This document shows positions 1-64,000 of a stretch of 64,000 nt of DNA, piece after piece. Position numbers and translations under genes: made by a program. The stretch covers positions 1,850,149 to 1,914,148 of the forward strand of contig NW_004955470.1 of NCBI RefSeq assembly GCF_000276665.1, read 5' to 3'. The stretch is from Chinchilla lanigera. Taxonomy: Eukaryota > Chordata > Mammalia > Rodentia > Chinchillidae. Every line of letters begins with the position of its first letter. Positions within the stretch are counted from its first letter, which is position 1. Under the pieces are notes generated by a model. That model was not told where the DNA came from. It did not search any database and saw nothing but the letters and a program-made list of their open reading frames with translations.

Positions 1-552
1 AAAAAGCAAACACTTTATTGTACTGTCATATGTTAAGGTCATAAAACATTCTTCTTTTTCAGGTCTTCCTATCCATTCTTAGATGGTGGTTTTAGAGATA
101 ATCTACAAACTCCTTAATACTCCTCCCCCAAAGAAATAGAGATTAGCTCCTCTCCCCTTCTGTGTAGGCAGTATTTAGTATTTCATTACTAATAAAAAGA
201 ATACATCTTTAAAAAGTGATATTATATATTTTTCTGAGATTATAAAATTGTAGCTTTGATTTTTCAGTATTCTTTCTCCCTCTCTCTTTTGTTTCAATGG
301 TTTTAAAGAAATCCAGCTAACATCATGAGGACACTAAGGCAACCTCCAGAAAGACCCATATGGCAAAAGATTATGGGATCTTTGAATATTTGAAAGCATT
401 CTCTTTTGAAAAAGATTTGGCCCTTGTGTTTCTAAGTAGGACAGGTTAAACTATATTCTTGAAAAAGTCTACTGGACTTTTGACCCTCTGAATCAATTGT
501 TAATGTGGTGTTTTTCTATAAAATGATTCATTTCATCTTCTTGATGAAATAT

Positions 553-666
553 ATAGTCCAGGCTGGCCTTGAGCTTGCTATGTAGCTGAGGTTGGCCTCA
601 AATTTGGGATCCTCTGGCCTCAGCTTTCCTAATCCTGGGATTACAGGGGTTTACCACCACACCCTG
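553..666 (-). mobile_element. B1-type SINE, 3' portion
   Basis: The reverse complement carries the B1 hallmarks: the 'tgtaatccca' box, 'gctgaggc' and 'caaggccagcctgg'. The A tail is lost. Confidence 0.8.
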
Positions 667-771
667 TACTTCCTCTTGGGGTTTATATCTACTTTCATAA
701 ATTTATGTAAATAAATCTCATTGATTTCCTTTTTAGCATATCTAAACTTATCTTTTTTTTTTTTCTTGATT

Positions 772-1165
772 AGTATACTGGTCAGCTTTCTATTGTTGGG
801 ACAAAGGTTCCTGACACCTACAACTTAAAGAGAAGTGCATTTTAGCTCACAGTTGGAGGCTCAGTCCATGGTTAACCAGCTCCAATGCAGAACGTGGTAG
901 AGGAAAGATGCTCAAATTCATGGCAGCACGAAGCAGGGTGGGTTGGAAAGAACTAGAGAGAAGTGGCCATGGACTAGACAGAGTCCTCAAGGTCATACTC
1001 CCAAGACCCACTTCCTCTAACGAGGCCCCATCTCTGAACAGCCCATTCAGCTATGACCGCCTCCATGGTTTAACCCATTCAGGAGGCTAGGGCCTTCCCA
1101 ATCCAGTCATTCTCTAAAAATCTCTTAATGCAGTCAAGTTCTCAGGCAAGCTTAACTAGCACAAT
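772..1165 (-). mobile_element. MaLR-like LTR fragment
   Basis: The segment shares its order of blocks with 20085..20455: 'gggacaaa', then 'gcat/ggtttattt', 'ctcacagttggaggctcag', a 'ccatggtt' block and a 'ccccatctctgaac' block. This layout matches solo LTRs of the mammalian MaLR/ERVL type read in antisense. The family name is from memory; the relationship between the two copies is seen directly. Confidence 0.5.
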
Positions 1166-1248
1166 GAGTTTGACCAGTGATTTATATTAACTATATTTTC
1201 AATACTATGGTTTTTTTCACTCTAACTCATGGACTGTCAGGTTGGTTG

Positions 1249-1330
1249 TTTTTTTTTGTTTTGCCGTGCTAGGGATGGAACACGGGCCTTATGCATTCTA
1301 GGCAAGTGCTCTACAACTGAATCCTAGTCT
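1249..1330 (-). mobile_element. ID SINE (diverged)
   Basis: The reverse complement shows the tRNA-like B box region and 'tctagg...gggcc', followed by an A-rich tail (T run at 1249-1260). Confidence 0.7.
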
Positions 1331-1643
1331 CTTGTTATAATTCATTAAATTTTGCTTACAATCATTTCAAATTCTTCCCTTTTATCTTGTTTTCCACTGT
1401 TTTTCTAGTTTTTCAACATAGGTGGTTGTCTCACCTTTTTAAAAACTTTGTTCATTTTTACTGCTGCAGATACTTAATACTATACTATAATCTTCAATTG
1501 CTTCAATACCATAGATACTGATATTTCATCAAGATAATGATATATATCAAGATTTTATCATTATTTTCATGAAGTTTCTGCAGTTTAATCTGTCTTTCCC
1601 CTGTGTTTCAAAGGCTATTTACAGCACACATTTAAATTACTAA

Positions 1644-1735
1644 ACACATGCCTGCCTGGCAAGCACAAGGTCCTGAGTTCAATTCCCGGTACCAATAATA
1701 AATAAATAGATAAATAAACAAACAGAAAGGAAGAG
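1644..1735 (+). mobile_element. ID SINE, 5' truncated
   Basis: It begins at 'gcctgcctggcaagcac' and continues through 'gagttcaattcccggtacc' into an (AATA)n tail. Confidence 0.85.
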
Positions 1736-1738
1736 TTT

Positions 1739-1820
1739 TGTTTTTTTTTTTTTACTTTTTCTTTTGTGGTACTGAAGATCAAATCTATGTCCTCACCTTC
1801 CCACTGAGCTACATCCCCAC
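1739..1820 (-). mobile_element. ID SINE (diverged)
   Basis: A T-rich head is followed by 'ggtactgaagatcaaatc' and 'cactgagctacatcccc', the reverse complement of the ID 3' and 5' halves. Confidence 0.75.
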
Positions 1821-1830
1821 ATCACTCTGA

Positions 1831-1957
1831 CCTTTTTTTTTCTAAGATGGTGTTTCACTAAATCTGTAAATTGCTCAGGCCATGCTAGAACTTGTAATTC
1901 TCCTACCTCAGCTTCCTTGAATGCTGGAATTACAGGTTTCATACTACTATGCCTATC
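1831..1957 (-). mobile_element. B1-type SINE (diverged)
   Basis: The T run at 1833 and 'ctcagcttccttgaatgctg' are the reverse of the B1 tail and left box. It lies directly against the preceding ID. Confidence 0.75.
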
Positions 1958-2094
1958 TTTTACTTTATTTTTTAATGCGAGTTTTATTGCACTGAGATTT
2001 GAAGTGATTCTTTGTATTATTCCTACTCTATTAATTATAGTTTTCTTTATGGTTTATGATATGGTCAATCTTTATGAGTATTCCATGTACTTTT

Positions 2095-2162
2095 GTTTCT
2101 TGGTGCTGAAGATTAAATCCAAGGCTTCCTTCGTGCTACTTCTGGGCTACATCCTCAGCCCA
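2095..2162 (-). mobile_element. ID SINE remnant
   Basis: 'tggtgctgaagattaaatcc' and 'gggctacatcctcagccc' preserve both ends of a decayed ID copy. Confidence 0.6.
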
Positions 2163-2534
2163 AGTATGCTTTACTGGATGTTGTACAAGTAAGCTTTGAC
2201 TGGATTCCAAGCTTAATATACATTTATAATTTCTCACTATCTTACCATCTTTCTAATCACTTAATGGAGCTCCTTCAATTAAGAGAAGTACATTGTTGTG
2301 TCTCCTATTATTAAGTTCTACTTCTTCTCTAGTCCCTATAGTTTCTGCTTTATGAAAGCTGCTGCCTGGGAGAATATACATATTAATAATGTAAGTATCC
2401 ATTGTAAATTATAATATTTACTATTACAAAAGTAATTTTTTTAAATAGGTTTTTTAATCTAATTTTTACTTTTTCAGATAGCAATTTTGTGATTTTGGTC
2501 TCCTCTTTCTTTGCATTTGCCTTCAGCTCTTAAA

Positions 2535-2642
2535 TTTTTTTTCTTTTTTGGTTTTGTTTTTTTTTTCCAGTACCTGGAATTGAACTCTTGACCTTGCACT
2601 TGCCAGGCAGGCGCTGTACCACTGAGCTAAATCCCTAGCCCC
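2535..2642 (-). mobile_element. ID SINE with clear target-site duplication
   Basis: It is full length, with a T-rich head, 'tgccaggcaggcgctgtacc' and 'gagctaaatccctagcccc'. The direct repeat 'tgccttcagctctta' flanks it (about 2518-2532 and 2643-2658), so the insertion is recent enough to date against the host L1. Confidence 0.9.
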
Positions 2643-3125
2643 TGCCTTCAGCTCTTACATGTACCAGTGATCTGAAAATTGACCTTTGAAGGTCAGTATT
2701 TAGCTGGCTATAAAATCAATAGCTCAAATTGAGTATCTTATTTAAATCTGTCACTGCATTATCTTCTGGCATAATGATATTGCTGATGTCAAAAATTTTA
2801 TATAAATCTCAGTATTTTTTCTTAAAAAAGGATTTTGCCCAAATGGCCAAATAATTTTTTCCAAATTCTATTTTTTGCTGTTTGATCATAGCTTTTGTTT
2901 TCCTCTTTTACCATTGTAAAATATTAAATTTTATGTATGGTTGTGAGCATTCTTTCTTTTCCAGAAGAAATTATTCTTTCCATTATTCTCTTTTTTTCTT
3001 ATAATTTCTCTAGAATGTGACCATAGTTCTACCTTGATTCTCATGGGGGAGCTTTCCTAATTTCATGGCAGTAGGGCTACCTCATCTGTTGTCAGAATAA
3101 AGTATCCAAAACTGTCACTGAAAGA

Positions 3126-3292
3126 CAAGGTTGGTGGTGCAACCTGTAATCCCATCTCTTGGGAGGCTGAGGCAGGAGGATCACCATGTGCGCAAGGCCA
3201 GCCTGGGCTGCCTAACGAGTTCAAGGCCAGCCCAAACTACATAGTGAAACTGTTTCAAAAAACAAACAAAGCAAACAACAACAACAAAAAAC
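3126..3292 (+). mobile_element. B1-type SINE with duplicated right part
   Basis: The block 'aaggccagcctgggctgcc' is followed by a second 'ttcaaggccagccc' block, so the right half is partly doubled. The tail is (CAAA)n. Confidence 0.9.
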
Positions 3293-3954
3293 ACTGAGTA
3301 TCTTCTGAGACATGCTCCTTCTGCTTCCTTCCCCCATTTATTCTCTGATCACTTCTTTTCCTGGCCTACTCTGAGTATTTCTCAATTTAGACTCTACTTC
3401 CAGAAGTTACTGCTTCAGTGTATGACTGTGTCCTAGAAAAGGGATTTGGTTGTTAGCATGAGATCATCAGGCCCAGACTATCCCAGCACCACCCACTGTT
3501 CTGCAGTCACCTTATATTCAAGTATGAAGCACAACTAGTAAAGCTCCCCGTCAGTTTCTCCGGTCATTCATAGATAGGCACCGGAGACTTCCACGTTGGA
3601 CAGGGATCCCTCCATTTCAGATTAATACCTGTTGGTAATTTGTTTTCTGGAAGTGGCTTTTCCTTCCTTTTGCTTCATTCCACACAGCTGCTGATTCTAC
3701 CCTAGTCTTGTTGCTGTCTATTGTTTTGTCCCAACCATTTGCGCTTTTGAAGTTCATAGGAATAACTTGCTATCCCATTTTTTGTAGATGTTATTGATGA
3801 GTTTTTAGTTTTGTTATCCTAATCTCCTAATTGCTTTGAGGGAAATTCAGCGAGTTTCAAAAACTGCTGCCACCTTTTCAGTTTTCTCAGCCAGCAGTGT
3901 CCCATTTCTTCCCTAAACTCACAATATTCTCCATCAACTACTCTATTGTTTTCT

Positions 3955-4270
3955 TTTTTTTTAAACAAGTTTTATTTTAAAGAGAAAACAACAAAATAAC
4001 AAGGAAAAACAAAACAACACAAAAACAATAAAAATGATACAAAATTTCAAAACAAGATAGGAATTAACAATAGTTGTTATAGTACATATTATCTTTAACA
4101 AAGTTGCTCAGATTACCAGATGTAAGAATGCAAGATTGATCAAACAATTAAAGAGAATAAAAAGTAATAAAAATTAGAAACGATACACAGCTTCACTAAA
4201 CAAGATGCTAGGAATTCAACAATGGTTGTTATATTGCACATTGTTGTCTTCAAATTAGCTGTTCTATTGT
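3955..4270 (-). mobile_element. L1 3' end, two related pieces
   Basis: A T-rich start is followed by A-rich antisense text. The block 'aacaatagttgttatagtac' recurs as 'aacaatggttgttatattgc' within the segment, and a related block occurs at 15375-15415. It looks like the 3' UTR of a lineage L1. Confidence 0.5.
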
Positions 4271-4792
4271 TTCTTGGTAGTATTTATTTTTCAACTGTCT
4301 ATTGATTCTCTCTCCTTTCCATGTGTTTTATATAAGAGCAAACTGTTTCGTTTACCACTACATCCCCCAGCACATAGCACAGAGCAATGACAGTGAAGCT
4401 TTTAGAGATTTCAGTAATACAAACAGCATGCTGTGACACGTGTGCCGCAGGTTCGCTCCCACTGGCATAGAGGCTTCTACAATAAGGATGGGATAATACG
4501 TCTGAATATATAAATAAATAGATGGACAATAGCAATGCTGCTGTACAGAATGAAACTTTCTAATATCCTTGCCTAGAATCTTCTGTCCATACAAAATTAT
4601 CTTAAAATCTGCATTGTTACCTTGATTTTTTAATGTATTTTAATTCATGAAATCTTTGTTTAGAAAATGTGTTAAAAACTTAAATATCGATTTCTTATAT
4701 TTTATTACAAATAGGCAATGACTTATACTTTCCAATTTTCAGTATTTTATATCTCATTAAAATGTACCCCCAAAAAATAGATTCTAACTAAC

Positions 4793-4973
4793 CTTATGTT
4801 TCTCACGTTTTCTCCTTTTGGATTTTTTCTTCTCTCTTTCTTTCTTGTGTTTTTTTCTTGATTTTCTGTAGGCTTTCTCATTTTTATGCTTTTCATCCTC
4901 TTTTGTTTGCTGTTCTTGTGTTTCTTCAAATCCTGCATCATCTATTTCACCATCTTCTAATTCACCATCTTCT
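4793..4973 (-). CDS. ZC3H6: ZC3H6 exon 2
   Basis: This is the second coding exon of ZC3H6, a CCCH zinc-finger protein, paralogue of ZC3H8 and relative of ZC3H4. The acceptor (AG at 4975-4974, minus strand) follows a short pyrimidine tract. The donor is GTTAGT from 4792. The exon has 1 + 180 nt: it completes an Arg codon begun in exon 1 and then encodes 60 residues. It starts with an acidic block (GELEDGEIDDAG) and continues with a strongly basic Lys/Arg/Glu-rich stretch ending KREKHK, as in the mammalian N-terminus. ZC3H8 exon 2 in this window has the same EIDDA-EE-QE pattern and the same entry phase, which fits gene duplication. The zinc-finger exons lie outside the window. Confidence 0.93.
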
Positions 4974-5140
4974 CTATAGAGGACAATGAAAGTTTTAATT
5001 TTCAAGTGGTAGTTCTAAAACAAGTCTGATAGAAACAATTAAAAAGAAAAAAGACAGGCACCAAGAATTTAAGTGATAAATCTATAAGGTTCAAACAGTA
5101 AACATTTTATATTTCAAAAACTTTTTAAAAATGAAAGAAC

Positions 5141-5305
5141 CACCAAGCATGGTAGCACACATCTGTAACCCCAGCCCTCAGGCAGCTGAGGCAGGAGGAT
5201 TGCTGCATGTTCTAGGCCAAGTTGTGCTATAAAGTGAGTTTAAAGCCAGCCTGAACTGCATAGTGAAACCCTGTCTCAAAAAGACAAAAAGAAGAAAAAA
5301 AAGGA
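5141..5305 (+). mobile_element. B1-type SINE
   Basis: The left monomer is followed by a duplicated 'gtttaaagccagcctgaac' block and a short A/G tail. Confidence 0.85.
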
Positions 5306-5311
5306 AGAACC

Positions 5312-5402
5312 AGGACTGTGAATATGATTTATGATAGGGCATTTGCCTAGCACATACAAAGCACTGGGTTTGATCCCCAGTACTGGGGTTGGGGGAGACA
5401 AC
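5312..5402 (+). mobile_element. ID SINE (diverged)
   Basis: 'cactgggtttgatccccag' preserves the B box. It directly follows a B1. Confidence 0.65.
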
Positions 5403-5625
5403 AATTCTCAGCAGTGAAAGTTTATCTGCCTCTAATTTAGATCAGTATCTCTGACTGAATGAATAAATGAACATAATACACTACTATCCCAAAGTATTAT
5501 AGCTACCATCTACCTTTTTCCTTTAGGAAAAAAAATCTGTATTTGTAGAAACACTAATTACAGTAAAGAATTTTTTAACTTAGTGGCCAATAGCTAGCTT
5601 TAAATAGCTTTCAAATAAAAGCAAC

Positions 5626-5793
5626 CAGCCAGGTGTGGTGGCACACAGCTGTAATCCCAGTACTTGGGAGGCTGAGGTAGGAGGATCCCTGGGAGTTCAA
5701 AGCCATCCTGAGCTACATAGTGAGTTCAAGCCCAGCCTGAACTATACAGCAAGACATTGTCTCAGTAAGTAAGGAAGTAAATAAATAAATAAA
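5626..5793 (+). mobile_element. B1-type SINE
   Basis: It begins 'agccaggtgtggtggcacac', has the doubled right block, and ends in (AATA)n. Confidence 0.9.
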
Positions 5794-6343
5794 TATTTCT
5801 TACTTTGCTTACTTTAATAAGTAAACAAATACTAATATATAGAAGAGTAATAAAACCCAATCCACAAAAAATTACAAATTCCTTTACTCGAATCTGTAAA
5901 AAATATTCACAGTAAATTACATCTAATTCTGCTTCCCAAAGAGTAATATCTTTGCTATTATGGAAGCTGAACCTTAGAAACTGACTTTTGGATTGATATG
6001 ACATTTTTATACTTATAGAATTCAAAATGTTCCTAAGTGATATTTTTAAATGCAAATAATCAACTGACACACACAGGAGGGTGAATAAATAAAACAATTT
6101 AAACATTTAATCATGCTTCTATAACACTACACAACAAGTAACATATGGTGGTGCAGAAAGACAAATGTCTTTGTGTAACTGGCAGCAAATGAGACGCATC
6201 CTAACTATGGTGTGTGCATTTTACAGTAATTTAGAATTACTAGGAATGTGTAATTTCTAAAATGCAAAATTGGCCATGTCACTTGTCTGCTAAAAATCCT
6301 CAATAATGACATGTTTGATGTTTGCTTCAAAATAATCCACTGG

Positions 6344-6491
6344 AGCCAGGAATGGTGGCACACACTGGTAACTCCACTGCTTGGGAGGCTGAGGCGGGAG
6401 GATCACACCATGTTTAAGGCTGGCTTTGGGTACACAGTCAGTTCAAGGCCAGCCTGAACTACATAGTGAGACCCTGTCTCCAAAAAACAAA
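6344..6491 (+). mobile_element. B1-type SINE
   Basis: 'gggaggctgaggcgggagga' and the doubled 'ttcaaggccagcctgaact' block are visible, ending in a short A tail. Confidence 0.9.
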
Positions 6492-6849
6492 ATCTACTGG
6501 GAATAGAGGAGGCGGCCTCAAGATTGACTATGGGTTGGTAATGACCAAAACTGTGAGATGTGTACAGGAGGATTCAGCCTACCAGCCTTCATATATTTAA
6601 AACTTTCTATAATAAAAAGATAATATTCATTATTCCCATCTGGGCTGAGGATATCAAATCTCCTTGATATTGCCAGAAAGCCCTTTGTAATGGAGTCCTT
6701 GCTTATGTAGCTATTTTCAATTTCTTATTTGACTATTTTGCTTCTCAAATCTCTGAAACTTAAACATTTTCTAAAATCTCACTGCCCCGCATCACAATAA
6801 CACCCTGTACAACCTGGCACCTAGATAATTCCTATACAATACTGAGGAC

Positions 6850-7115
6850 CCAGTTTAGCTGTCCTTTTCTCCAGGATGCCTCTCCTTACCACCCAAGGTT
6901 AGGTGAGAGGCTCCACCCTAAGTACTTCCCTAATAACTCTTACCTTTATCTTATCTCTGCAGTATGCACATTATATTCAAATATGTTGTTTCCTGATTGG
7001 GGAAAACATGATACATGGTTGTTCATATTACACATGCAGTATGTCCAGGAACAGCATACATAGCTATGTATCTCTAGTATTTAGCATGGTACCCTCTGTT
7101 TACTGAATGACTGAA
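6850..7115 (+). mobile_element. L2 LINE 3' end remnant
   Basis: 'ccaggatgcctctccttacc' through 'atttagcatggtaccc' to 'tgaatgactgaatgg' follows the order of the L2 3' end. It is old and strongly diverged. Confidence 0.6.
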
Positions 7116-7682
7116 TGGAAAGTAACCATAACTCCTGCATTATAGAACTGGTACACAGTCCACCTAAAATTGAATGTAAAATCATTGTCATTTTCCCCAA
7201 GTTCATATTAAAATCAAAAAGTTATACGTACATCAATTAGATGGACTGGAAAATTTCTTGTGAGACAGGCCTGGCATTCTAGCTACTTATATAAAAATAT
7301 TCCGAACTTTTATAAAACTATAAAACTTTATGGTCCAAGAAAAATCAGTGCATATATTCACCAAAGAACAAGTGTAAAATGTTCTTAGCACTTTTAGTCA
7401 ATAGTAAAAAACTGTAAACCCAAATCTCATCAATATATATAAATTGTGCTGTATATAACAGAATACTATAAAGAAAAATTAACTACTCATATATAAAATA
7501 ACATTGGTGAATCTTGCAGATACAATGAGTGAAAATGCTAGATGCAAGATACTACTATATGATTTTATTTATATATACTTTAAGAACAGAAAAACTAATC
7601 TATAGTGACAGCAGCCAGAATAGTGATTGTCTTTTGGCAGAATATAACTGACAAAAAAAGTGGTATTAAGAAACTTCTAGGA

Positions 7683-7779
7683 GGAGCGGGGGATTTAGCT
7701 CAGTGGCACAGCACCTGCCTGGCAAGTACAAGGTCGTGAGTTCGGTTCCCGATACCAGAAAAAATTTAAAAAAAAATAA
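7683..7779 (+). mobile_element. ID SINE
   Basis: It is near full length, from 'gggggatttagctcagtggc' to 'gttcccgataccag' plus an A-rich tail. The flanks 'aaacttct(a/g)g' are repeated on both sides. Confidence 0.9.
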
Positions 7780-7956
7780 ACTTCTGGGATGCTTAAATGT
7801 TCTGTATATTAAACTATGCTGTGATTATTGTATGTATATAAATGTGTAGTTTTGTTAAAATTTATGAAATAATACGTACATTTGACAATTATATACTTTA
7901 TTGTCTACATTTATACCACAATACAATTTAAACTACAGCTATTTAAAAACAAAGTA

Positions 7957-8078
7957 GGGGGCTGGGGATTTAGCTCAGCGGCAAAGCGCCTGCCTGGCAA
8001 GAGCAAGGTCGTGAGTTCGGTTCCCAGTACCGGAGAAAAACCAAAAAAATAAAAAAATAAATAAAAACATAAAGTAGA
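7957..8078 (+). mobile_element. ID SINE (first of tandem pair)
   Basis: It starts at 'ggggctggggatttagctc' with an intact A box and B box and an A/T-rich tail. It shares the 'aaagtag' flank with the next copy. Confidence 0.93.
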
Positions 8079-8206
8079 GTCTGGGGATTTAGCTCAGTGG
8101 CACAGCGCATGTCTGGCAAGTGCAAGGTTGTGAGTTTGATTCCCGGTACCAGAAAAAAAACAAAAATTAAAATTAAAATTAAAATTAAAAAAAATAAAAA
8201 CATAAA
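8079..8206 (+). mobile_element. ID SINE (second of tandem pair)
   Basis: It is inserted into or beside the target duplication of the previous copy. The 'cataaagta' direct repeat recurs after its (AAATTA)n tail at about 8200-8210. Confidence 0.93.
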
Positions 8207-8499
8207 GTACTCAAGCTGAAAAGTCTACATATGAATTCATTTCCTACTTTACAAAATTGTTTAAGTGTGAATTATGGGGTATTTATATTTGTAATTAGAT
8301 ATAAAACACTGCAAGTTTTTAATTTTTTTCTTTCTTTTCCCTCAGCCTACTTATCACTTCAGCATTTATACAAGAACAAATATAAACTTGTGAATTTCTG
8401 TTTGTTAGAAAGTGGAAGAGAAAGAAGAAACAAGACCAATGGTCCACACTCCCAAGAACTGTTTCCAAATGCTTTAAAAAGGCCACTGTGGGCACATGT

Positions 8500-8665
8500 G
8501 AAAAGCTCATGTGGCATAATGGAACGAGAAGAAAATTTAATGGGATGAAAGTTGGATTCTAATTCCAGCTTTGTCACCAAAATAAAATAAAGTTTTCTTC
8601 CCTATGCAGCTAATAATGTATCAGATGCTAACCTAGTTCTGTGATCTTGAGAAAAACAGCAGCAA
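8500..8665 (+). mobile_element. MIR remnant (possible)
   Basis: 'gttggattctaattccagct' then 'ctgtgatcttgagaaa' are in the order of a MIR core. It is heavily decayed. Confidence 0.4.
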
Positions 8666-9219
8666 TGAGAAGAGTGCTTCACATTCCCTAAATTTTCAAT
8701 TAGTGCAACATTATTTTAGCAGCTGTTTTGTTTACTAAACCCAAGATATTTTTTAATATAATAAAAAGCTCCTAAGTCAATTTTATATAGGTGACTTCTT
8801 ATTAAGTATAGAAATAATAGTGATCATGTTCCTTTAGGAAAGTGGCATATTCATGTTCGTGTACCAAAGATGAGTAAGTAGTGCAACTGTTCAGTTAATG
8901 ACTAAAATTACCTTTAAAAGTTTATCCCTCAGACAAATTGAGAGAGACAGAAAGAAGATTAGAAGTTGCCACATACATTAAAAGAAAGGGGAGTGATTAA
9001 CAATGGGTATGGGGTTTCCTTGTGGAATGAGGAAAATGTTCTTAAAATTAGATGACAAAGACAGCACAACTCTGATTCTACTGAAACCAATGAATTAGAT
9101 ACTTTTACAGTTAATTCTAATGGTGTTTTTAAAAATAAAGTTAAAAGGTATTTTTCTTCTACATTTACGTATCTAGATTGGAGACAAGTGGAGAAAATAA
9201 TAATACATTATGGTACAAA

Positions 9220-9316
9220 TTATTTTATTTATTTAATATTTTTGGTACTGGGAATCAAACTCAGGACCTTACGCTTGCCAGGCAGGTGCTTTTGCCCCTG
9301 AGCCACATCTCCAGCT
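9220..9316 (-). mobile_element. ID SINE
   Basis: The ID is antisense with a T-rich head. The flanking direct repeat 'atggtacaa' is seen at 9210 and 9317. Confidence 0.88.
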
Positions 9317-10256
9317 ATGGTACAAGTTAAAGACTATGAAATTGGTCAATGCCCTCACTGTCTACAGTGTGTCCTTCTTCCAACACCCTTATAAACTGAT
9401 ATGCCTCAATAAAGGACGCTAATTTTCTCCATGCTGGTACTGTTGCCTATTATTATAAATCAACCTGAACCCATCCGTCTTACTTCCACAGGTAGTTTGT
9501 GTCTTTATGATTGCTTAAAGGCTCCTGTTACAAGCCACAGACCAGAAACTGAGCCTTCTGGAAGAAACACAAAAGCCTCAATAAAAGACTACACAAGCAC
9601 TCTTGGGTGAATGTTATAAGGACATTACTGATGAAAACAAACACCCCAGAGTAAGCTGATATGGTCATCACAAAAAGTAGACACTTTTTAGAATATGCCA
9701 AGTGACTGTGTGTCAGGATTTTCTCATAGTCCAGGAGCAGACAACTTAATGGAATTAGACTTATTTTCTTAAAACCAACAGAACATGACGCTTTCCTAGA
9801 TGAGTGAAACCACTCATAGCACTTTCTTTTATGCTTTTACTAATTCATGCTGTCATTTTTCCCTCACCACGTATGATCAGGTAGGGAACTGCTCTGTACT
9901 AGTGCCTTACAACCCTGCACAGGCAGGGTTCTACCACAGACTGGACCTAAGCCTTAGCAAAATGCCTTGTGACCCCCTAGAATATAGAATGAGAACCACT
10001 CTCAGGCCATACTGGGTCCATGAAAACACCTATCAAACGTGTTTTTGTGATCTCTTCTCACCTTGTACATTTACATCCTGGAAAACTTGTTTAACTTACT
10101 CTTTACGGTTGCATAAACAACTTCTCTTTACAAATGACCACAGGCAAAATTTGATGAACACCTGTTAACCTTCAAAGTATTGTCCTTACCCTTTATCCAA
10201 TATATTCTTAGGCCCTCTGGAATGTATTTGGTTTACAGGAACTCAGCTAACCCCCC

Positions 10257-10417
10257 TTTTTTTTCTTCTTCTTTATTTTTGAGACAAAGTTTCACTATGC
10301 AATGTGGGCTGGTCTTGAACTTACTCTGTAGCCCAGGCTGGCCTCAAATTCACAATAATCCTGCTGCCTCAGCCTCCCACGTGCTGGGATTACAGAGGTG
10401 TACTACCAGGCCTGGCA
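10257..10417 (-). mobile_element. B1-type SINE
   Basis: The T tail is followed by a doubled 'caggctgg' block and 'ctcagcctcccacgtgctgg'. Confidence 0.9.
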
Positions 10418-10727
10418 GCTAACCCCTTCTTGACTATAACTATAGCAATTTTTACTTGGTTTGTATTAATCTTTAAGCCAATCCCAGAATCTGTCAGTCT
10501 CCAACCAAATATGGATTTTTGCTTCAAGAATGGCACTTAGTACATATGTATGGGCAACATTATAAATTTTAACTAGCTTAATGTCTTCAATAGTCCTATG
10601 ACAACCTTTGTAAATCTCATTTAATGCTCAGAGATAAGATTTTATTGCAAGTAATACCTCTTTTGTTTTTGAAACTATATGAGAGTCAACAACATATGTA
10701 CTCATATTTGTTTCATCTAACTTGTAC

Positions 10728-10932
10728 CTGGGTATGGTAGTGTATGCTTATAATCCCAGATATTCAGGAGGCTGAGGCAGGAGGCTGCAGATTCAAGGCC
10801 AGGGGGGCAATTTAGTAGAGACCCTGTCTCAAAATAAAAATTTTTTAAAAGAGATGGGGATGTAGCTCATTTGTAGAGTGCTAACAGAGCAGGTACAAGG
10901 CCCTGGGTTCAATCCCCAGAGCCCAGTGGAGG
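10728..10932 (+). mobile_element. B1-dID dimer SINE
   Basis: A B1 left part ending 'gaccctgtctcaaaat' runs through an A-rich linker into an ID-like right half, 'gatggggatgtagctcattt' to 'gttcaatccccag'. The same fused layout recurs at eight other places here, which shows it is one SINE family and not chance adjacency. Confidence 0.85.
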
Positions 10933-11907
10933 GCTGAGGGACTTGTATAATAATTTATTACATGGCAATTGTGTAACGATATGGTAATTTTAGCTCTTTC
11001 CTCATCAAGTCTTCCCGGAGAACATGCTGCCCTTCTGGGAGTGTCTGAAGAGACTCATCTTCTTGGATGGGTAAGTTATCAAAACTTTCTTAGTGACACA
11101 GACTAAAAATAAAACCATAAGGCCTAGTAATACAACAAATTTATCTAAAATCATCGATCTAGGTGGTTACAGGTAAAAGTGGAACCAAGATTTCTTGCTG
11201 GCAAGACAAGAAAAAATATAAAGTCCTGCTTGTGGAGTAATGCCACAGGGAAGGTTGACCATATACAGTCAGGTTGAAAACAAAGACAACTTGGCTCTCA
11301 AAAGCAGACTTACAAAGACTTAGTATCTGATCTCCTGGTCAAAGTGAGGGAATCCTCCTTTTGCACCTTCTAGCATCTCCTTAACAACAGTCACATTTAC
11401 TTTTACTTGTCTCAGTTTTCAATATCCAGTCTCCAGAGTCACATGTTCCCGCCCAGCTGTTATTTCATTTATGATACAAAAATTTACTTTGCAACAGGAA
11501 AAAAAAAAGGTACTATTGTCTAATCAAGCTAAATGCAAGAACTTGACCCACAACTCCTACAGCGGTGATAACACAAGGAAGTGAACATGTAACTTGTTCT
11601 ATACCTACAGGACTAAGGGAGGATCAAAAGTAGAGACTTGTTAAAATAAAATTCCCAGTATGTGTGAACTAAATGCTGACTGTAAGTCACTGAGCCTAAC
11701 ACTCATACTCTACCTCATTTTATTTGTTAAGCCAACCTTGTGCTTTTGTGACATAAGCTAAAAAAAAAAAAAAAGAAAGAAAATTTCTAGTCCCCAAATG
11801 AACCAGTCAGAACTTTAATACTTACACTCCTTCCCAATATGTAATAAACTCTTCTTTGTACCCACTTATAATTTCAGTGAGGAGAGAAACACTGAATTTG
11901 CTTCTTA

Positions 11908-12330
11908 CCCAGCAAGCAGGTTAATTTAGCCCTCGCCTCCCCCTATTTAAAGTTCTGGTCACATCTGTATTACTACCAGAAAGGTGTTGTAGAGGCTCCT
12001 ATTGAGCTATCAAATATATACATAAATCACAACTGAAATTCTAAAGATTAAAATGAGGCTAAGACTGAGATTAGTTTACACAACGATATGCCAGAAGACA
12101 CTCACTAATTTTTAGATGTGAGCTGCAAACTTGGCTCTGAGTTTAGGAATAATGTCGAAGAGAAATCTTTCCTCTGAGTCCTCCATTACCTGGTATAATG
12201 GACATATTTGTTCTCAAGAGTATCCAGAAAACCAGTACAACAATCCCTTACAATTTATCCCTAATTTCTAATTTAGCCACCTCTGAACATATGAGACCTT
12301 CGGGAGACATTGTAGACCTAAACCATAATA
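11908..12330. repeat. tandem duplication, copy 1
   Basis: Starting at 'ccagcaagcaggttaat', this unit aligns with the following unit (12331-12377 continued at 12952-13365). Shared blocks include 'gattaaaatgagg', 'gagtcctc' and 'tataatggaca'. It is old, with many substitutions and indels. Confidence 0.75.
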
Positions 12331-12371
12331 TCCAGCAAGCAAATTAACTTGGCCCTTTTTTAAAAAAAAAG

Positions 12372-12506
12372 CTATGGTGTGCGTGGAGGCACACACTTGT
12401 AATCCCAGCACTTCGGAGGCTGAGATGGGAGGATTGCCACACATTCAAGGCCAGCCTGGGTTGCATAATGAGTTCAAGGCCAGCCTGAATTACAGAGCAA
12501 GACCCA
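12372..12506 (+). mobile_element. B1-type SINE abutting L1
   Basis: The B1 runs to 'ttacagagcaagaccc' and passes directly into L1 sequence with no A tail. Confidence 0.85.
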
Positions 12507-12951
12507 AAAGGCTTTTTATAGGTAAATGGATGCAACTAGAGACCACACTAATAAGTGAAGTAAATCAGAATCAAATGTGTAAACATCATACTGTCTCCCT
12601 AGTGTAAGAAACTGAAAGAGTAAATAAAATCCAAAAGGTACAATAGATATTGTGAAAGGAAAGAAACTGCTCAAAAGGAAAGAATAACTGGGATGGGTTA
12701 AAGGAAAAAAGAAGGGAAAAAAAAATATATATATATATATACACAAGCTAGCAAAGATAATTGTACTACTAATTTCTATTAGTTCATTGAAAGGAACGGT
12801 TAGTGCTTATATTGTTCGATTAATCTTGCATGCCTATGTCTTGTAATCTGAGCAACTACTCTGAAGATAACAATATGCAATATAATAACCAGTTAATTTC
12901 CTATCATCTTGTTTTGAAATAAAAAAAGACAAAAGAAACAAAACAAAAAAT
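12507..12951 (+). mobile_element. L1 3' end, sense
   Basis: 'ggtaaatggatgcaactag' is the conserved end of L1 ORF2. A 3' UTR follows with a (TA)n run at 12726-12741 and an A-rich end. 'aaaaagctatgg' occurs on both sides of the B1+L1 block (12366 and 12952), as a target-site duplication would. Confidence 0.75.
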
Positions 12952-13690
12952 AAAAAGCTATGGCAACATTTGTATTATCCCACAAAGATATTTGTACAGG
13001 CTCTTATTGAATTATAAAATACCTAAAATAAATCACAGTTGAAATTCTGAAGATTAAAATGAGGATAAAGACTGATGGTAGCTTACACAGGGATAAGCCT
13101 CTGGTTAAATTTTATATGTGAGCTGGAAATTTGGCCCCAGCTTCAGGAAAACAAGGATTAGACATAACAATGCTTTGAAGATAAAAACGGAACAGATGTT
13201 AAAAAGCACTTTTTTTTCCTTGGAATAGTATCAGTGCAATCTCTTCTTTGAGTCCTCATAACTATTACCTAATATAATGGACAGTACTTGATACAATGGA
13301 CACTGTCCTCAAAAAGTATCCATAAAAATAGTAAGTTTACTACTTATAGCGTATCCCAATTTGAGCCAGAGGCAGGCTGCCAAAATTCAACCGAGAAAAA
13401 GCAATTATATAAGAAAATACAGCAAAATTGTGTAAATATCATCTGATGTTTTGACTTAACCCAGTGATGAAACCCATAACACCTAGAACAATTTTTAAAA
13501 AATATATGGAAGAATTTTGTCTCTCTAGCTTAAAAAAAAAACATTTATTCATTGATTTAACATTTACTTATTCACCACCTTCTCAGAAGGGATACAATAG
13601 TGAAAAGCAACAAGAAGGAGATATGGTCTCTTCCAGTATGAAGTTTTAAATCTAGAGGTAGGAGAGACAGCAGTCAAAGAATCACACAAT

Positions 13691-13812
13691 TTTTTTTTTT
13701 TTTTTTTGAGACAGGGTCTTGCCATGTAGCCCAGGCTGGCCTTGAAATAGTGATCCTCCTGCCTTAGCCTCCCAAGTGCTGGGATTACAGGCATATGCAA
13801 CCACACCTGGCA
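13691..13812 (-). mobile_element. B1-type SINE
   Basis: An 18-base T tail, then 'gagacagggtcttgccatg' and 'ctcccaagtgctgggatta'. It is short, with a single right block. Confidence 0.9.
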
Positions 13813-14049
13813 ATTTTTTTTTTAACTACACAAGTACATACTTGAAGGACATTAGGAACTAAGACAAAGTCAATGTCATTAAATCGTAAAAGTAAATATA
13901 AATTACTTCAATTCTTCTGGAGTGATTTTCGTTTTTAATGTTTGTCCAGAAATGGTGGCTTCTAAGGCAGATCAACTAGATTTATATAGGATTTAGAATT
14001 ATAAAATGCTATAGATTTTTTTATAGTTTTTTTAAAATGAGTTTTGTTT

Positions 14050-14112
14050 TGCTTTGTTTATGGTACTGGGGATGGAACCCAGGGCCTTTGCACTGAACTA
14101 CACTCCTACCCC
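14050..14112 (-). mobile_element. ID SINE remnant
   Basis: 'tggtactggggatggaaccc' and 'actgaactacac' remain; the middle is lost. Confidence 0.65.
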
Positions 14113-14116
14113 CTTT

Positions 14117-14180
14117 TTTCTTTCTTTCTTGTTTTCTTTCTTCCTTTCTTCTTTTTATTTTTATTTTTTCTTTTTCTTTG
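14117..14180. repeat. pyrimidine-rich low-complexity tract
   Basis: A (CTTT)n-like tract, probably grown from the T tail of the adjoining B1. Confidence 0.85.
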
Positions 14181-14291
14181 ACAGGTTCTCCCTAAATCAA
14201 TAAATTACCTAGAATGGGCTTGAATTTTCAATCTTCCTGTCTCAGCCTCTCAGAGTGCTTGGATTACAGGTGTGTGCCACCAGACCTACCA
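14178..14291 (-). mobile_element. B1-type SINE
   Basis: 'gacaggttctccctaaatca' and 'ttggattacaggtgtgtgcc' are visible; the copy is moderately diverged. Confidence 0.85.
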
Positions 14292-14326
14292 GAACTGTAT
14301 TTTTTTAATACTCAAAGAACACTGTT

Positions 14327-14494
14327 CCAGCTGAGTGTGGTGGTACACACCTGCAATCCCAGAGCTGGGGTGCCTGAGGTAAAAGGATCACAGCAAGTTT
14401 GAGGCCAGCCTTGGTTACATAATGGGTTCAAGGCCAATCTAAACTACATAGCAAGACCCTATCTTTAAATAAAACAGAAACAAAAAACCAAAAC
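14327..14494 (+). mobile_element. B1-type SINE
   Basis: 'ccagctgagtgtggtggtac' to 'gcaagaccctatcttt', with the right block present twice and an A/C tail. Confidence 0.88.
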
Positions 14495-14999
14495 ATTAGT
14501 CCAAACCTTTCACTGTACAGATTTTTAAGAGATAAAAATATTTACCAAATTAACTTAGCCCTATTTCAATTCATGGTCCCAGACAATTTGATAAAGAGTG
14601 TACAGTTTAGTTGACAGTCTTATGAGGTAAAAGCCTCCACATCGAAGTGGAAGAAATGAGAACTGCTATATTATTACTAGACTTGAAATTCAACTAAAAC
14701 AAAAAAGAGCTAGGCACCAATATCCAGAAGAGACAGCAAAATATAGTGAGATAGGTGGTTGCCAGAATAGCAATTTCTGTCTAAAGTTAGAGGATCCCAA
14801 GCAAAAACAAACAAAAATCTCTTATTTAATGAGGACCCAGGGTTCTGGCAAAGTGGAGTTATGTGAGCCTGGAAATTAAAATATAAGTATTAAATAAGAA
14901 CAACAGGTTTCTTCAAAAACATTATTTAATGCATAAACATGTGACATGTTAAAGCTGATTACTTAAAAAGACATCATAATACAGTAATGATTAAACAGC

Positions 15000-15205
15000 T
15001 TTCGAACCAGAAAAATTTGTTTTCAAATTCTGCTTCCCAATCACTGCTACCTATATAAACTTGGACAAATTATCCTACCCCTCTAATATCCAATTTTCTC
15101 CTCAACAAAATGAGATTAACCAATCACCTTTAGCATCACAAAGTTGCTTAAAGATTAAGTAACATACAGTTAGGTAATCACTCAGTACTGTGCCTAAAAG
15201 TGCCC
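15000..15205 (+). mobile_element. MIR SINE
   Basis: The order 'ttctgcttcccaatcactgc', 'cttggacaaatta', 'ctcctcaacaaaatgagatt' and 'cagtactgtgcctaaa' follows the MIR body. Confidence 0.65.
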
Positions 15206-15324
15206 CACAAAAGTTACCTTTCTCTGTGTGATTTACCTGAAATATGCAGATTTGAATAGAATGTGCATACAGGTACTTTCACAGAGAAGAATTAAGACAA
15301 GGTTATTATATAAATCCAAGCAGC

Positions 15325-15875
15325 AGGATTCTTTTTAATTTTATTGAAAAAAGATAAAACAGAGGAAAATAACAATAGTTAATACACTGCAGATTGTCAT
15401 CTTCAAAGTAGTTATTCAGAGTACAAGATATAGGCATAAAAAATTCTCCATTTGATATTAGCACAAAATCTTTTCAATGAACTAAGAGACACTAATAGTA
15501 GAGCTACCTTGCATTTGTCTCCATTTTCCCTTCCTTCCTTTCTCCTTCCCCTGCCCCAGTTCCTTTTTCCTTTTAAACAATTACTTCCCATTTCACAAAC
15601 TCTATTGTACATTCTAGATCTTTCTTACTCTTTCAATTTCTCACACCAGGGAGACAATACAACGTGTACACGTAAGTCTGATTTATTTCATTTATGAGTA
15701 TGGTCTTGCATCCATTTACCTATAAAAGTCTTAAGTTTATCCTTCATGGCCGAGTAGTATTCCAGTGTATAAAAATACATCTTTTTTATCCATTCCTTGG
15801 TTGATGGGCATTTGGGTTGCTTCCAAGATTTAGCTATTACAAACTGTGTTCAAGCAGCAGGGATTCTAAGGAGAA
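15325..15875 (-). mobile_element. L1 ORF2 3' end plus 3' UTR, antisense
   Basis: 'ggccgagtagtattccagtg' and 'ggttgatgggcatttgggtt' are the antisense of the conserved end of L1 ORF2. 15330-15420 matches the 3' UTR-like text at 4060-4265. Confidence 0.8.
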
Positions 15876-16043
15876 AGTTCTCTCATTTTCCTTCAGAGAA
15901 TAACGAAGAAAAACTATCTGACACAGGTAAAAGCAGAAAGGAAGCTGGGGTAGCCCAAGTTTAGAGTCTGTTCCTACAGGTATTTCTACTTTATCCTATT
16001 CTTACGCCACTTTAGCAGCAGTTTGTGTAAAAGTTTCCAATAT

Positions 16044-16141
16044 TCTTTTTTTTTTGGTTTTTTTTTCCGGTACTGGGAATCGAACTCACGACCTTGCGCT
16101 TGCTAGGCAGGCCCTGTGCCGCTGAGCTAAATCCCCAGCCC
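16044..16141 (-). mobile_element. ID SINE
   Basis: Full length and close to consensus. The direct repeat 'aagtttccaata' flanks it (16031 and 16143). Confidence 0.93.
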
Positions 16142-16407
16142 CAAGTTTCCAATAGTCTTAACATCTCTCCAAAGCAACAATAAAATATACAATGAATTAT
16201 TCATAGGTATTACAGTAACTATAGATGTTTATGGTGGTCCATATAATTTTAAAAAAAGGGTAAATTACTGTTTAGCAAAATAGAAAACAAGCCATACATT
16301 TTATTTTGAAAGTTTTTTTCAAAACTATTTCAAATAAAATTGGTTCTGATAACAAAATATCTGTTAGTATCTAATTCCCTGCCTCTAACTTCATTTTCTA
16401 AGAAAGG

Positions 16408-16440
16408 GAAAGTAGTAGTAGTAGCAGTAGTAATAGTAGT
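16408..16440. repeat. (TAG)n microsatellite
   Basis: About ten TAG/CAG/TAA units in a row. Confidence 0.9.
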
Positions 16441-16822
16441 TCTTAATCTAGAAAATTAAGAATTTTTAAATACACACTGAAGCTTACATGTTTGGCATCA
16501 TGAAAAACAAAACCACATTATTCCTCAAATGTCATTTATCCCATAAGCAGAGACAGATTATAGAGGAATAAACCAAAACTGTGAATTATCCTGCCAAAGA
16601 TTTCGATATTTTAATAAGTTAATTTTTATATTTCATTTACTCTCTTGGATAGGTAAGCTAGATCTGATTCATTTTCATTCTTTTTCATTTATTCCCTTGA
16701 TTTAGGCATTCCAGTACAGATGAAAGCAGTCAGAAATTCCACAGAATCAAATCTCAGCAAACAATATTTCCTTACAATATAAATGTTAGAATATGAGAGT
16801 CATGCTATCAAAACTAAAGTAA

Positions 16823-16932
16823 GGGGCTGGGGATTTAGCTCAGCGGCACAGCACCTGCCTGGCAAGCGCAAGGATATGAGTTTGATTCCTGGTACTGGAA
16901 GAAAAACAAAAACAAAAGCCAAACAAAACAAA
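16823..16932 (+). mobile_element. ID SINE
   Basis: Starts 'ggggctggggatttagctc' and ends in an A/C tail. 'aaaactaaagtaa' is duplicated on both sides. Confidence 0.93.
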
Positions 16933-17049
16933 AACTAAAGTAAAAAATTATAGTGCCATCACATTTTCATATAGTAATTCTGTAGAAATTCTTGTTGGAT
17001 GAATCTGCAACAAATCAGGGTAAAACTGTCACCTAGTATAATGCCAAAA

Positions 17050-17110
17050 GGGCCCTTGGTTTGTATTAACCATAATTATGGTCTGGGTTTGGATTAACCA
17101 TAATTATGAG
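17050..17110. repeat. short tandem duplication around 'attaaccataattatg'
   Basis: Two ~27-bp copies lie side by side. Confidence 0.8.
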
Positions 17111-17660
17111 GTACTGGGACTATAGGATTTGAGGCATGGAAGGTTTAGATTTTTTTTTAAACAGAGATGTTCCAAGTTAAGACTTTTGCTTAAGTATTCA
17201 GCTAAAGCGTACTTCTTCAATTCTGCACTGGTCTGTAAGTTATTTCAGGCATCCTTGAATGTCACATGATTAGGGATCACTTGATCATTTGGTTAACGTT
17301 GTATCTACTCAGAGTAAATATGAAAAAGCCATGTCATTTACATTTATGACTAATATCTAAATACTCATTTTGCAAATTAGGAAGGTGTTTTACATACAAT
17401 TTAGAATGAAAATTTGTATACTTTTTATGTTGAAATTTTATCAATTAGATGAAATACATTAATGCAAGTGGTAAATATCACAATTAATGATTATGAAAGC
17501 TATTTTGTGTAAAAAATTGTTTTTAAATAGTCAAATAAAATAGTGCCATAATACTGAAAATTAGCTTATAAATTATGACTTTAAGAAAAGTATTATATCC
17601 TTTTTTAGCTGACAAATTACAAAATTTTTAATGAAAAATTCAAAGCAGAGTAACAGAAAT

Positions 17661-17778
17661 TTTTTGTTGTTGATTTTTGAGACAGGGTCTCTTCATATAG
17701 TCCAGGCTAGCCTCACACTTATGCCTGCCTCAGTCTCCTGAGTGCTGGGATTACAGGCAGGCACCCCCACACCTGGCC
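17661..17778 (-). mobile_element. B1-type SINE
   Basis: 'gagacagggtctcttcatat' to 'ggcacccccacacctggcc'. Confidence 0.9.
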
Positions 17779-17812
17779 TAAAATAATAGATTATATATAA
17801 TTTTAACTTGTT

Positions 17813-17893
17813 TGGCCGGGGATACAGCTCTGTGGTACAGCAGCTGCCCACCAAGTGCAAGGTCCTGAGTTCAATTTCGGAACACAAAAAAAG
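17813..17893 (+). mobile_element. ID SINE
   Basis: 'ggccggggatacagctctgt' to 'gttcaatttcgg'. 'ttttaacttgtt' is repeated at both ends. Confidence 0.85.
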
Positions 17894-18036
17894 TTTTAAC
17901 TTGTTCAATTATTTGTATACTAGTTTTCGCAGTATTAAACAAAATCACTTCGAAAGACTTATGTTTAACTTATTTTATTCATGACTCTTTCAAGAACTCT
18001 TCACGTTTTGAGGATAAATTAAAAGAAAGATGTTCA

Positions 18037-18235
18037 CTTTTTTCTCAGTATTGGTGATTGGACCCAGGGCCCCATACTGAGCTACAATCTCTCCTTAGCC
18101 TTTTCAAAATTTTTAAATTTTAAGACAGGACCATAGTAAGTTGAACAGATTGGTCTTAAACTTGCGATCCTCCTGCTTCAGCCTTCTAAGTACAGTAACT
18201 GGGACTATAGGCATGTGCCACTATACCTGGCTCAG
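18037..18235 (-). mobile_element. ID remnant followed by B1-type SINE
   Basis: 18037-18098 is an internally deleted ID. 18115-18235 is a B1 with 'ttttaagacaggaccatagt' and 'atgtgccactatacctggc'. In reverse the pair reads B1 then ID, so it may be a decayed B1-dID only if the order were opposite; I treat them as two insertions. Confidence 0.65.
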
Positions 18236-19264
18236 GTTATTAACTTTGATACTTCAAAATTTCATTAAGAAAAACCTGCAAAGGTATGTATAACATAATC
18301 ACTTTGTTCCAGAGATATTATGTGCATGTACACACACATACACGCACACAAATATATTACAGGAAAAAAGTTCTTCCCACTAGTATTCCACTACCTCAAG
18401 TGAAAGAAATCCTCTATTTAATAGCTATAATATGCATTAAAGCAATCTTAGGAACAATCTAACAACAGGCAGCTCTGAAAAATTACCACTATTGAATTAT
18501 AATGTCTGACTTTTAAAATGAGACTACTAAAATTTCTAACAAATTATAAGAACTTTAGGTAAAAATTCGTATTTCTTCACATATGTCAGAAGTGTACAAT
18601 ACAATGAAGATAATGATTTCAGCCTCAGGTTTAGCTAAAAACTGGCTTTCACATTTGGCCATACAGCATTCCAAAAAAAGATATTTGGTGTAATATATGT
18701 ACATCCAGATATACAAGTATTTCTAATGTCAATGGGTAAGAAATTTTTATTTGCTTCCATTTTTATTTGCTTATATAATTTTATAACACAACCTTATATT
18801 GTTCAAGGATGTTAAAGTCAACCTATAACCTCCCTTACGGTTCTCATAACAAATATGATAAAGAACTCAGCCCCACACATAAGCATTCTAACATTCTCTA
18901 AACTATTAGTAATCAAGAAAAATAATGAAAAGAGCTGTTAGTTTTCAATGAATTCCCTTAATAAGCTGAAACTTATACAAGTAGAAGAATCTGTTTTCTA
19001 TAGCCTAAAACCTACAGATCTAAGTTAGCTAGGTTTGATTTCATATTCTCTGAAAATATAATGTTAAGATAATATTCTTTATAAATTCAATTTTCAATGT
19101 TTTAAGATTTAAGGGTATTATTTTAGAATTTAGACAAATGTGTCATATAAGATGAATTTATAATAAACTAGGACAAAATTATTTTTGGTTCTGTAATATG
19201 TCAAATCAACAACAAAATCCTTGTTGGTGTTCAGTATCCTAATCTACTATCTGATACCACCGTA

Positions 19265-19475
19265 ACATTGTGAAGCAATGGAAAAGGTAATGGAGCTGAA
19301 TGCTATAGATAGGTTGTGGTTCTCACATAATTGCTCCATCATTTTGTACAAGTTATTTACCCTCTGAGTCTGTTACCTTAACTATGAAATTAAGATACTA
19401 ATACCTTCTGTATTGTACCAAATGAAGTAAGGTGTGCAAATATAAACTGATACATTACAATATGGAGCATCATGA
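19265..19475 (+). mobile_element. MIR SINE
   Basis: 'ccctctgagtctgttacctt' followed by 'aactatgaaattaagatac' is the MIR core. Confidence 0.6.
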
Positions 19476-20084
19476 CAGTTCCAAAGATAGGTTCTTTATT
19501 TTTGTGCCAACTTTACAGGTTTCAATCTATTTTTTATGCAGCTTTATGTTACACTTTTAACAATAACTTTGGACTTGCTTTTGTCTCCAGAGTGTGGGTA
19601 TAATTTATGAAAGCTTAAGTACTAAAAGTTACTTGAAATATTAAAAACACATTTACAAACAAAGTCAAACAAAACACATAAAATCACTTATAACAGAGAA
19701 AGTTCACTCTTTGCCAAAAGTAATAATAATCTGCCAAACCCAAACTTGTTTTTGTTGAAGTCATCTAATGACTTACATCCCTGGTTAGTTCATGCCATCA
19801 GTAGTAAAGTAGCACCTCCAGAACACAACCACCCTAAAAAAGATATGAGGAATAACAATGTCCTCAAAAAAATCAACCCTAAAACCAAAAGAAGATAAAT
19901 CATAACAGAGATTAGGAACTCAGGCCCAGAGGACCTAGTAAAAGATGACAACTAAATTTAAGATAATAACACACAAAGAACAGTGTTTACCAGAAAGAGG
20001 GGTGTTCAACAAAAGAAACAGTGAAAAAGAAGTGCATAGTGCCATACAAGCACTACCCATGAGAAAAGATATGGTGTGAGGCAG

Positions 20085-20455
20085 GTATTTTTGGTTACTT
20101 TCCTATCACTGGGACAAAACACCTGACATTCAGATTTTAAAGGAGGAAAGGTTTATTTGGCTCCCAGTTTCCAACAGACTCAGACCATGGTTGGCTGGTT
20201 CAAAGGCAAAAATAGCATGGTAGAAAGACATGGCAGAGCAAAGCTGCTCAAGCCCTGGTATTCAAGAATCAGAGGCAAGGATAATATACCCTTCCACTTC
20301 ATGCTCCCAGGGATCCACCTTCAATCAGGCCCCAGCCCTAACAGGACCCTGCTGAGTATAGTACGCACATTGTCTAAATCACCATTCCAAAGCCCCACCT
20401 CTGAATACAGGGAACTTTACAGGGACACTTTAGAGGTAAACCACAGCACAGATAC
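20085..20455 (-). mobile_element. MaLR-like LTR fragment
   Basis: 'gggacaaaacacctgaca', 'aaaggtttatttggctccca' and 'agccccacctctgaatac' show the same block order as 772..1165. The open frame across it is fortuitous. Confidence 0.55.
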
Positions 20456-20689
20456 ATGCAAGTAACTACTTTACTGGTACATTGTGGAGATGCGAATTTG
20501 ACTTCACTAGAGCCTGATGTCATTTATAACCAAACCCCTGTTCTAACTCCATGCTCTTGTTCATTAGGCAACTCTTGACAAGTTTCCATATGGGATTTTA
20601 CTCTCTGATGCAAGCATCCAGCCCTCATTTCATATGAATAAACCAGCATTCTCATCTACATACATTCTCTTGTGACGGGAATTTATATC

Positions 20690-20910
20690 CTTAGATAAAA
20701 GTGTGGGCTTTAGAAGTGAGATTACTTGAGTTCCTACTGATTTACTTTGTGAACTTGAGAAATTTATCAGTCTATTCATATCTTTTTCTTCATTCTGTTT
20801 CATCTGTAAAAAGATGAAAACTAATAAGACCTTTCCCTAGGGCTGTTATGAGGAATAATTCACATGATGCAATTGCATCAGTATCTGAAACACAGGTGAC
20901 AAATAACTGT
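20690..20910 (+). mobile_element. MIR SINE
   Basis: 'gtgtgggctttagaagtgag', 'gtttcatctgtaaaaagat' and 'gggctgttatgaggaataa' follow MIR order. Confidence 0.7.
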
Positions 20911-21579
20911 TGACCACTGTTATTAGTTTTGAGCATGAATTAATTCTGAGTCTGAACAAAGCTCTGAGACTGGTCAGTTTCTGAATCACAAAAATAGGAC
21001 CACTGTGTTGCACAACAGAGAATACTGATATGCCAAAGAAAATGCTAGAAGCCCTGAAATGAGGTTTGATCTGGTTAATTCAAGGTCACCCACTATGTGA
21101 GGGTTTTTTAGTAGCCAGTCTGTGCAGGTGAAAACCTGACTTTCTGTATCACGAAGGGTAAAAAACCCAAATGACTGCTGTGGTCAGGCAAGTCACCTTA
21201 ATGAGTGAAGCACACCACGGGTGGTGAGTTTGTAGAGTATTACAACTGCTAAGACTACAGCGGGAAGAGAATATAAGCCAAACTTTAAAGGCATTGAAAT
21301 ACCAATATTTTAGAACATCTATTAAATTTTCTTCCTTTATTAACTTTTCTTCCTTCCTACTGACCTCCCCTTCTGTGGTTCGCTTCCCCCTAACCCTTAT
21401 TTATCAACATGCAGCTGATGCTTCCGCTGCTTAAAAAAAACTGATAGGCTCTGCACGTACCATCAGGGATAAGTCTGGTCTCAGACTTATTTGAACTTTT
21501 CCCTACTTCCCAAAATACTGTAGTTATATACTCTCCATATACTAACACTTTAATCATCTCTGAAGCTACTGTGCCATTT

Positions 21580-21855
21580 CATTTCTTTGTACTTTTCACA
21601 CATTTATCTCCGCATCTACTTAGGCAAACTTTTATTCATCCTCCAGGTCTAGCTATTCTGATGCCTAAGGCCCTCATATATACTCCTGCTGCACTCACAG
21701 CACTTACACTATGACACGTATTTACTAATCTGTTTCTCTGCCTATATTATAAAGTCTTGGAAACCAAATTCATAGTAGATATTCAGGTTTGTTTCCCAGT
21801 ATTTAACATTACTCTTAGCAGAGAGGAAACACTGTAAGACTGTTGAATGAAAATT
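21580..21855 (+). mobile_element. L2 LINE 3' end remnant
   Basis: 'cttacactatgacacgta', 'tataaagtcttggaaaccaa' and 'cccagtatttaacatt' match the sequence of blocks at the L2 3' end. Confidence 0.6.
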
Positions 21856-21866
21856 TCACGAATGAA

Positions 21867-21966
21867 GGGGCTGGGGATTTAGCTCAGCGGCACAGCGCCT
21901 GCCTGGTAAGAGCAACGTTGTGAGTTCAACTCCCAGTACTGGAAAAAAAACAAACAAACAAAAAAA
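21867..21966 (+). mobile_element. ID SINE
   Basis: A near-consensus copy inserted beside the L2. 'gaaaat-tca-gaatga' is duplicated on both flanks with two differences. Confidence 0.92.
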
Positions 21967-22365
21967 GAAAATATCATGAATGAAAATTTTTAAGGAATGA
22001 AATAATTTGTTTCAGAGATTAGGAAAATGTGTTTCTATGAGTCATAATGCTTTCAAACATGAAAGCGGAACCTGGTACCCAACGCAAAGTTTTTTAATTT
22101 TGCTAAAAAAAAAAACTCACTTTGATGATTTCAGTAAAGTTAAATCAATTAATTCAGGAATCAAAAGATGTTAATGGCTTGTCAGAAAAGGCAATTAATA
22201 AATTCCACTAATCACACTAATTTGCAAACCAATTACTGTGTAGAACATAAAGTGTACTCTACTCTGAAAATAGGGATCTGCAGTTTTTAAATAAAAATTG
22301 ACTTTTTAAAGTAAAAAGGGTAACTGAAAATATAGTTTTGTCATTCAGAAAATAAGAAAAATAAT

Positions 22366-22560
22366 AACCACCTGTAACCCCAGCACTCTGAGAGGCTGAA
22401 GCAAGAGGATAGGAAGTTTGAGGCCAGCCTGGGCAACTTAACAACTTAGTGAGACTATCTCAAAATTTTAAAAAGGCTGGGAATTCAGCTCAGTCCAAAG
22501 CCCTGGGTTCAATCCTGGAGGGGTAAGGGAGGAGGAAGACGAGAGAGGAAGAGAAAAAAT
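22366..22560 (+). mobile_element. B1-dID dimer SINE
   Basis: A B1 part to 'gagactatctcaaaattt', then an internally deleted ID half, 'ggctgggaattcagctcagt' to 'gggttcaatcctgg'. Confidence 0.8.
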
Positions 22561-22699
22561 ATGAAAAAATAAGTGTGTGAAGCAAGTTACAAGAAAGATC
22601 AGGACCAGAGCCAAATTTTATTCAAAATGGCAGCCTTTTAAAATGTACCACATTACAATTCCTTTAATTCAAGAATTAAAGGCCAGAATTTATTCCATC

Positions 22700-22865
22700 A
22701 CTTCCCTGTGCAAACTCAATAAAGAGTGAAAATAATACTGCAGGTAGGAATCTGCATACCTGGGTACTTCCTCAGGCTGTATTTGTGTGATCTTGGATAA
22801 ATTACTGAACATTGTAATACTATGATTATCTCTCCCCTAAATGAGATTAATGCAACAATCAAATG
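22700..22865 (+). mobile_element. MIR remnant
   Basis: 'gtgtgatcttggataaatta' followed by 'cccctaaatgagattaatgc'. Confidence 0.6.
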
Positions 22866-23005
22866 GAAGCCCTGTCATAAATGGAAAATATGATCACCTT
22901 CATCCTCACCCTCTCATATTCTCCAGGAAGTCTCTTGGCAAGATTTCAATCCATTTTGAGGACTATGAGAATTGGGAACTTAACAATTTTATCTAGTTAG
23001 GAGGG

Positions 23006-23132
23006 GTTTTTTTTGTTTTGTTTTTTTGAGACAGGACCTTGCTATGTTATCCAGGTTGACCTCAAACTCATGATCCTCCTACCTCAGCCTTCTGAGTAGC
23101 TGGGATTACAGACATGCATGACCACACTCAAC
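23006..23132 (-). mobile_element. B1-type SINE
   Basis: T-rich head, 'gagacaggaccttgctatg', 'cagccttctgagtagctggg'. Confidence 0.88.
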
Positions 23133-23474
23133 TTCTGTTTTACCAGAAGGAAAGCCTGAAGATGAAAACAAAGTGGGTAAGTTGTTCATCACAGGCAACT
23201 AATAACCTCTTCCCAAAGCAAAGTGTTATCCTTATACCTCCTAACAATTAAAGAATTAATTTTTTAATTGATCACAAGCTTTTATATTAGTTCATACTTA
23301 AATTATCATTATCATAATTTAAATATTTAAATTTTCTTTCCCAGGCCCTGCAAAACATTTTACCCTTAATGTATTTCAGAAAATTCTATAGTGTTGAGTT
23401 ATATTTATCTTTTCCTACTCTTCTGTACATGTGTTCAAAGCAGGAACTCGGTATTTAAATTTCAGGGGTTGTTT

Positions 23475-23567
23475 ATGGTGCTGGGGTGTAGCTGAATGGC
23501 AGAGCACTTGTCTTGCATACACGAGGCCCTACGCTGGACCCCCAACACTGCCAAAAAAAAAAAAGGT
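23475..23567 (+). mobile_element. ID SINE, older subtype
   Basis: 'ggtgctggggtgtagctgaa' to 'cccccaacactgcc' with a 12-base A tail. It has the 'gagcacttgtcttgcat' variant, unlike the young 'cctgcctggcaagcgc' type. Confidence 0.8.
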
Positions 23568-24239
23568 GTTTGCATATTGCTTTATTTGGGTCAACATCCA
23601 GCTAAAATATAAAGCTAGGCTGCTGGAGTTGGGCCTGAGAAAAGTGAGTAAATGAAGAAGTGAGTGAAAAGAGACAAAGATTATACCTCCCTTCAACTTC
23701 CCCCATATTTTTCATCTCTATTATTTTTAATAAAGACCTTTAGATACGAGGCTATATTTATGCACATTTTATAAATTTATTTATAAATACTGCTATACTA
23801 ATAATACTTTATAAAAATACAATGTTCTCACCTCAGGCATTAAAATATTTAAAGGGATGTATACCAAATGTATATTTTAAAAAGTTGCTCATTTGGCAAA
23901 CAAATCCTGTACAGTATGTTTACCATAGAAAATATGTAAAAGAAAATAACTTTTTAAAAGAGAAAAATTATCCATTCTGTGAATTCCATTTACATTTAGA
24001 ATGTCATTCTGTAAATTATAATAGTAACACTTTAATTTGTATAAAATCAAAGCAGTTATAAATGTCACAGATTGTACTTTTTTCCTGTGTGCAGTTTTCA
24101 ATACCAGAAAAAACCTTTGAGACAATACCTAGCTCTATATACCAAATTTTATATAGCCTTCATCTAATTAATAAACTTGTATTATAGTATAAAAGTGCTA
24201 CAATATGTACACACAGAAGTTCACAGATTAGTCCATTTT

Positions 24240-24440
24240 TCCCAAAACGATTTAAGAATCATCTAGATGCCTATTAAAAATACAATTACCGGGCTGGGGA
24301 TTTAGCTCAGCAGCACAGCGCCTGCCTGGCAAGCGCAAGGTCGTGAGTTCGATTCCCGGTACCGGAGAAACACCCCCCCAAATACAATTACCACAAAGTT
24401 ACCCTAAAGATTCTGATTTAATTGCTGTTGGCAGGACAAA
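24240..24440 (+). mobile_element. hAT-Charlie-type MER remnant carrying an ID
   Basis: 'ttaagaatcatctagatgcc' and 'agattctgatttaattgctg' are pieces of a non-autonomous hAT (MER) element. A young ID at 24293-24380 splits it; 'aatacaattacc' stands on both sides of the ID. Confidence 0.6.
24293..24380 (+). mobile_element. ID SINE, closest to consensus
   Basis: It has an intact A box, 'ctggcaagcgcaaggtcgtg' and 'agttcgattcccggtaccgg', and a short C/A tail. It has a perfect 12-bp target duplication. Confidence 0.95.
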
Positions 24441-24502
24441 AATCTTTATTCTACATCAAAGTGAGTCCGATTAGTTAAGACTGGGAAACAATGCTCATCT
24501 AG

Positions 24503-24830
24503 TACAGTGGTCCTCAATTTGGCACATATTAAAATTACCTGGGAAATTTAAAAATCTTAAAACCCGGGGTGAGGTCCAGATCGATGGAAAGAGCATCAGT
24601 ACATTGTTTGTTTGTTTGTTTTTGAGACAGGGTCCCACTTTGTACTTCAGTCTGGCCTTGAACTCAATTATGTAGTCCAGGCTAGCCTCAAACACAGGGC
24701 GATCCTCTTGCCTCAGCCTCCCACGTGTTAGGATTATAGGTGTGCACCACCATGCCTGGCACAACAGTACAGTATTTTTAAAAGCTCCCCAGAGACAGTT
24801 GAGAACCACTGATCTTGCAGAAACTTGAAA
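24503..24830 (+). mobile_element. hAT-Charlie-type MER element split by B1
   Basis: The outer ends 'cagtggtcctcaatttggca' and 'agacagttgagaaccactg' are inverted-repeat-like, as in short hAT MER elements. A B1 (minus, 24606-24766) is inserted. Confidence 0.7.
24606..24766 (-). mobile_element. B1-type SINE
   Basis: A (GTTT)n head, the doubled right block and 'gtgcaccaccatgcctggca'. Confidence 0.9.
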
Positions 24831-25004
24831 ATTTCTTGCGGAACCCTCTTATTAACTAGGCTTCCTTAAATTCTCAAAGCTAAGTAGTTGCAAAGCAGAA
24901 GCTTGAAACATTTTTCCTGACTCCTAATTCACTGTCTTTTAAGGTAGTTCTTTTATTTTCATGTGAGTTGCCAAGGGGAGGGGGAGCCAAAAATCCCTCT
25001 CTAG

Positions 25005-25200
25005 CCAGTGTGATGGCAACACATGCTGTAATCCCAGCACGGTGGGAGACTGGGGCAGGAGGATCACAAATTCTACGTCAGCCTCGGCAAATCAGCAATT
25101 TAGAGAGATTCTGTCTCAAAAAAATTTTTCAAAAGAGCTGAGGATGTAGTTCAGTGGAAAGGCCCTGAGTTCAATTTTGAGTACCACAAAACAAACTCTT
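25005..25200 (+). mobile_element. B1-dID dimer SINE
   Basis: 'gccagtgtgatggcaacaca' through 'gattctgtctcaaaaaaat' into 'gctgaggatgtagttcagtg' and 'gagttcaattttgagtacc'. Confidence 0.82.
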
Positions 25201-25627
25201 TTTGCCCCAGAATAACACAGCTGTTTAGTTGGCTAAATTAAAACACAGCTAACTAGAAAATATTTTTTTTAAATGGTCAAGTTGTTACATATACCCTATA
25301 AAAATTCTCTGAAGTGTTCATTTGAATTTCCTAAGTCAGTACTTTAAAATTTCAAAGTCTCTGACAGTTCCTTACTAATTATTCTCATCTCTACACTTGG
25401 TGATATGGTTTCTTCATTATGTAGAATACATAATTCTACAGTGATATTACTTTACCCACCCAAAGAACAGAAATCCTTTCTCCATATTAAAAAAAAATAA
25501 AGAATTTTAGGCTGCATTAGTAAAATACCCATCATTGACTTGTCCACAGATATTCTTACAAAGATTCTCATGGTACAGTTAACCCATTCCAAAAATTTAC
25601 TTTTTAATAATAATTATAAAATAAGTA

Positions 25628-25842
25628 ACAGGGGGGAGGTAGCTTGCCTAACAGGGGGGAGTAGAATGCTTGCCTAGCACTTAGGAGGCCCTGGGTTCGA
25701 GCTCCAGCATTGAAGAGGTGGGAAAAAAAGATGCTAAAAAATCAGGGTCTAAGAGGTAGTTTGATGGTAAAGTCCTTGCCTAGCATGTATGAGACCCTGA
25801 GTTCCACCCTCAGTATGCAGTTTTTTAAAAAAGAAAAAAAAT
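25628..25842 (+). mobile_element. two older ID SINEs in tandem
   Basis: 25628-25735 ends 'gggttcgagctccagcat'. 25745-25842 ends 'gagttccaccctcagtatg'. Both have the 'cttgcctagca' subtype. The first contains a small 'gcttgcctaacagggggg' duplication. Confidence 0.7.
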
Positions 25843-26640
25843 GTATGTCACATGCAAGCTTATACACCTGAATATTTGAAAGTGCACTTTCGTTTTTAAA
25901 ATTTTGCTACACATTGACTTGGATTACTTTTTGGTAATCTACTTTTATCATTACAGCATAGAAGTTGTTCCACCTTTTTATCCCTCTCAAAACTGCCAGA
26001 TACTTAAGATATTTCAAATTTTAGTGGTTTGTGATCTTTGCTTCTCCATTTAAAAGTGTTTGCATGCTTTATCAAAAGCAGTCCACATTTCTCCAAAAGT
26101 AAAACTTCAGCCATTCTTACATAATCCAGTTAGAATACAATGTATACTTGTATTCACAAAGCCTAGTTATGAAGTTCCAAATTTCCAATCCGTTTTCTAA
26201 ATAAGAATCAGATGCAAGGGATTTTGTTCCAGTAATTTTAATGAATGAACCCCCTCCCTTTTTAAATAATCAGATAATGTACACTCGCAATCTACCCCCA
26301 ACTACAGTATAATTTGTAAAACACCACCCCGACTGTTAAATGGGATCCAGACTGTGCCTCTTCAGGCACAGAAGTAAAACAGAACAAAATGAAAAATGCA
26401 GAAATCTCAGTTAAGTGTTCCAGGGAGCCAGACCCTCTCGGAAACCGGACTAGGCGGCACCATCCAGGGAGTTTCTAGTTCAGGAGACGACTGCTACGCT
26501 AAGGGCCACCAAGTCTCACGTCTTCGGTGTTCGCGCACTTAACTTGAAACGGGCCATCCGCAAGTGCAGGGGGCAAGCCCGCCGCAACACGCGGCCTCGG
26601 CGGGCAGCGGGCTGCGGGCTGCCCCGGGCCCCCCGCGCGC

Positions 26641-27057
26641 NNNNNNNNNNNNNNNNNNNNNNNNNNNNNNNNNNNNNNNNNNNNNNNNNNNNNNNNNNNN
26701 NNNNNNNNNNNNNNNNNNNNNNNNNNNNNNNNNNNNNNNNNNNNNNNNNNNNNNNNNNNNNNNNNNNNNNNNNNNNNNNNNNNNNNNNNNNNNNNNNNNN
26801 NNNNNNNNNNNNNNNNNNNNNNNNNNNNNNNNNNNNNNNNNNNNNNNNNNNNNNNNNNNNNNNNNNNNNNNNNNNNNNNNNNNNNNNNNNNNNNNNNNNN
26901 NNNNNNNNNNNNNNNNNNNNNNNNNNNNNNNNNNNNNNNNNNNNNNNNNNNNNNNNNNNNNNNNNNNNNNNNNNNNNNNNNNNNNNNNNNNNNNNNNNNN
27001 NNNNNNNNNNNNNNNNNNNNNNNNNNNNNNNNNNNNNNNNNNNNNNNNNNNNNNNNN
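26641..27057. other. ZC3H6: assembly gap (417 N), probable site of ZC3H6 exon 1
   Basis: The known mammalian N-terminus upstream of the exon 2 acidic block is not found on either side of the gap. A minus-strand ATG followed by ~10 codons and a donor in codon phase 2 is therefore expected inside it. This is an inference. Open frames running through the Ns are meaningless. Confidence 0.6.
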
Positions 27058-27360
27058 CGGGGCGCGGGGAGGACCCCTGCGCCGCCTGCGGGCTCCTGCT
27101 CCCGGCCGCCGCCGGCAGGTGACGAAGTGGTAAAAACTCACGGTTACTAGTGAGCGACACAGACACAGACTTTCCAGTCTATTAACAACCACGCCAGAGA
27201 GGTGGGACTCTAACTGCAAACACTGGGCAACGGCCCCGCGCTGCCGGCGCTGCCGCTCTAGTCTCTATTCGCCGCCGGTGGCTGAGGCGTGGGAGCGGCC
27301 GGGCGGCGTGCGGCGACGCGGGGATTTGGACAGTGGCCGTAACGGTGATTTCTCCTCACC

Positions 27361-27404
27361 AACATGGCGGCACCCGAGACAAGGCGGCTCGAGAAAATGG
27401 CGCC
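27361..27404 (+). promoter_or_regulatory. two YY1-like motifs
   Basis: 'aacatggcggc' at 27361-27371 and 'aaaatggcgcc' at 27394-27404 resemble the AAnATGGCGGC YY1 core, read on the strand opposite to ZC3H6. YY1 cores usually lie just downstream of a start site on the transcribed strand, so these could serve a divergent transcript. Confidence 0.55.
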
Positions 27405-27497
27405 GGCCGCAACACCTTGCCTGGGACTAAAGGGCAAGAGAGATTCCTCCGCGAGCCGCGGCCCTTGCCCAGCCCGCCGGGGCCGACAGCGTCTGCC

Positions 27498-27502
27498 ATT
27501 GG
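27498..27502 (-). promoter_or_regulatory. ZC3H6: CCAAT box (minus strand)
   Basis: 'gccattggctg' on the plus strand gives CCAAT on the ZC3H6 strand, inside the CpG island. Confidence 0.55.
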
Positions 27503-27887
27503 CTGAAGCTGCCTGTCGATCACATGCAGGGGCGGGCCGCCACCCGGCTCTGCGCAGCGGCGGAGGTGGCAGCCTGGTGGCGAGGCCAGGCAGCGAGAGG
27601 GACACGTCCGGATGGCGCTGGGAGTCGCGGGGGGAGGGGGAGGCGGCCTCACCGGAGCCTGCGGTCCCCCCAAGTCTCCGAGCCCATCTCTCCCCGAGGC
27701 TCCCGCCCAAGGGCTGACGGTTTCGTGATGCGTCAGGCCCACGGCCCCCAAAGCCGTTAGAAGGGGTGGGGTGAGACGGAGCTCCTGGCTGCAGCCTTGT
27801 CTCGTAGCCCGAGGGCCGTAACACCAATTTTGTCATAAAGGCTCATTATTATATTCTTTATTTCTATTGATGAATTATTACTTTGAT

Positions 27888-28259
27888 TTTATGAGTTTTG
27901 TTATATTACACAAGTACTTAGCAGGAAAAACATCAAAAAGATAAAAGTGTTGCGTTTTTAATATTTATTGTTTATAAAAAAGCATCAAAAATTTCAACTG
28001 TTTCAACGGTCGTTTGGTGTATAAAGTCTAAAAAATAACAAATTCTTGCATGAACTACAGTGAAAATACCAATAGAACGCTACAAAAACAGTAATCTTAA
28101 ATTATCAGACCTAAGGCAGTCTTCACACATAAGTGTATGAAGTGTATAAGTGTATCACTTCCAAACATAAGTGTATGCTCTCACTGACAGTACATGTATT
28201 ATCCTTTCTTGGCCTTTTTGTAGAACATACTTAACGTCTTGCTGGTCTCGCTGTTGTCA
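27888..28259 (-). repeat. piggyBac 3'-end tandem repeat, unit A (decayed)
   Basis: The most distal of three ~370-bp units. Its copy of the zinc-domain coding segment (about 28099-28195) has an in-frame stop (MYCQ then stop) and an internal expansion of 'ataagtgtat' to three copies. The last residues (CEDCL) are still readable. Confidence 0.8.
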
Positions 28260-28626
28260 GGAGGTCATTATACAATGTGTACTTAACAGGAGGAACATAA
28301 AATATTACTAAAATAAAGTTAAATTTTTTAGAAGTATTAATATGTTTAGAATAAACATCGTTTTCACATCAGCAGTGTACTTGCTCACAAAACGTGAAAG
28401 ATAACATCAATAATAAATTCATTATATGGCCTATAATGAAAATATCAATAGAATGCTACAACAAAAATAATCTTTGCTTCAATAGTCACACCCAAGGCAA
28501 TCTTCACACATAACAACTGCATGCTCCATGCACACGTCTCGCTTACACTGACAGCACATGTGTTTAGCTTTCCCTTACTATGTGGCAGGCCGTTCTTGTC
28601 ACCTCTCTTATCTTCCTGGTTTGTTA
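28260..28626 (-). pseudogene. piggyBac 3'-end tandem repeat, unit B (frameshifted zinc domain)
   Basis: The segment 28479-28561 still encodes HMCCQCKRDVCMEHAVVMCE and then DC, keeping the last six metal ligands and a stop. A one-base shift just upstream puts a stop before it, so it cannot be translated from the transposase frame as it stands. Confidence 0.8.
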
Positions 28627-28995
28627 GGAGCTTCCTACTAATAAAGTACAACATGCACTTAGCTGGAAAATAAGATATCAAAATAAAATTTTAAATATGT
28701 AATGAGTGCTTAGAATAGACATTTTTATAGCAGCTGTTTATTTGCTTACAAAACCTCAAAGATAGCATCAGAAATAAAAACCTCTGTGAATTACCATGTA
28801 AATACAAATAAAAGTCTACCAGAAAAATAAGCTTTGCTTTAACTGTCATACTCAAGGCAGTCTTCACATATGAAAACTGTGTGTTCCATACACAAGTGTC
28901 GCATACACTGATAGCACATATGTTTTGTTTTCCTGTCTTTTCCTGTAGGGCACAGTTGACATCTTTTTCGTTTTCCTGTTATCATAGTAGGTCTC
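28627..28995 (-). repeat. piggyBac 3'-end tandem repeat, unit C (functional copy)
   Basis: This unit includes the true 3' end of the transposase coding sequence (28839-28995) and its downstream flank. Shared landmarks with A and B: 'gcacttagctgg', 'caaagatagcatca' and 'aaggcagtcttcacat'. Confidence 0.8.
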
Positions 28996-30617
28996 TGTGA
29001 TGCTGTGCCTGCCTGTTCACCTGTCAGCTCACCAGTGTGCTCCACAATTTTTTTGCGTAATTCCCTGGGCAGAAACATTTTGTTTTTCCTCTGCTGTAAA
29101 TGTTCTCTTATGAGCTCCAGTCCCAATCTTCTAAGAAAATTTCTCCGTGATATTTTGCACTTGTTATTTTCTTTGTAAACTATGAAACTATTTATGCCAC
29201 ACATGTTTAGGACTGAGTAAAACACAACCATTGGCCAACGCTTTGTGTTTCGAGTGACATCATAGTTGCTGCATAACTCATCAACAACATCGACTCCGCC
29301 TTTGGTTTTGTTGTAGAAAGTTATCATCTCAGGCTTCTGTTTTGTTGAGGTTTCTCTATCAATATTTCCATCATAGTGCAGTGTTGACATCAGCAGTACC
29401 AGTTTATTTTTCTTTGCCATATACAAGGCCAATACTATATCTTTCTGAAATCCAAAGATTGTACTATACAATTCTCTGTTTTGAAATTGCAACATTTCAT
29501 TTGGAATTTCTGCTTTGTTCCTGTGTATAGTTCCTATGCTCGTCAACTTGTGCTCTGTTAGCAAATGTAACATCAATTGGAAATTGGTAAACCAATTGTT
29601 GAATGTCACATTCCGATTAGTTTGGGAGATGGGGGCAACAAGTCTGTCCACAACATCATTGGGTTTATTACTATATGAATGAGGACCTGGTGGCTGAGTT
29701 CCAGGATAAATTTCTAAATTGAAAGCATAATAAGTCTTCGAATCTACAAGGGCATAAATTTTTATGCCATATTTTGAAGGTTTTTTGGGTATAAACTGCC
29801 TGAAGCTACAGCGACCATGAAATGCTGCAAGATATTCATCAATAGTCATGTATTCAGATGGTGTATAAATTGCTTGACAATTACCCACAAATCTCTCAAA
29901 CCACAAGCGGATAGCAGCAAGATTATCAGTTCTTTTTCTTTCTTGGCGAGTGGTTTTGTCATCAAACCTCAGGCAATTTTGAAGGAAACCAAATCTCCTC
30001 AGTGTCATTGTTATCCTACAAACCTCAAGCCCGCATCCATCGCTTTTCCATAAGTCTTTTACATTCCTGCGACTACCATGAGAAAGCCCTGCTAAGTACA
30101 GCAGACCAATAAATGCTTTCAGCTCAGCTAGTGAGGTGTCATAATAAATACATTTTTGAGTATGGCTATTGGTGCATACAGAACGTTTTACTTGTATTTC
30201 AGCATTTGTGTATTTCACAACATTTTGTAGCATTTCATCTGTTATAAACAATTTCCAACATTGAATGGCAGCAGTGGCGTTCTGTCCAATAGGTTTCACC
30301 CCTGCCGAGATCCTCACTATATTTTCAGACCGAATTCTAACATTGGATTGTTCCATTTGGTTGCGTGACCATTTTGTACCATTTCTACCAGTCAAATATG
30401 TACTCACATTGCTATTTTCTTCATCGTTTGAATCACAGAGGTCTGCATTCCCTGTGTCTGTATCAGTCAATTCTTGCTCCATTTCACTGTCACAGGAACT
30501 TTGGCTCACATGGCCAACATCAAAGTCATTATCATCTTCAGCATCTATGCATGAATGATCTGATGATTCACTTTCAACCTCTTCCACAACTTGCAAATCT
30601 GGTTTTTCATGTGCCAT
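28839..30617 (-). CDS. piggyBac-type transposase, intact frame, second catalytic Asp replaced by Asn
   Basis: 592 codons, the length of known active piggyBac transposases. The start chosen is the ATG at 30617 in the strong context ACAATGG; the frame stays open 52 codons upstream to a TTG but has no ATG there that avoids the intron-like segment. Residues 1-90 are acidic and Ser-rich. The DDE_Tnp_1_7 (RNase H-like) core follows: Asp260 in MTIDEYL, then FIPKKPSKYGIKIYALVDS; VTFNNWFTN, where Asn340 (codon 29600-29598) stands for the catalytic Asp; and KGGVDVVDELC with Asp443 and Asp446. Then KRWPMVVFYS. The C-terminus (553-587) is a C-X2-C-X11-C-X2-C-X4-C-X2-H-X4-C-X2-C zinc domain, which binds transposon ends in this family. 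Asp-to-Asn at this place should abolish strand cleavage (inference). It could be a recently dead element or a domesticated gene. Confidence 0.93.
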   Translation of the reverse strand: MAHEKPDLQVVEEVESESSDHSCIDAEDDNDFDVGHVSQSSCDSEMEQELTDTDTGNADLCDSNDEENSNVSTYLTGRNGTKWSRNQMEQSNVRIRSENIVRISAGVKPIGQNATAAIQCWKLFITDEMLQNVVKYTNAEIQVKRSVCTNSHTQKCIYYDTSLAELKAFIGLLYLAGLSHGSRRNVKDLWKSDGCGLEVCRITMTLRRFGFLQNCLRFDDKTTRQERKRTDNLAAIRLWFERFVGNCQAIYTPSEYMTIDEYLAAFHGRCSFRQFIPKKPSKYGIKIYALVDSKTYYAFNLEIYPGTQPPGPHSYSNKPNDVVDRLVAPISQTNRNVTFNNWFTNFQLMLHLLTEHKLTSIGTIHRNKAEIPNEMLQFQNRELYSTIFGFQKDIVLALYMAKKNKLVLLMSTLHYDGNIDRETSTKQKPEMITFYNKTKGGVDVVDELCSNYDVTRNTKRWPMVVFYSVLNMCGINSFIVYKENNKCKISRRNFLRRLGLELIREHLQQRKNKMFLPRELRKKIVEHTGELTGEQAGTASQRPTMITGKRKRCQLCPTGKDRKTKHMCYQCMRHLCMEHTVFICEDCLEYDS

Positions 30618-30637
30618 TGTACTGAACTGCGCTACTT

Positions 30638-30724
30638 CTACCAGAAAAATCAAAAGAAAACTTTGTTTAAAAACCATAAATGCATACAAATTTAGCAGTA
30701 AAGCATTTCGTGGGTAAAACTCAC
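30638..30724 (-). other. 87-nt intron-like segment 5' of transposase start
   Basis: On the minus strand CAACAG|GTGAGT opens it and 'tttgatttttctggtag' closes it, a good donor and a pyrimidine-rich acceptor. It has 29 codons' length and no stop in the transposase frame, so both spliced and unspliced forms keep the frame. Position and signals suggest a small 5' intron; splicing is not shown. Confidence 0.5.
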
Positions 30725-31068
30725 CTGTTGCTGCTTTGGATCTCTTGTACACACCTTGCTGTTCGTCTGTCAAGTGGGTGAATACACAGATGGGTGTTTT
30801 GCTTTCTCCAGAGGTAGCTACTGTGAGTCACACCCACATAAGAGTGATGTGGTAAACATATGCAAAACCTGTTAGACGGAGTGCTATGTGAATAGAAATT
30901 CCAGTTTGACACTTTTGCACACATGCACCAAGTGGGTAAGCACCAAGATTGCTTCCTGTTACCCCCAGGCACTGCTACTAAGACACACGGCTGGGTACTA
31001 TTACGCTAAAGTAAAACTTTACAGTAGGAAATTATTGTATGGGCTGTTGTAACCCAGTGTTATGCCCC
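30725..31068 (-). other. piggyBac 5' leader region
   Basis: This is the presumed promoter and 5' untranslated region between the right terminus and the intron-like segment. No TATA box is evident. A small unrelated frame (30721-30972) runs through it, ends at the donor, and does not join the transposase frame after splicing. Confidence 0.45.
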
Positions 31069-31894
31069 TTAAAAACAAAACAAAACAAAAAAATCTTTGT
31101 TCCTGAAATAATAGGCAAAAGTCTTTTCTCCTTCAATGTTACAATGATTGTCTTTTTGTAACGTTTAGTGCTCACATGTGTTTTAAGGAAAATCAGAGCT
31201 TGACATGCAGTAATTTCTGTTATTTAATACTAGATTGACCGAGCCATTCCTTGGTAAAATTAGTCATTAAAATAATTACATAAATCTGACATTTCGTGAC
31301 AAGATTGACTTGTATGTAAGATATTTGCAAACATTTCAGAAATAGAAGCAGTGAAACATTGTATTTCTTTATACTTAAAATGTGGCCTTCTGAAATAATA
31401 CTTAAATGATGAGTCAATGTTTTGGCCTATTGAATGTAGTGATTACCCAATTCTGGGGGGTAGTTCATTGCTTTTTATGATGAGTTTAATGGTTAATCTC
31501 TCCAGCTATCTGGCTGCCTTTGCTTAATAGTGTGTTCTGCTAATACTTTAAATGAAATTATTCAGGACCAACTGCAATCAGTAGATAAAATTTGAAATTA
31601 GAAGTTTGGATCTGAACATTGAAAAGAGAAAGGAAATTACACTTTTTAAAGTTGAATATAGTCATTGACATGACCTGTACACTGATAATTCCACAGGCAG
31701 ATGCCACATTTGTGCATAATACATTTCTAAGAAACTTATAAGAAGCAGGCCTATTTTGTCTGGGGGAAGAACATTAGTTTTTTCTCTATTATGAGTATTT
31801 TACTTATTGTAGCTATCTAAAGGCAGAAAACAATTGCTTATTCACAAATGTGTTTTCTACCTGATTAGAAGCTTAGAGATTTGAGGGAGAAATC

Positions 31895-32075
31895 CCTGGT
31901 CCCTGGGTAGAATGATATACAAGGTTACACATGTTACAACAAGCATTGTTAATTTCCTACCACTTTGTTTGTAACTCTGTATTGTCTGTACTGTTCTTTT
32001 GCTATTTTGTAAAAGGTTGTCTGTCTGTTCATGTTTTCCTCCTTTTATTTTTAAAATAAAAAAAAAACAAGGTTA
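31895..32075 (+). mobile_element. L1 3' end
   Basis: 'gttaatttcctaccactttg' resembles 'gttaatttcctatcatcttg' near the end of the L1 at 12890. It ends in 'aaaataaaaaaaaaac'. Confidence 0.55.
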
Positions 32076-32140
32076 CAGATGAATATTTGCTTTATTGACA
32101 TTCCTTGAAAAGTTTACATGCACATCCCAATCCAGGAATC

Positions 32141-32252
32141 GGGGGCTGGGGATTTAGCTCAGCGGCACAGCACCTGCCTGGCAAGCGCAAGGTTGTGAGT
32201 TTAATTCCTGGTACTAGAAGAAAAACAAAAACAAAAAACAAAATAAAACCAA
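32141..32252 (+). mobile_element. ID SINE
   Basis: Near consensus with an A/C tail; 'aatccaggaatc' is duplicated on both flanks. Confidence 0.94.
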
Positions 32253-32310
32253 ATCCAGGAATCAGTACATAAGCTTTGTCACTGAAAAAGTACCTTTAAA
32301 ATGTTGCCTC

Positions 32311-32402
32311 CAGGGGCCAGGGATATAGCTCAGTGGCATAAGTGCCTGGCTGGCAAGCACAAGGTCCTGAGTTTGATTCCCGGTACCAAAAAAAAAAAAA
32401 AA
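32311..32402 (+). mobile_element. ID SINE
   Basis: 'ggggccagggatatagctca' type with a pure 15-base A tail; 'aaaatgttgcctcca' is duplicated exactly. Confidence 0.95.
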
Positions 32403-32626
32403 ATGTTGCCTCCAAACAAGATTAACATACACTTGTCAGGCTCCACTTCTACCTATATAGTTCTTGTTGTGAACAACCTCAGAATGAAAAATAGCTGATA
32501 GGTCTCCTGGCTATGTTTACTGTTTGCTTTTAATTTTTAATCTACAGTTTAGAAATACTTGTTTAGAATTTAATACAGCTTTTACAGTTAGTAAGTTCTA
32601 AGAAAAAAAAATCTTATTTCTCTTTG

Positions 32627-32772
32627 AGTCTTTTTGAGACAGGGTCTCATTATGCAGTTCAGGCTGGCCATGAGCTCACTTTGTAGCCCAGGCTGGCCTC
32701 AAACTTGCAATAATCCTCTTGCCTGGGCCTCCTGAGTGCTGGGATTACAGGTGTGCACCATGACACCCGGTT
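32627..32772 (-). mobile_element. B1-type SINE
   Basis: 'tttttgagacagggtctcat' start and a clear doubled right block ('caggctggc' twice). Confidence 0.92.
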
Positions 32773-32839
32773 TAAAAATCTAGATTGCATAGGCATAATT
32801 TTTATTTTATGAATATGTACTATCTTCATGTCTATATTC

Positions 32840-33210
32840 AGAACTATCTCTCATGTTTTGTCTAGATGTCTTTCATCTTTTATAGGTTTATTCCTAAGAA
32901 TTTCATATTTTTATTAGTTTTCTATTACTGCATAGCAAGTTACCATGAACTTGATGTTTTATTTATATATTTGCTGTTTTTGACACAGGGTCTCTCTATG
33001 TTGTTCATAGTGGCCTTGAACTCATTATGTAGCCCAAGCTGGCCTTGAACTCATGGCAATCCTCCTGCCTCAGCCTCCCAAGAGCTGGGATTGCAGGTGT
33101 GTACCACCACACCTAGTTTATTTATGTATTTGATGCTGGAATTTGAACCAGGACTTTGCACATGCTTAGCATGTGTCCTACCATTGAACTATACAGTAAG
33201 CCTTAACATT
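32840..33210 (-). mobile_element. L1/MLT1-like remnant with B1 and ID insertions
   Basis: 32860-32960 reads as antisense L1 ('cctaagaatttcatatt') followed by an MLT1-like start ('agttttctattactgcata'). 32965-33117 is a B1; 33118-33210 is an ID with 'gatgctggaatttgaacc'. Confidence 0.65.
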
Positions 33211-34310
33211 TTTTTTTTCCTTTCCAATCTTTAGACTCCAAATTCTTTCTTTCTCTACACTCACTAAGATCTCCAGTTCTAGAACACTTAGCAAAATTGT
33301 TATTGGGTTTTGGGGTGTTAGAGTTTCCTTCTAGAGGTGGTTTCCAGGCTCTTTCTGTCCTGAATGAAGAACTAATCAAGACAAGCATAAATGGTAGCAA
33401 AATGTTACATTTCTAGTATTAAAGGTAGGAAAAGCGAGATTGGGCCAAGTAAAAGTAGAAGAACAAGTACACCCTACAAGGTAAGTATAGATCACCATGC
33501 AAGAAATGCAGTGTCAAAAAGCTCAGTGTTGACCATCCTTTTTGTTTCTTCCACTCCCCAGGCTGACATCATGTCCAGGCCATTGCTCCAGTTCTCACAG
33601 GAAGTCCACAGGCAGGGCAATGGGAACAGTTCTGTGTGTCCTAGGCTTTTGTGATCAACCGGTCCCGCCTCCTTCCCTAGCCAGCTTTGCCACGCCCTAG
33701 TCTCCTGCCTTACACTGTTAAGTAGAAGTGACTTGGAGGATATACTTATTTCCTAGTCTTCCCAGTTAGGATGATGTCTAGGGATTTTATATATGCTCTT
33801 TCAGGTTGGATATATGCTGTCTTCTAGTTATAACTCACTAAGAATTTTGTGGTAGATAGATATTTTGCTTCCCTAAAAGAAACTTTGCTGTTTTTAGGAG
33901 TCTTGTGATTGAACCGGCTCTCTCCCTCTGTGAGCTCTTGTGTAAAGCTGTACAGACAGACAGGACTGAACAGCAAGCTGTGGGGAATAGACCAAGAAGA
34001 ATGGCTTATTAGAAAGAACAGAGAAAAGCCCTCTCTAGAAGCGAGGGGATAAAAAGGATACCAAGGAAGTGCCTGCAACAAAGAGCTTTTATGTAGCTCT
34101 TTAGGGAGAAATGGTATAAGAGCTATTAAAAAAAAAAAAAAAAAAGCATCAGGTTTGTTGCTGCTTGGTGCTGCTTAGCCAGGGTTCCTTTTGCCAGTTC
34201 CATTGGTTCTGTTGGCTTTCTGTCTTCTGCAGTTCCAATTTTCCTCGAGGAATATCTCTATCCTTGCCTTTAGTTTATTTAGTTTGTTTAGACCTTTGTT
34301 CTTTGGCCCT

Positions 34311-34360
34311 TTATTTTATTTTATTTTAAAAATTATTTTATTTTATTTTATTTTATTGTC
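34311..34360. repeat. (ATTTT)n tract
   Basis: TTTTA pentamers in two runs, adjoining the T tail of the next B1. Confidence 0.9.
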
Positions 34361-34452
34361 TTTTTGAGACAGGGTGTCTCTATGTAGTTCATGCTGGCCT
34401 TGAGCTCACTTTCACAATGATCCTCCTGCCTCAGCCACCATGCCCAGCCTTT
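34360..34452 (-). mobile_element. B1-type SINE, internally deleted
   Basis: 'tttttgagacagggtgtctc' to 'caccatgcccagcct', with the middle shortened. Confidence 0.85.
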
Positions 34453-34790
34453 GTCCCTTTATTTTATTTTCCCTTTGTTACTTTCTTATTTTCTAATTCT
34501 TTGCTGATTTTTCCTTGTCTACTTGATGAAGCAGTTACATAAAATGAATTGAAATCCGTCAAATGATGTTGGATTTATCCATTTCTTGTATAGTTGCATC
34601 ACATTTTGCTTCATATGAGGACATTTTATTAGGCATATAGACATCTAAAGTTTGTGTTGTCTTCTAGTGAATTATTCAGTAACTTTCTCTTTTCCTGATA
34701 ATGGTGTTTGTCCTAAAGATTCTTTCTTTTCATATTCCTCTAGCTACAAAAGCTTTCTTTTGGTTTTTGCCTGACTAGCCCTTTTTCCAT
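34453..34790 (-). mobile_element. old antisense L1 ORF2 fragment
   Basis: 'ctaattctttgctgattttt' and 'ttgcttcatatgaggacatt' match the antisense of an L1 ORF2 region from memory; many indels. Confidence 0.55.
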
Positions 34791-34979
34791 AGTTTTCTCA
34801 GTATCTCATAAGTTCCAAGTTCTGTACCACCCTAGTTCAAAAGACACCTGTAGGAAGCACAGGTTACTATTTGTCCAAGACAAAGGTGCAGACAGCAAGG
34901 ACATCATTGGGACCATTTCTTTATTTTCCTTTTTACCACCCACAAACCTTTCAAGCTGCCTTCTGCCCCAGGCCCAACT

Positions 34980-35285
34980 ATTATGAATGTGTCCCCCAAA
35001 ATTCATGTGTCAGAAATTAATTCCCAGTGCAATGGTATTGAAAGGTGGGACTTTATAGGAGGTGTTTAGGTCACAAGAGCTCCACCTATGAAAGGGGCTT
35101 ATAGGAGTGGATTCTCCCTTTTTAGTTCTTCTGCCACATGAGGACACAGTTTGTCTCTCTCTTGCCCTTCTACCTACTGCCATGAGAAGACACAAAAAGG
35201 CCCACACTCGATGAAATGTTGGCTTCTTAATCTTGGATTTCCCAGTTTCCAGAACTTTGAGAAAATGTGTCTGTTCTCTATGAAT
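34980..35285 (+). mobile_element. MaLR-type solo LTR (MST/MLT1-like)
   Basis: 'tgaatgtgtcccccaaaatt', 'gtgggactttataggaggtg', 'ccatgagaagacac' and 'cccagtttccagaacttt' follow MaLR LTR order in sense. Confidence 0.75.
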
Positions 35286-35307
35286 TACCTAACCTCAGTC
35301 AAATAAG

Positions 35308-35395
35308 TGGGGTAGGTAGGTAGCTCAGTGGCAGAGTGCTTGCCCAGCATGTGCAAGGCCCTGAGTTCAATTCTCAGTACCACAAAATCAAGTAA
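35308..35395 (+). mobile_element. ID SINE, older subtype
   Basis: 'gtaggtagctcagtggcaga' to 'gagttcaattctcagtacc'. Confidence 0.8.
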
Positions 35396-36202
35396 ATTGA
35401 CATTGCTGAGAGCTGCCCCATCTGGCTAGACCACCTTGCTTTAGGATTTCTCCTGGCTGCGGGCTGTGTGGGAAGCACCCTGGGAGACTCGAGCCATACA
35501 ATACATTGGCCCAATTCAGTACAGTGTCGCATGAAAATCTGATTTTACAACTTTGGGAGGGGGTTGAAAGTGAGTTATCAGGTGACTCCACAACAGATGT
35601 TGCCTCTCACTGACCAACTCAATGTAAAAACATATACAGCTATTTTGCTTCTACCTTCCAAATTTTGTGCAAAATCTTTTTTATGGCCTTAAACTATAGT
35701 ACAGGACAGGAATACTGGAAAACATAGTGTAGCCCAGACAACATGAGAAATTTCAAAATTACCAAGTATACACTTTTCAACTAGGCATCCATGTGTTCTT
35801 CTTTAAGCTATACTGAACCTCCGGATAAAGATGATAACAAATCATAGCTCTGCCTCCCATGATGAAACCAACCTGATTAAAAATGATATACCAGCCTTTT
35901 CTCCTAAAAAGAATAAAAAGTCTCTTTTCTACCTTTGAGTGATGTTAAACTTCTTCTTGTCCTTCTTTTAGGTTAGGGTCATGTCTCCTTTCATAACTTA
36001 CAACTTGTGGGACTACTCATCCCTATCCCTCCAGGGTGAACCGGTCCCGAGAACGAGGTGCCTGTGGATGAATACGAAAAGTCAATACCAGTTTCCGTCA
36101 CCTTTATTGAGTGAGAACCAAGGGCGCAGCTAGTACAAATGGGCAGACACCAAACATTTTAGCAAGGATAGTTAAAGGATTACCCTTCTGCACATGAGAT
36201 CC

Positions 36203-36302
36203 AAGACACACCTATAATCCCAGCATTCAGGAGGCTGAGACAGGAGGATGGTAAACTCAAGGTTAATCCAGGCTGTATAATAAAGCCTTATCTTAAGAAA
36301 CT
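36203..36302 (+). mobile_element. B1-type SINE, 5' truncated
   Basis: 'acacacctataatcccagca' to 'aaagccttatctta'. Confidence 0.8.
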
Positions 36303-36474
36303 CTAACAAACAAATCATTGCGTCCTCAGTGCATTCTAAACAAAGAATGTGCTTCTCCACAGAAACTTAAATAATACGATATAAAGTTAGCTACTATAAA
36401 ATAATCTGCGTTAGATGACAGGAATGAGAACAGGAATGAGACAAGGGAAAACTTAAATGGATGGATAGACAGGT

Positions 36475-36900
36475 AAATGCAGTCATGCACCGCTAATAAC
36501 AAGGCTACATTCTGAGAAATATGGTATTAGCTTGGCTTCTGGGTGAAAATCACAGTATAAGTTTTCAAAACTCTATACAGAAAATACTGAGATGTATGAG
36601 GCTGTTGCTGGCATTACATGGCATACTGATTTAGAGTACTTTTTTTTACATAAGTAGGAGTATAAAAAGTATAGTAAATACACAAACTTACTGGTTATCA
36701 TTTTCCAGAATTTGTTCTCCTTTTCCAGCATTGCATACTGTACATAAGTGTATGTGCTATATTTTTATGCATCTGGAAGCACAGTAGCTTCCTTTACACC
36801 AGTATCACCATAAATGTAAATAATGTACTGTGCTGTGATGTTAGAACAGCGATAATGTCATTAGGCAATAGAAATTTTTCTGCTTCTTTAATAAGTGGTT
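36475..36900. mobile_element. old DNA-transposon remnant
   Basis: It begins 'gcagtcatgcaccgctaata', a start that I recall from a mammalian cut-and-paste MER family. 'gtactgtgctgtgatgttag' and a 'gataatgtcattaggcaat' block near the other end support it. The exact family is not certain. Confidence 0.5.
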
Positions 36901-37449
36901 CTTCTGGAACCACTATCAATTATGCAGTTCATCCCTACCCAAAACACTGTTATGCAACACATGATTCTACTTCCACACATGCATGTATGTTTGCAGATTT
37001 ATATTACATTAAGCATGAAATATTCCTATCACAATAATTTTTGCTACTGGTCATATGATTATGGTTGTATAACTACCTTCTACCTTTTATCATATTTCCT
37101 TTGCTGTTAGCTGGTCTTGGCTCCTTATGTGGTGGGTAACCCATTTGAGGCACTACTAGTGCTGCCTATGGTGGGAATGTTTTCTATTGACTCTAATATA
37201 GAAATATTTAGCCCTGACCTTCCCCACAAAATTGCCTGTTTTCTAGACATACTCTTCCTTTACTTCATTGTGTAGTCAGGATAACGTAATCACCCCTGCT
37301 AGGATAGTAAATCTTTTCTTGTTGATTCACTGGACTGAGGAGCCCTAAGTGGTCAAATGACAGTCTCAACTTCAAGCTTAATGAGTGATTGTCACCTCTC
37401 TTGGTAGAAGCATTCTTACCTTTGGAAATGATAATGTCCGGGGGCTCCC

Positions 37450-37628
37450 CCTCCCCCCGTATTCCGCCAAGTGTGAAGCCTGGCGAGCAAGTACGACTGA
37501 CATCTAGTGGTAGAGGTCGGGAATGCTGCTGAACATTTTAACATCCCCTGATGCACACGACTCTCCCGTGACAGTTATCCAAACCGAAGGGATACCATTG
37601 CCGAGGTTGAAAAAAATTGCTCTAAATC
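37450..37628 (+). mobile_element. MER5A (hAT-Charlie) element
   Basis: 'ctgacatctagtggtagagg', 'gggaatgctgctgaacattt' and 'attgccgaggttgaaaaa' follow MER5A order. Confidence 0.85.
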
Positions 37629-38329
37629 AGCAGAGTTCAGCGTCGTGGGGATATGAAGTAAACATTTTTTCTAGAGGACCACTTGGGGTAATACCAAGAG
37701 AATCTAGTTTCCTTCTATATCTGGTTTTCTTTGCTGTGTGCTTTCTTTCTAAATAAGAAAAACTACGTAAAGCAATAATTCGAGTTGTATAATATAGTTC
37801 TCTCCTCTGAAGAGGGGATATTATTGGCTTTTATAACATTAATTTTTCTTTTAATTTTTAGTAACGATTCAAGGGCAAAAGAATGTGATTGCCTATACTT
37901 CAACATGGAAAGTAGAATTTTCCTGGGAGAGATGTCTGGCTCCAAACAATTCCCTTGACTTGTCGTGGAATGGGCATTGATTCGTGCTAGGAGTCAGTCT
38001 TTTAAGTTACAGTAGCAAGTTAGATTCTCTGTCATTAGCCCAATCAGCAGTTTGTATTATCCCCTTATTTGGCCTCACACTAAGCAAAACTGAACAATTC
38101 TGTTTTCCAAGCATGCTCTCCCTTGCTGCCTTTTTATAGCAGATGCCCATTTACTTCCCAATTTCATCCTTTCCTGTGGAAATTATGTTAAGACTGAACT
38201 CAGATCCACGCCTTTCAATACGTTTGCTCAACCAGATGTGCATCCTCTTCGCGCTTGGTACTTTTAATTAAACTAACTTTCCTGCCTCGGTTATTTATGT
38301 ATTTATTTTCTGATTGTAGAAACCCTACA

Positions 38330-38445
38330 AGTTACATTACCGGTCTACACCTCTGTTTATTCATCTGAAAAATGCGAATGGTAATACTACCTAGCTTATA
38401 GAGCTTTCGCCAGGATTAAATCAGCTAAAATTGGAAACATTTCTA
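38330..38445 (+). mobile_element. MIR remnant
   Basis: 'tttattcatctgaaaaatgc' then 'aatggtaatactacctagct' and 'caggattaaat'. Confidence 0.65.
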
Positions 38446-38650
38446 AAATGATGGCGGCATGCTCAAATCAATGGGAGATGTTGCTGCCATTCCTTAAAAA
38501 TATCCTGATCGCCATTGACGACTTTTCACCAGAAGGACAAGAACCCTAATGTTAGGTTTAAAAATTTTGCTGGATTAAAAAAATTCTACTAGATTGTTGC
38601 CATAATATAGATGAAAATATACAGTACAAAGAGAACGACACAACGAGGAC

Positions 38651-38662
38651 TGCGCATGCGCA
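38651..38662. promoter_or_regulatory. NRF1 site
   Basis: 'tgcgcatgcgca' is the perfect palindromic NRF1 consensus. Confidence 0.85.
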
Positions 38663-38710
38663 ATGTGGACCGGAGGCAGGGCAAGAGTGGGCGTGGACGG
38701 AGTCGCGGAG

Positions 38711-38740
38711 GGCGGGGCGGGGCGGGGCGGCGCATGCGCC
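38711..38740 (+). promoter_or_regulatory. Sp1 GC-box run plus second NRF1 site
   Basis: 'ggcggggcggggcggggcgg' gives three overlapping GC boxes, followed at once by 'cgcatgcgcc'. Confidence 0.8.
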
Positions 38741-38853
38741 GGATGCGTGGGCGGGGCGTGCGGCCCTGCGTATTGCACGGCATCTCTTGACTCGATCTGG
38801 GTCTCAGGCTGTAGCTCCGTTGGTTGGCAACGCGGAGGCCGCTCGTGGGGGTC

Positions 38854-38930
38854 ATGGATTTTGAAAATCTTTTCTCAAAACCTCCCAACCCGGCCCTCGG
38901 CAAAAGACCGGCCCCGGACTCTGACGAAAG
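38854..38930 (+). CDS. ZC3H8: ZC3H8 coding exon 1
   Basis: ATG in context GTCATGG; residues 1-25 plus two bases of an Arg codon. The donor is GTGATC, a weaker form than GTRAGT. Confidence 0.93.
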
Positions 38931-41900
38931 GTGATCATTCTTCATCTTTTCTCTCTTTCGGTGTAGGTGCCGGCGGGCCCCGCCCCTTGGTGCCTTCGGA
39001 GGCGGCGCCGGGCTGCGCGGGGCTGGGGTCGCACGTGGCGAAGTCGCGCCGGGCGCGGGGAGAGGAGGCCGGGCGTGTAGAGCAGAGCGTCCCGCGGGGT
39101 CCCGGAGCCTCCTTCCTCGGCACCTGCCCTGCCCCCCGGCCCGTGGGGAGCCAGGCTCTGCGTGCGCGCCGCCCCGCGCTCGCCGGTGCTCGCTGCACCG
39201 TCCCGCGGGTCGCGGTTTCCCCCGGACACGTGCAAGGCTCTTCCGTGGCGAGCACAAAACCACAAGTTTATTTTTAAAAAACCGCAAATAACAGGGCGTG
39301 CTACTGCACGCCTGTAATCTAAGCACTCGGGAGGCTGAGGCAGGAGGATCACGGTCAGTGCGAGGCCACCCAGAGCCCCAAATCGAGACTCTGAAAAAGA
39401 ACAAACCAGGAAACCTCAGCAAATACCGTTCGGATTTAATGTGCCCTGTGATGTTGAACAATCAAGTTAAGATTGCTGGCCAAGTGGGTCCAATTTATGA
39501 ATCTCGTTTTTGAAGATGTATGTCCCTTACACACAGATATTCATTCACTTTCTATTTGAGCTCGAAGTGTTAAAAATCATCTCAAACCTTTTTCTTCGGT
39601 GTTTCCCAAGTTTTCCCTAAGCTGAAACCCAATCATACATCATTTCATTTCATTTATTTCCCTCATTCCCGCTATATCTCCAGTTCGGGTTCTTTTTATC
39701 TCTTTGTTTTGGTCTTTCAGAGCCTCGCTATGCAGTTCAGGCTGACCTTGAGCCCGGCTCGTTTTACCTCTTTGTTGCTCTCTGCTCTGTTCACTTCTCA
39801 TTGTCTCTGACATCTTAATTGAAATTATTACTTTAATTCAGGTTACCATTAAGAGCTTTACTGTGCACTTTATGTGCCCTACTTTCCATAATCCTCACAA
39901 CAATATTGATGAGAAAATGATGTTATCCTCGTTTTGTACAGTTGAGGAAACTGAGGCACGGAGAGGTTATGTAACCTACAAGCTCGCACGGTGTGAGTGG
40001 CAGAGCTAAGGTTAAGTCGCTCAGACAGTGACTTCCGGCCCTGTGATTTCATCACCCGGCTTCTCAGGCTAAACTGCTACAGTAAAAAGTAAGACCTGTA
40101 AGTGTTAGAAGGAGACAGGTACTACTTGGTGAACAATGTGAACTTCTGGGAAAAACAAGAGATGCTGATAAAACAGAGAATTCAACACAGTGGATCATCA
40201 CAGAATAAAATAGAAAAAATTATTTATTTTTGAGATACGGTCTTACTGTGTAGTGTAGGCTGGATTCAAACACGGTGATCCTCCTGCCCTAGCCTCCTGA
40301 GTGCTAGGATTACAGCCATGTGCCTCCATGCCTGGAAAAAAAATTTTTTTAAAACTACCAGTTTCAAAATATATTGGATGAACAATTCATTCACAAAAAC
40401 TTGACTGAAAGTAGAGGAAAAGACATGACTTACATTTGAAAGCTTCTCTTTTAACATTATTTTAAAATGCCAAATATGTTCTTCCTAGAAAAATAGTTGT
40501 TTTTTGTTTCTGTTATAGCTTTTAGTGCCTTTCAGAGGAGTGTGATTTTGGATAGAACTATTACTTTTTGGAAATGTTTATTATTCTGAAACAGATTTAC
40601 CTGACTGGTAATTATTGACAGAAATTTCAGAGAACTAATTTTTAAAACTTTTCTGTTTTGTTTTCTGACACACTGACACAAAACAGCGTGTCACAATGCT
40701 TTTGCTATAATCAATTTTGCTATAATACAGTTTTTTTTTCTTTGCTTTATGCACTCAAAAGGGTTGATCCTTCATGGTGTCTGGGTTTTTTCTTTTACTA
40801 GTTTGCGATGAAAATACTCATTTAACTTTTTTTTCAGCAGAGCATTGGAGTGTGCTGTGAACATGACTTTTAAGAAATTAAAAATGCAGAGATCGTTTTA
40901 GGAAAATAAAAAAAGACAGCTGGAGATTGCTCTGGTGATGCATACCTATAATCCTGAGGCTAGGGTTGCACTTAGAAACCCAGTCTCACCTGGTGAGACT
41001 GTCTCAAGAAATTTAAAAAAAGGGACTGGGGGTGTAGCTCAGTGTGAAGGCCCTGGGTTCAGTCTCCAGTACTGGACCGGGCAGTTGGGGGAGAAGACAT
41101 TTGGAGTTTTCCAGTTGGGAAATACGATGACCTGTGTATTCATATTGTTTGCCTGTTTTTCTTCTTGGCTGTTGATCTTCCTCTTTCAAATTTTATGATC
41201 TCTACAAATATTTTACTCACATTTTGTCTTCTGACTTTGTCCATCGTGTTATTTTTTAGTGCATTAAAAGTAGGGATTTTTTTTTCTTTGCTTTATGCAC
41301 TCAAAAGGGTTGATCCTTCATGGTGTCTGGGTTTTTTCTTTTACTAGTTTGTGATGAAAATACTCATTTAACTTTTTCTTTTCAGTTTTTTTGGGCACGT
41401 GCTACTTAGGAGGCATTGTAAGCCCAGGGATTATAGCAATAAATGAACAAAAGATATAAAAATCCTGCTATTCATAAAGTGTATATTTTGAGGGAGAGGA
41501 AGAGACAGACAATTTAAATATGTAGTGTTTCAGATGATAGTAAATTAATAAACGCCATGGAGAAAATGAGAGCAGACTAGGGAGTTAAGAACTACTTGTG
41601 AGCCGGGCGTGGTGGCACACACCTGTAATCCCAGCATGCAGGAGGCTGAGGCAGGAGGGTTGATGTGAGTTTGAGGTCTGCCTGGGCTACAAATTGAGTT
41701 CAAGGCCAGCCTGAACTGCATAGTGAAACTGTCTTAAGAAGGCAAAAAAAAGAATTAGTGGGATGGTAGGGAGGGTGTTGATATTTTAAAGACAGTTGAA
41801 AAGCCTCCAGGCTAACTTTAATTTTAAAGTTGTACCTGAGTCAGAACCTGATGGAGGTGCGGGGTGTTGGTGTGTGGGCAGGAGAGTGTTCTGTGTGGGG

Positions 41901-44900
41901 GTGGGGAGGTGGGATAAGTGTGGTGTGACTGGGCAGTGAGACAGGCCCTGAGTTCTGGGTGGTAGTAGAGAGGACTGGAGGAGCCCCTTGGGTAGGGACT
42001 TAAAGGTGCCACGATGACTTTCGTGTTTACTTGAGTGAGATGAGTGTACCGGAGGGCTTTCAGCTGGGAGCGACAGTATCGGAGGTGTGTTTCAGCACTG
42101 TCACTCCTGCTGCGGGTGAGGGTCTGTAGGGGAGCCGCAGCAGTTTGGATCATTGAGTAGCAAGAAGTAGTTGAATAAGGGCATGTTTTGAAGTTAGAGC
42201 AAACTGGACTTCCCCACAGATGTACGCGGGGGGTTGTGAGGGAGGAGTCAAGATCGCCTTTTATTTTGGAGACAGGGTCTCACTATGCAGTTCAGGCTGG
42301 CCTTGAGCTCACTTTGTAGCCCAGGCTGGTCTCGAACTCACAACGATCCTCCTGCCTCAGCTTCCCAAGTGCTGGGATTACGGTGTCTGCCACCACGCCC
42401 GGCTTGAAGATTGCCTTAATGGTGTGGTTAGAACCATTTGAAGGATGGGTTGCTGTTTAAGATGGCAGTGGGTTGGGTTTCAGAGAGATCAGGTTCAGTG
42501 TTGAATACATCTGGTTGAAATCCAGGAGGCTCTCTATGTTGGGTGGGAAGTTGGTTCTGTTTGTTTTAAGGGAAGGAGTCTGGGTTGGAGACTTGAATGT
42601 TGAAATTAGTTACATATAGATACAATCAGAAGCCCTGGGGCAGGAGAGCACCAGGAACAAGAATGCAGACAGTGAAGAGAAGTATGAGGACATTTAGAGT
42701 TGTAACGAAGAGGAACCAACAGAAGAGACTGAGAATTAGCAGCCAGTGAGGGAAGAAGAAACCAGGAGAGCTCAGGATGCCTAAGCTGGATTAAAAATGT
42801 GTGTTGTCTTTAGTCAGTGAAATACACCTATAATTCTAGCACCCTGGGAGGCTAAGGCAGGAGGATTGCAAGTTTGAGCCCAGCCTGGGCAGTTCAACAG
42901 CTTAGTGAGACACTGTTTGAAAAAAAGGCTCGGGAATGTAGCTTAGTGTAAAGGCCCTGCATTAAATCCCCCCCCCCCTCCGCCTCCACCAGTTGTTTTA
43001 CAGAGAAGGTGGTCAGCTCTGTGCTATCCTGCTCATCAGTCTGTTTATATGAGGGCTGAGACTTACGGACCTTAATCTAGGGGTAAAAATGATCCCGGGG
43101 CCAGGGATATAGCTCAGCGACGCAGTGCCTGCCTGGCAAGCGCGAGGTCATGAGTTCGATTATCAGTACCAAAAAAAATTTAAAAATAAAAGTGAACCCA
43201 GATTTGGAGTGGGCAGTGTCAGATAATAGAGTGTGGTTTCAGATATACACTTGTTCACTGTTAACCTTATTTTTTCCATCAGTTCGTTTATCTTAGGTTC
43301 ATTTTTAGTATTGCTGGCATATTTTCAGGTAATTATGTGATTTCTATGGGTGATAATCTCATTCCTGTGAGTCTGAAAACAAGTTTTTTCACCTTCATAC
43401 TTGAATGTATTTCTCTCTCCTAACCACAGAAGGCACCCTGCATTCTGCCTGAATTACCCTTCACTCTTCCATTCCTCTTTGCTAACTTACAATTTTTTAG
43501 ATCCAGAAAGCCTCTGCCTTCAACTCTAGGTTTACAGTGTTTACAGAAATTGTTTTTTTTCCCCCAAGTAGTTGCAAAGCTCTTTGTCTTTCACATTGTT
43601 ATATCCCAGGATATAAAGTCCAGAACTCGGTATATGGTAAATTTATTTGTATTGTATGTTTGTCTTTATTAATGAATGGAATGATGGATGAGTGAACAGT
43701 TTATATAGCAGTTAGTTCTTGGACATTAAGAATATGTGTGACTCATATAATCCAAAATGTTAATTTTACAGGTTACAGGTATTCACAAACAGTGGCATTT
43801 ACTCCTCATAATTGTATATGTTATATATCTGGAGAATTTAGAGTAGACTTTGAATTTTTAATTTCTTTGAGAGCGAATGTGAAGACAAGCAAAAGCAGTG
43901 AATTTAATGTGTTGTGAACCTATTTCAGGCTTAAAACCACTATGTGTTATTTGATATTTTTGCTGCAGAACCGATGATGAAATAGATGATGCAGAAGTTG
44001 AAGAGGCTCAAGAAGAAAAAATAAAATGGGAAGTTAAACTGGAGTGTGAACAGATTCCCAAAAAAGTAAGGTGAAGTTGAATTATTGCAAACAGCTAGGA
44101 GTGAAATGTACGAAATTTAAGGAGGGGTCCTGTTTATCTCATCACAGTCAGCATTTGGAATACAGCTAACTTACATCAGGGAAATTTGGTTACGCTTTTT
44201 AAAAAAGTTATCATTCAGTAACTTTGCTATCATTTACCATGAGCTGTTTTTAATGATTTACTTTAGTTTTCCCTAATTTTTCTACATATCAGATGAATAA
44301 TGTCGAATAAGTTTGATATTCCCTGTTTCTGAAATGGGCTATAAACTGTTTAAAAACTTTCTTTTCAAATTACATTAAAAATTTTAAGCATTTTGATTTG
44401 CTATCTTAACCAACCTTAGTAATTTATAGCTTAATTTGTAGGGCTGCCAATAACAAACTGCCATGAACTGTGTGGCTTAAACAGAAATTCGTAATCATGC
44501 AGGTTGAAAGTCGGAGAACGAGACATGGACAGGGTTGGTTCCTTCCAAGGTCTGTGAGGAAGAATGTGTTCGGCCCTCTCCCCCAGATTTTGGTGGGTCT
44601 TCGGCAGTGTTTAATATTCCTTAGCTCTTAAAAGCATCACTCTCATCTCTGCTTTAATACTCACTTGGCATGCTCTCTGTGGGTCTGTATCTGAATATCC
44701 CTTTTCTGTAAGGACACCAGTCATGTTGGATTAGGGCCTACCCTGGTGACCTCATCGTAATTAATTACATGTGGCATGGCCTGATTTCCAGATAAGGTCC
44801 CACTCTGAGTTATTGAGAGTTAGGACTTCCATGTAACAGTCTTAGGAGGACACAGTTCAGGCCATTACAAAGCCAGTACCTGCTACTTGGCTTCTTTTTG

Positions 44901-47900
44901 AACTTTTTTTTTAAATCATGAATTTTAGTGCACTACCCAAGAATGGGTTTGGATTAGCGGTGAGATTACTTCAATAGTACTTCTGCTCAACCCTGTAGAA
45001 GGCTGGAGGACAGAAGATGCCACATGCACAACTGTCTTCCCCTTGGGAAGTTTCTCAGCTGTCCAGGAAAACTTCTTTTGCCCTTTAGAACATGTATGTT
45101 ACCATGAGCAAGAGCTGGGGCTGACCCTGAGAAACAGCAAGTTCAAGTTCCCACAGAAATTTTTTACTACTTTACTAACATTTTTCTACTTTATACCCCA
45201 TTTTTTATTCACATAAGACCCAGTGCTTTAGACTCTCATAAAGCTTTCCCAATCTGGATATCACCACCTACAGTAGACCAGCCAGTGGAGCATTCTGATA
45301 TTATATTAAGTAGCTTCTAAGAAGCAGCTCTGTAAGAAGATGAACACTTAGTTACTCATTGTCAGGGAGACTTCTGCCCGTACTGATTATACACAAGACT
45401 ATAAAATACAAATCTACAGTATCCTGGGTAGTTTGAAAGACAGTACCCAAATAAATACTCTGTAAGTCAGGAAAGAATGTTGCTTCCTCTTTTCTCAGCC
45501 GTAGCCTTTTTTTCCTCCTAGAGCTAACTACATCCCTAACTTGTGTGTGACTCACTTTCTTGCTTCTTACATTTCACTGCATATGTCATCATTCCTCAGA
45601 GTACAGTTTTTCTTGCCCGTGTTTGTGTTCTGTAACAGAATAGTATTTTTGTTCTTTTCTGTCTTGCTGCTTTCACTCAACATTATTTTAAGAGCCATAA
45701 ATATTGTGTTATATACATGGTGTGATCAAAATATACTGTGAAGGTGTACATTTAAAAAATGTATTACAGTAAAAGACATATTGCTATTGATAACCCTTAT
45801 AATACACCCCCTAACTTCCAACTTGCTTATCGTATCATTTTTGTATTACTTTCTGAAGCAGTTCTACGAGTCTTCATTTGTGAGTGTTTTTACAAGATGT
45901 AATAAAAAAATACACAGTGAATGTTGCCGCCACATACCATCTAGTGGTGAGGCAGGTTCACAAAAGCATGGTGTGTCCTTGTGACCATTAATCATGTTAT
46001 TTTAACTTGAATGGATTTAGAAACCCCTAGCAGATTAGCAAAGCACAGTTCTAGATGTGTCTGTGGTTGGCTGATGTGTAGGCCAGCAAACTCAGGGGCA
46101 AAGACCCCCCTTAGATGGGGGTGGTACTAACCAATAGGCTTGCAGTCTGAATGGAATAAAAAGGGAAAGAAGAAGAAAGCATGCCCTTTCCTGAAGAGGT
46201 CTAGTTTTTATCATCACCTCTGGACATCGGTCTTGTTTCTTTAGCCTTCCAATGTATACTTGCACCAGTGACTGCAGTGAGCTTCCAGGCCTTTGACCTG
46301 GGATTGGTGCTGCATCCTTGGTTCCCTTTGTTCTGCAGCTTCCAGCTTCTTACGTTGAGCAACTGCTGGGTCCCCCTGCATTCCAGTGTATAGACACCTG
46401 TCATGGTTTCTTCTGCCTCTGATCCTGTAGATGGCCATTTTGGACTTGTGTCTCTCTAATCTTGGGGATGGCCATTGTGGACTCTCCTGCCTCTGATCCT
46501 GTAAACCTGCTTAATAAATCCTCTTGCATAATTCTACATATATTTTGTCTTGATTCTGCTTCTCTACAGAGCCCTAACAAATACAGTCCACATGCAGTTT
46601 ATCCATCAGATCTCACACTTACACAGTTTCTGACTCTTCCCAAATATCCATATGACCATAAAAAAGTAAACATTTTAAATTGGTTCAGGGGCTGGGAATG
46701 CAGCTCAGTGGTAGAGTGCTTGAATTAATTTAGAACTTTGGGGCAACCATGACAGTGCAACTAAAGACACTCATGAAAGAAGACTTCCAGAACTGCTTCA
46801 GAAAGTGGCAAGAATGCTGGAATAAGTGTGTTGAAAGTAATGGGGAGGGGCTGGGGACATAACTCAGTGGCAAGCGCCTACCTGGCAAGTGCAAGGTTGT
46901 GAGTTTGATTCTTGGAACAAAAAAAAAACCCAAAGTGATGGGGAATATTTTGAGGGAAAGATTTTGAGGAAAATATTTTAAGGCAATACATTTTTGTAAA
47001 TTTTAAAAAGTTACACATTTATTGTATTTTTTATCGTACTTCATATACTTGTTTATTCTTTTTCATATCAGCTTAATAGTATTCCATTATTTGAATATAT
47101 GAAGTTATATTGTAAGTAGATAGTGGGCTGGCTGTCATTTTTGTTGGTTATGGGCAGTGCTGATGCATTCTTTTACTATACTTGTATCCTGCTTGCACAT
47201 ATGTAACAGTTACACTTCATTGTCAACTTAATTGGCTTGGGGGCTGTCTAGGGGTTTAGTAAAGCACTTCAAAATGTGTCTGGGTGGGTCGTGGACATGT
47301 GGCTTTGGGTCTGGATCTGGCCCTGGCCTCTTCCTTTCTGACAGTCTTTCTAATCTCTGGTTTCCTGCCACCGTGAAGTGAGCGGTATTCACCCACTGAA
47401 CCCTTCCACCACGATATTTCTGCCTTGGAGACAGCTGGCCGTGGACTTAGCCCTCTGAAACCATGAGCCGAACAGCTGTCTTCTTTTAAGTTGTGTGTGT
47501 CAGGTGTTTTGGTCGCTGGAACAAAAAGCGAACCAATACAGAGAACAGGACCTGGAAGCTCCATGAGAGTCAATGTGTAAGTCCCCAATGAAAAGCTGAA
47601 GAAACCTGAGTCTGATGCAGCAAAAGATGTACCTGCTTAAGCAGGATGGAGATATTCAAATGCAAGCTGACTTATTTCTCCTTTCATCCCATCCAGTCTA
47701 CAAACCTTTGGGATGGTGGCACCCACAATCAGGTCTTCCTCCGTCAGTTTGCTGGCCTGTCTGCCAAACACCCCAGAGACACACCCAGAACCATGCTTTA
47801 CTAATCTGTTAGGTATTGCTTACTCCAGCCAAATTGATAATCATGATTAATTATGATTAATTAATCACAGCAGATACATCATTTACTTGGGAAGGAAAGT

Positions 47901-50900
47901 GTGTGAGCACTTTACCCCCACCTTTTACTGGCAGTCGAACTCAGGACCTTGCACTTGCCAGGTGGGTGCTTGTGCCGCTGAGCTGTGTCCCCGGCCCATA
48001 AGCACTTTCCTAACTCCTAACTCTGTTGTGAAGTGGTTCACCAGATTTTATTCCCAGAGGTAGTACATGAGAGGCTCTTTTTATTGCTCCACAGACTGAT
48101 CCCTACTTGGTACTGTTATCCTTACATTTACAGTCTGATAAGGGTGTAGTGCTATCTCATTCTCATTTAGTTTGCATTTTCTAGATTACTGTTAGTAAGG
48201 AGCATCTTTTGATAAGTTTGCTTACTCAGATTTCCTTTTTTTGTGCTTCTTCAAGTCTTCTTTTCCTTTCCCCCCATCCCCATTAGATTACCTGTGATTT
48301 TTTTCTTGATTGATAGTTCTTTAATCTGGATATGAGTTATTTTTATTTTTATTCTGATGGATTATGTGTTGTACATCTGTGCTCCTTCTGTGACTTGCTT
48401 TCTACCCAGTGGCATTTTTTTAAAATTTAAAAGTTCATAATTTGGGGGCTGGGGATCTTGCTCAGCAGCACAGCACCTGCCTGGCAAGTGCAAGGTCGTG
48501 AGTTCGATTCCCAGTACCAGAAAACAACCAGAAAAAAAAAAAGTTTATAATTTATTGTAGTCAAATTTTAAATCTTTTATACATAGTGCTTTCTATGTTT
48601 TATGTAAATAGCCTAAGGTAATGAAAATATTTTCCTATGTTGTTTTTTGCCTTTCACTTTGAGGTTAATAATCACTATGAAACAGAGAAGCCTAATTTCA
48701 TTTCACTTTTTTATTTTTATTATTACACCTCATTATTCCAGCACCGTCATTTGGGGGTAAAGGGCTGTCTTTTCCCCCCGCAGGGTCTGCAGTGTCACCT
48801 CTGTCACAATCAAGTGTTCATGTTCAGTTGAATCTGTCTCTGAACTCTGTTCAGTGCTTTGTCTGTACCTTCCCAAGACCTCACAAGTTACTTACTGCAT
48901 GAGCTTGAGATTAGGTAAGCAAGCTTCTCACCTTGATTTTCCTATTCTTAGTCTTTGCACTTTAGAATCAGTTTGTCAAGTTTTATAGAAAATCCTGGTG
49001 GCATTTTTATTGAGCATGTATTAAATATGTAAACTGTTAGAGAGAATTAAAATCTATCTTCTTAAGTATCTCTCAACAGTATTTTATAATTTTCTTTATA
49101 GATAGCTTACATCTTACACTTTTTTGGTACATTTATTGCTAGATATTTAATGAAACTATTGTTAATTTACTTTTTTTCCTTTCTTTTCTTTCCAGTGATT
49201 GGGATCAACTCAGAGTGTCATGTGTGCTGGCCAAGTGCTCTACTGCTGAGCTGTGCTGCCAGCCCTACTCATTATTTTTGAGACTGGGTCTTGCTGTGTA
49301 GTTCAGGCTGGCTTTGAACTCACCGTATAGTCTGGGCTGGCCTCAGACTCGATGGCGATCCTCCTGCCTCGGCCTCCTGAGTGCCGGGATTATAAATTTG
49401 AGCCACCACACCCAGCTTCCTAGATCTTTTTTTTTTTAATATTATTTTCTAATTGTTGTTTTCTTGTTTGATTGATAAACATCCATGTATCAGAATGTGG
49501 GTATTATAGGTAGCCTGCACCTATAGTCCTAGCACTCTGGAAAGCTGAAGCAGGAGGATCACAAGTTCAATTCAAGCCTGTGCAAGTTAGTGATGTAGCA
49601 AAATTCTGTCTCAAAATTAAAAAAAAAAAAAAAGACGGGTGGGGATGTGGCTCAGTGTAAGAGCCGAGTTCAATCCCCGTACAAGGGAAAGAAAAGGAAA
49701 AGAAAAAAAGAGATACATTTTGAGTGTTTGTTAAAACATTTCTGAAAATAATGTATCCTCATAGTAGATAGCTAGTTTGGCTGAAATAGAATTAGGTTTG
49801 AGATTATCATCCCTTGCTATTCACCATTGCCAAGGTGAAGTCTTACCGATTTGATTCTAGTTTCTTTCCGACCGTTCTGTTCTGTCTGAAATCCTTTATG
49901 TTCTTCTTTTTATTCTTGGTGTTCTGAGACTATCACTATAACTTCTGCCACTTTTTGAATATGGTATCTTGAATATCTGTGTGCTTGTTTTAAACTTTGA
50001 GTTGTTTGAGTCATATGTGCTGCTGCTGAAAAAATTTTTCTGTATTTCCTACTTTATGTTTTAGTCTCAAATCAGCAAGCGTTTGCTATAGACTAAGACA
50101 GCAAATACTTAAGGTTTTTAAATCCATGAAGCAAAATTGAGGATATTACGTGGGTACTTATATAATGAAAGAGATAAGTTTTAATAACATTATATTGACA
50201 AATTTTAACATATTAACTAGACACAGGAGTAGATGCCTGTAATGCCAGCACCTGGGAGGCTGAGACAGGAGTTTTCAAGTTCAAGCCCAACCTGTACAAC
50301 TGGGAGACTTCATGAGACCTTGTCTCAGAAGAAAACATTAAAGGGCTGGACTATAGCTCAGTGCAGAGGCCCTGGGTTTAACCCAGTACTATTAAAAAAA
50401 AAAAAAATCAATAAATAGTAGTAACTTTTTGTAATTCAGGTCTGCTAATAAGAGTAATAGGATTCTTTTTTATGGGATATTGTTTGATTAATTGGAGTTC
50501 ACAGTTCCTGTTCTAGGTCATCAGAATTGATTATTAAGGTTTATCTGTTAACACTGATAAGTAATGAAATTTTATTTTAATTCGAAAAATGTCTTTCACT
50601 ACAGATAGGCACTGGTAAATGCTGATGTGAGTTCACCAGCATGTGGGTTTAATTGAGCATATTCATTGCCTGGCAGAACTTTATGGAATTTCATTAGAGT
50701 CTTCCCTTGATTTGTCGTAGTAGGAGCTCTTCAGTAGCACAGTTAAGTGGATTTTGAAATGACATTTTCCTTTGTACTTGTATTTACATCTGGAAAAACA
50801 CTGCTGGGACTACAGTTTGAGTGTGAGAAATACATCTGCTGCAAATACTGTAGGAGTGGAGATCTTGCTCCTGTTTTAACTTTGAAAAACACAGCAAAAC

Positions 50901-53900
50901 TGAGCAGCATTAGTAACACCCATCAGCTTATTAAGCACCAAGGAAAACCACTGAAACTTCCATCTTTTTAAAAAATTACCTGTTCCCCACCGTGGTGGTG
51001 CACCTCTATAATCCCAGCAATTGGAGAGGCTAATAAGGAAGAGAATGGCAAATTCAAGGCCTGGGCAACTTAGCAAGACCCTAACTCAAAATTTTAAAGT
51101 GCCAAGGACAGAGCTCAGTAGTAGAGCACTTGCCTGGCATGCGTGAGGCCCTATGTTTAATCCCAGGACCCCTTAAAAAAAAAGTCTGTTGAAGTTTTTC
51201 TCAGTTTCTTCATGTCATGACCAGTTGTCTTAAACAACTTCATTTCCTCTGAATCATTTTTTCTACTGTTACAATTAAATACTATTTAACTAATTCACTC
51301 TCAGCTTTCTTTGACTAGCTAACAAATGAACAACTCAAAAACTTACTTTGATTATAGCCTTTTTTCCTTTTTTAGTTTCTGTGAAGAAAGAAATATGATG
51401 AGATGACATACTTTGAATATTCTAATTTTTCTACTTTATATGTTAGAAATATTGTGATGAATAACTATAGTATCAGCATATATTGTTTGTTGGACTACTG
51501 TATTATTACATAATAACTGTAATACTTTACCATCTAATTTGACACTAAAATAATCCATACTTCACTACAGAGGACTTAGAACCGCATACAAGAAGACTTA
51601 GCTTTTACTAGACATTAAATGCAATTTCTTTGAGCAATAGCTTTCTGGGTTTTTTTTTCCTCCCTTGTGGAAACTCCTCATTGGTTTTGTTATGGTGAAG
51701 GGTGGGGTAGAGAGAATTTGTTGTAATTGCTTTGTCTGTTTTTATGTATAGTATTATTTGATCTTCATGTATAGATGCATGACTCACACTCCTCCTGAGT
51801 CCAGCCTCTGGAGCATAACTTTCTTTTTGTGACAAATTTGTTCCTCTCTCAAATATTGATGGCTATACCTCAGGTCCTCTATTACATGCACAGCACATAC
51901 ACAGGCATGTGTTCATGTGTGCACACTCTTTACATAGTAGTATGTAAAGCAAGAAAATCTTTTACTTGAAAAAGATATGTATTATTAAACTCCTTTACAA
52001 AAGGAGAAAGACGTTGTAATAACATACTTCCTCAGTTATATTTTACAAAGAACAGCAAACTGAAGCAGTGAGTGTACAGCTAGCTAGATGAAAAAATATT
52101 CAGCCCTTTGTATTTTGTGTATTTCAGTGCCCTCTGAAGCAAATGATTAGTAATATTCACCTCTGCTACATCATGAAACAATGTAATGGATGATTGTCCT
52201 GGTTTTATTAGTGCTGCCTTATCATGTCTTCATTCAATATGAACCAGACATGTTGTTACCTGAGGTAAAAAGAGTCTGCTTCAGTGTGATAGGCCTGTGT
52301 GTTTTGTGCAGGTGAGAGCACTTAGTCGCTCATCTGGATCACTGTAATACTTTGAATCATATCCAGTGAGCAGAACCCCATCTCTGTGTTGAAGCTAAAC
52401 TTCATGGGAGCTGGTGCATCCGGAATGTGGTAGAGCACTTACCTGATTCCAGCACCAACAAATACATGTACGTCAACTTGATTTCAGCAAACGGGGCTTT
52501 TCTTTCTTTTTGTTGTCATTATTGACACAACTGCTGTATGTATCAGGAGCAGAAACTGGCTTTGACAGCAGTAATATCAAAGTATAAGTGACTTAAGTAT
52601 AAGTCACTTTCCAGTTGGGCTAACACAGTTTACTTGTGTTTTCTGACATGAAGTATTAAAAGTACCATCAGTGCAGAGAAATACAGCTGAAAACTGGGTC
52701 CTGTAATCCCTCTTGTCAATTAAGATTTGGGGGTGTAGACTTTTAATTCAGTAAAATGCACCCATACAGTTTACAAATTCAGAATCTTCTTTCAAATTGT
52801 CCTTAACCTTGAGTATGTCATACTGGTTTGTTCGGTATTAATTCTGTAAAATTTTGAATGTATAAAAATGGAGAGAATAGTATATGAAACTCAAGTGCCA
52901 GTTACTCAACTTCAACAGTGATCAACTCATGGCCAGTCTTGTTTCTTCTGAAAACCAGGCTATTCTGATTCTGAGTTTTTAAAATCAGAATTTAATTTTT
53001 ACCTAGGTTAGGCACTTTGGAAACTCTATGTCATCAAAGAGTTTGCTGTATAGAAAATCAAGAAGTAAAGACTATGAGTCATATAGTGATAATGATACCT
53101 GCAGTCAGGAACCAGAAAACAATTTTGAGAAAGAACTCCAAAAGTACATACGAGCTAAAGAAATGGCAAATGCTGCTCAACTCCTACCATCTTCTAAAGA
53201 ATCTGTGAAGAAAGAGGAAGTAAAAGATACTAAGCTGCGTAAGTACCGAAGTATTTTACCACTTATAGTGTATTTAGAGATGCAGTCAGTTTTGACTCCT
53301 GTACTTCATCTTCTGACAAGAGCATGATTTCCATGGATCTGAACGTGAGACATAAGCTTGCATGATCCCAGGACCCCAGTGAGACCTTCTCAGTGTTTGT
53401 AGGAGGTGCTGAGGGTATAGGTGGATCATCGGGGGTCATGACCATCTAAGAGAGAGTGCTAAATCCATGGCCTCCATGCTTGAGGGGTGGGGTGTGCCTG
53501 TTTGTACTACTGTCATTTAGAGAATTCTCTGGAATGGTTGTATGTCAAACTGTAACTTGGAAATATATTTTAGATTAATAAGGTGAGATTTAACCATAGG
53601 CCAAATGACAGTTGTAAATAAAATGAAATTTTTTTTCCTTTTTTTTGTGGTTCTGGGGACTAAACCCAGGCACTCTCCCACCGAGGTACACCTCTACCCT
53701 TTATAAAATTATGAACCAGGTGTGGTGGCACACACTTGTAATCCCACCACTTGGGAGGCTGAGGCAGGAGAACTGCCACAAGTTTGAGGCCAGCCTGGGC
53801 TACATAGTGAGTTCAGGGGCGTCCTGAACTATAGAGCAAGACCCTATCTCAGAGAACGGGAAAAAAAAAATTGTGAGACAAGAGTTTCACTAAGTTGCCT

Positions 53901-56900
53901 AGGCTGGCCTTGAACCTAGGATCCTCCCGCCCCAGTATCCTGAGTTGTTGGGATTTCAGGTGTGAACCACAGTGCCAAGCAACAAATTAAATTCTTAATG
54001 CTTTCTTTTACTATTTTTTTCCCCTCAAATATTTCTTCTATTTAAAATGTATCTGTAGATAAGCTGAATCTGTACCAAATATTCTAAATGAAAGTTTTGA
54101 CTATAATGTGAAGTCATTTTAAACACTTACAGTTTTTTCTTTTGTAAAGCTGTGGCAATTCCTAATTGGATCCAGCATACTCAGAACACTTAAAAAGAAC
54201 ACTTGCAGCTTACACATTGAATTCCTTCCCCCACCCAGCCATACCTTATATATTTTCAAAAAGGATGAATTGGTAATTCAGGGTGTATTATAATTCTCTT
54301 TGGGCTCTTAAAGGCTTCTAGAAAAACAGGTCAGTTACTAGTTTTTCCTCACTGGGCTGTGGAGAACTCTTCCTGATTTAAAGATGTGCTTCCTAAGGAG
54401 AAACTGATACACTTTTATGTCATTTTAAAAATTAACTTTCTTATTTGTAGCTGCTAAACTGAAAAATAAAAATCTTAAATTTGGTCATAAGAATGGTAAA
54501 CAGAAGAAAGTGAAACGAAAACGGGTTGACCCTGGAGACAGGGGACGAGACGCCTTAGTGAAGAAGAGCGGACTCCAGGATGAGGTACGGGCACAGGACA
54601 GGACAGGACTCTTCTGGACTCTGCTTCTCTGGGGGCTTTTAATTAGGCTTGATCAGAGAGGATGCGGGTGGGTGGGGTCAAACATTAGAAATACAGATGT
54701 TATAGACTGAAACCTACTTACGCAAAATCTGTCCCCACCTCAACATTTTAGAAATGAGTCCAAAGCTCTAGGGTTCAGATAATGGTGCACAATCGCTTCT
54801 CGGCCTTTTGGCTAAGATCAAGTGATAATGGTGCGCAGTTATAGAGGACCAGCCCAGTGTGAGCTTTGATTGCTCCCTGGTCAGTTTCCCTTTCGTTTGG
54901 TGGACTTCGGCTCAGATGATTATTCAGCCGAAGCTAACAGCCCTGTGATATGAAGAACAAATTCCATCATACGTTAAAATTTAATAACAGTCGACTAAAA
55001 CCGAAGATTCAAGCCAAGACATATGTATTAGTAAAATGTAATTTTGATGGTCTTATTAATAAGCAATTTGACATTATTGCAAAACAGGTCGCTGTGCAGT
55101 GATTCTGCACAGTAGCTCATGCAGTTGCACGCACTGTGTTCCTAACGCTGGCTACTAGTTTGGTATACAGAAGCTGTAAACTGTGCTGCAAGTGAATACA
55201 TTAAAAATAGCTTACGTTTCTTAAGAGCTAAAATGGATTTTAAGATTCGCTTTTTAATTTTTATATAAAATTCTTTTCATGCCTTTATTGCCACCTTTGA
55301 CGGTGAATTTCTAGTTACATCTGTTAATTTGAGCCAGTCAGTATGAGCAGCTCACACCTTGGTGAAACCAGATTTCACAGCTCTTTGTTCGGCCTGTCAT
55401 TTCTAGCTGTGTCTCCATTATTCGAAAGATCTTTCTCCTTAGACTTTTTCTCATAAGAACTGGCACTTTCATTATTAACTTTTTAAATTCATTTTTCATA
55501 AAATAAGGGCAAAGTATAATAAAATACTTAAATTGAACAAGTGATATTCAATGATGGGATGCTGTTGAAACAGAAAAATTCCATATTTCAGTTGATGCGC
55601 AAAAGCCCAGATCTTACGTATGAAGCCCGACCTAGACTCTGAGTCCAAAGTTCGCTTTTTAATGTCGTGAAAGGTGGTTTAAAATAACTTTGTTCGACAA
55701 GATAAAGTATTTAATTTCCTGTTTCACACTTCAGTTTTTGTTTTTGAAGGATGGTGAGCCCAAGGAGAGGCAGCAGCACGTGAGAATGAGCCAGGGATTC
55801 ATCAACCAGCATACCGTGGAGCGCAAGGGGAAGAAAGTTTGCAAATACTTTCTTGAGAGGAAATGTATTAAGGTATAAAAACGTGTAAGCAAAAAATACA
55901 CTTCAACAAAATATACTAAAACAAGAGTTTAATACATTTTATACTGTGTCCATTTGACAGTGTTTAACATCATACCTGCAGGTTGTTAAAAACTTGCCTC
56001 CTAGAAAAGATTGTGTCAGAAAATTTTAATGAAATATTCTTTTATGTTTGAAAAAGTACATCATAGCTTAAAAATGCCTTGTGACAAAAATGTTTATTGG
56101 ATGTAAGAAAATTTTAAGCAGTTCTATAATGTGGTTATACCACAACTCATTAAGAAGTAGCCCATATTGCTTCTAAGATTTACTTTTATTCATATGGCTT
56201 TTTTTCATCCTGTAATCATTTGCTTATTTAAAATTTGTAGGCCTTTTAATGAGTTAATTGTAAGCAGTAATGCCTTGTTTCTGTTCTTTCTTTTGGCCAG
56301 GGAGACGAGTGTAAGTTTGATCATGATACAGAGATGGAGAAGAAAAAGGAAATGTGTAAGTTTTATGTACAGGGATATTGTACCCGAGGCGAAAACTGCC
56401 TGTATTTGCATAATATCCTTTATCATAAGATATAGTAGCTTAACTTTCCCTAGGTACTTACATGAACATTTTAAAGATGCAAAAATGTAATGAAAACAGC
56501 ATAGCAGCTATAAGAAAATTATACTATGTTCAATTTAGTATCAAAGTGATCAAATTATGAATAGATTTTTTTTTCCACAAGGAAGCAAAGAGCAGTCCTT
56601 TAGAAAAATCTCTCAGATGACGACTCTTTTTGTCCAACCTTGGTGGTACAGTGGGTTCATGAGACCTAGTTAAGTCCCAGAAATACATTGTCAGAATTTC
56701 TGCTGTGACACTAATTGAATCTATATTTGTAAAATCTACCTCATAAAAAAGGCAGAGATTATATAATTTGGGAGTACAGTGCATGCTTTCTGTTTATTAT
56801 AAACTGTATAGATGTTGTCCTTTAATTTCGAAGTAACCTTTGTTCTTCAGTGCAGATGGTACAAACATGTTAAGATGTGCGATGTAAATATTTTAGGGTA

Positions 56901-59086
56901 GTAGTACCTTTGGTCAGCATAAGAATTATGTTTCTTCAGTCATTCAGTAGTAGAAATTCTAGTTTGAGGACTCCCTGAAAAACAATATTATAGTTGTATA
57001 AATTAATTCTATTTTAGACAAGCCTATTATATAAAGGACTCGGATTTATAAGATTGTCATTGTCATTGATTTTGACTTCCCCCAATCCAAAGAATGCTCT
57101 AAAATAATCACATTTCTCAAGGTACTTAAAACAAATATTCCTCTTACATATCAGTGAAACATTACCTGTATTCTTTTAGGAGAGCAAATATGAAAAAATA
57201 GTCTCGCAATAGTCACTAAATTTGATTTATATAATCTCTCTAAAATTAGATTTTTTTTTCAAACGAGGGGTCATGGTACAGACCTGTAACGCTAGCACTT
57301 GAGAGGTGAGGCAGGAGGATTGAAAGTTCCAATCATACCTGGTCAACTTAGTGTGACTTTGTCTCAAAAAAGATCGAGACGTATAGGCAATGTGAAGGCC
57401 TGTGTTCAATCCCCACTCCCATAAAAAATTTAAAAATTTTTTTTAAATGTTTAAATTTTAAAAACATTTTTTAAAAAATTTTTTAAATTTAAACAAATTA
57501 GATTTTTCATGTAAACCAATTAATACAATTTATTGTCTCATACTTTAAACAGAGAACTCAAGTCTGGCCTGGTGATGCATACCTGACACCTCCTCACTCA
57601 GGAGGCTGAGGCAGGAGGATTGCTAGTTTGAACTATATAATGAGACCCTGTCTTAAAAAAACCAAAATTAAAAATAGAGAATTTAGTGTTTCTCCTAGTA
57701 GGAAAGATACTTACATAGCAAAAATATAATTATGGTATTAAATTAATAACAAACTTTAGTTGGATTAAGATTGTTCTCTTCCTTAACATTTGTGCTACAT
57801 GAATATCCTTGCAAGTTTTATCACACAGGAACAAAATGTTATCAGGGGGAGCATTGCAGGTTTTCACATGCTCCCCTGACGGATGAAACACAAGAACTGC
57901 TGGCTAAAGTAAGTACAGTGGTCATAATCGTTTAAAATGTTTTCTTTTTAAATAATATGTTTAAAAGAACCATGAGTATTTGAAAACATAACCACACTTT
58001 AGGGAGAGTTCTCATAGGTTTGAATGTGAGACATATTAGGACTGATACCCTAAAAATTTACTTAATAATTTAATACTTAATTTAATTACTTAATAAATAA
58101 CTTGGAGAATTTTTTATTTGCTTTTTTTGTGTAGCTGATTTTTTATTCATTGATAGCATAAATTGGAATACTCTTATGTAGTTAGCAACTTCAACAGCTT
58201 AGTTAAACGAAGGGAGACAAAGCAAAGCAGGGAAAGAGTTCCGTATACACAGAGTCTTAGAAGGAAATTAGGCTCATGGAGCCATCAACATTTTAGAGTT
58301 ACGTCAAAGAATAGACAGGCAGTGCTTTCAAAGTGCTTTTTCCAAGTATTCTTTGGTCTATGAGGAAAGATTATTGCAACATTATGCTTATTTATATTCT
58401 TTCATGTCTCATGTTAATTGGAGGTATTCTCTTCAAAATTAAAGTAAAATATATGTGAAGATAAAAGATTTCTTGAAAAACCAGTCTTCTCTGCAGGAAG
58501 ATCACTGAGAGATCAGGGCCAGCTTGGGCTATATTGTAAGTTCAAGGCCACCTGACTACATAGTGAGACTTTGTCTCAGATATCAAGAACAGAGCCAGGT
58601 GTGGTATGGTGGTGCATGCTTGTAATCCCAGCACTTGGGAGGCTGAGGCAGGAGGATAGCTGTGAGTTCAAGGCCAGCCTGCACTACAAAGTAAGACAAA
58701 AAAAACAGAATAAAAACAACAAGAAAGAAAAAACTCCTGATGTTCATCTGTCTTGTGGCAGAAGTTCCCTTTAGCATATACAAATACTAAAAAGTCAGAG
58801 ATGATTATTTATAGATACCTTTATGTTGTAAAATATGGGAAGGTTACTATGGAACTAAAACTTATACCAGATGTTTATTTATGTGAAATATATCTGGAAA
58901 ATGATAGATGTAAAATTATTTTTTTTATTTCCTCTTATAGATGATCAGGGTGCATGTTACTGGTATCTTTTGAAAAATGTAAGAATATCACAGTGTACCT
59001 AATTAGATGTCAGTGCATAAAATGGTTATGTGATTTTTTTTTTTTATTATTAGGTTTTGGACACTGAAAAGAAGACATGTAAATAA
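38854..59086 (+). CDS. ZC3H8: ZC3H8, complete gene (8 coding exons, 305 aa)
   Basis: CCCH-type zinc-finger protein 8 (Fliz1), a nuclear protein known as a subunit of the little elongation complex with ICE1, ICE2 and ELL, which promotes Pol II transcription of snRNA genes; it was also described as a GATA3 repressor. Exons of 77, 97, 232, 134, 123, 112, 110 and 33 nt join in frame to 918 nt. Residues 1-58 hold a conserved start ([17 protein letters not shown]) and an acidic block; 59-180 are basic and low complexity. Three fingers follow: C211-C219-C225-H229, C240-C248-C254-H258 (both C-X7-C-X5-C-X3-H) and C263-C272-C278-H282 (C-X8-C-X5-C-X3-H). All ligands are intact. The protein ends DTEKKTCK. 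The human protein is about 291 aa, so this one is slightly longer, mainly by small insertions in exons 2 and 3. Intron 6 is of the AT-AC type. Confidence 0.96.
39293..39400 (+). mobile_element. B1-type SINE
   Basis: 'gcgtgctactgcacgcctgt' to 'ccaaatcgagactct'; it lies within the shore of the CpG island and is CpG rich. Confidence 0.8.
39700..39765 (-). mobile_element. B1 fragment
   Basis: 'ttggtctttcagagcctcgc' then 'tatgcagttcaggctgacct'. Confidence 0.6.
39838..40045 (-). mobile_element. MIR SINE
   Basis: 'agttgaggaaactgaggcac' and 'gagtggcagagctaagg' are the antisense MIR core. Confidence 0.85.
40212..40342 (-). mobile_element. B1-type SINE
   Basis: 'tttttgagatacggtcttac' to 'gtgcctccatgcctgg'. 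Confidence 0.88.
40731..40837 (+). repeat. direct duplication copy 1
   Basis: From a T run through 'atgcactcaaaagggttgat' to 'aactttttttttcag'. It is nearly identical to 41277..41385; inside the shared body I see one C/T difference plus T-run length changes. Confidence 0.93.
40917..41085 (+). mobile_element. B1-dID dimer SINE, B1 half deleted
   Basis: 'tggtgatgcatacctataat' then 'gactgtctcaagaaattta' into 'gggactgggggtgtagctca'. Confidence 0.75.
41277..41385 (+). repeat. direct duplication copy 2
   Basis: The second copy of 40731..40837, about 545 bp downstream. The sequence between the copies is not duplicated. Confidence 0.93.
41600..41752 (+). mobile_element. B1-type SINE
   Basis: 'gagccgggcgtggtggcaca' start, doubled right block, 'gtgaaactgtctta' end. 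Confidence 0.93.
42258..42407 (-). mobile_element. B1-type SINE, young
   Basis: 'ttttggagacagggtctcac' to 'gccaccacgcccggc', close to consensus with CpGs retained. Confidence 0.93.
42818..42995 (+). mobile_element. B1-dID dimer SINE
   Basis: The B1 part ends 'gacactgtttgaaaaaaa'; the ID part 'ggctcgggaatgtagcttag' ends in a C-rich run (42970-42985). Confidence 0.8.
43098..43190 (+). mobile_element. ID SINE
   Basis: 'cggggccagggatatagctc' to 'gttcgattatcagtacc'. Confidence 0.9.
43390..43710 (+). mobile_element. L2 LINE remnant (possible)
   Basis: Short blocks such as 'ataaagtccagaactcggta' and 'attaatgaatggaatgatgg' fit an L2 3' end. Confidence 0.45.
43969..44065 (+). CDS. ZC3H8: ZC3H8 coding exon 2
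   Basis: Acceptor 'tttttgctgcag'. It completes Arg26 and encodes through Lys58; acidic block [17 protein letters not shown]. Donor GTAAGG. It corresponds to exon 2 of ZC3H6. Confidence 0.95.
44440..44885 (-). mobile_element. MaLR/MLT1-like LTR, antisense
   Basis: 'tagggctgccaataacaaac', 'ggacaccagtcatgttggat' and 'gaggacacagttcaggccat' follow the known antisense order of such LTRs. Confidence 0.75.
45540..45735 (-). mobile_element. L1 fragment (possible)
   Basis: 'ttcactcaacattattttaa' is shared with 59450 ('ttcactcaacattatgctgc'), a block of an old antisense L1. Confidence 0.4.
46020..46577 (+). mobile_element. ERVL/MLT2-like solo LTR
   Basis: 'gcaaagcacagttctagatg', repeated 'cttccaggcctttgacctgg'-like blocks, 'cctgcttaataaatcctctt' (polyadenylation signal) and the end 'gagccctaacaaatacag'. 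The internal 'gatggccatt(t/g)tgga' block is duplicated. Confidence 0.7.
46687..46730 (+). mobile_element. ID SINE, 3' truncated
   Basis: 'ggggctgggaatgcagctca' then stops abruptly after 'gtagagtgcttg'. Confidence 0.75.
46847..46932 (+). mobile_element. ID SINE
   Basis: 'ggggctggggacataactca' to 'gagtttgattcttgg'; 'aaagt(a/g)atgggga' flanks both ends. Confidence 0.92.
47222..47548 (+). mobile_element. ERVL/MaLR-like solo LTR
   Basis: 'tgtcaacttaattggcttgg', 'gtttagtaaagcacttcaaa' and the end 'aaaagcgaaccaatacag' match this LTR type. Confidence 0.7.
47925..48002 (-). mobile_element. ID SINE
   Basis: 'ggcagtcgaactcaggacct' to 'gagctgtgtccccggccc'. Confidence 0.88.
48090..49190 (-). mobile_element. 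old antisense L1 ORF2 fragment
   Basis: 'agggtgtagtgctatctcat' and 'attgctagatatttaatgaa' are antisense L1 landmarks. An ID (48445-48545) sits inside. Confidence 0.7.
48445..48545 (+). mobile_element. ID SINE
   Basis: 'ggggctggggatcttgctca' to 'attcccagtaccag'; 'agtt(c/t)ataattt' flanks it on both sides. Confidence 0.92.
49190..49425 (-). mobile_element. ID followed by B1-type SINE
   Basis: 49190-49265: an ID with 'gtgattgggatcaactcaga'. 49268-49425: a B1 with 'tttttgagactgggtcttgc' and a doubled right block. Confidence 0.85.
49505..49700 (+). mobile_element. B1-dID dimer SINE
   Basis: 'ctatagtcctagcactctgg' through a 17-base A run into 'gggtggggatgtggctcagt'. Confidence 0.85.
50215..50412 (+). 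mobile_element. B1-dID dimer SINE
   Basis: 'gtagatgcctgtaatgccag' through 'gagaccttgtctcagaagaa' into 'gggctggactatagctcagt'. Confidence 0.85.
50985..51184 (+). mobile_element. B1-dID dimer SINE
   Basis: 'ccgtggtggtgcacctctat' through 'aagaccctaactcaaaattt' into 'tgccaaggacagagctcagt'. Confidence 0.85.
53007..53238 (+). CDS. ZC3H8: ZC3H8 coding exon 3
   Basis: Acceptor 'tttttacctag', donor GTAAGT. Residues 59-135 plus one base: [18 protein letters not shown] and [17 protein letters not shown] are the conserved family blocks. Confidence 0.95.
53638..53985. mobile_element. SINE cluster in intron 3: ID(-), B1(+), B1(-)
   Basis: 53638-53705 ID antisense; 53710-53870 B1 sense with 'aaccaggtgtggtggcacac'; 53870-53985 B1 antisense. 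The two B1s are inverted and nearly touching, so the transcript can form a long hairpin. Confidence 0.88.
54451..54584 (+). CDS. ZC3H8: ZC3H8 coding exon 4
   Basis: Acceptor 'cttatttgtag', donor GTACGG. It completes Pro136 and encodes the basic stretch [16 protein letters not shown] up to Glu180. Confidence 0.94.
54778..54837 (+). pseudogene. U2 snRNA retropseudogene (5' 33 nt only)
   Basis: 'atcgcttctcggccttttgg' and the next 13 bases (54792-54824) are the exact start of U2 snRNA. 'gataatggtgc(a/g)ca' stands on both sides (54778-54791 and 54824-54837). No A tail. It is therefore a tailless, 5'-only retrocopy, not a working snRNA gene. Confidence 0.93.
55750..55872 (+). CDS. ZC3H8: ZC3H8 coding exon 5
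   Basis: Acceptor 'gtttttgaag', donor GTATAA. Residues 181-221: [19 protein letters not shown] is the conserved entry to finger 1, with Cys211 and Cys219. Confidence 0.95.
56301..56412 (+). CDS. ZC3H8: ZC3H8 coding exon 6
   Basis: Acceptor 'cttttggccag'. Residues 222-258 plus one base; it completes finger 1 (Cys225, His229) and encodes finger 2 (Cys240 to His258). It is followed not by GT but by ATATCCTTTA. Confidence 0.96.
57270..57430 (+). mobile_element. B1-dID dimer SINE (decayed)
   Basis: 'ggtcatggtacagacctgta' to 'ctttgtctcaaaaaaga', then a shortened ID half 'gtgttcaatccccactccc'. Confidence 0.7.
57420..57500. repeat. AT-rich self-complementary tract
   Basis: Alternating 'aaaaatttaaaaattttttt' and 'taaattttaaaaacattttt' blocks that can pair with each other. 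Confidence 0.75.
57565..57668 (+). mobile_element. B1-type SINE, right part deleted
   Basis: 'gcctggtgatgcatacctga' to 'tgagaccctgtctt'. Confidence 0.85.
57799..57908 (+). CDS. ZC3H8: ZC3H8 coding exon 7
   Basis: Begins after the AC acceptor; completes Asn259 and encodes finger 3 (Cys263, Cys272, Cys278, His282) and TQELLAK. Donor GTAAGT. Confidence 0.95.
58487..58725 (+). mobile_element. two B1-type SINEs in tandem
   Basis: 58487-58585 lacks the left box; 58590-58725 is near complete, with an insert duplicating 'tggtatggtggtgc'. Confidence 0.85.
59054..59086 (+). CDS. ZC3H8: ZC3H8 coding exon 8 and stop
   Basis: Acceptor 'tttttattattag'; encodes [10 protein letters not shown] and TAA. Confidence 0.95.
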   Translation, partial: VLDTEKKTCK

Positions 59087-59087
59087 A
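59082..59087 (+). terminator. ZC3H8: AATAAA overlapping the ZC3H8 stop codon
   Basis: The hexamer overlaps the stop TAA, so use of it would leave a very short 3' UTR. Other AATAAA hexamers downstream are at about 59719 (inside an L1) and 62690. Which one is used cannot be told from sequence. Confidence 0.45.
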
Positions 59088-59369
59088 ATAGACTAAAAAA
59101 GGTAAAAGTAGACTACACCGCGTTTCTTATTCTCTAAAACCTCTAGACATCTCCATAGTAATCTGAATAAGTTTTTATTTTCTGAAATAGAAATACTTTT
59201 CTCCTTCCTCCCACACTAACAGAGCTATGAAACTATTTAATACACATATATGTATATTTATCTATATATAGATATAGATACATAGATCTCCATTGGCCTT
59301 CTTCTCCATCTGACTTTGTCTTTCATTGTATTTTTATTCTCCTCTTGTATTTCTTTGTACATTTATTAA

Positions 59370-60240
59370 ATGTATATAATTCACTAAATAATGTTTAGTT
59401 TTGCTTATGGTTGGCAATACTCTTAAATTGGTGACTTGCTATTTTCACTCAACATTATGCTGCTAAAATCCTTTTATGGCCAGGGATATAGCTCAGTGGC
59501 ACAGCACCTGCCTGGTAAGCACAAGGTCATGAGTTTGATTACCGGTACCAAAAGGAGAAAAGAAAGTCCTTTTATGTAGGCATATCTGTCATTCATGCAT
59601 TTTTACTGCATGTAGCATCTATGAATATGTTATAATTTAGTTATACTGTTAATGGGCATTTAGATTATTTTAAATTTTTTAATCCAAACTGTTATAAATA
59701 TTCATCTGTATTCTCTTGGAATAAATGTGTCCAGGTTTTGAAGGTATATGACAAGGAGTAGAATTATATAAGTTTAAGATACTTTTAAAAGTATTTATAA
59801 TATTTATATAGAATTTCTTTTATTCCATGGTTGCTAGTACTTCTTTTTTTTTAACTAATTTAGTATTTGTAGAAATGGTTTTTCATAGCTTTCTTTGCAT
59901 AAAACACCGCACCTTTCCTTAGGCTTACTGGGTTTTCAGTTTTATCCAAGTGAAAGGACTGTAACCGTGGTTTGCCATGTTTCTGTTGGTCCAGTTGTCT
60001 TTTATACATTGATTTTTGTATATTTTTAATATAAGGGATCTTCTCCCATTTCATAGGCTGTCTTTTCAAAATTATTCATTTTGGTGATCTTTTTGTTTAT
60101 GGTTGGTTTTGTTTCTAATCTAAGAAATCCTTCCCTATTCTGAGGTGATAAAGTAATTTACCGTTCTTTTCTTAAATTTGGATATTTCATTTTATATATT
60201 TATACTTAAAGCCCATTGAAAATGTTATCAATTGACAGTC
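59370..60240 (-). mobile_element. old antisense L1 pieces
   Basis: 'ttaatgggcatttagattat' and 'ctaatctaagaaatccttcc' are recalled antisense L1 landmarks. An ID (59478-59565) is inside. Confidence 0.6.
59478..59565 (+). mobile_element. ID SINE
   Basis: 'ggccagggatatagctcagt' to 'gtttgattaccggtacc'; 'tccttttatg' recurs on both flanks. Confidence 0.92.
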
Positions 60241-60249
60241 GCCACAGGG

Positions 60250-60630
60250 GTGGTGCTTAACAGCCAACGTACAGCTCTTGGTAGCATATAACAAAAAGCG
60301 TTTTCTTACGCATTTGCAGGGGGCTGGAAGCCTCGGGTGGCCTTGGCTGGCTTGGCTCTGCTTCATGCAGCAGGTCTTCTGGGACGATTCTTACTTGTCT
60401 GATGTCCATCTCATTCCTTTCTGGGACCTGTGGGCTAGCGGAGGCATGTTCTTCTATTTCCGCTGGGAGAGGCCCAAGGGGGCAAAATCGTGTTTGTATC
60501 ACGTTGGCCATAGTAGTCACACGGCCCAGCTCCAAGCCAAGAGTTGAGAAGTACGTTCCACCTCCTGTACCTTACGTAGGGGAGGAGGTGCAGATGATGC
60601 ATGAGACTGGGTATGGCTGTGAGTGGAGGG
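60250..60630. repeat. unclassified old interspersed repeat
   Basis: 'tttctgggacctgtgggcta', 'aggcatgttcttctatttcc' and 'cacacggcccagctccaagc' are blocks I recognise from a common mammalian repeat but cannot name with confidence. Confidence 0.5.
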
Positions 60631-61399
60631 ATAAAGAAGTAAGACTTACTGATTTCTTCTTAATGTTTGTACTATTCCTTTTCTCCCTCACCCCCACATG
60701 GATAATCAGTCTCCCAAGCATCATTTGGTTAAAAAGACTCCTCTTCTTCCACTGACCTATAATGCCCCTTCTGATATGTATCAAGTTCCATCAAGCAAAG
60801 GTCTGTTTCTGGGATCTCTAAGTTTGGTCTTTCTTTGATAGCGTACTGCCTTAATTACTGTAACAAAACTAGTTATTATCAGTCATTTTGATTGTACCTT
60901 TTCTAGGAGAGGCGAAATGGCATTTCTGTGTAGTTACAGTTTGCATTTTCTTAATGACTAATGGTGTTGAAAGCATCTTCATGTGTTCACCGCCCCGGTC
61001 AGGTTAGTGCACTCAGACTGTGCAGCCATCCCCAAGACCCCTCTCCGGAGCATTTTTTATCTACAGAGCTGAAACTCTGTCCACCGAACACCTTGTCTGC
61101 CTTGTCCCCAACCCCCAGGAGCCGTCATTCTACCTTCTGTCTCTGTGATTCTGACGGTTCTGGGTATCCCATGTAAGTGGCATCAAGGTAGCATTTATCT
61201 TTTTTAACTTAAAATCCTGCTTTCAGTTCTCTTGGGTATATGTCCTAAAGTGGGATTAGTATATCATATGGTTATTCTATTCTTGATTACTTGAGGAACC
61301 ATCGTACTGTTTTCTACTGTAGCTATCTGACCAGTAGTGCCCAGGGGTTCGAATTTCACAGCCTTTAATTTCTGTTAGTTTGGGTTTTGTTATTGTTGT

Positions 61400-61482
61400 T
61401 GTTTTTGCACCAGGAATTGAACTCAGGAGCTCACATTTGCTAGGCAGGTGCTGTGCCACTGAGCTAAATCCCTGGCCCTTTC
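61400..61482 (-). mobile_element. ID SINE
   Basis: 'gcaccaggaattgaactcag' to 'gagctaaatccctggccc'; 'tttctgtt(a/c)gttt' flanks both ends. Confidence 0.9.
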
Positions 61483-61864
61483 TGTTCGTTTTAATAAGAC
61501 ACCGAATGATAGCAGTCATTGTAATTGGTGTGAGGTTCGATTTGTACTCAGTGACCCTGAGCAAAGTATTTTCATGTACTCATTAGCCATTCACACAATC
61601 ATCTTTGGGGAAATGTCTGTGCAGGTGCTTTGCCACTTTTGTAGTTAATGTTTTTTGGTTTTTTTTTTAAATAGTTCTAGATGTTCTCTATTTACTGTGG
61701 ATTGTAACCACTTACGAGATTATATAATTTGCAGATCTTTTCTTCATTCTATCAGTTGGTTTTTCAGTATGTTGATAGTGTCCTTTGATGCATGAAAGTT
61801 TTTTTTTTTTTTTAATTTTTAAGAAGTCCAATGTTTAAAAAAAAAAAAAAAAGGAAGAAGTCCA

Positions 61865-61972
61865 GTTTTGCTGGGTGTGGTGGTGCATGCCTATAATCCC
61901 AGCATGTGAGAGGCTGAGACAGGAGGATCACTTTGAGTTCAAGGGCAGCCTGAACTACATAGTGAACTATTT
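61865..61972 (+). mobile_element. B1-type SINE
   Basis: 'ttgctgggtgtggtggtgca' to 'tgaactacatagtgaact', with the A tail missing. Confidence 0.88.
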
Positions 61973-62401
61973 GTTCTTTTTCAGAATCATTTTGGTTATT
62001 CAGGATCACTTAAGATTACTTACAAATTTTAAAAGGAATTTTTCTATTTTTGTAAACATGTCATTATGATTTTGATAAGAATTGCACGAAATCTGTAGAT
62101 TTCCTTGTGTAGTAATTGTCTTCATAACTATGAACTTTTTAAGGGATTATAAATAGATTTTATGGGATATTTTTCCTTATTTCCGGGGCCAGTCAGCTCT
62201 TATTTCATTATTTCCAATTTTTGTTCCATTCCACTTAAATTGTAATTGAAGGTGTTCTCTTCGTTTCCCAAAAAGGAATTAATTCATTTTGGATTTTTGT
62301 GTTTTCTCCTGCTGCATGATTTTTGCGAGTAGAGAGGTAGTGGGGAAAGCTCAGTTGGTAATTTTCACAATCTAATGTGTTTTTACTCTTTTCTTCTGTA
62401 G

Positions 62402-62697
62402 TTTTGTATAGATGAAGAGTGGTTACGTCCGTGCCTGTTCCAGATTCATGGTTTGGAGTCACTTACTGGATTCCTCTGTTGGAGCGCCCTCTGGTGTCTG
62501 TATGCTGGTGTGTGGCTCTTTAGCCAATGGCTGAAGGGATGGAGCGCAGAGCACTGCAAAGGAAGAGTGGTTCTTAGCTGGTGCTCCCACCCTTGGGACA
62601 GGAGAGGCAGGCTGCGCTGGCATGCAGGCTTGTGGGTTCGTGCGGCAGTACACTGCAGATGTGTTTTCCGTTTAACTGAGGTTTCTCAATAAAACAA
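62402..62697 (+). other. candidate terminal exon
   Basis: 'tttttactcttttcttctgtag' is a strong acceptor pattern (62380-62401, length trimmed here to its core). The next 97 codons are open in phase 0 and end at a TAA that lies within AATAAA (about 62688-62693). It has higher GC content than its surroundings and no repeat I recognise. ZC3H8 exon 7 ends in phase 0, so it could serve as an alternative last exon of ZC3H8 or as a 3' UTR exon. It is equally possible that it is chance. Confidence 0.25.
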
Positions 62698-62699
62698 GA

Positions 62700-63690
62700 A
62701 GCTAAGTTAGTCTGAGAATGAGTGAAGAAGTTGAGATTAAGAGGTTAGTAAGAGTTAGATCTCTGCATGTCATGCAGTACTTCGACGAAATATTTTTCAT
62801 AATAGCTCACAATTCCATTTTACAGCTTAAAATTTATGATTCTGTGAATTTTTTTTAAAACCAGTCTCCTGTTGGACATTTGTTTCCAGTTTCTTACTAT
62901 TATAAATAAAGTAGAGTAATACCTTTTGATATACCGTTCCTGAACTTGGTGTCCTTCACCGTTTCTGTTGTTAAAACACAAGAATTCAGTATTTATCTTT
63001 CTCATTGGTTCGTAAATATAACCAGATTCTGCACTTGGATACAGTATAAACTTGAAGAGTGCAATTTCTGTAACATAATACACAACTACAAAACTTTCCA
63101 GGTACATACAAGATTCTAAATGTGCATTAGTACTGATATTATCAGACAGATGCCATGAAGCTAAAGCCACAATCATCATACTGTTTTGTTACTGGGGAAA
63201 ATAATAGCATCACTAACTCACTGCACATGCAGAAAACACCAAATCTGGTAACACTTTTTAGAGTATTTGAAAGTATAAGTCAGAGTCATTTTGGTTCACC
63301 TAAAGCAAGAAAGAGAGTCGTATGTCCTCTAAGCAAAGATTTATCAGACAAGAGGTAAGAAAGGAAGAGACCAGGATACAGCCTGGGCCCTCAGAGGCAG
63401 GAGACTCGAGCTGTCAGCACTGTTGCTGTAGCAGATTGAGAAGTCCACTCCCTGGTGATGGCTAGGGAGAGGGCAAGGTGGTGTGCCAGAAGCTGCTAGA
63501 AGAATCCAGAGGAGAAAGGCTGAGCCAAAAACATTAGGAAGCCCTTCATAATGTAATAAAATTGTGCAAAGGAGTAGTGATGTTACCCACAAAGTGGATA
63601 TTTTATATCTCCTATAAAGATCATATGTAACTTGAAAGAATTCAAGATTCTAGTCTAGCTCCCACTTACAAGAGGTAAATTTTATGTCAG
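62700..63690. other. no recognised feature
   Basis: Mixed AT-rich unique-looking sequence. No splice-flanked coding segment and no repeat family recognised. FBLN7, the human neighbour on this side, is not seen. Confidence 0.6.
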
Positions 63691-64000
63691 ACCTATGTGT
63701 GAGCTAACATTGGCCAGTGTTAACAGTAAGCTAACCTTAACATACACCTACTGTATGCCAGAAAGTATGCTATTTTATTTTATACTGCCTAACTTGCTTC
63801 TTTAAACCTCATAACAATCTTTTTTTTTTTAATTTTTTTTTTTTTGGTACTAGGAATCAAACTCAGGACCTCATACTTGCCAGGCAGGTGTCATGCCACT
63901 GAGCTATATCCCTGGCCCCCACATAACAATTCTATGAGCTGGATAGTATGATCAGTTACATAAAAGGGATAAATAGGAACATTTACTTTGTATTTTTATT
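63690..64000 (-). mobile_element. MIR split by a young ID
   Basis: 'cctactgtatgccagaaagt' and 'aattctatgagctggatagt' are antisense MIR halves. An ID(-) at 63825-63920 with 'cataacaat' on both flanks lies between. Confidence 0.75.

What the first reader, a model, noticed from the sequence alone, without database searches (positions are those of the whole stretch)
28839..30617. Intact piggyBac transposase with the second catalytic Asp changed to Asn
The sequence shows 592 open codons covering the whole DDE_Tnp_1_7 core and the cysteine-rich tail. In piggyBac the triad is Asp268, Asp346 and Asp447 (plus Asp450). Here the matching residues are Asp260, Asn340, Asp443 and Asp446. The change is GAC to AAC, one base (29598-29600). 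Loss of a catalytic carboxylate should kill excision and insertion, yet the frame has no stop or shift. Either the element died very recently, or a DNA-binding protein is being kept, as proposed for PGBD genes.
Basis: partly seen in the sequence, partly recalled or inferred. Interest (0 to 1): 0.88.

Follow-up and report, generated by a model that had tools for sequence, protein, structure and literature searches.

The report
Catalytically dead domesticated piggyBac gene
A jumping-gene enzyme that invaded the ancestors of guinea-pig-like rodents lost a key cutting residue, yet its protein has been kept intact by natural selection, so it has probably become a host DNA-binding gene, much like PGBD3 in primates.

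Summary
Window 30617-28839 is an open 592-codon piggyBac transposase with Asp260, Asn340, Asp443, Asp446; Asn340 aligns with piggyBac Asp346. It is not a recent dead insertion. Of ten genome matches covering at least 500 of 592 residues, three are open (this gene A and paralogues B, C); seven carry 13-28 stops. Gene A's lineage has dN/dS 0.28 (0.17-0.46) against 0.75 for 14 decayed copies, and its coding sequence changed half as fast as the element's non-coding ends. A guinea pig protein, 91% identical and sister in the tree, is also open and also has Asn, so the frame outlasted the catalytic loss. The Asp codon sat on a CpG (TTC-GAC): all 18 sampled dead copies lost it and 10 have Asn, so the mutation itself is ordinary decay, tolerated here while seven arginine CpGs were held. 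Zinc-binding residues and one end palindrome remain. Best reading: a host gene kept for DNA binding, convergent with primate PGBD3, which has Asn at the same triad position. Transcription, DNA binding and synteny of gene A are untested; one protein-only selection test was not significant (p=0.10).

The parts
28839..30617 (-). gene A: open piggyBac transposase frame, 592 aa, ATG at 30617, TAA at 28841-28839
29598..29600 (-). codon 340 AAC (Asn) at the place of the second catalytic Asp (piggyBac Asp346); preceding codon TTC, so GAC here would make a CpG
29838..29840 (-). codon 260 GAT, first catalytic Asp, retained
29289..29291 (-). codon 443 GAT, third catalytic Asp, retained
29280..29282 (-). 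codon 446 GAT (piggyBac Asp450), retained
29523..29525 (-). codon 365 His in place of piggyBac Arg372 (target-DNA contact); also a lost CpG
28842..28961 (-). cysteine-rich zinc-binding domain, residues 553-592, all eight Cys/His ligand positions kept
30638..30724 (-). predicted 87-bp 5' leader intron (CAACAG|GTGAGT ... TTTTTCTGGTAG|AAGTAG); sites shared with genes B, C and many dead copies
   Evidence: prediction; splicing of the gene C orthologues inferred from P0005 and P0006
31069..31072 (-). TTAA target-site copy at the element's 5' end
31057..31068 (-). 5' terminal inverted repeat GGGGCATAACAC
31040..31056 (-). 17-bp imperfect palindrome TGGGTTACAACAGCCCA, bp 13-29 of the 5' end: candidate CRD-binding site
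   Evidence: analogy to piggyBac bp 17-33 and the PGBD3 palindrome (passages)
27813..27824 (-). 3' terminal inverted repeat GTGTTACGGCCC (10 of 12 match the 5' end); no TTAA follows
27905..28990 (-). 3' tail: three diverged tandem copies, period about 360 bp, of the CRD-coding end plus 3' flank; a feature of the transposon family

Best explanation
A piggyBac transposon of the insect type entered the ancestors of hystricognath rodents, multiplied, and died. At three loci its transposase frame was kept as a host gene (A, B, C). Gene A, in this window, is a domesticated transposase that can no longer transpose: Asn340 replaces the metal-binding Asp346, His365 replaces Arg372, and the 3' end of the element has lost its TTAA and palindrome. 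Selection has kept the rest of the protein, including the zinc-binding C-terminal domain. Most likely it works as a sequence-specific DNA-binding dimer that recognises palindromic transposon-end sites left across the genome, and so affects nearby chromatin or genes. SHOWN: open frame, catalytic substitution, purifying selection on the coding part, decay of sister copies, Asn and open frame also in guinea pig. INFERRED: loss of excision (from D346N data in T. ni piggyBac), DNA binding, targets and regulatory role. UNKNOWN: expression of gene A.
For: Ten matches cover at least 500 of 592 residues: 3 open, 7 with 13-28 stops (74 candidates were scored, so the count of copies is a lower bound; ten shorter stretches without a stop belong to places that carry stops elsewhere). 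18 sampled dead copies: 3-17 stops, 0-18 frame-shifting indels in the part aligned. Three-point split with gene B as outgroup: window kN 0.028, kS 0.101, dN/dS 0.28 (95% 0.17-0.46); dead copies 0.118, 0.157, 0.75 (0.68-0.98), 14 dead copies used. Window branch 0.047 in the ORF against 0.085 (3') and 0.096 (5') in the non-coding element; dead copies 0.126 against 0.125 and 0.145. Seven Arg CpGs shared by B and C: window keeps 7 of 7, dead copies 4 of 116 cells. CpGs whose loss always changes an amino acid: window keeps 12 of 23, against 3 of 31 where a silent loss exists. Guinea pig P0001: 91% identical, sister with support 100, Asn at 340. CRD ligands kept. 5' palindrome kept. D346N cut piggyBac excision to 2.97e-5 against 1.4e-2 in one assay and 3.6e-4 against 3.2e-3 in another, and D-to-A mutants still bind the ends (PMC2533014, passages). 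PGBD3 has Asn352 at the second triad position and binds a palindrome by the 5' inverted repeat (PMC2268245 and PMC3459987, passages).
Against: The protein-only test for selection after the split from guinea pig was not significant: changes fall on conserved columns less than in dead copies, but Fisher p=0.10, or 0.05 with mid and high classes pooled. D346N left some excision in T. ni piggyBac, so 'dead' means crippled. No gene A protein was listed for Octodon or Heterocephalus (best 120 of 487 listed, clustered at 90%). Expression, binding and synteny were not tested; the genome-wide search for the element's end did not run. The 3' palindrome is deleted in this copy. Part of the window branch may date from the transposon phase.
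Confidence: 0.74

Rival explanations
1. Plain dead insertion: the element was inserted, mutated at Asp340 and is decaying; the open frame is luck.
For: Asn340 is the common decay product of a CpG: 10 of 18 dead copies have it. The element still has its 5' TTAA and inverted repeats.
Against: No stop or frameshift in 592 codons, while the aligned parts of 18 dead copies have 3-17 stops; ORF branch half that of its own non-coding ends; seven constrained CpGs kept; open frame with Asn also in guinea pig.
Confidence: 0.04
2. The frame was protected while it was still an active transposon and lost Asp340 only recently; no host function.
For: A transposase is under some selection while active. Genes B and C keep Asp340 in this genome.
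Against: Guinea pig shares Asn340, so the loss is older than that split. No sampled copy is closer than 88.1%. After the split both frames stayed open.
Confidence: 0.05
3. Gene A is a dominant-negative brake on transposition: it occupies transposon ends or forms dead mixed dimers with active transposase.
For: End-binding parts are kept and catalysis is lost; genes B and C in the same genome keep the four Asp.
Against: The family looks long silent: all 18 sampled copies are at most 88.1% identical to gene A, so there would be little left to repress. Not tested.
Confidence: 0.1
4. Gene A is a non-catalytic subunit of a complex with the paralogues B and C, as PgmL proteins are with PiggyMac in Paramecium.
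For: Three co-resident domesticated paralogues, one without and two with the full Asp set; precedent in PMC6143343 (passages).
Against: Orthologue proteins of B (Octodon: Asp260Ala, Asp340Asn) and C (Heterocephalus: Asp443Asn) have lost catalytic Asp themselves, and B and C carry other unusual changes such as Asn341Ser. No co-expression or interaction data.
Confidence: 0.07

Closest known systems
PGBD3 / CSB-PGBD3 (primates)
   Same: Domesticated piggyBac transposase with intact frame, the second Asp of the triad changed to Asn by G to A, decayed sister copies in the genome, palindrome just inside the 5' inverted repeat (PMC2268245, PMC3459987, passages).
   Different: Separate event in rodents, from an insect-type element; no host fusion seen (not tested). 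In PGBD3 all four pseudogenes keep Asp (PMC2268245), here 10 of 18 dead copies also have Asn.
T. ni piggyBac transposase (PDB 6x67)
   Same: Full-length homology, E 2.5e-96; predicted fold matches 6x67 with E 5.4e-39, TM 0.85 by target length; zinc-binding tail.
   Different: Asp346 to Asn, Arg372 to His; not an active element.
Genes B and C of the same genome (L002, L003)
   Same: Open frames of the same family, 80% and 69% identical; dN/dS between the three genes 0.27-0.32.
   Different: Keep the four Asp in this genome; each groups with different dead copies.
piggyBac-like transposase of Anastrepha ludens (P0007)
   Same: Closest named relative outside rodents, 61% identical over 94%.
   Different: Insect element, triad intact.
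Paramecium PgmL1-5
   Same: Domesticated piggyBac proteins without a full triad, kept beside a catalytic paralogue (PMC6143343, passages).
   Different: Ciliate genome elimination; very distant; known complex.

Membership tests
piggyBac superfamily transposase | DDE_Tnp_1_7 core | tested here: met
   E 1.1e-75 over residues 118-478
piggyBac superfamily transposase | fold of piggyBac transposase | tested here: met
   AlphaFold2 model on 63 sequences, mean pLDDT 83.7; best PDB match 6x67. A first model on 10 sequences failed, pLDDT 36
piggyBac superfamily transposase | C-terminal cysteine-rich zinc domain | tested here: met
   eight Cys/His positions kept
functional autonomous piggyBac transposon | catalytic Asp triad | tested here: not met
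   Asn340
functional autonomous piggyBac transposon | inverted repeats and TTAA on both sides | tested here: not met
   5' TTAA and repeat kept; 3' repeat 10 of 12, TTAA absent
domesticated transposase gene | intact frame among decayed sister copies | tested here: met
   3 of 10 long matches open, 7 with 13-28 stops
domesticated transposase gene | purifying selection on the coding sequence | tested here: met
   dN/dS 0.28 (0.17-0.46) against 0.75; ORF against non-coding element. Protein-only test on the guinea pig pair p=0.10
domesticated transposase gene | orthologue at the same place in other species | tested here: inconclusive
   sister protein in guinea pig; no DNA or synteny available
domesticated transposase gene | expression | not testable with these tools
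   no RNA data for gene A; only an inference for gene C
PGBD3 | Asp to Asn at the second triad position | tested here: met
   PGBD3 from PMC2268245 passages
PGBD3 | descent from the same insertion (orthology) | not tested
   no PGBD3 sequence was compared; the top homologues listed are rodent and insect
PGBD3 | splicing to a host gene and binding to transposon-end palindromes | not testable with these tools
   acceptor and palindrome are present; no RNA or binding data

The most novel reading that the evidence does not exclude
One insect-type piggyBac invasion gave three separately kept transposase genes in hystricognath rodents, and in each of the three at least one species has since lost a catalytic Asp while the frame stayed open: A (this species and guinea pig, Asp340Asn), B (Octodon, Asp260Ala and Asp340Asn), C (Heterocephalus, Asp443Asn). 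[quoted passage not shown]
Probability: 0.15. Interest if true: 0.8.

Novelty: new member of a known kind. Interest (0 to 1): 0.62.

Why it matters
If right, it is a second mammalian case, apart from primate PGBD3, of a piggyBac transposase kept as a gene with Asn at the second catalytic position. It comes with an internal control that PGBD3 lacks: the catalytic Asp codon spans a CpG, so the genome tried the mutation many times, and in the kept gene selection held seven arginine CpGs but not this one. That makes 'kept for binding, not for cutting' directly testable. It also adds a clade where one transposon invasion left three long-lived genes, in a laboratory animal (the guinea pig) where they can be studied. 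In nine literature searches of the held library (listings seen) no title described piggyBac-derived genes of hystricognath rodents; subscription papers are not covered.

Tried and rejected
Tandem tail as a sign of domestication: the CRD end is triplicated at about 360 bp. I first took it for an old change at this locus; it is a family feature, seen as off-diagonal matches in 17 of 18 dead copies and in B and C (L020 does not reach the tail). Rejected as evidence. Alternative 3' CRD exons: copies 2 and 3 are interrupted by stops. Rejected.

Asp340Asn as a domestication event: rejected as special. No dead copy of 18 keeps the CpG; 10 have Asn, 5 Asp, 1 Glu, 1 Cys, 1 Lys, and the five with Asp have all lost the C before it. 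On two poorly resolved DNA trees Asn and Asp are mixed, 6 changes by Fitch with an ambiguous root, so I cannot say whether this copy was already Asn when it inserted.

Faster RNase H change in gene A than in gene B for the same species pair: 11 of 113 against 4 of 113, p=0.11. Not used.

Protein-only conservation test, window against guinea pig: p=0.10, 0.05 pooled. Weak; the same test is significant for the B and C pairs.

AlphaFold2 on 10 sequences failed; repeated on 63. Rfam scan of the window: no match.

Short non-autonomous copies (possible binding targets): the genome-wide DNA search for the element's ends never ran (see below), so their number is unknown.

Full report
WHAT IS THERE. 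The window carries, on the minus strand, a complete piggyBac-type transposon of about 3.26 kb. It starts with TTAA (31072-31069) and a 12-bp inverted repeat GGGGCATAACAC (31068-31057), and ends with GTGTTACGGCCC (27824-27813), which matches the 5' repeat at 10 of 12 positions and is not followed by TTAA. The 3' end abuts a CpG-rich stretch (26.5-27.8 kb). Inside is an open frame of 592 codons, 30617-28839, with the DDE_Tnp_1_7 core and homology to T. ni piggyBac over its length. The catalytic positions read Asp260, Asn340, Asp443, Asp446. A deep-alignment AlphaFold2 model (63 sequences, pLDDT 83.7) matches piggyBac 6x67 best (E 5.4e-39). An 87-bp 5' leader intron is predicted at 30724-30638; its sites are shared by genes B and C and by many dead copies.

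RELATIVES. A protein search (487 hits, best 120 listed) gives guinea pig P0001 (91%), P0002 (78%, source lgn, unnamed), guinea pig P0003 (76%), Octodon P0004 (77%), Heterocephalus P0005 (68%), P0006 (67%, lgn), then Anastrepha ludens (61%) and moths and other insects near 50%. So the family is of insect type and, among the named hits at or above 67%, is seen only in hystricognath rodents. Horizontal transfer is the natural inference; it was not tested further.

COPIES IN THE HOST GENOME. One search lists 120 matching stretches from 74 scored candidates (a lower bound by the tool's own note). Ten single matches cover at least 500 of 592 residues. Three have no stop: the window, L002 (80%) and L003 (69%). 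The other seven carry 13, 20, 21, 21, 23, 27 and 28 stops. Ten shorter stretches also lack stops, but each lies at a place where another stretch has them. I fetched B, C and the next 18 copies in rank order. In the window's frame these 18 have 3-17 stops and 0-18 frame-shifting indels in the part aligned (two were only partly covered), and 74.1-88.1% DNA identity to the window ORF.

SELECTION. Pairwise dN/dS is 0.32 (A-B), 0.30 (A-C) and 0.27 (B-C); the median between dead copies is 0.71. With B as outgroup the window lineage has kN 0.028, kS 0.101 and ratio 0.28 (bootstrap 95% 0.17-0.46); 14 dead copies have 0.118, 0.157 and 0.75 (0.68-0.98) (L016, L020, L024 and L026 left out as short or outside the subfamily; with all 18 the medians give 0.27 and 0.74). 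Some of the window branch may have passed while the element was mobile. The element's own non-coding parts give an internal control: window branch 0.047 in the ORF, 0.085 in the 3' and 0.096 in the 5' non-coding part; dead copies 0.126, 0.125 and 0.145 (15 dead copies).

AFTER THE CATALYTIC LOSS. Guinea pig P0001 groups with the window protein at support 100, has an open frame and has Asn at position 340. The loss is therefore older than the split of these species, or came in with the inserted copy, and both frames stayed open since. A test on proteins alone (do changes between the two avoid conserved columns more than in dead copies?) points the right way but is not significant: p=0.10, 0.05 with classes pooled.

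THE CpG EXPERIMENT. In genes B and C codons 339-340 read TTC GAC, so the catalytic Asp codon begins at a CpG. All 18 dead copies have lost that CpG (CA 9, GG 3, TG 3, TA 2, CT 1); 10 have Asn and 5 Asp, and all five with Asp have lost the C. Asn340 is thus an expected product of methyl-CpG decay. Seven arginine codons with a CpG in both B and C are all kept in the window, but in only 4 of 116 readable cells in dead copies. Of 54 inferred ancestral CpG sites (some doubtful), the window keeps 12 of 23 where any loss changes an amino acid and 3 of 31 where a silent loss exists (p=0.0008). Selection held most constrained CpGs in gene A but not the one under the catalytic Asp. His365, at piggyBac Arg372, is a second constrained CpG that was lost; Arg372/Lys375 contact target DNA in piggyBac (PMC7351741, passages).

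THREE GENES. A, B and C group with different dead copies (B with L024, C with L020), which suggests separate retention rather than duplication of one gene. In the listed proteins a catalytic Asp is lost in each: A as above; B in Octodon (Asp260Ala, Asp340Asn) but not in guinea pig P0003, P0002 or this genome; C in Heterocephalus (Asp443Asn) but not in P0006 or this genome. These rest on database proteins that I could not check against DNA. For gene C, P0005 and P0006 read straight across the predicted 5' intron (KLST|EV, RLSI|EV; genomic frame CVKLST before the donor), which suggests a spliced transcript; P0006 comes from a 2,424-bp contig whose nature, RNA or DNA, I do not know. Gene C also has CpG-rich DNA just upstream.

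HOW IT PROBABLY WORKS. In piggyBac, Asp268 and Asp346 hold the metal ion and the cysteine-rich domain dimer binds a palindrome at bp 17-33 of the end (PMC7351741, passages). D346N cuts excision strongly but not to zero, and Asp-to-Ala mutants still bind the ends (PMC2533014, passages). Gene A keeps the cysteine-rich domain and, in its own 5' end, a palindrome TGGGTTACAACAGCCCA at bp 13-29; the matching 3' palindrome of dead copies (perfect in L011 and L021) is deleted here. I infer a DNA-binding dimer that recognises relic ends. How many relic ends exist is unknown, because the genome-wide DNA search did not complete (and others).

COMPARISON. The nearest parallel is primate PGBD3: triad Asp270, Asn352, Asp467, the Asn from a G-to-A change, and binding to a palindrome 3 bp inside the 5' inverted repeat of MER85 elements (PMC2268245 and PMC3459987, passages). 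I did not compare PGBD3 sequence directly. This is a new member of a known kind, with convergence at the same residue.

VERDICT. Observation confirmed. Interest 0.62.

Noticed in passing
window 27905-28990: The element's 3' tail (CRD-coding end plus flank) is a diverged tandem triplication of period about 360 bp; 17 of 18 sampled dead copies and genes B and C show it too. Its role in the transposon is unknown.
   Followed up: partly
L010 about 3700-4121: Gene C lies directly behind CpG-rich DNA, as if the element had landed at a CpG-island promoter; two orthologue proteins read across the 5' intron, which suggests a spliced transcript.
   Followed up: partly
window 26500-27800 and 38200-39500: Two CpG-rich islands (CpG o/e 0.79-0.94 in 1-kb bins); the first abuts the 3' end of the element. 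The genes they serve were not identified; 26641-27057 reads N.
   Followed up: no
L002, L003 and homologues: Genes B and C have Ser at position 341, next to the catalytic Asp, where 111 of 113 other homologues have Asn; other near-invariant residues (R267H, R510K, R491Q) are also changed in some of them.
   Followed up: no
L003 and P0005, P0006: Gene C has His and Gln at the places of piggyBac Arg372 and Lys375, a pair whose double mutant excises but does not integrate (PMC7351741, passage).
   Followed up: no
gene B proteins: On gene B the window species groups with Octodon rather than guinea pig (support 93-100), which hints at the host's place among caviomorphs; one gene only.
   Followed up: no
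window 30740-30850: The predicted upstream exon is open in frame with the ORF after splicing and aligns to the longer N terminus of Heterocephalus P0005, but I saw no ATG in that stretch.
   Followed up: partly
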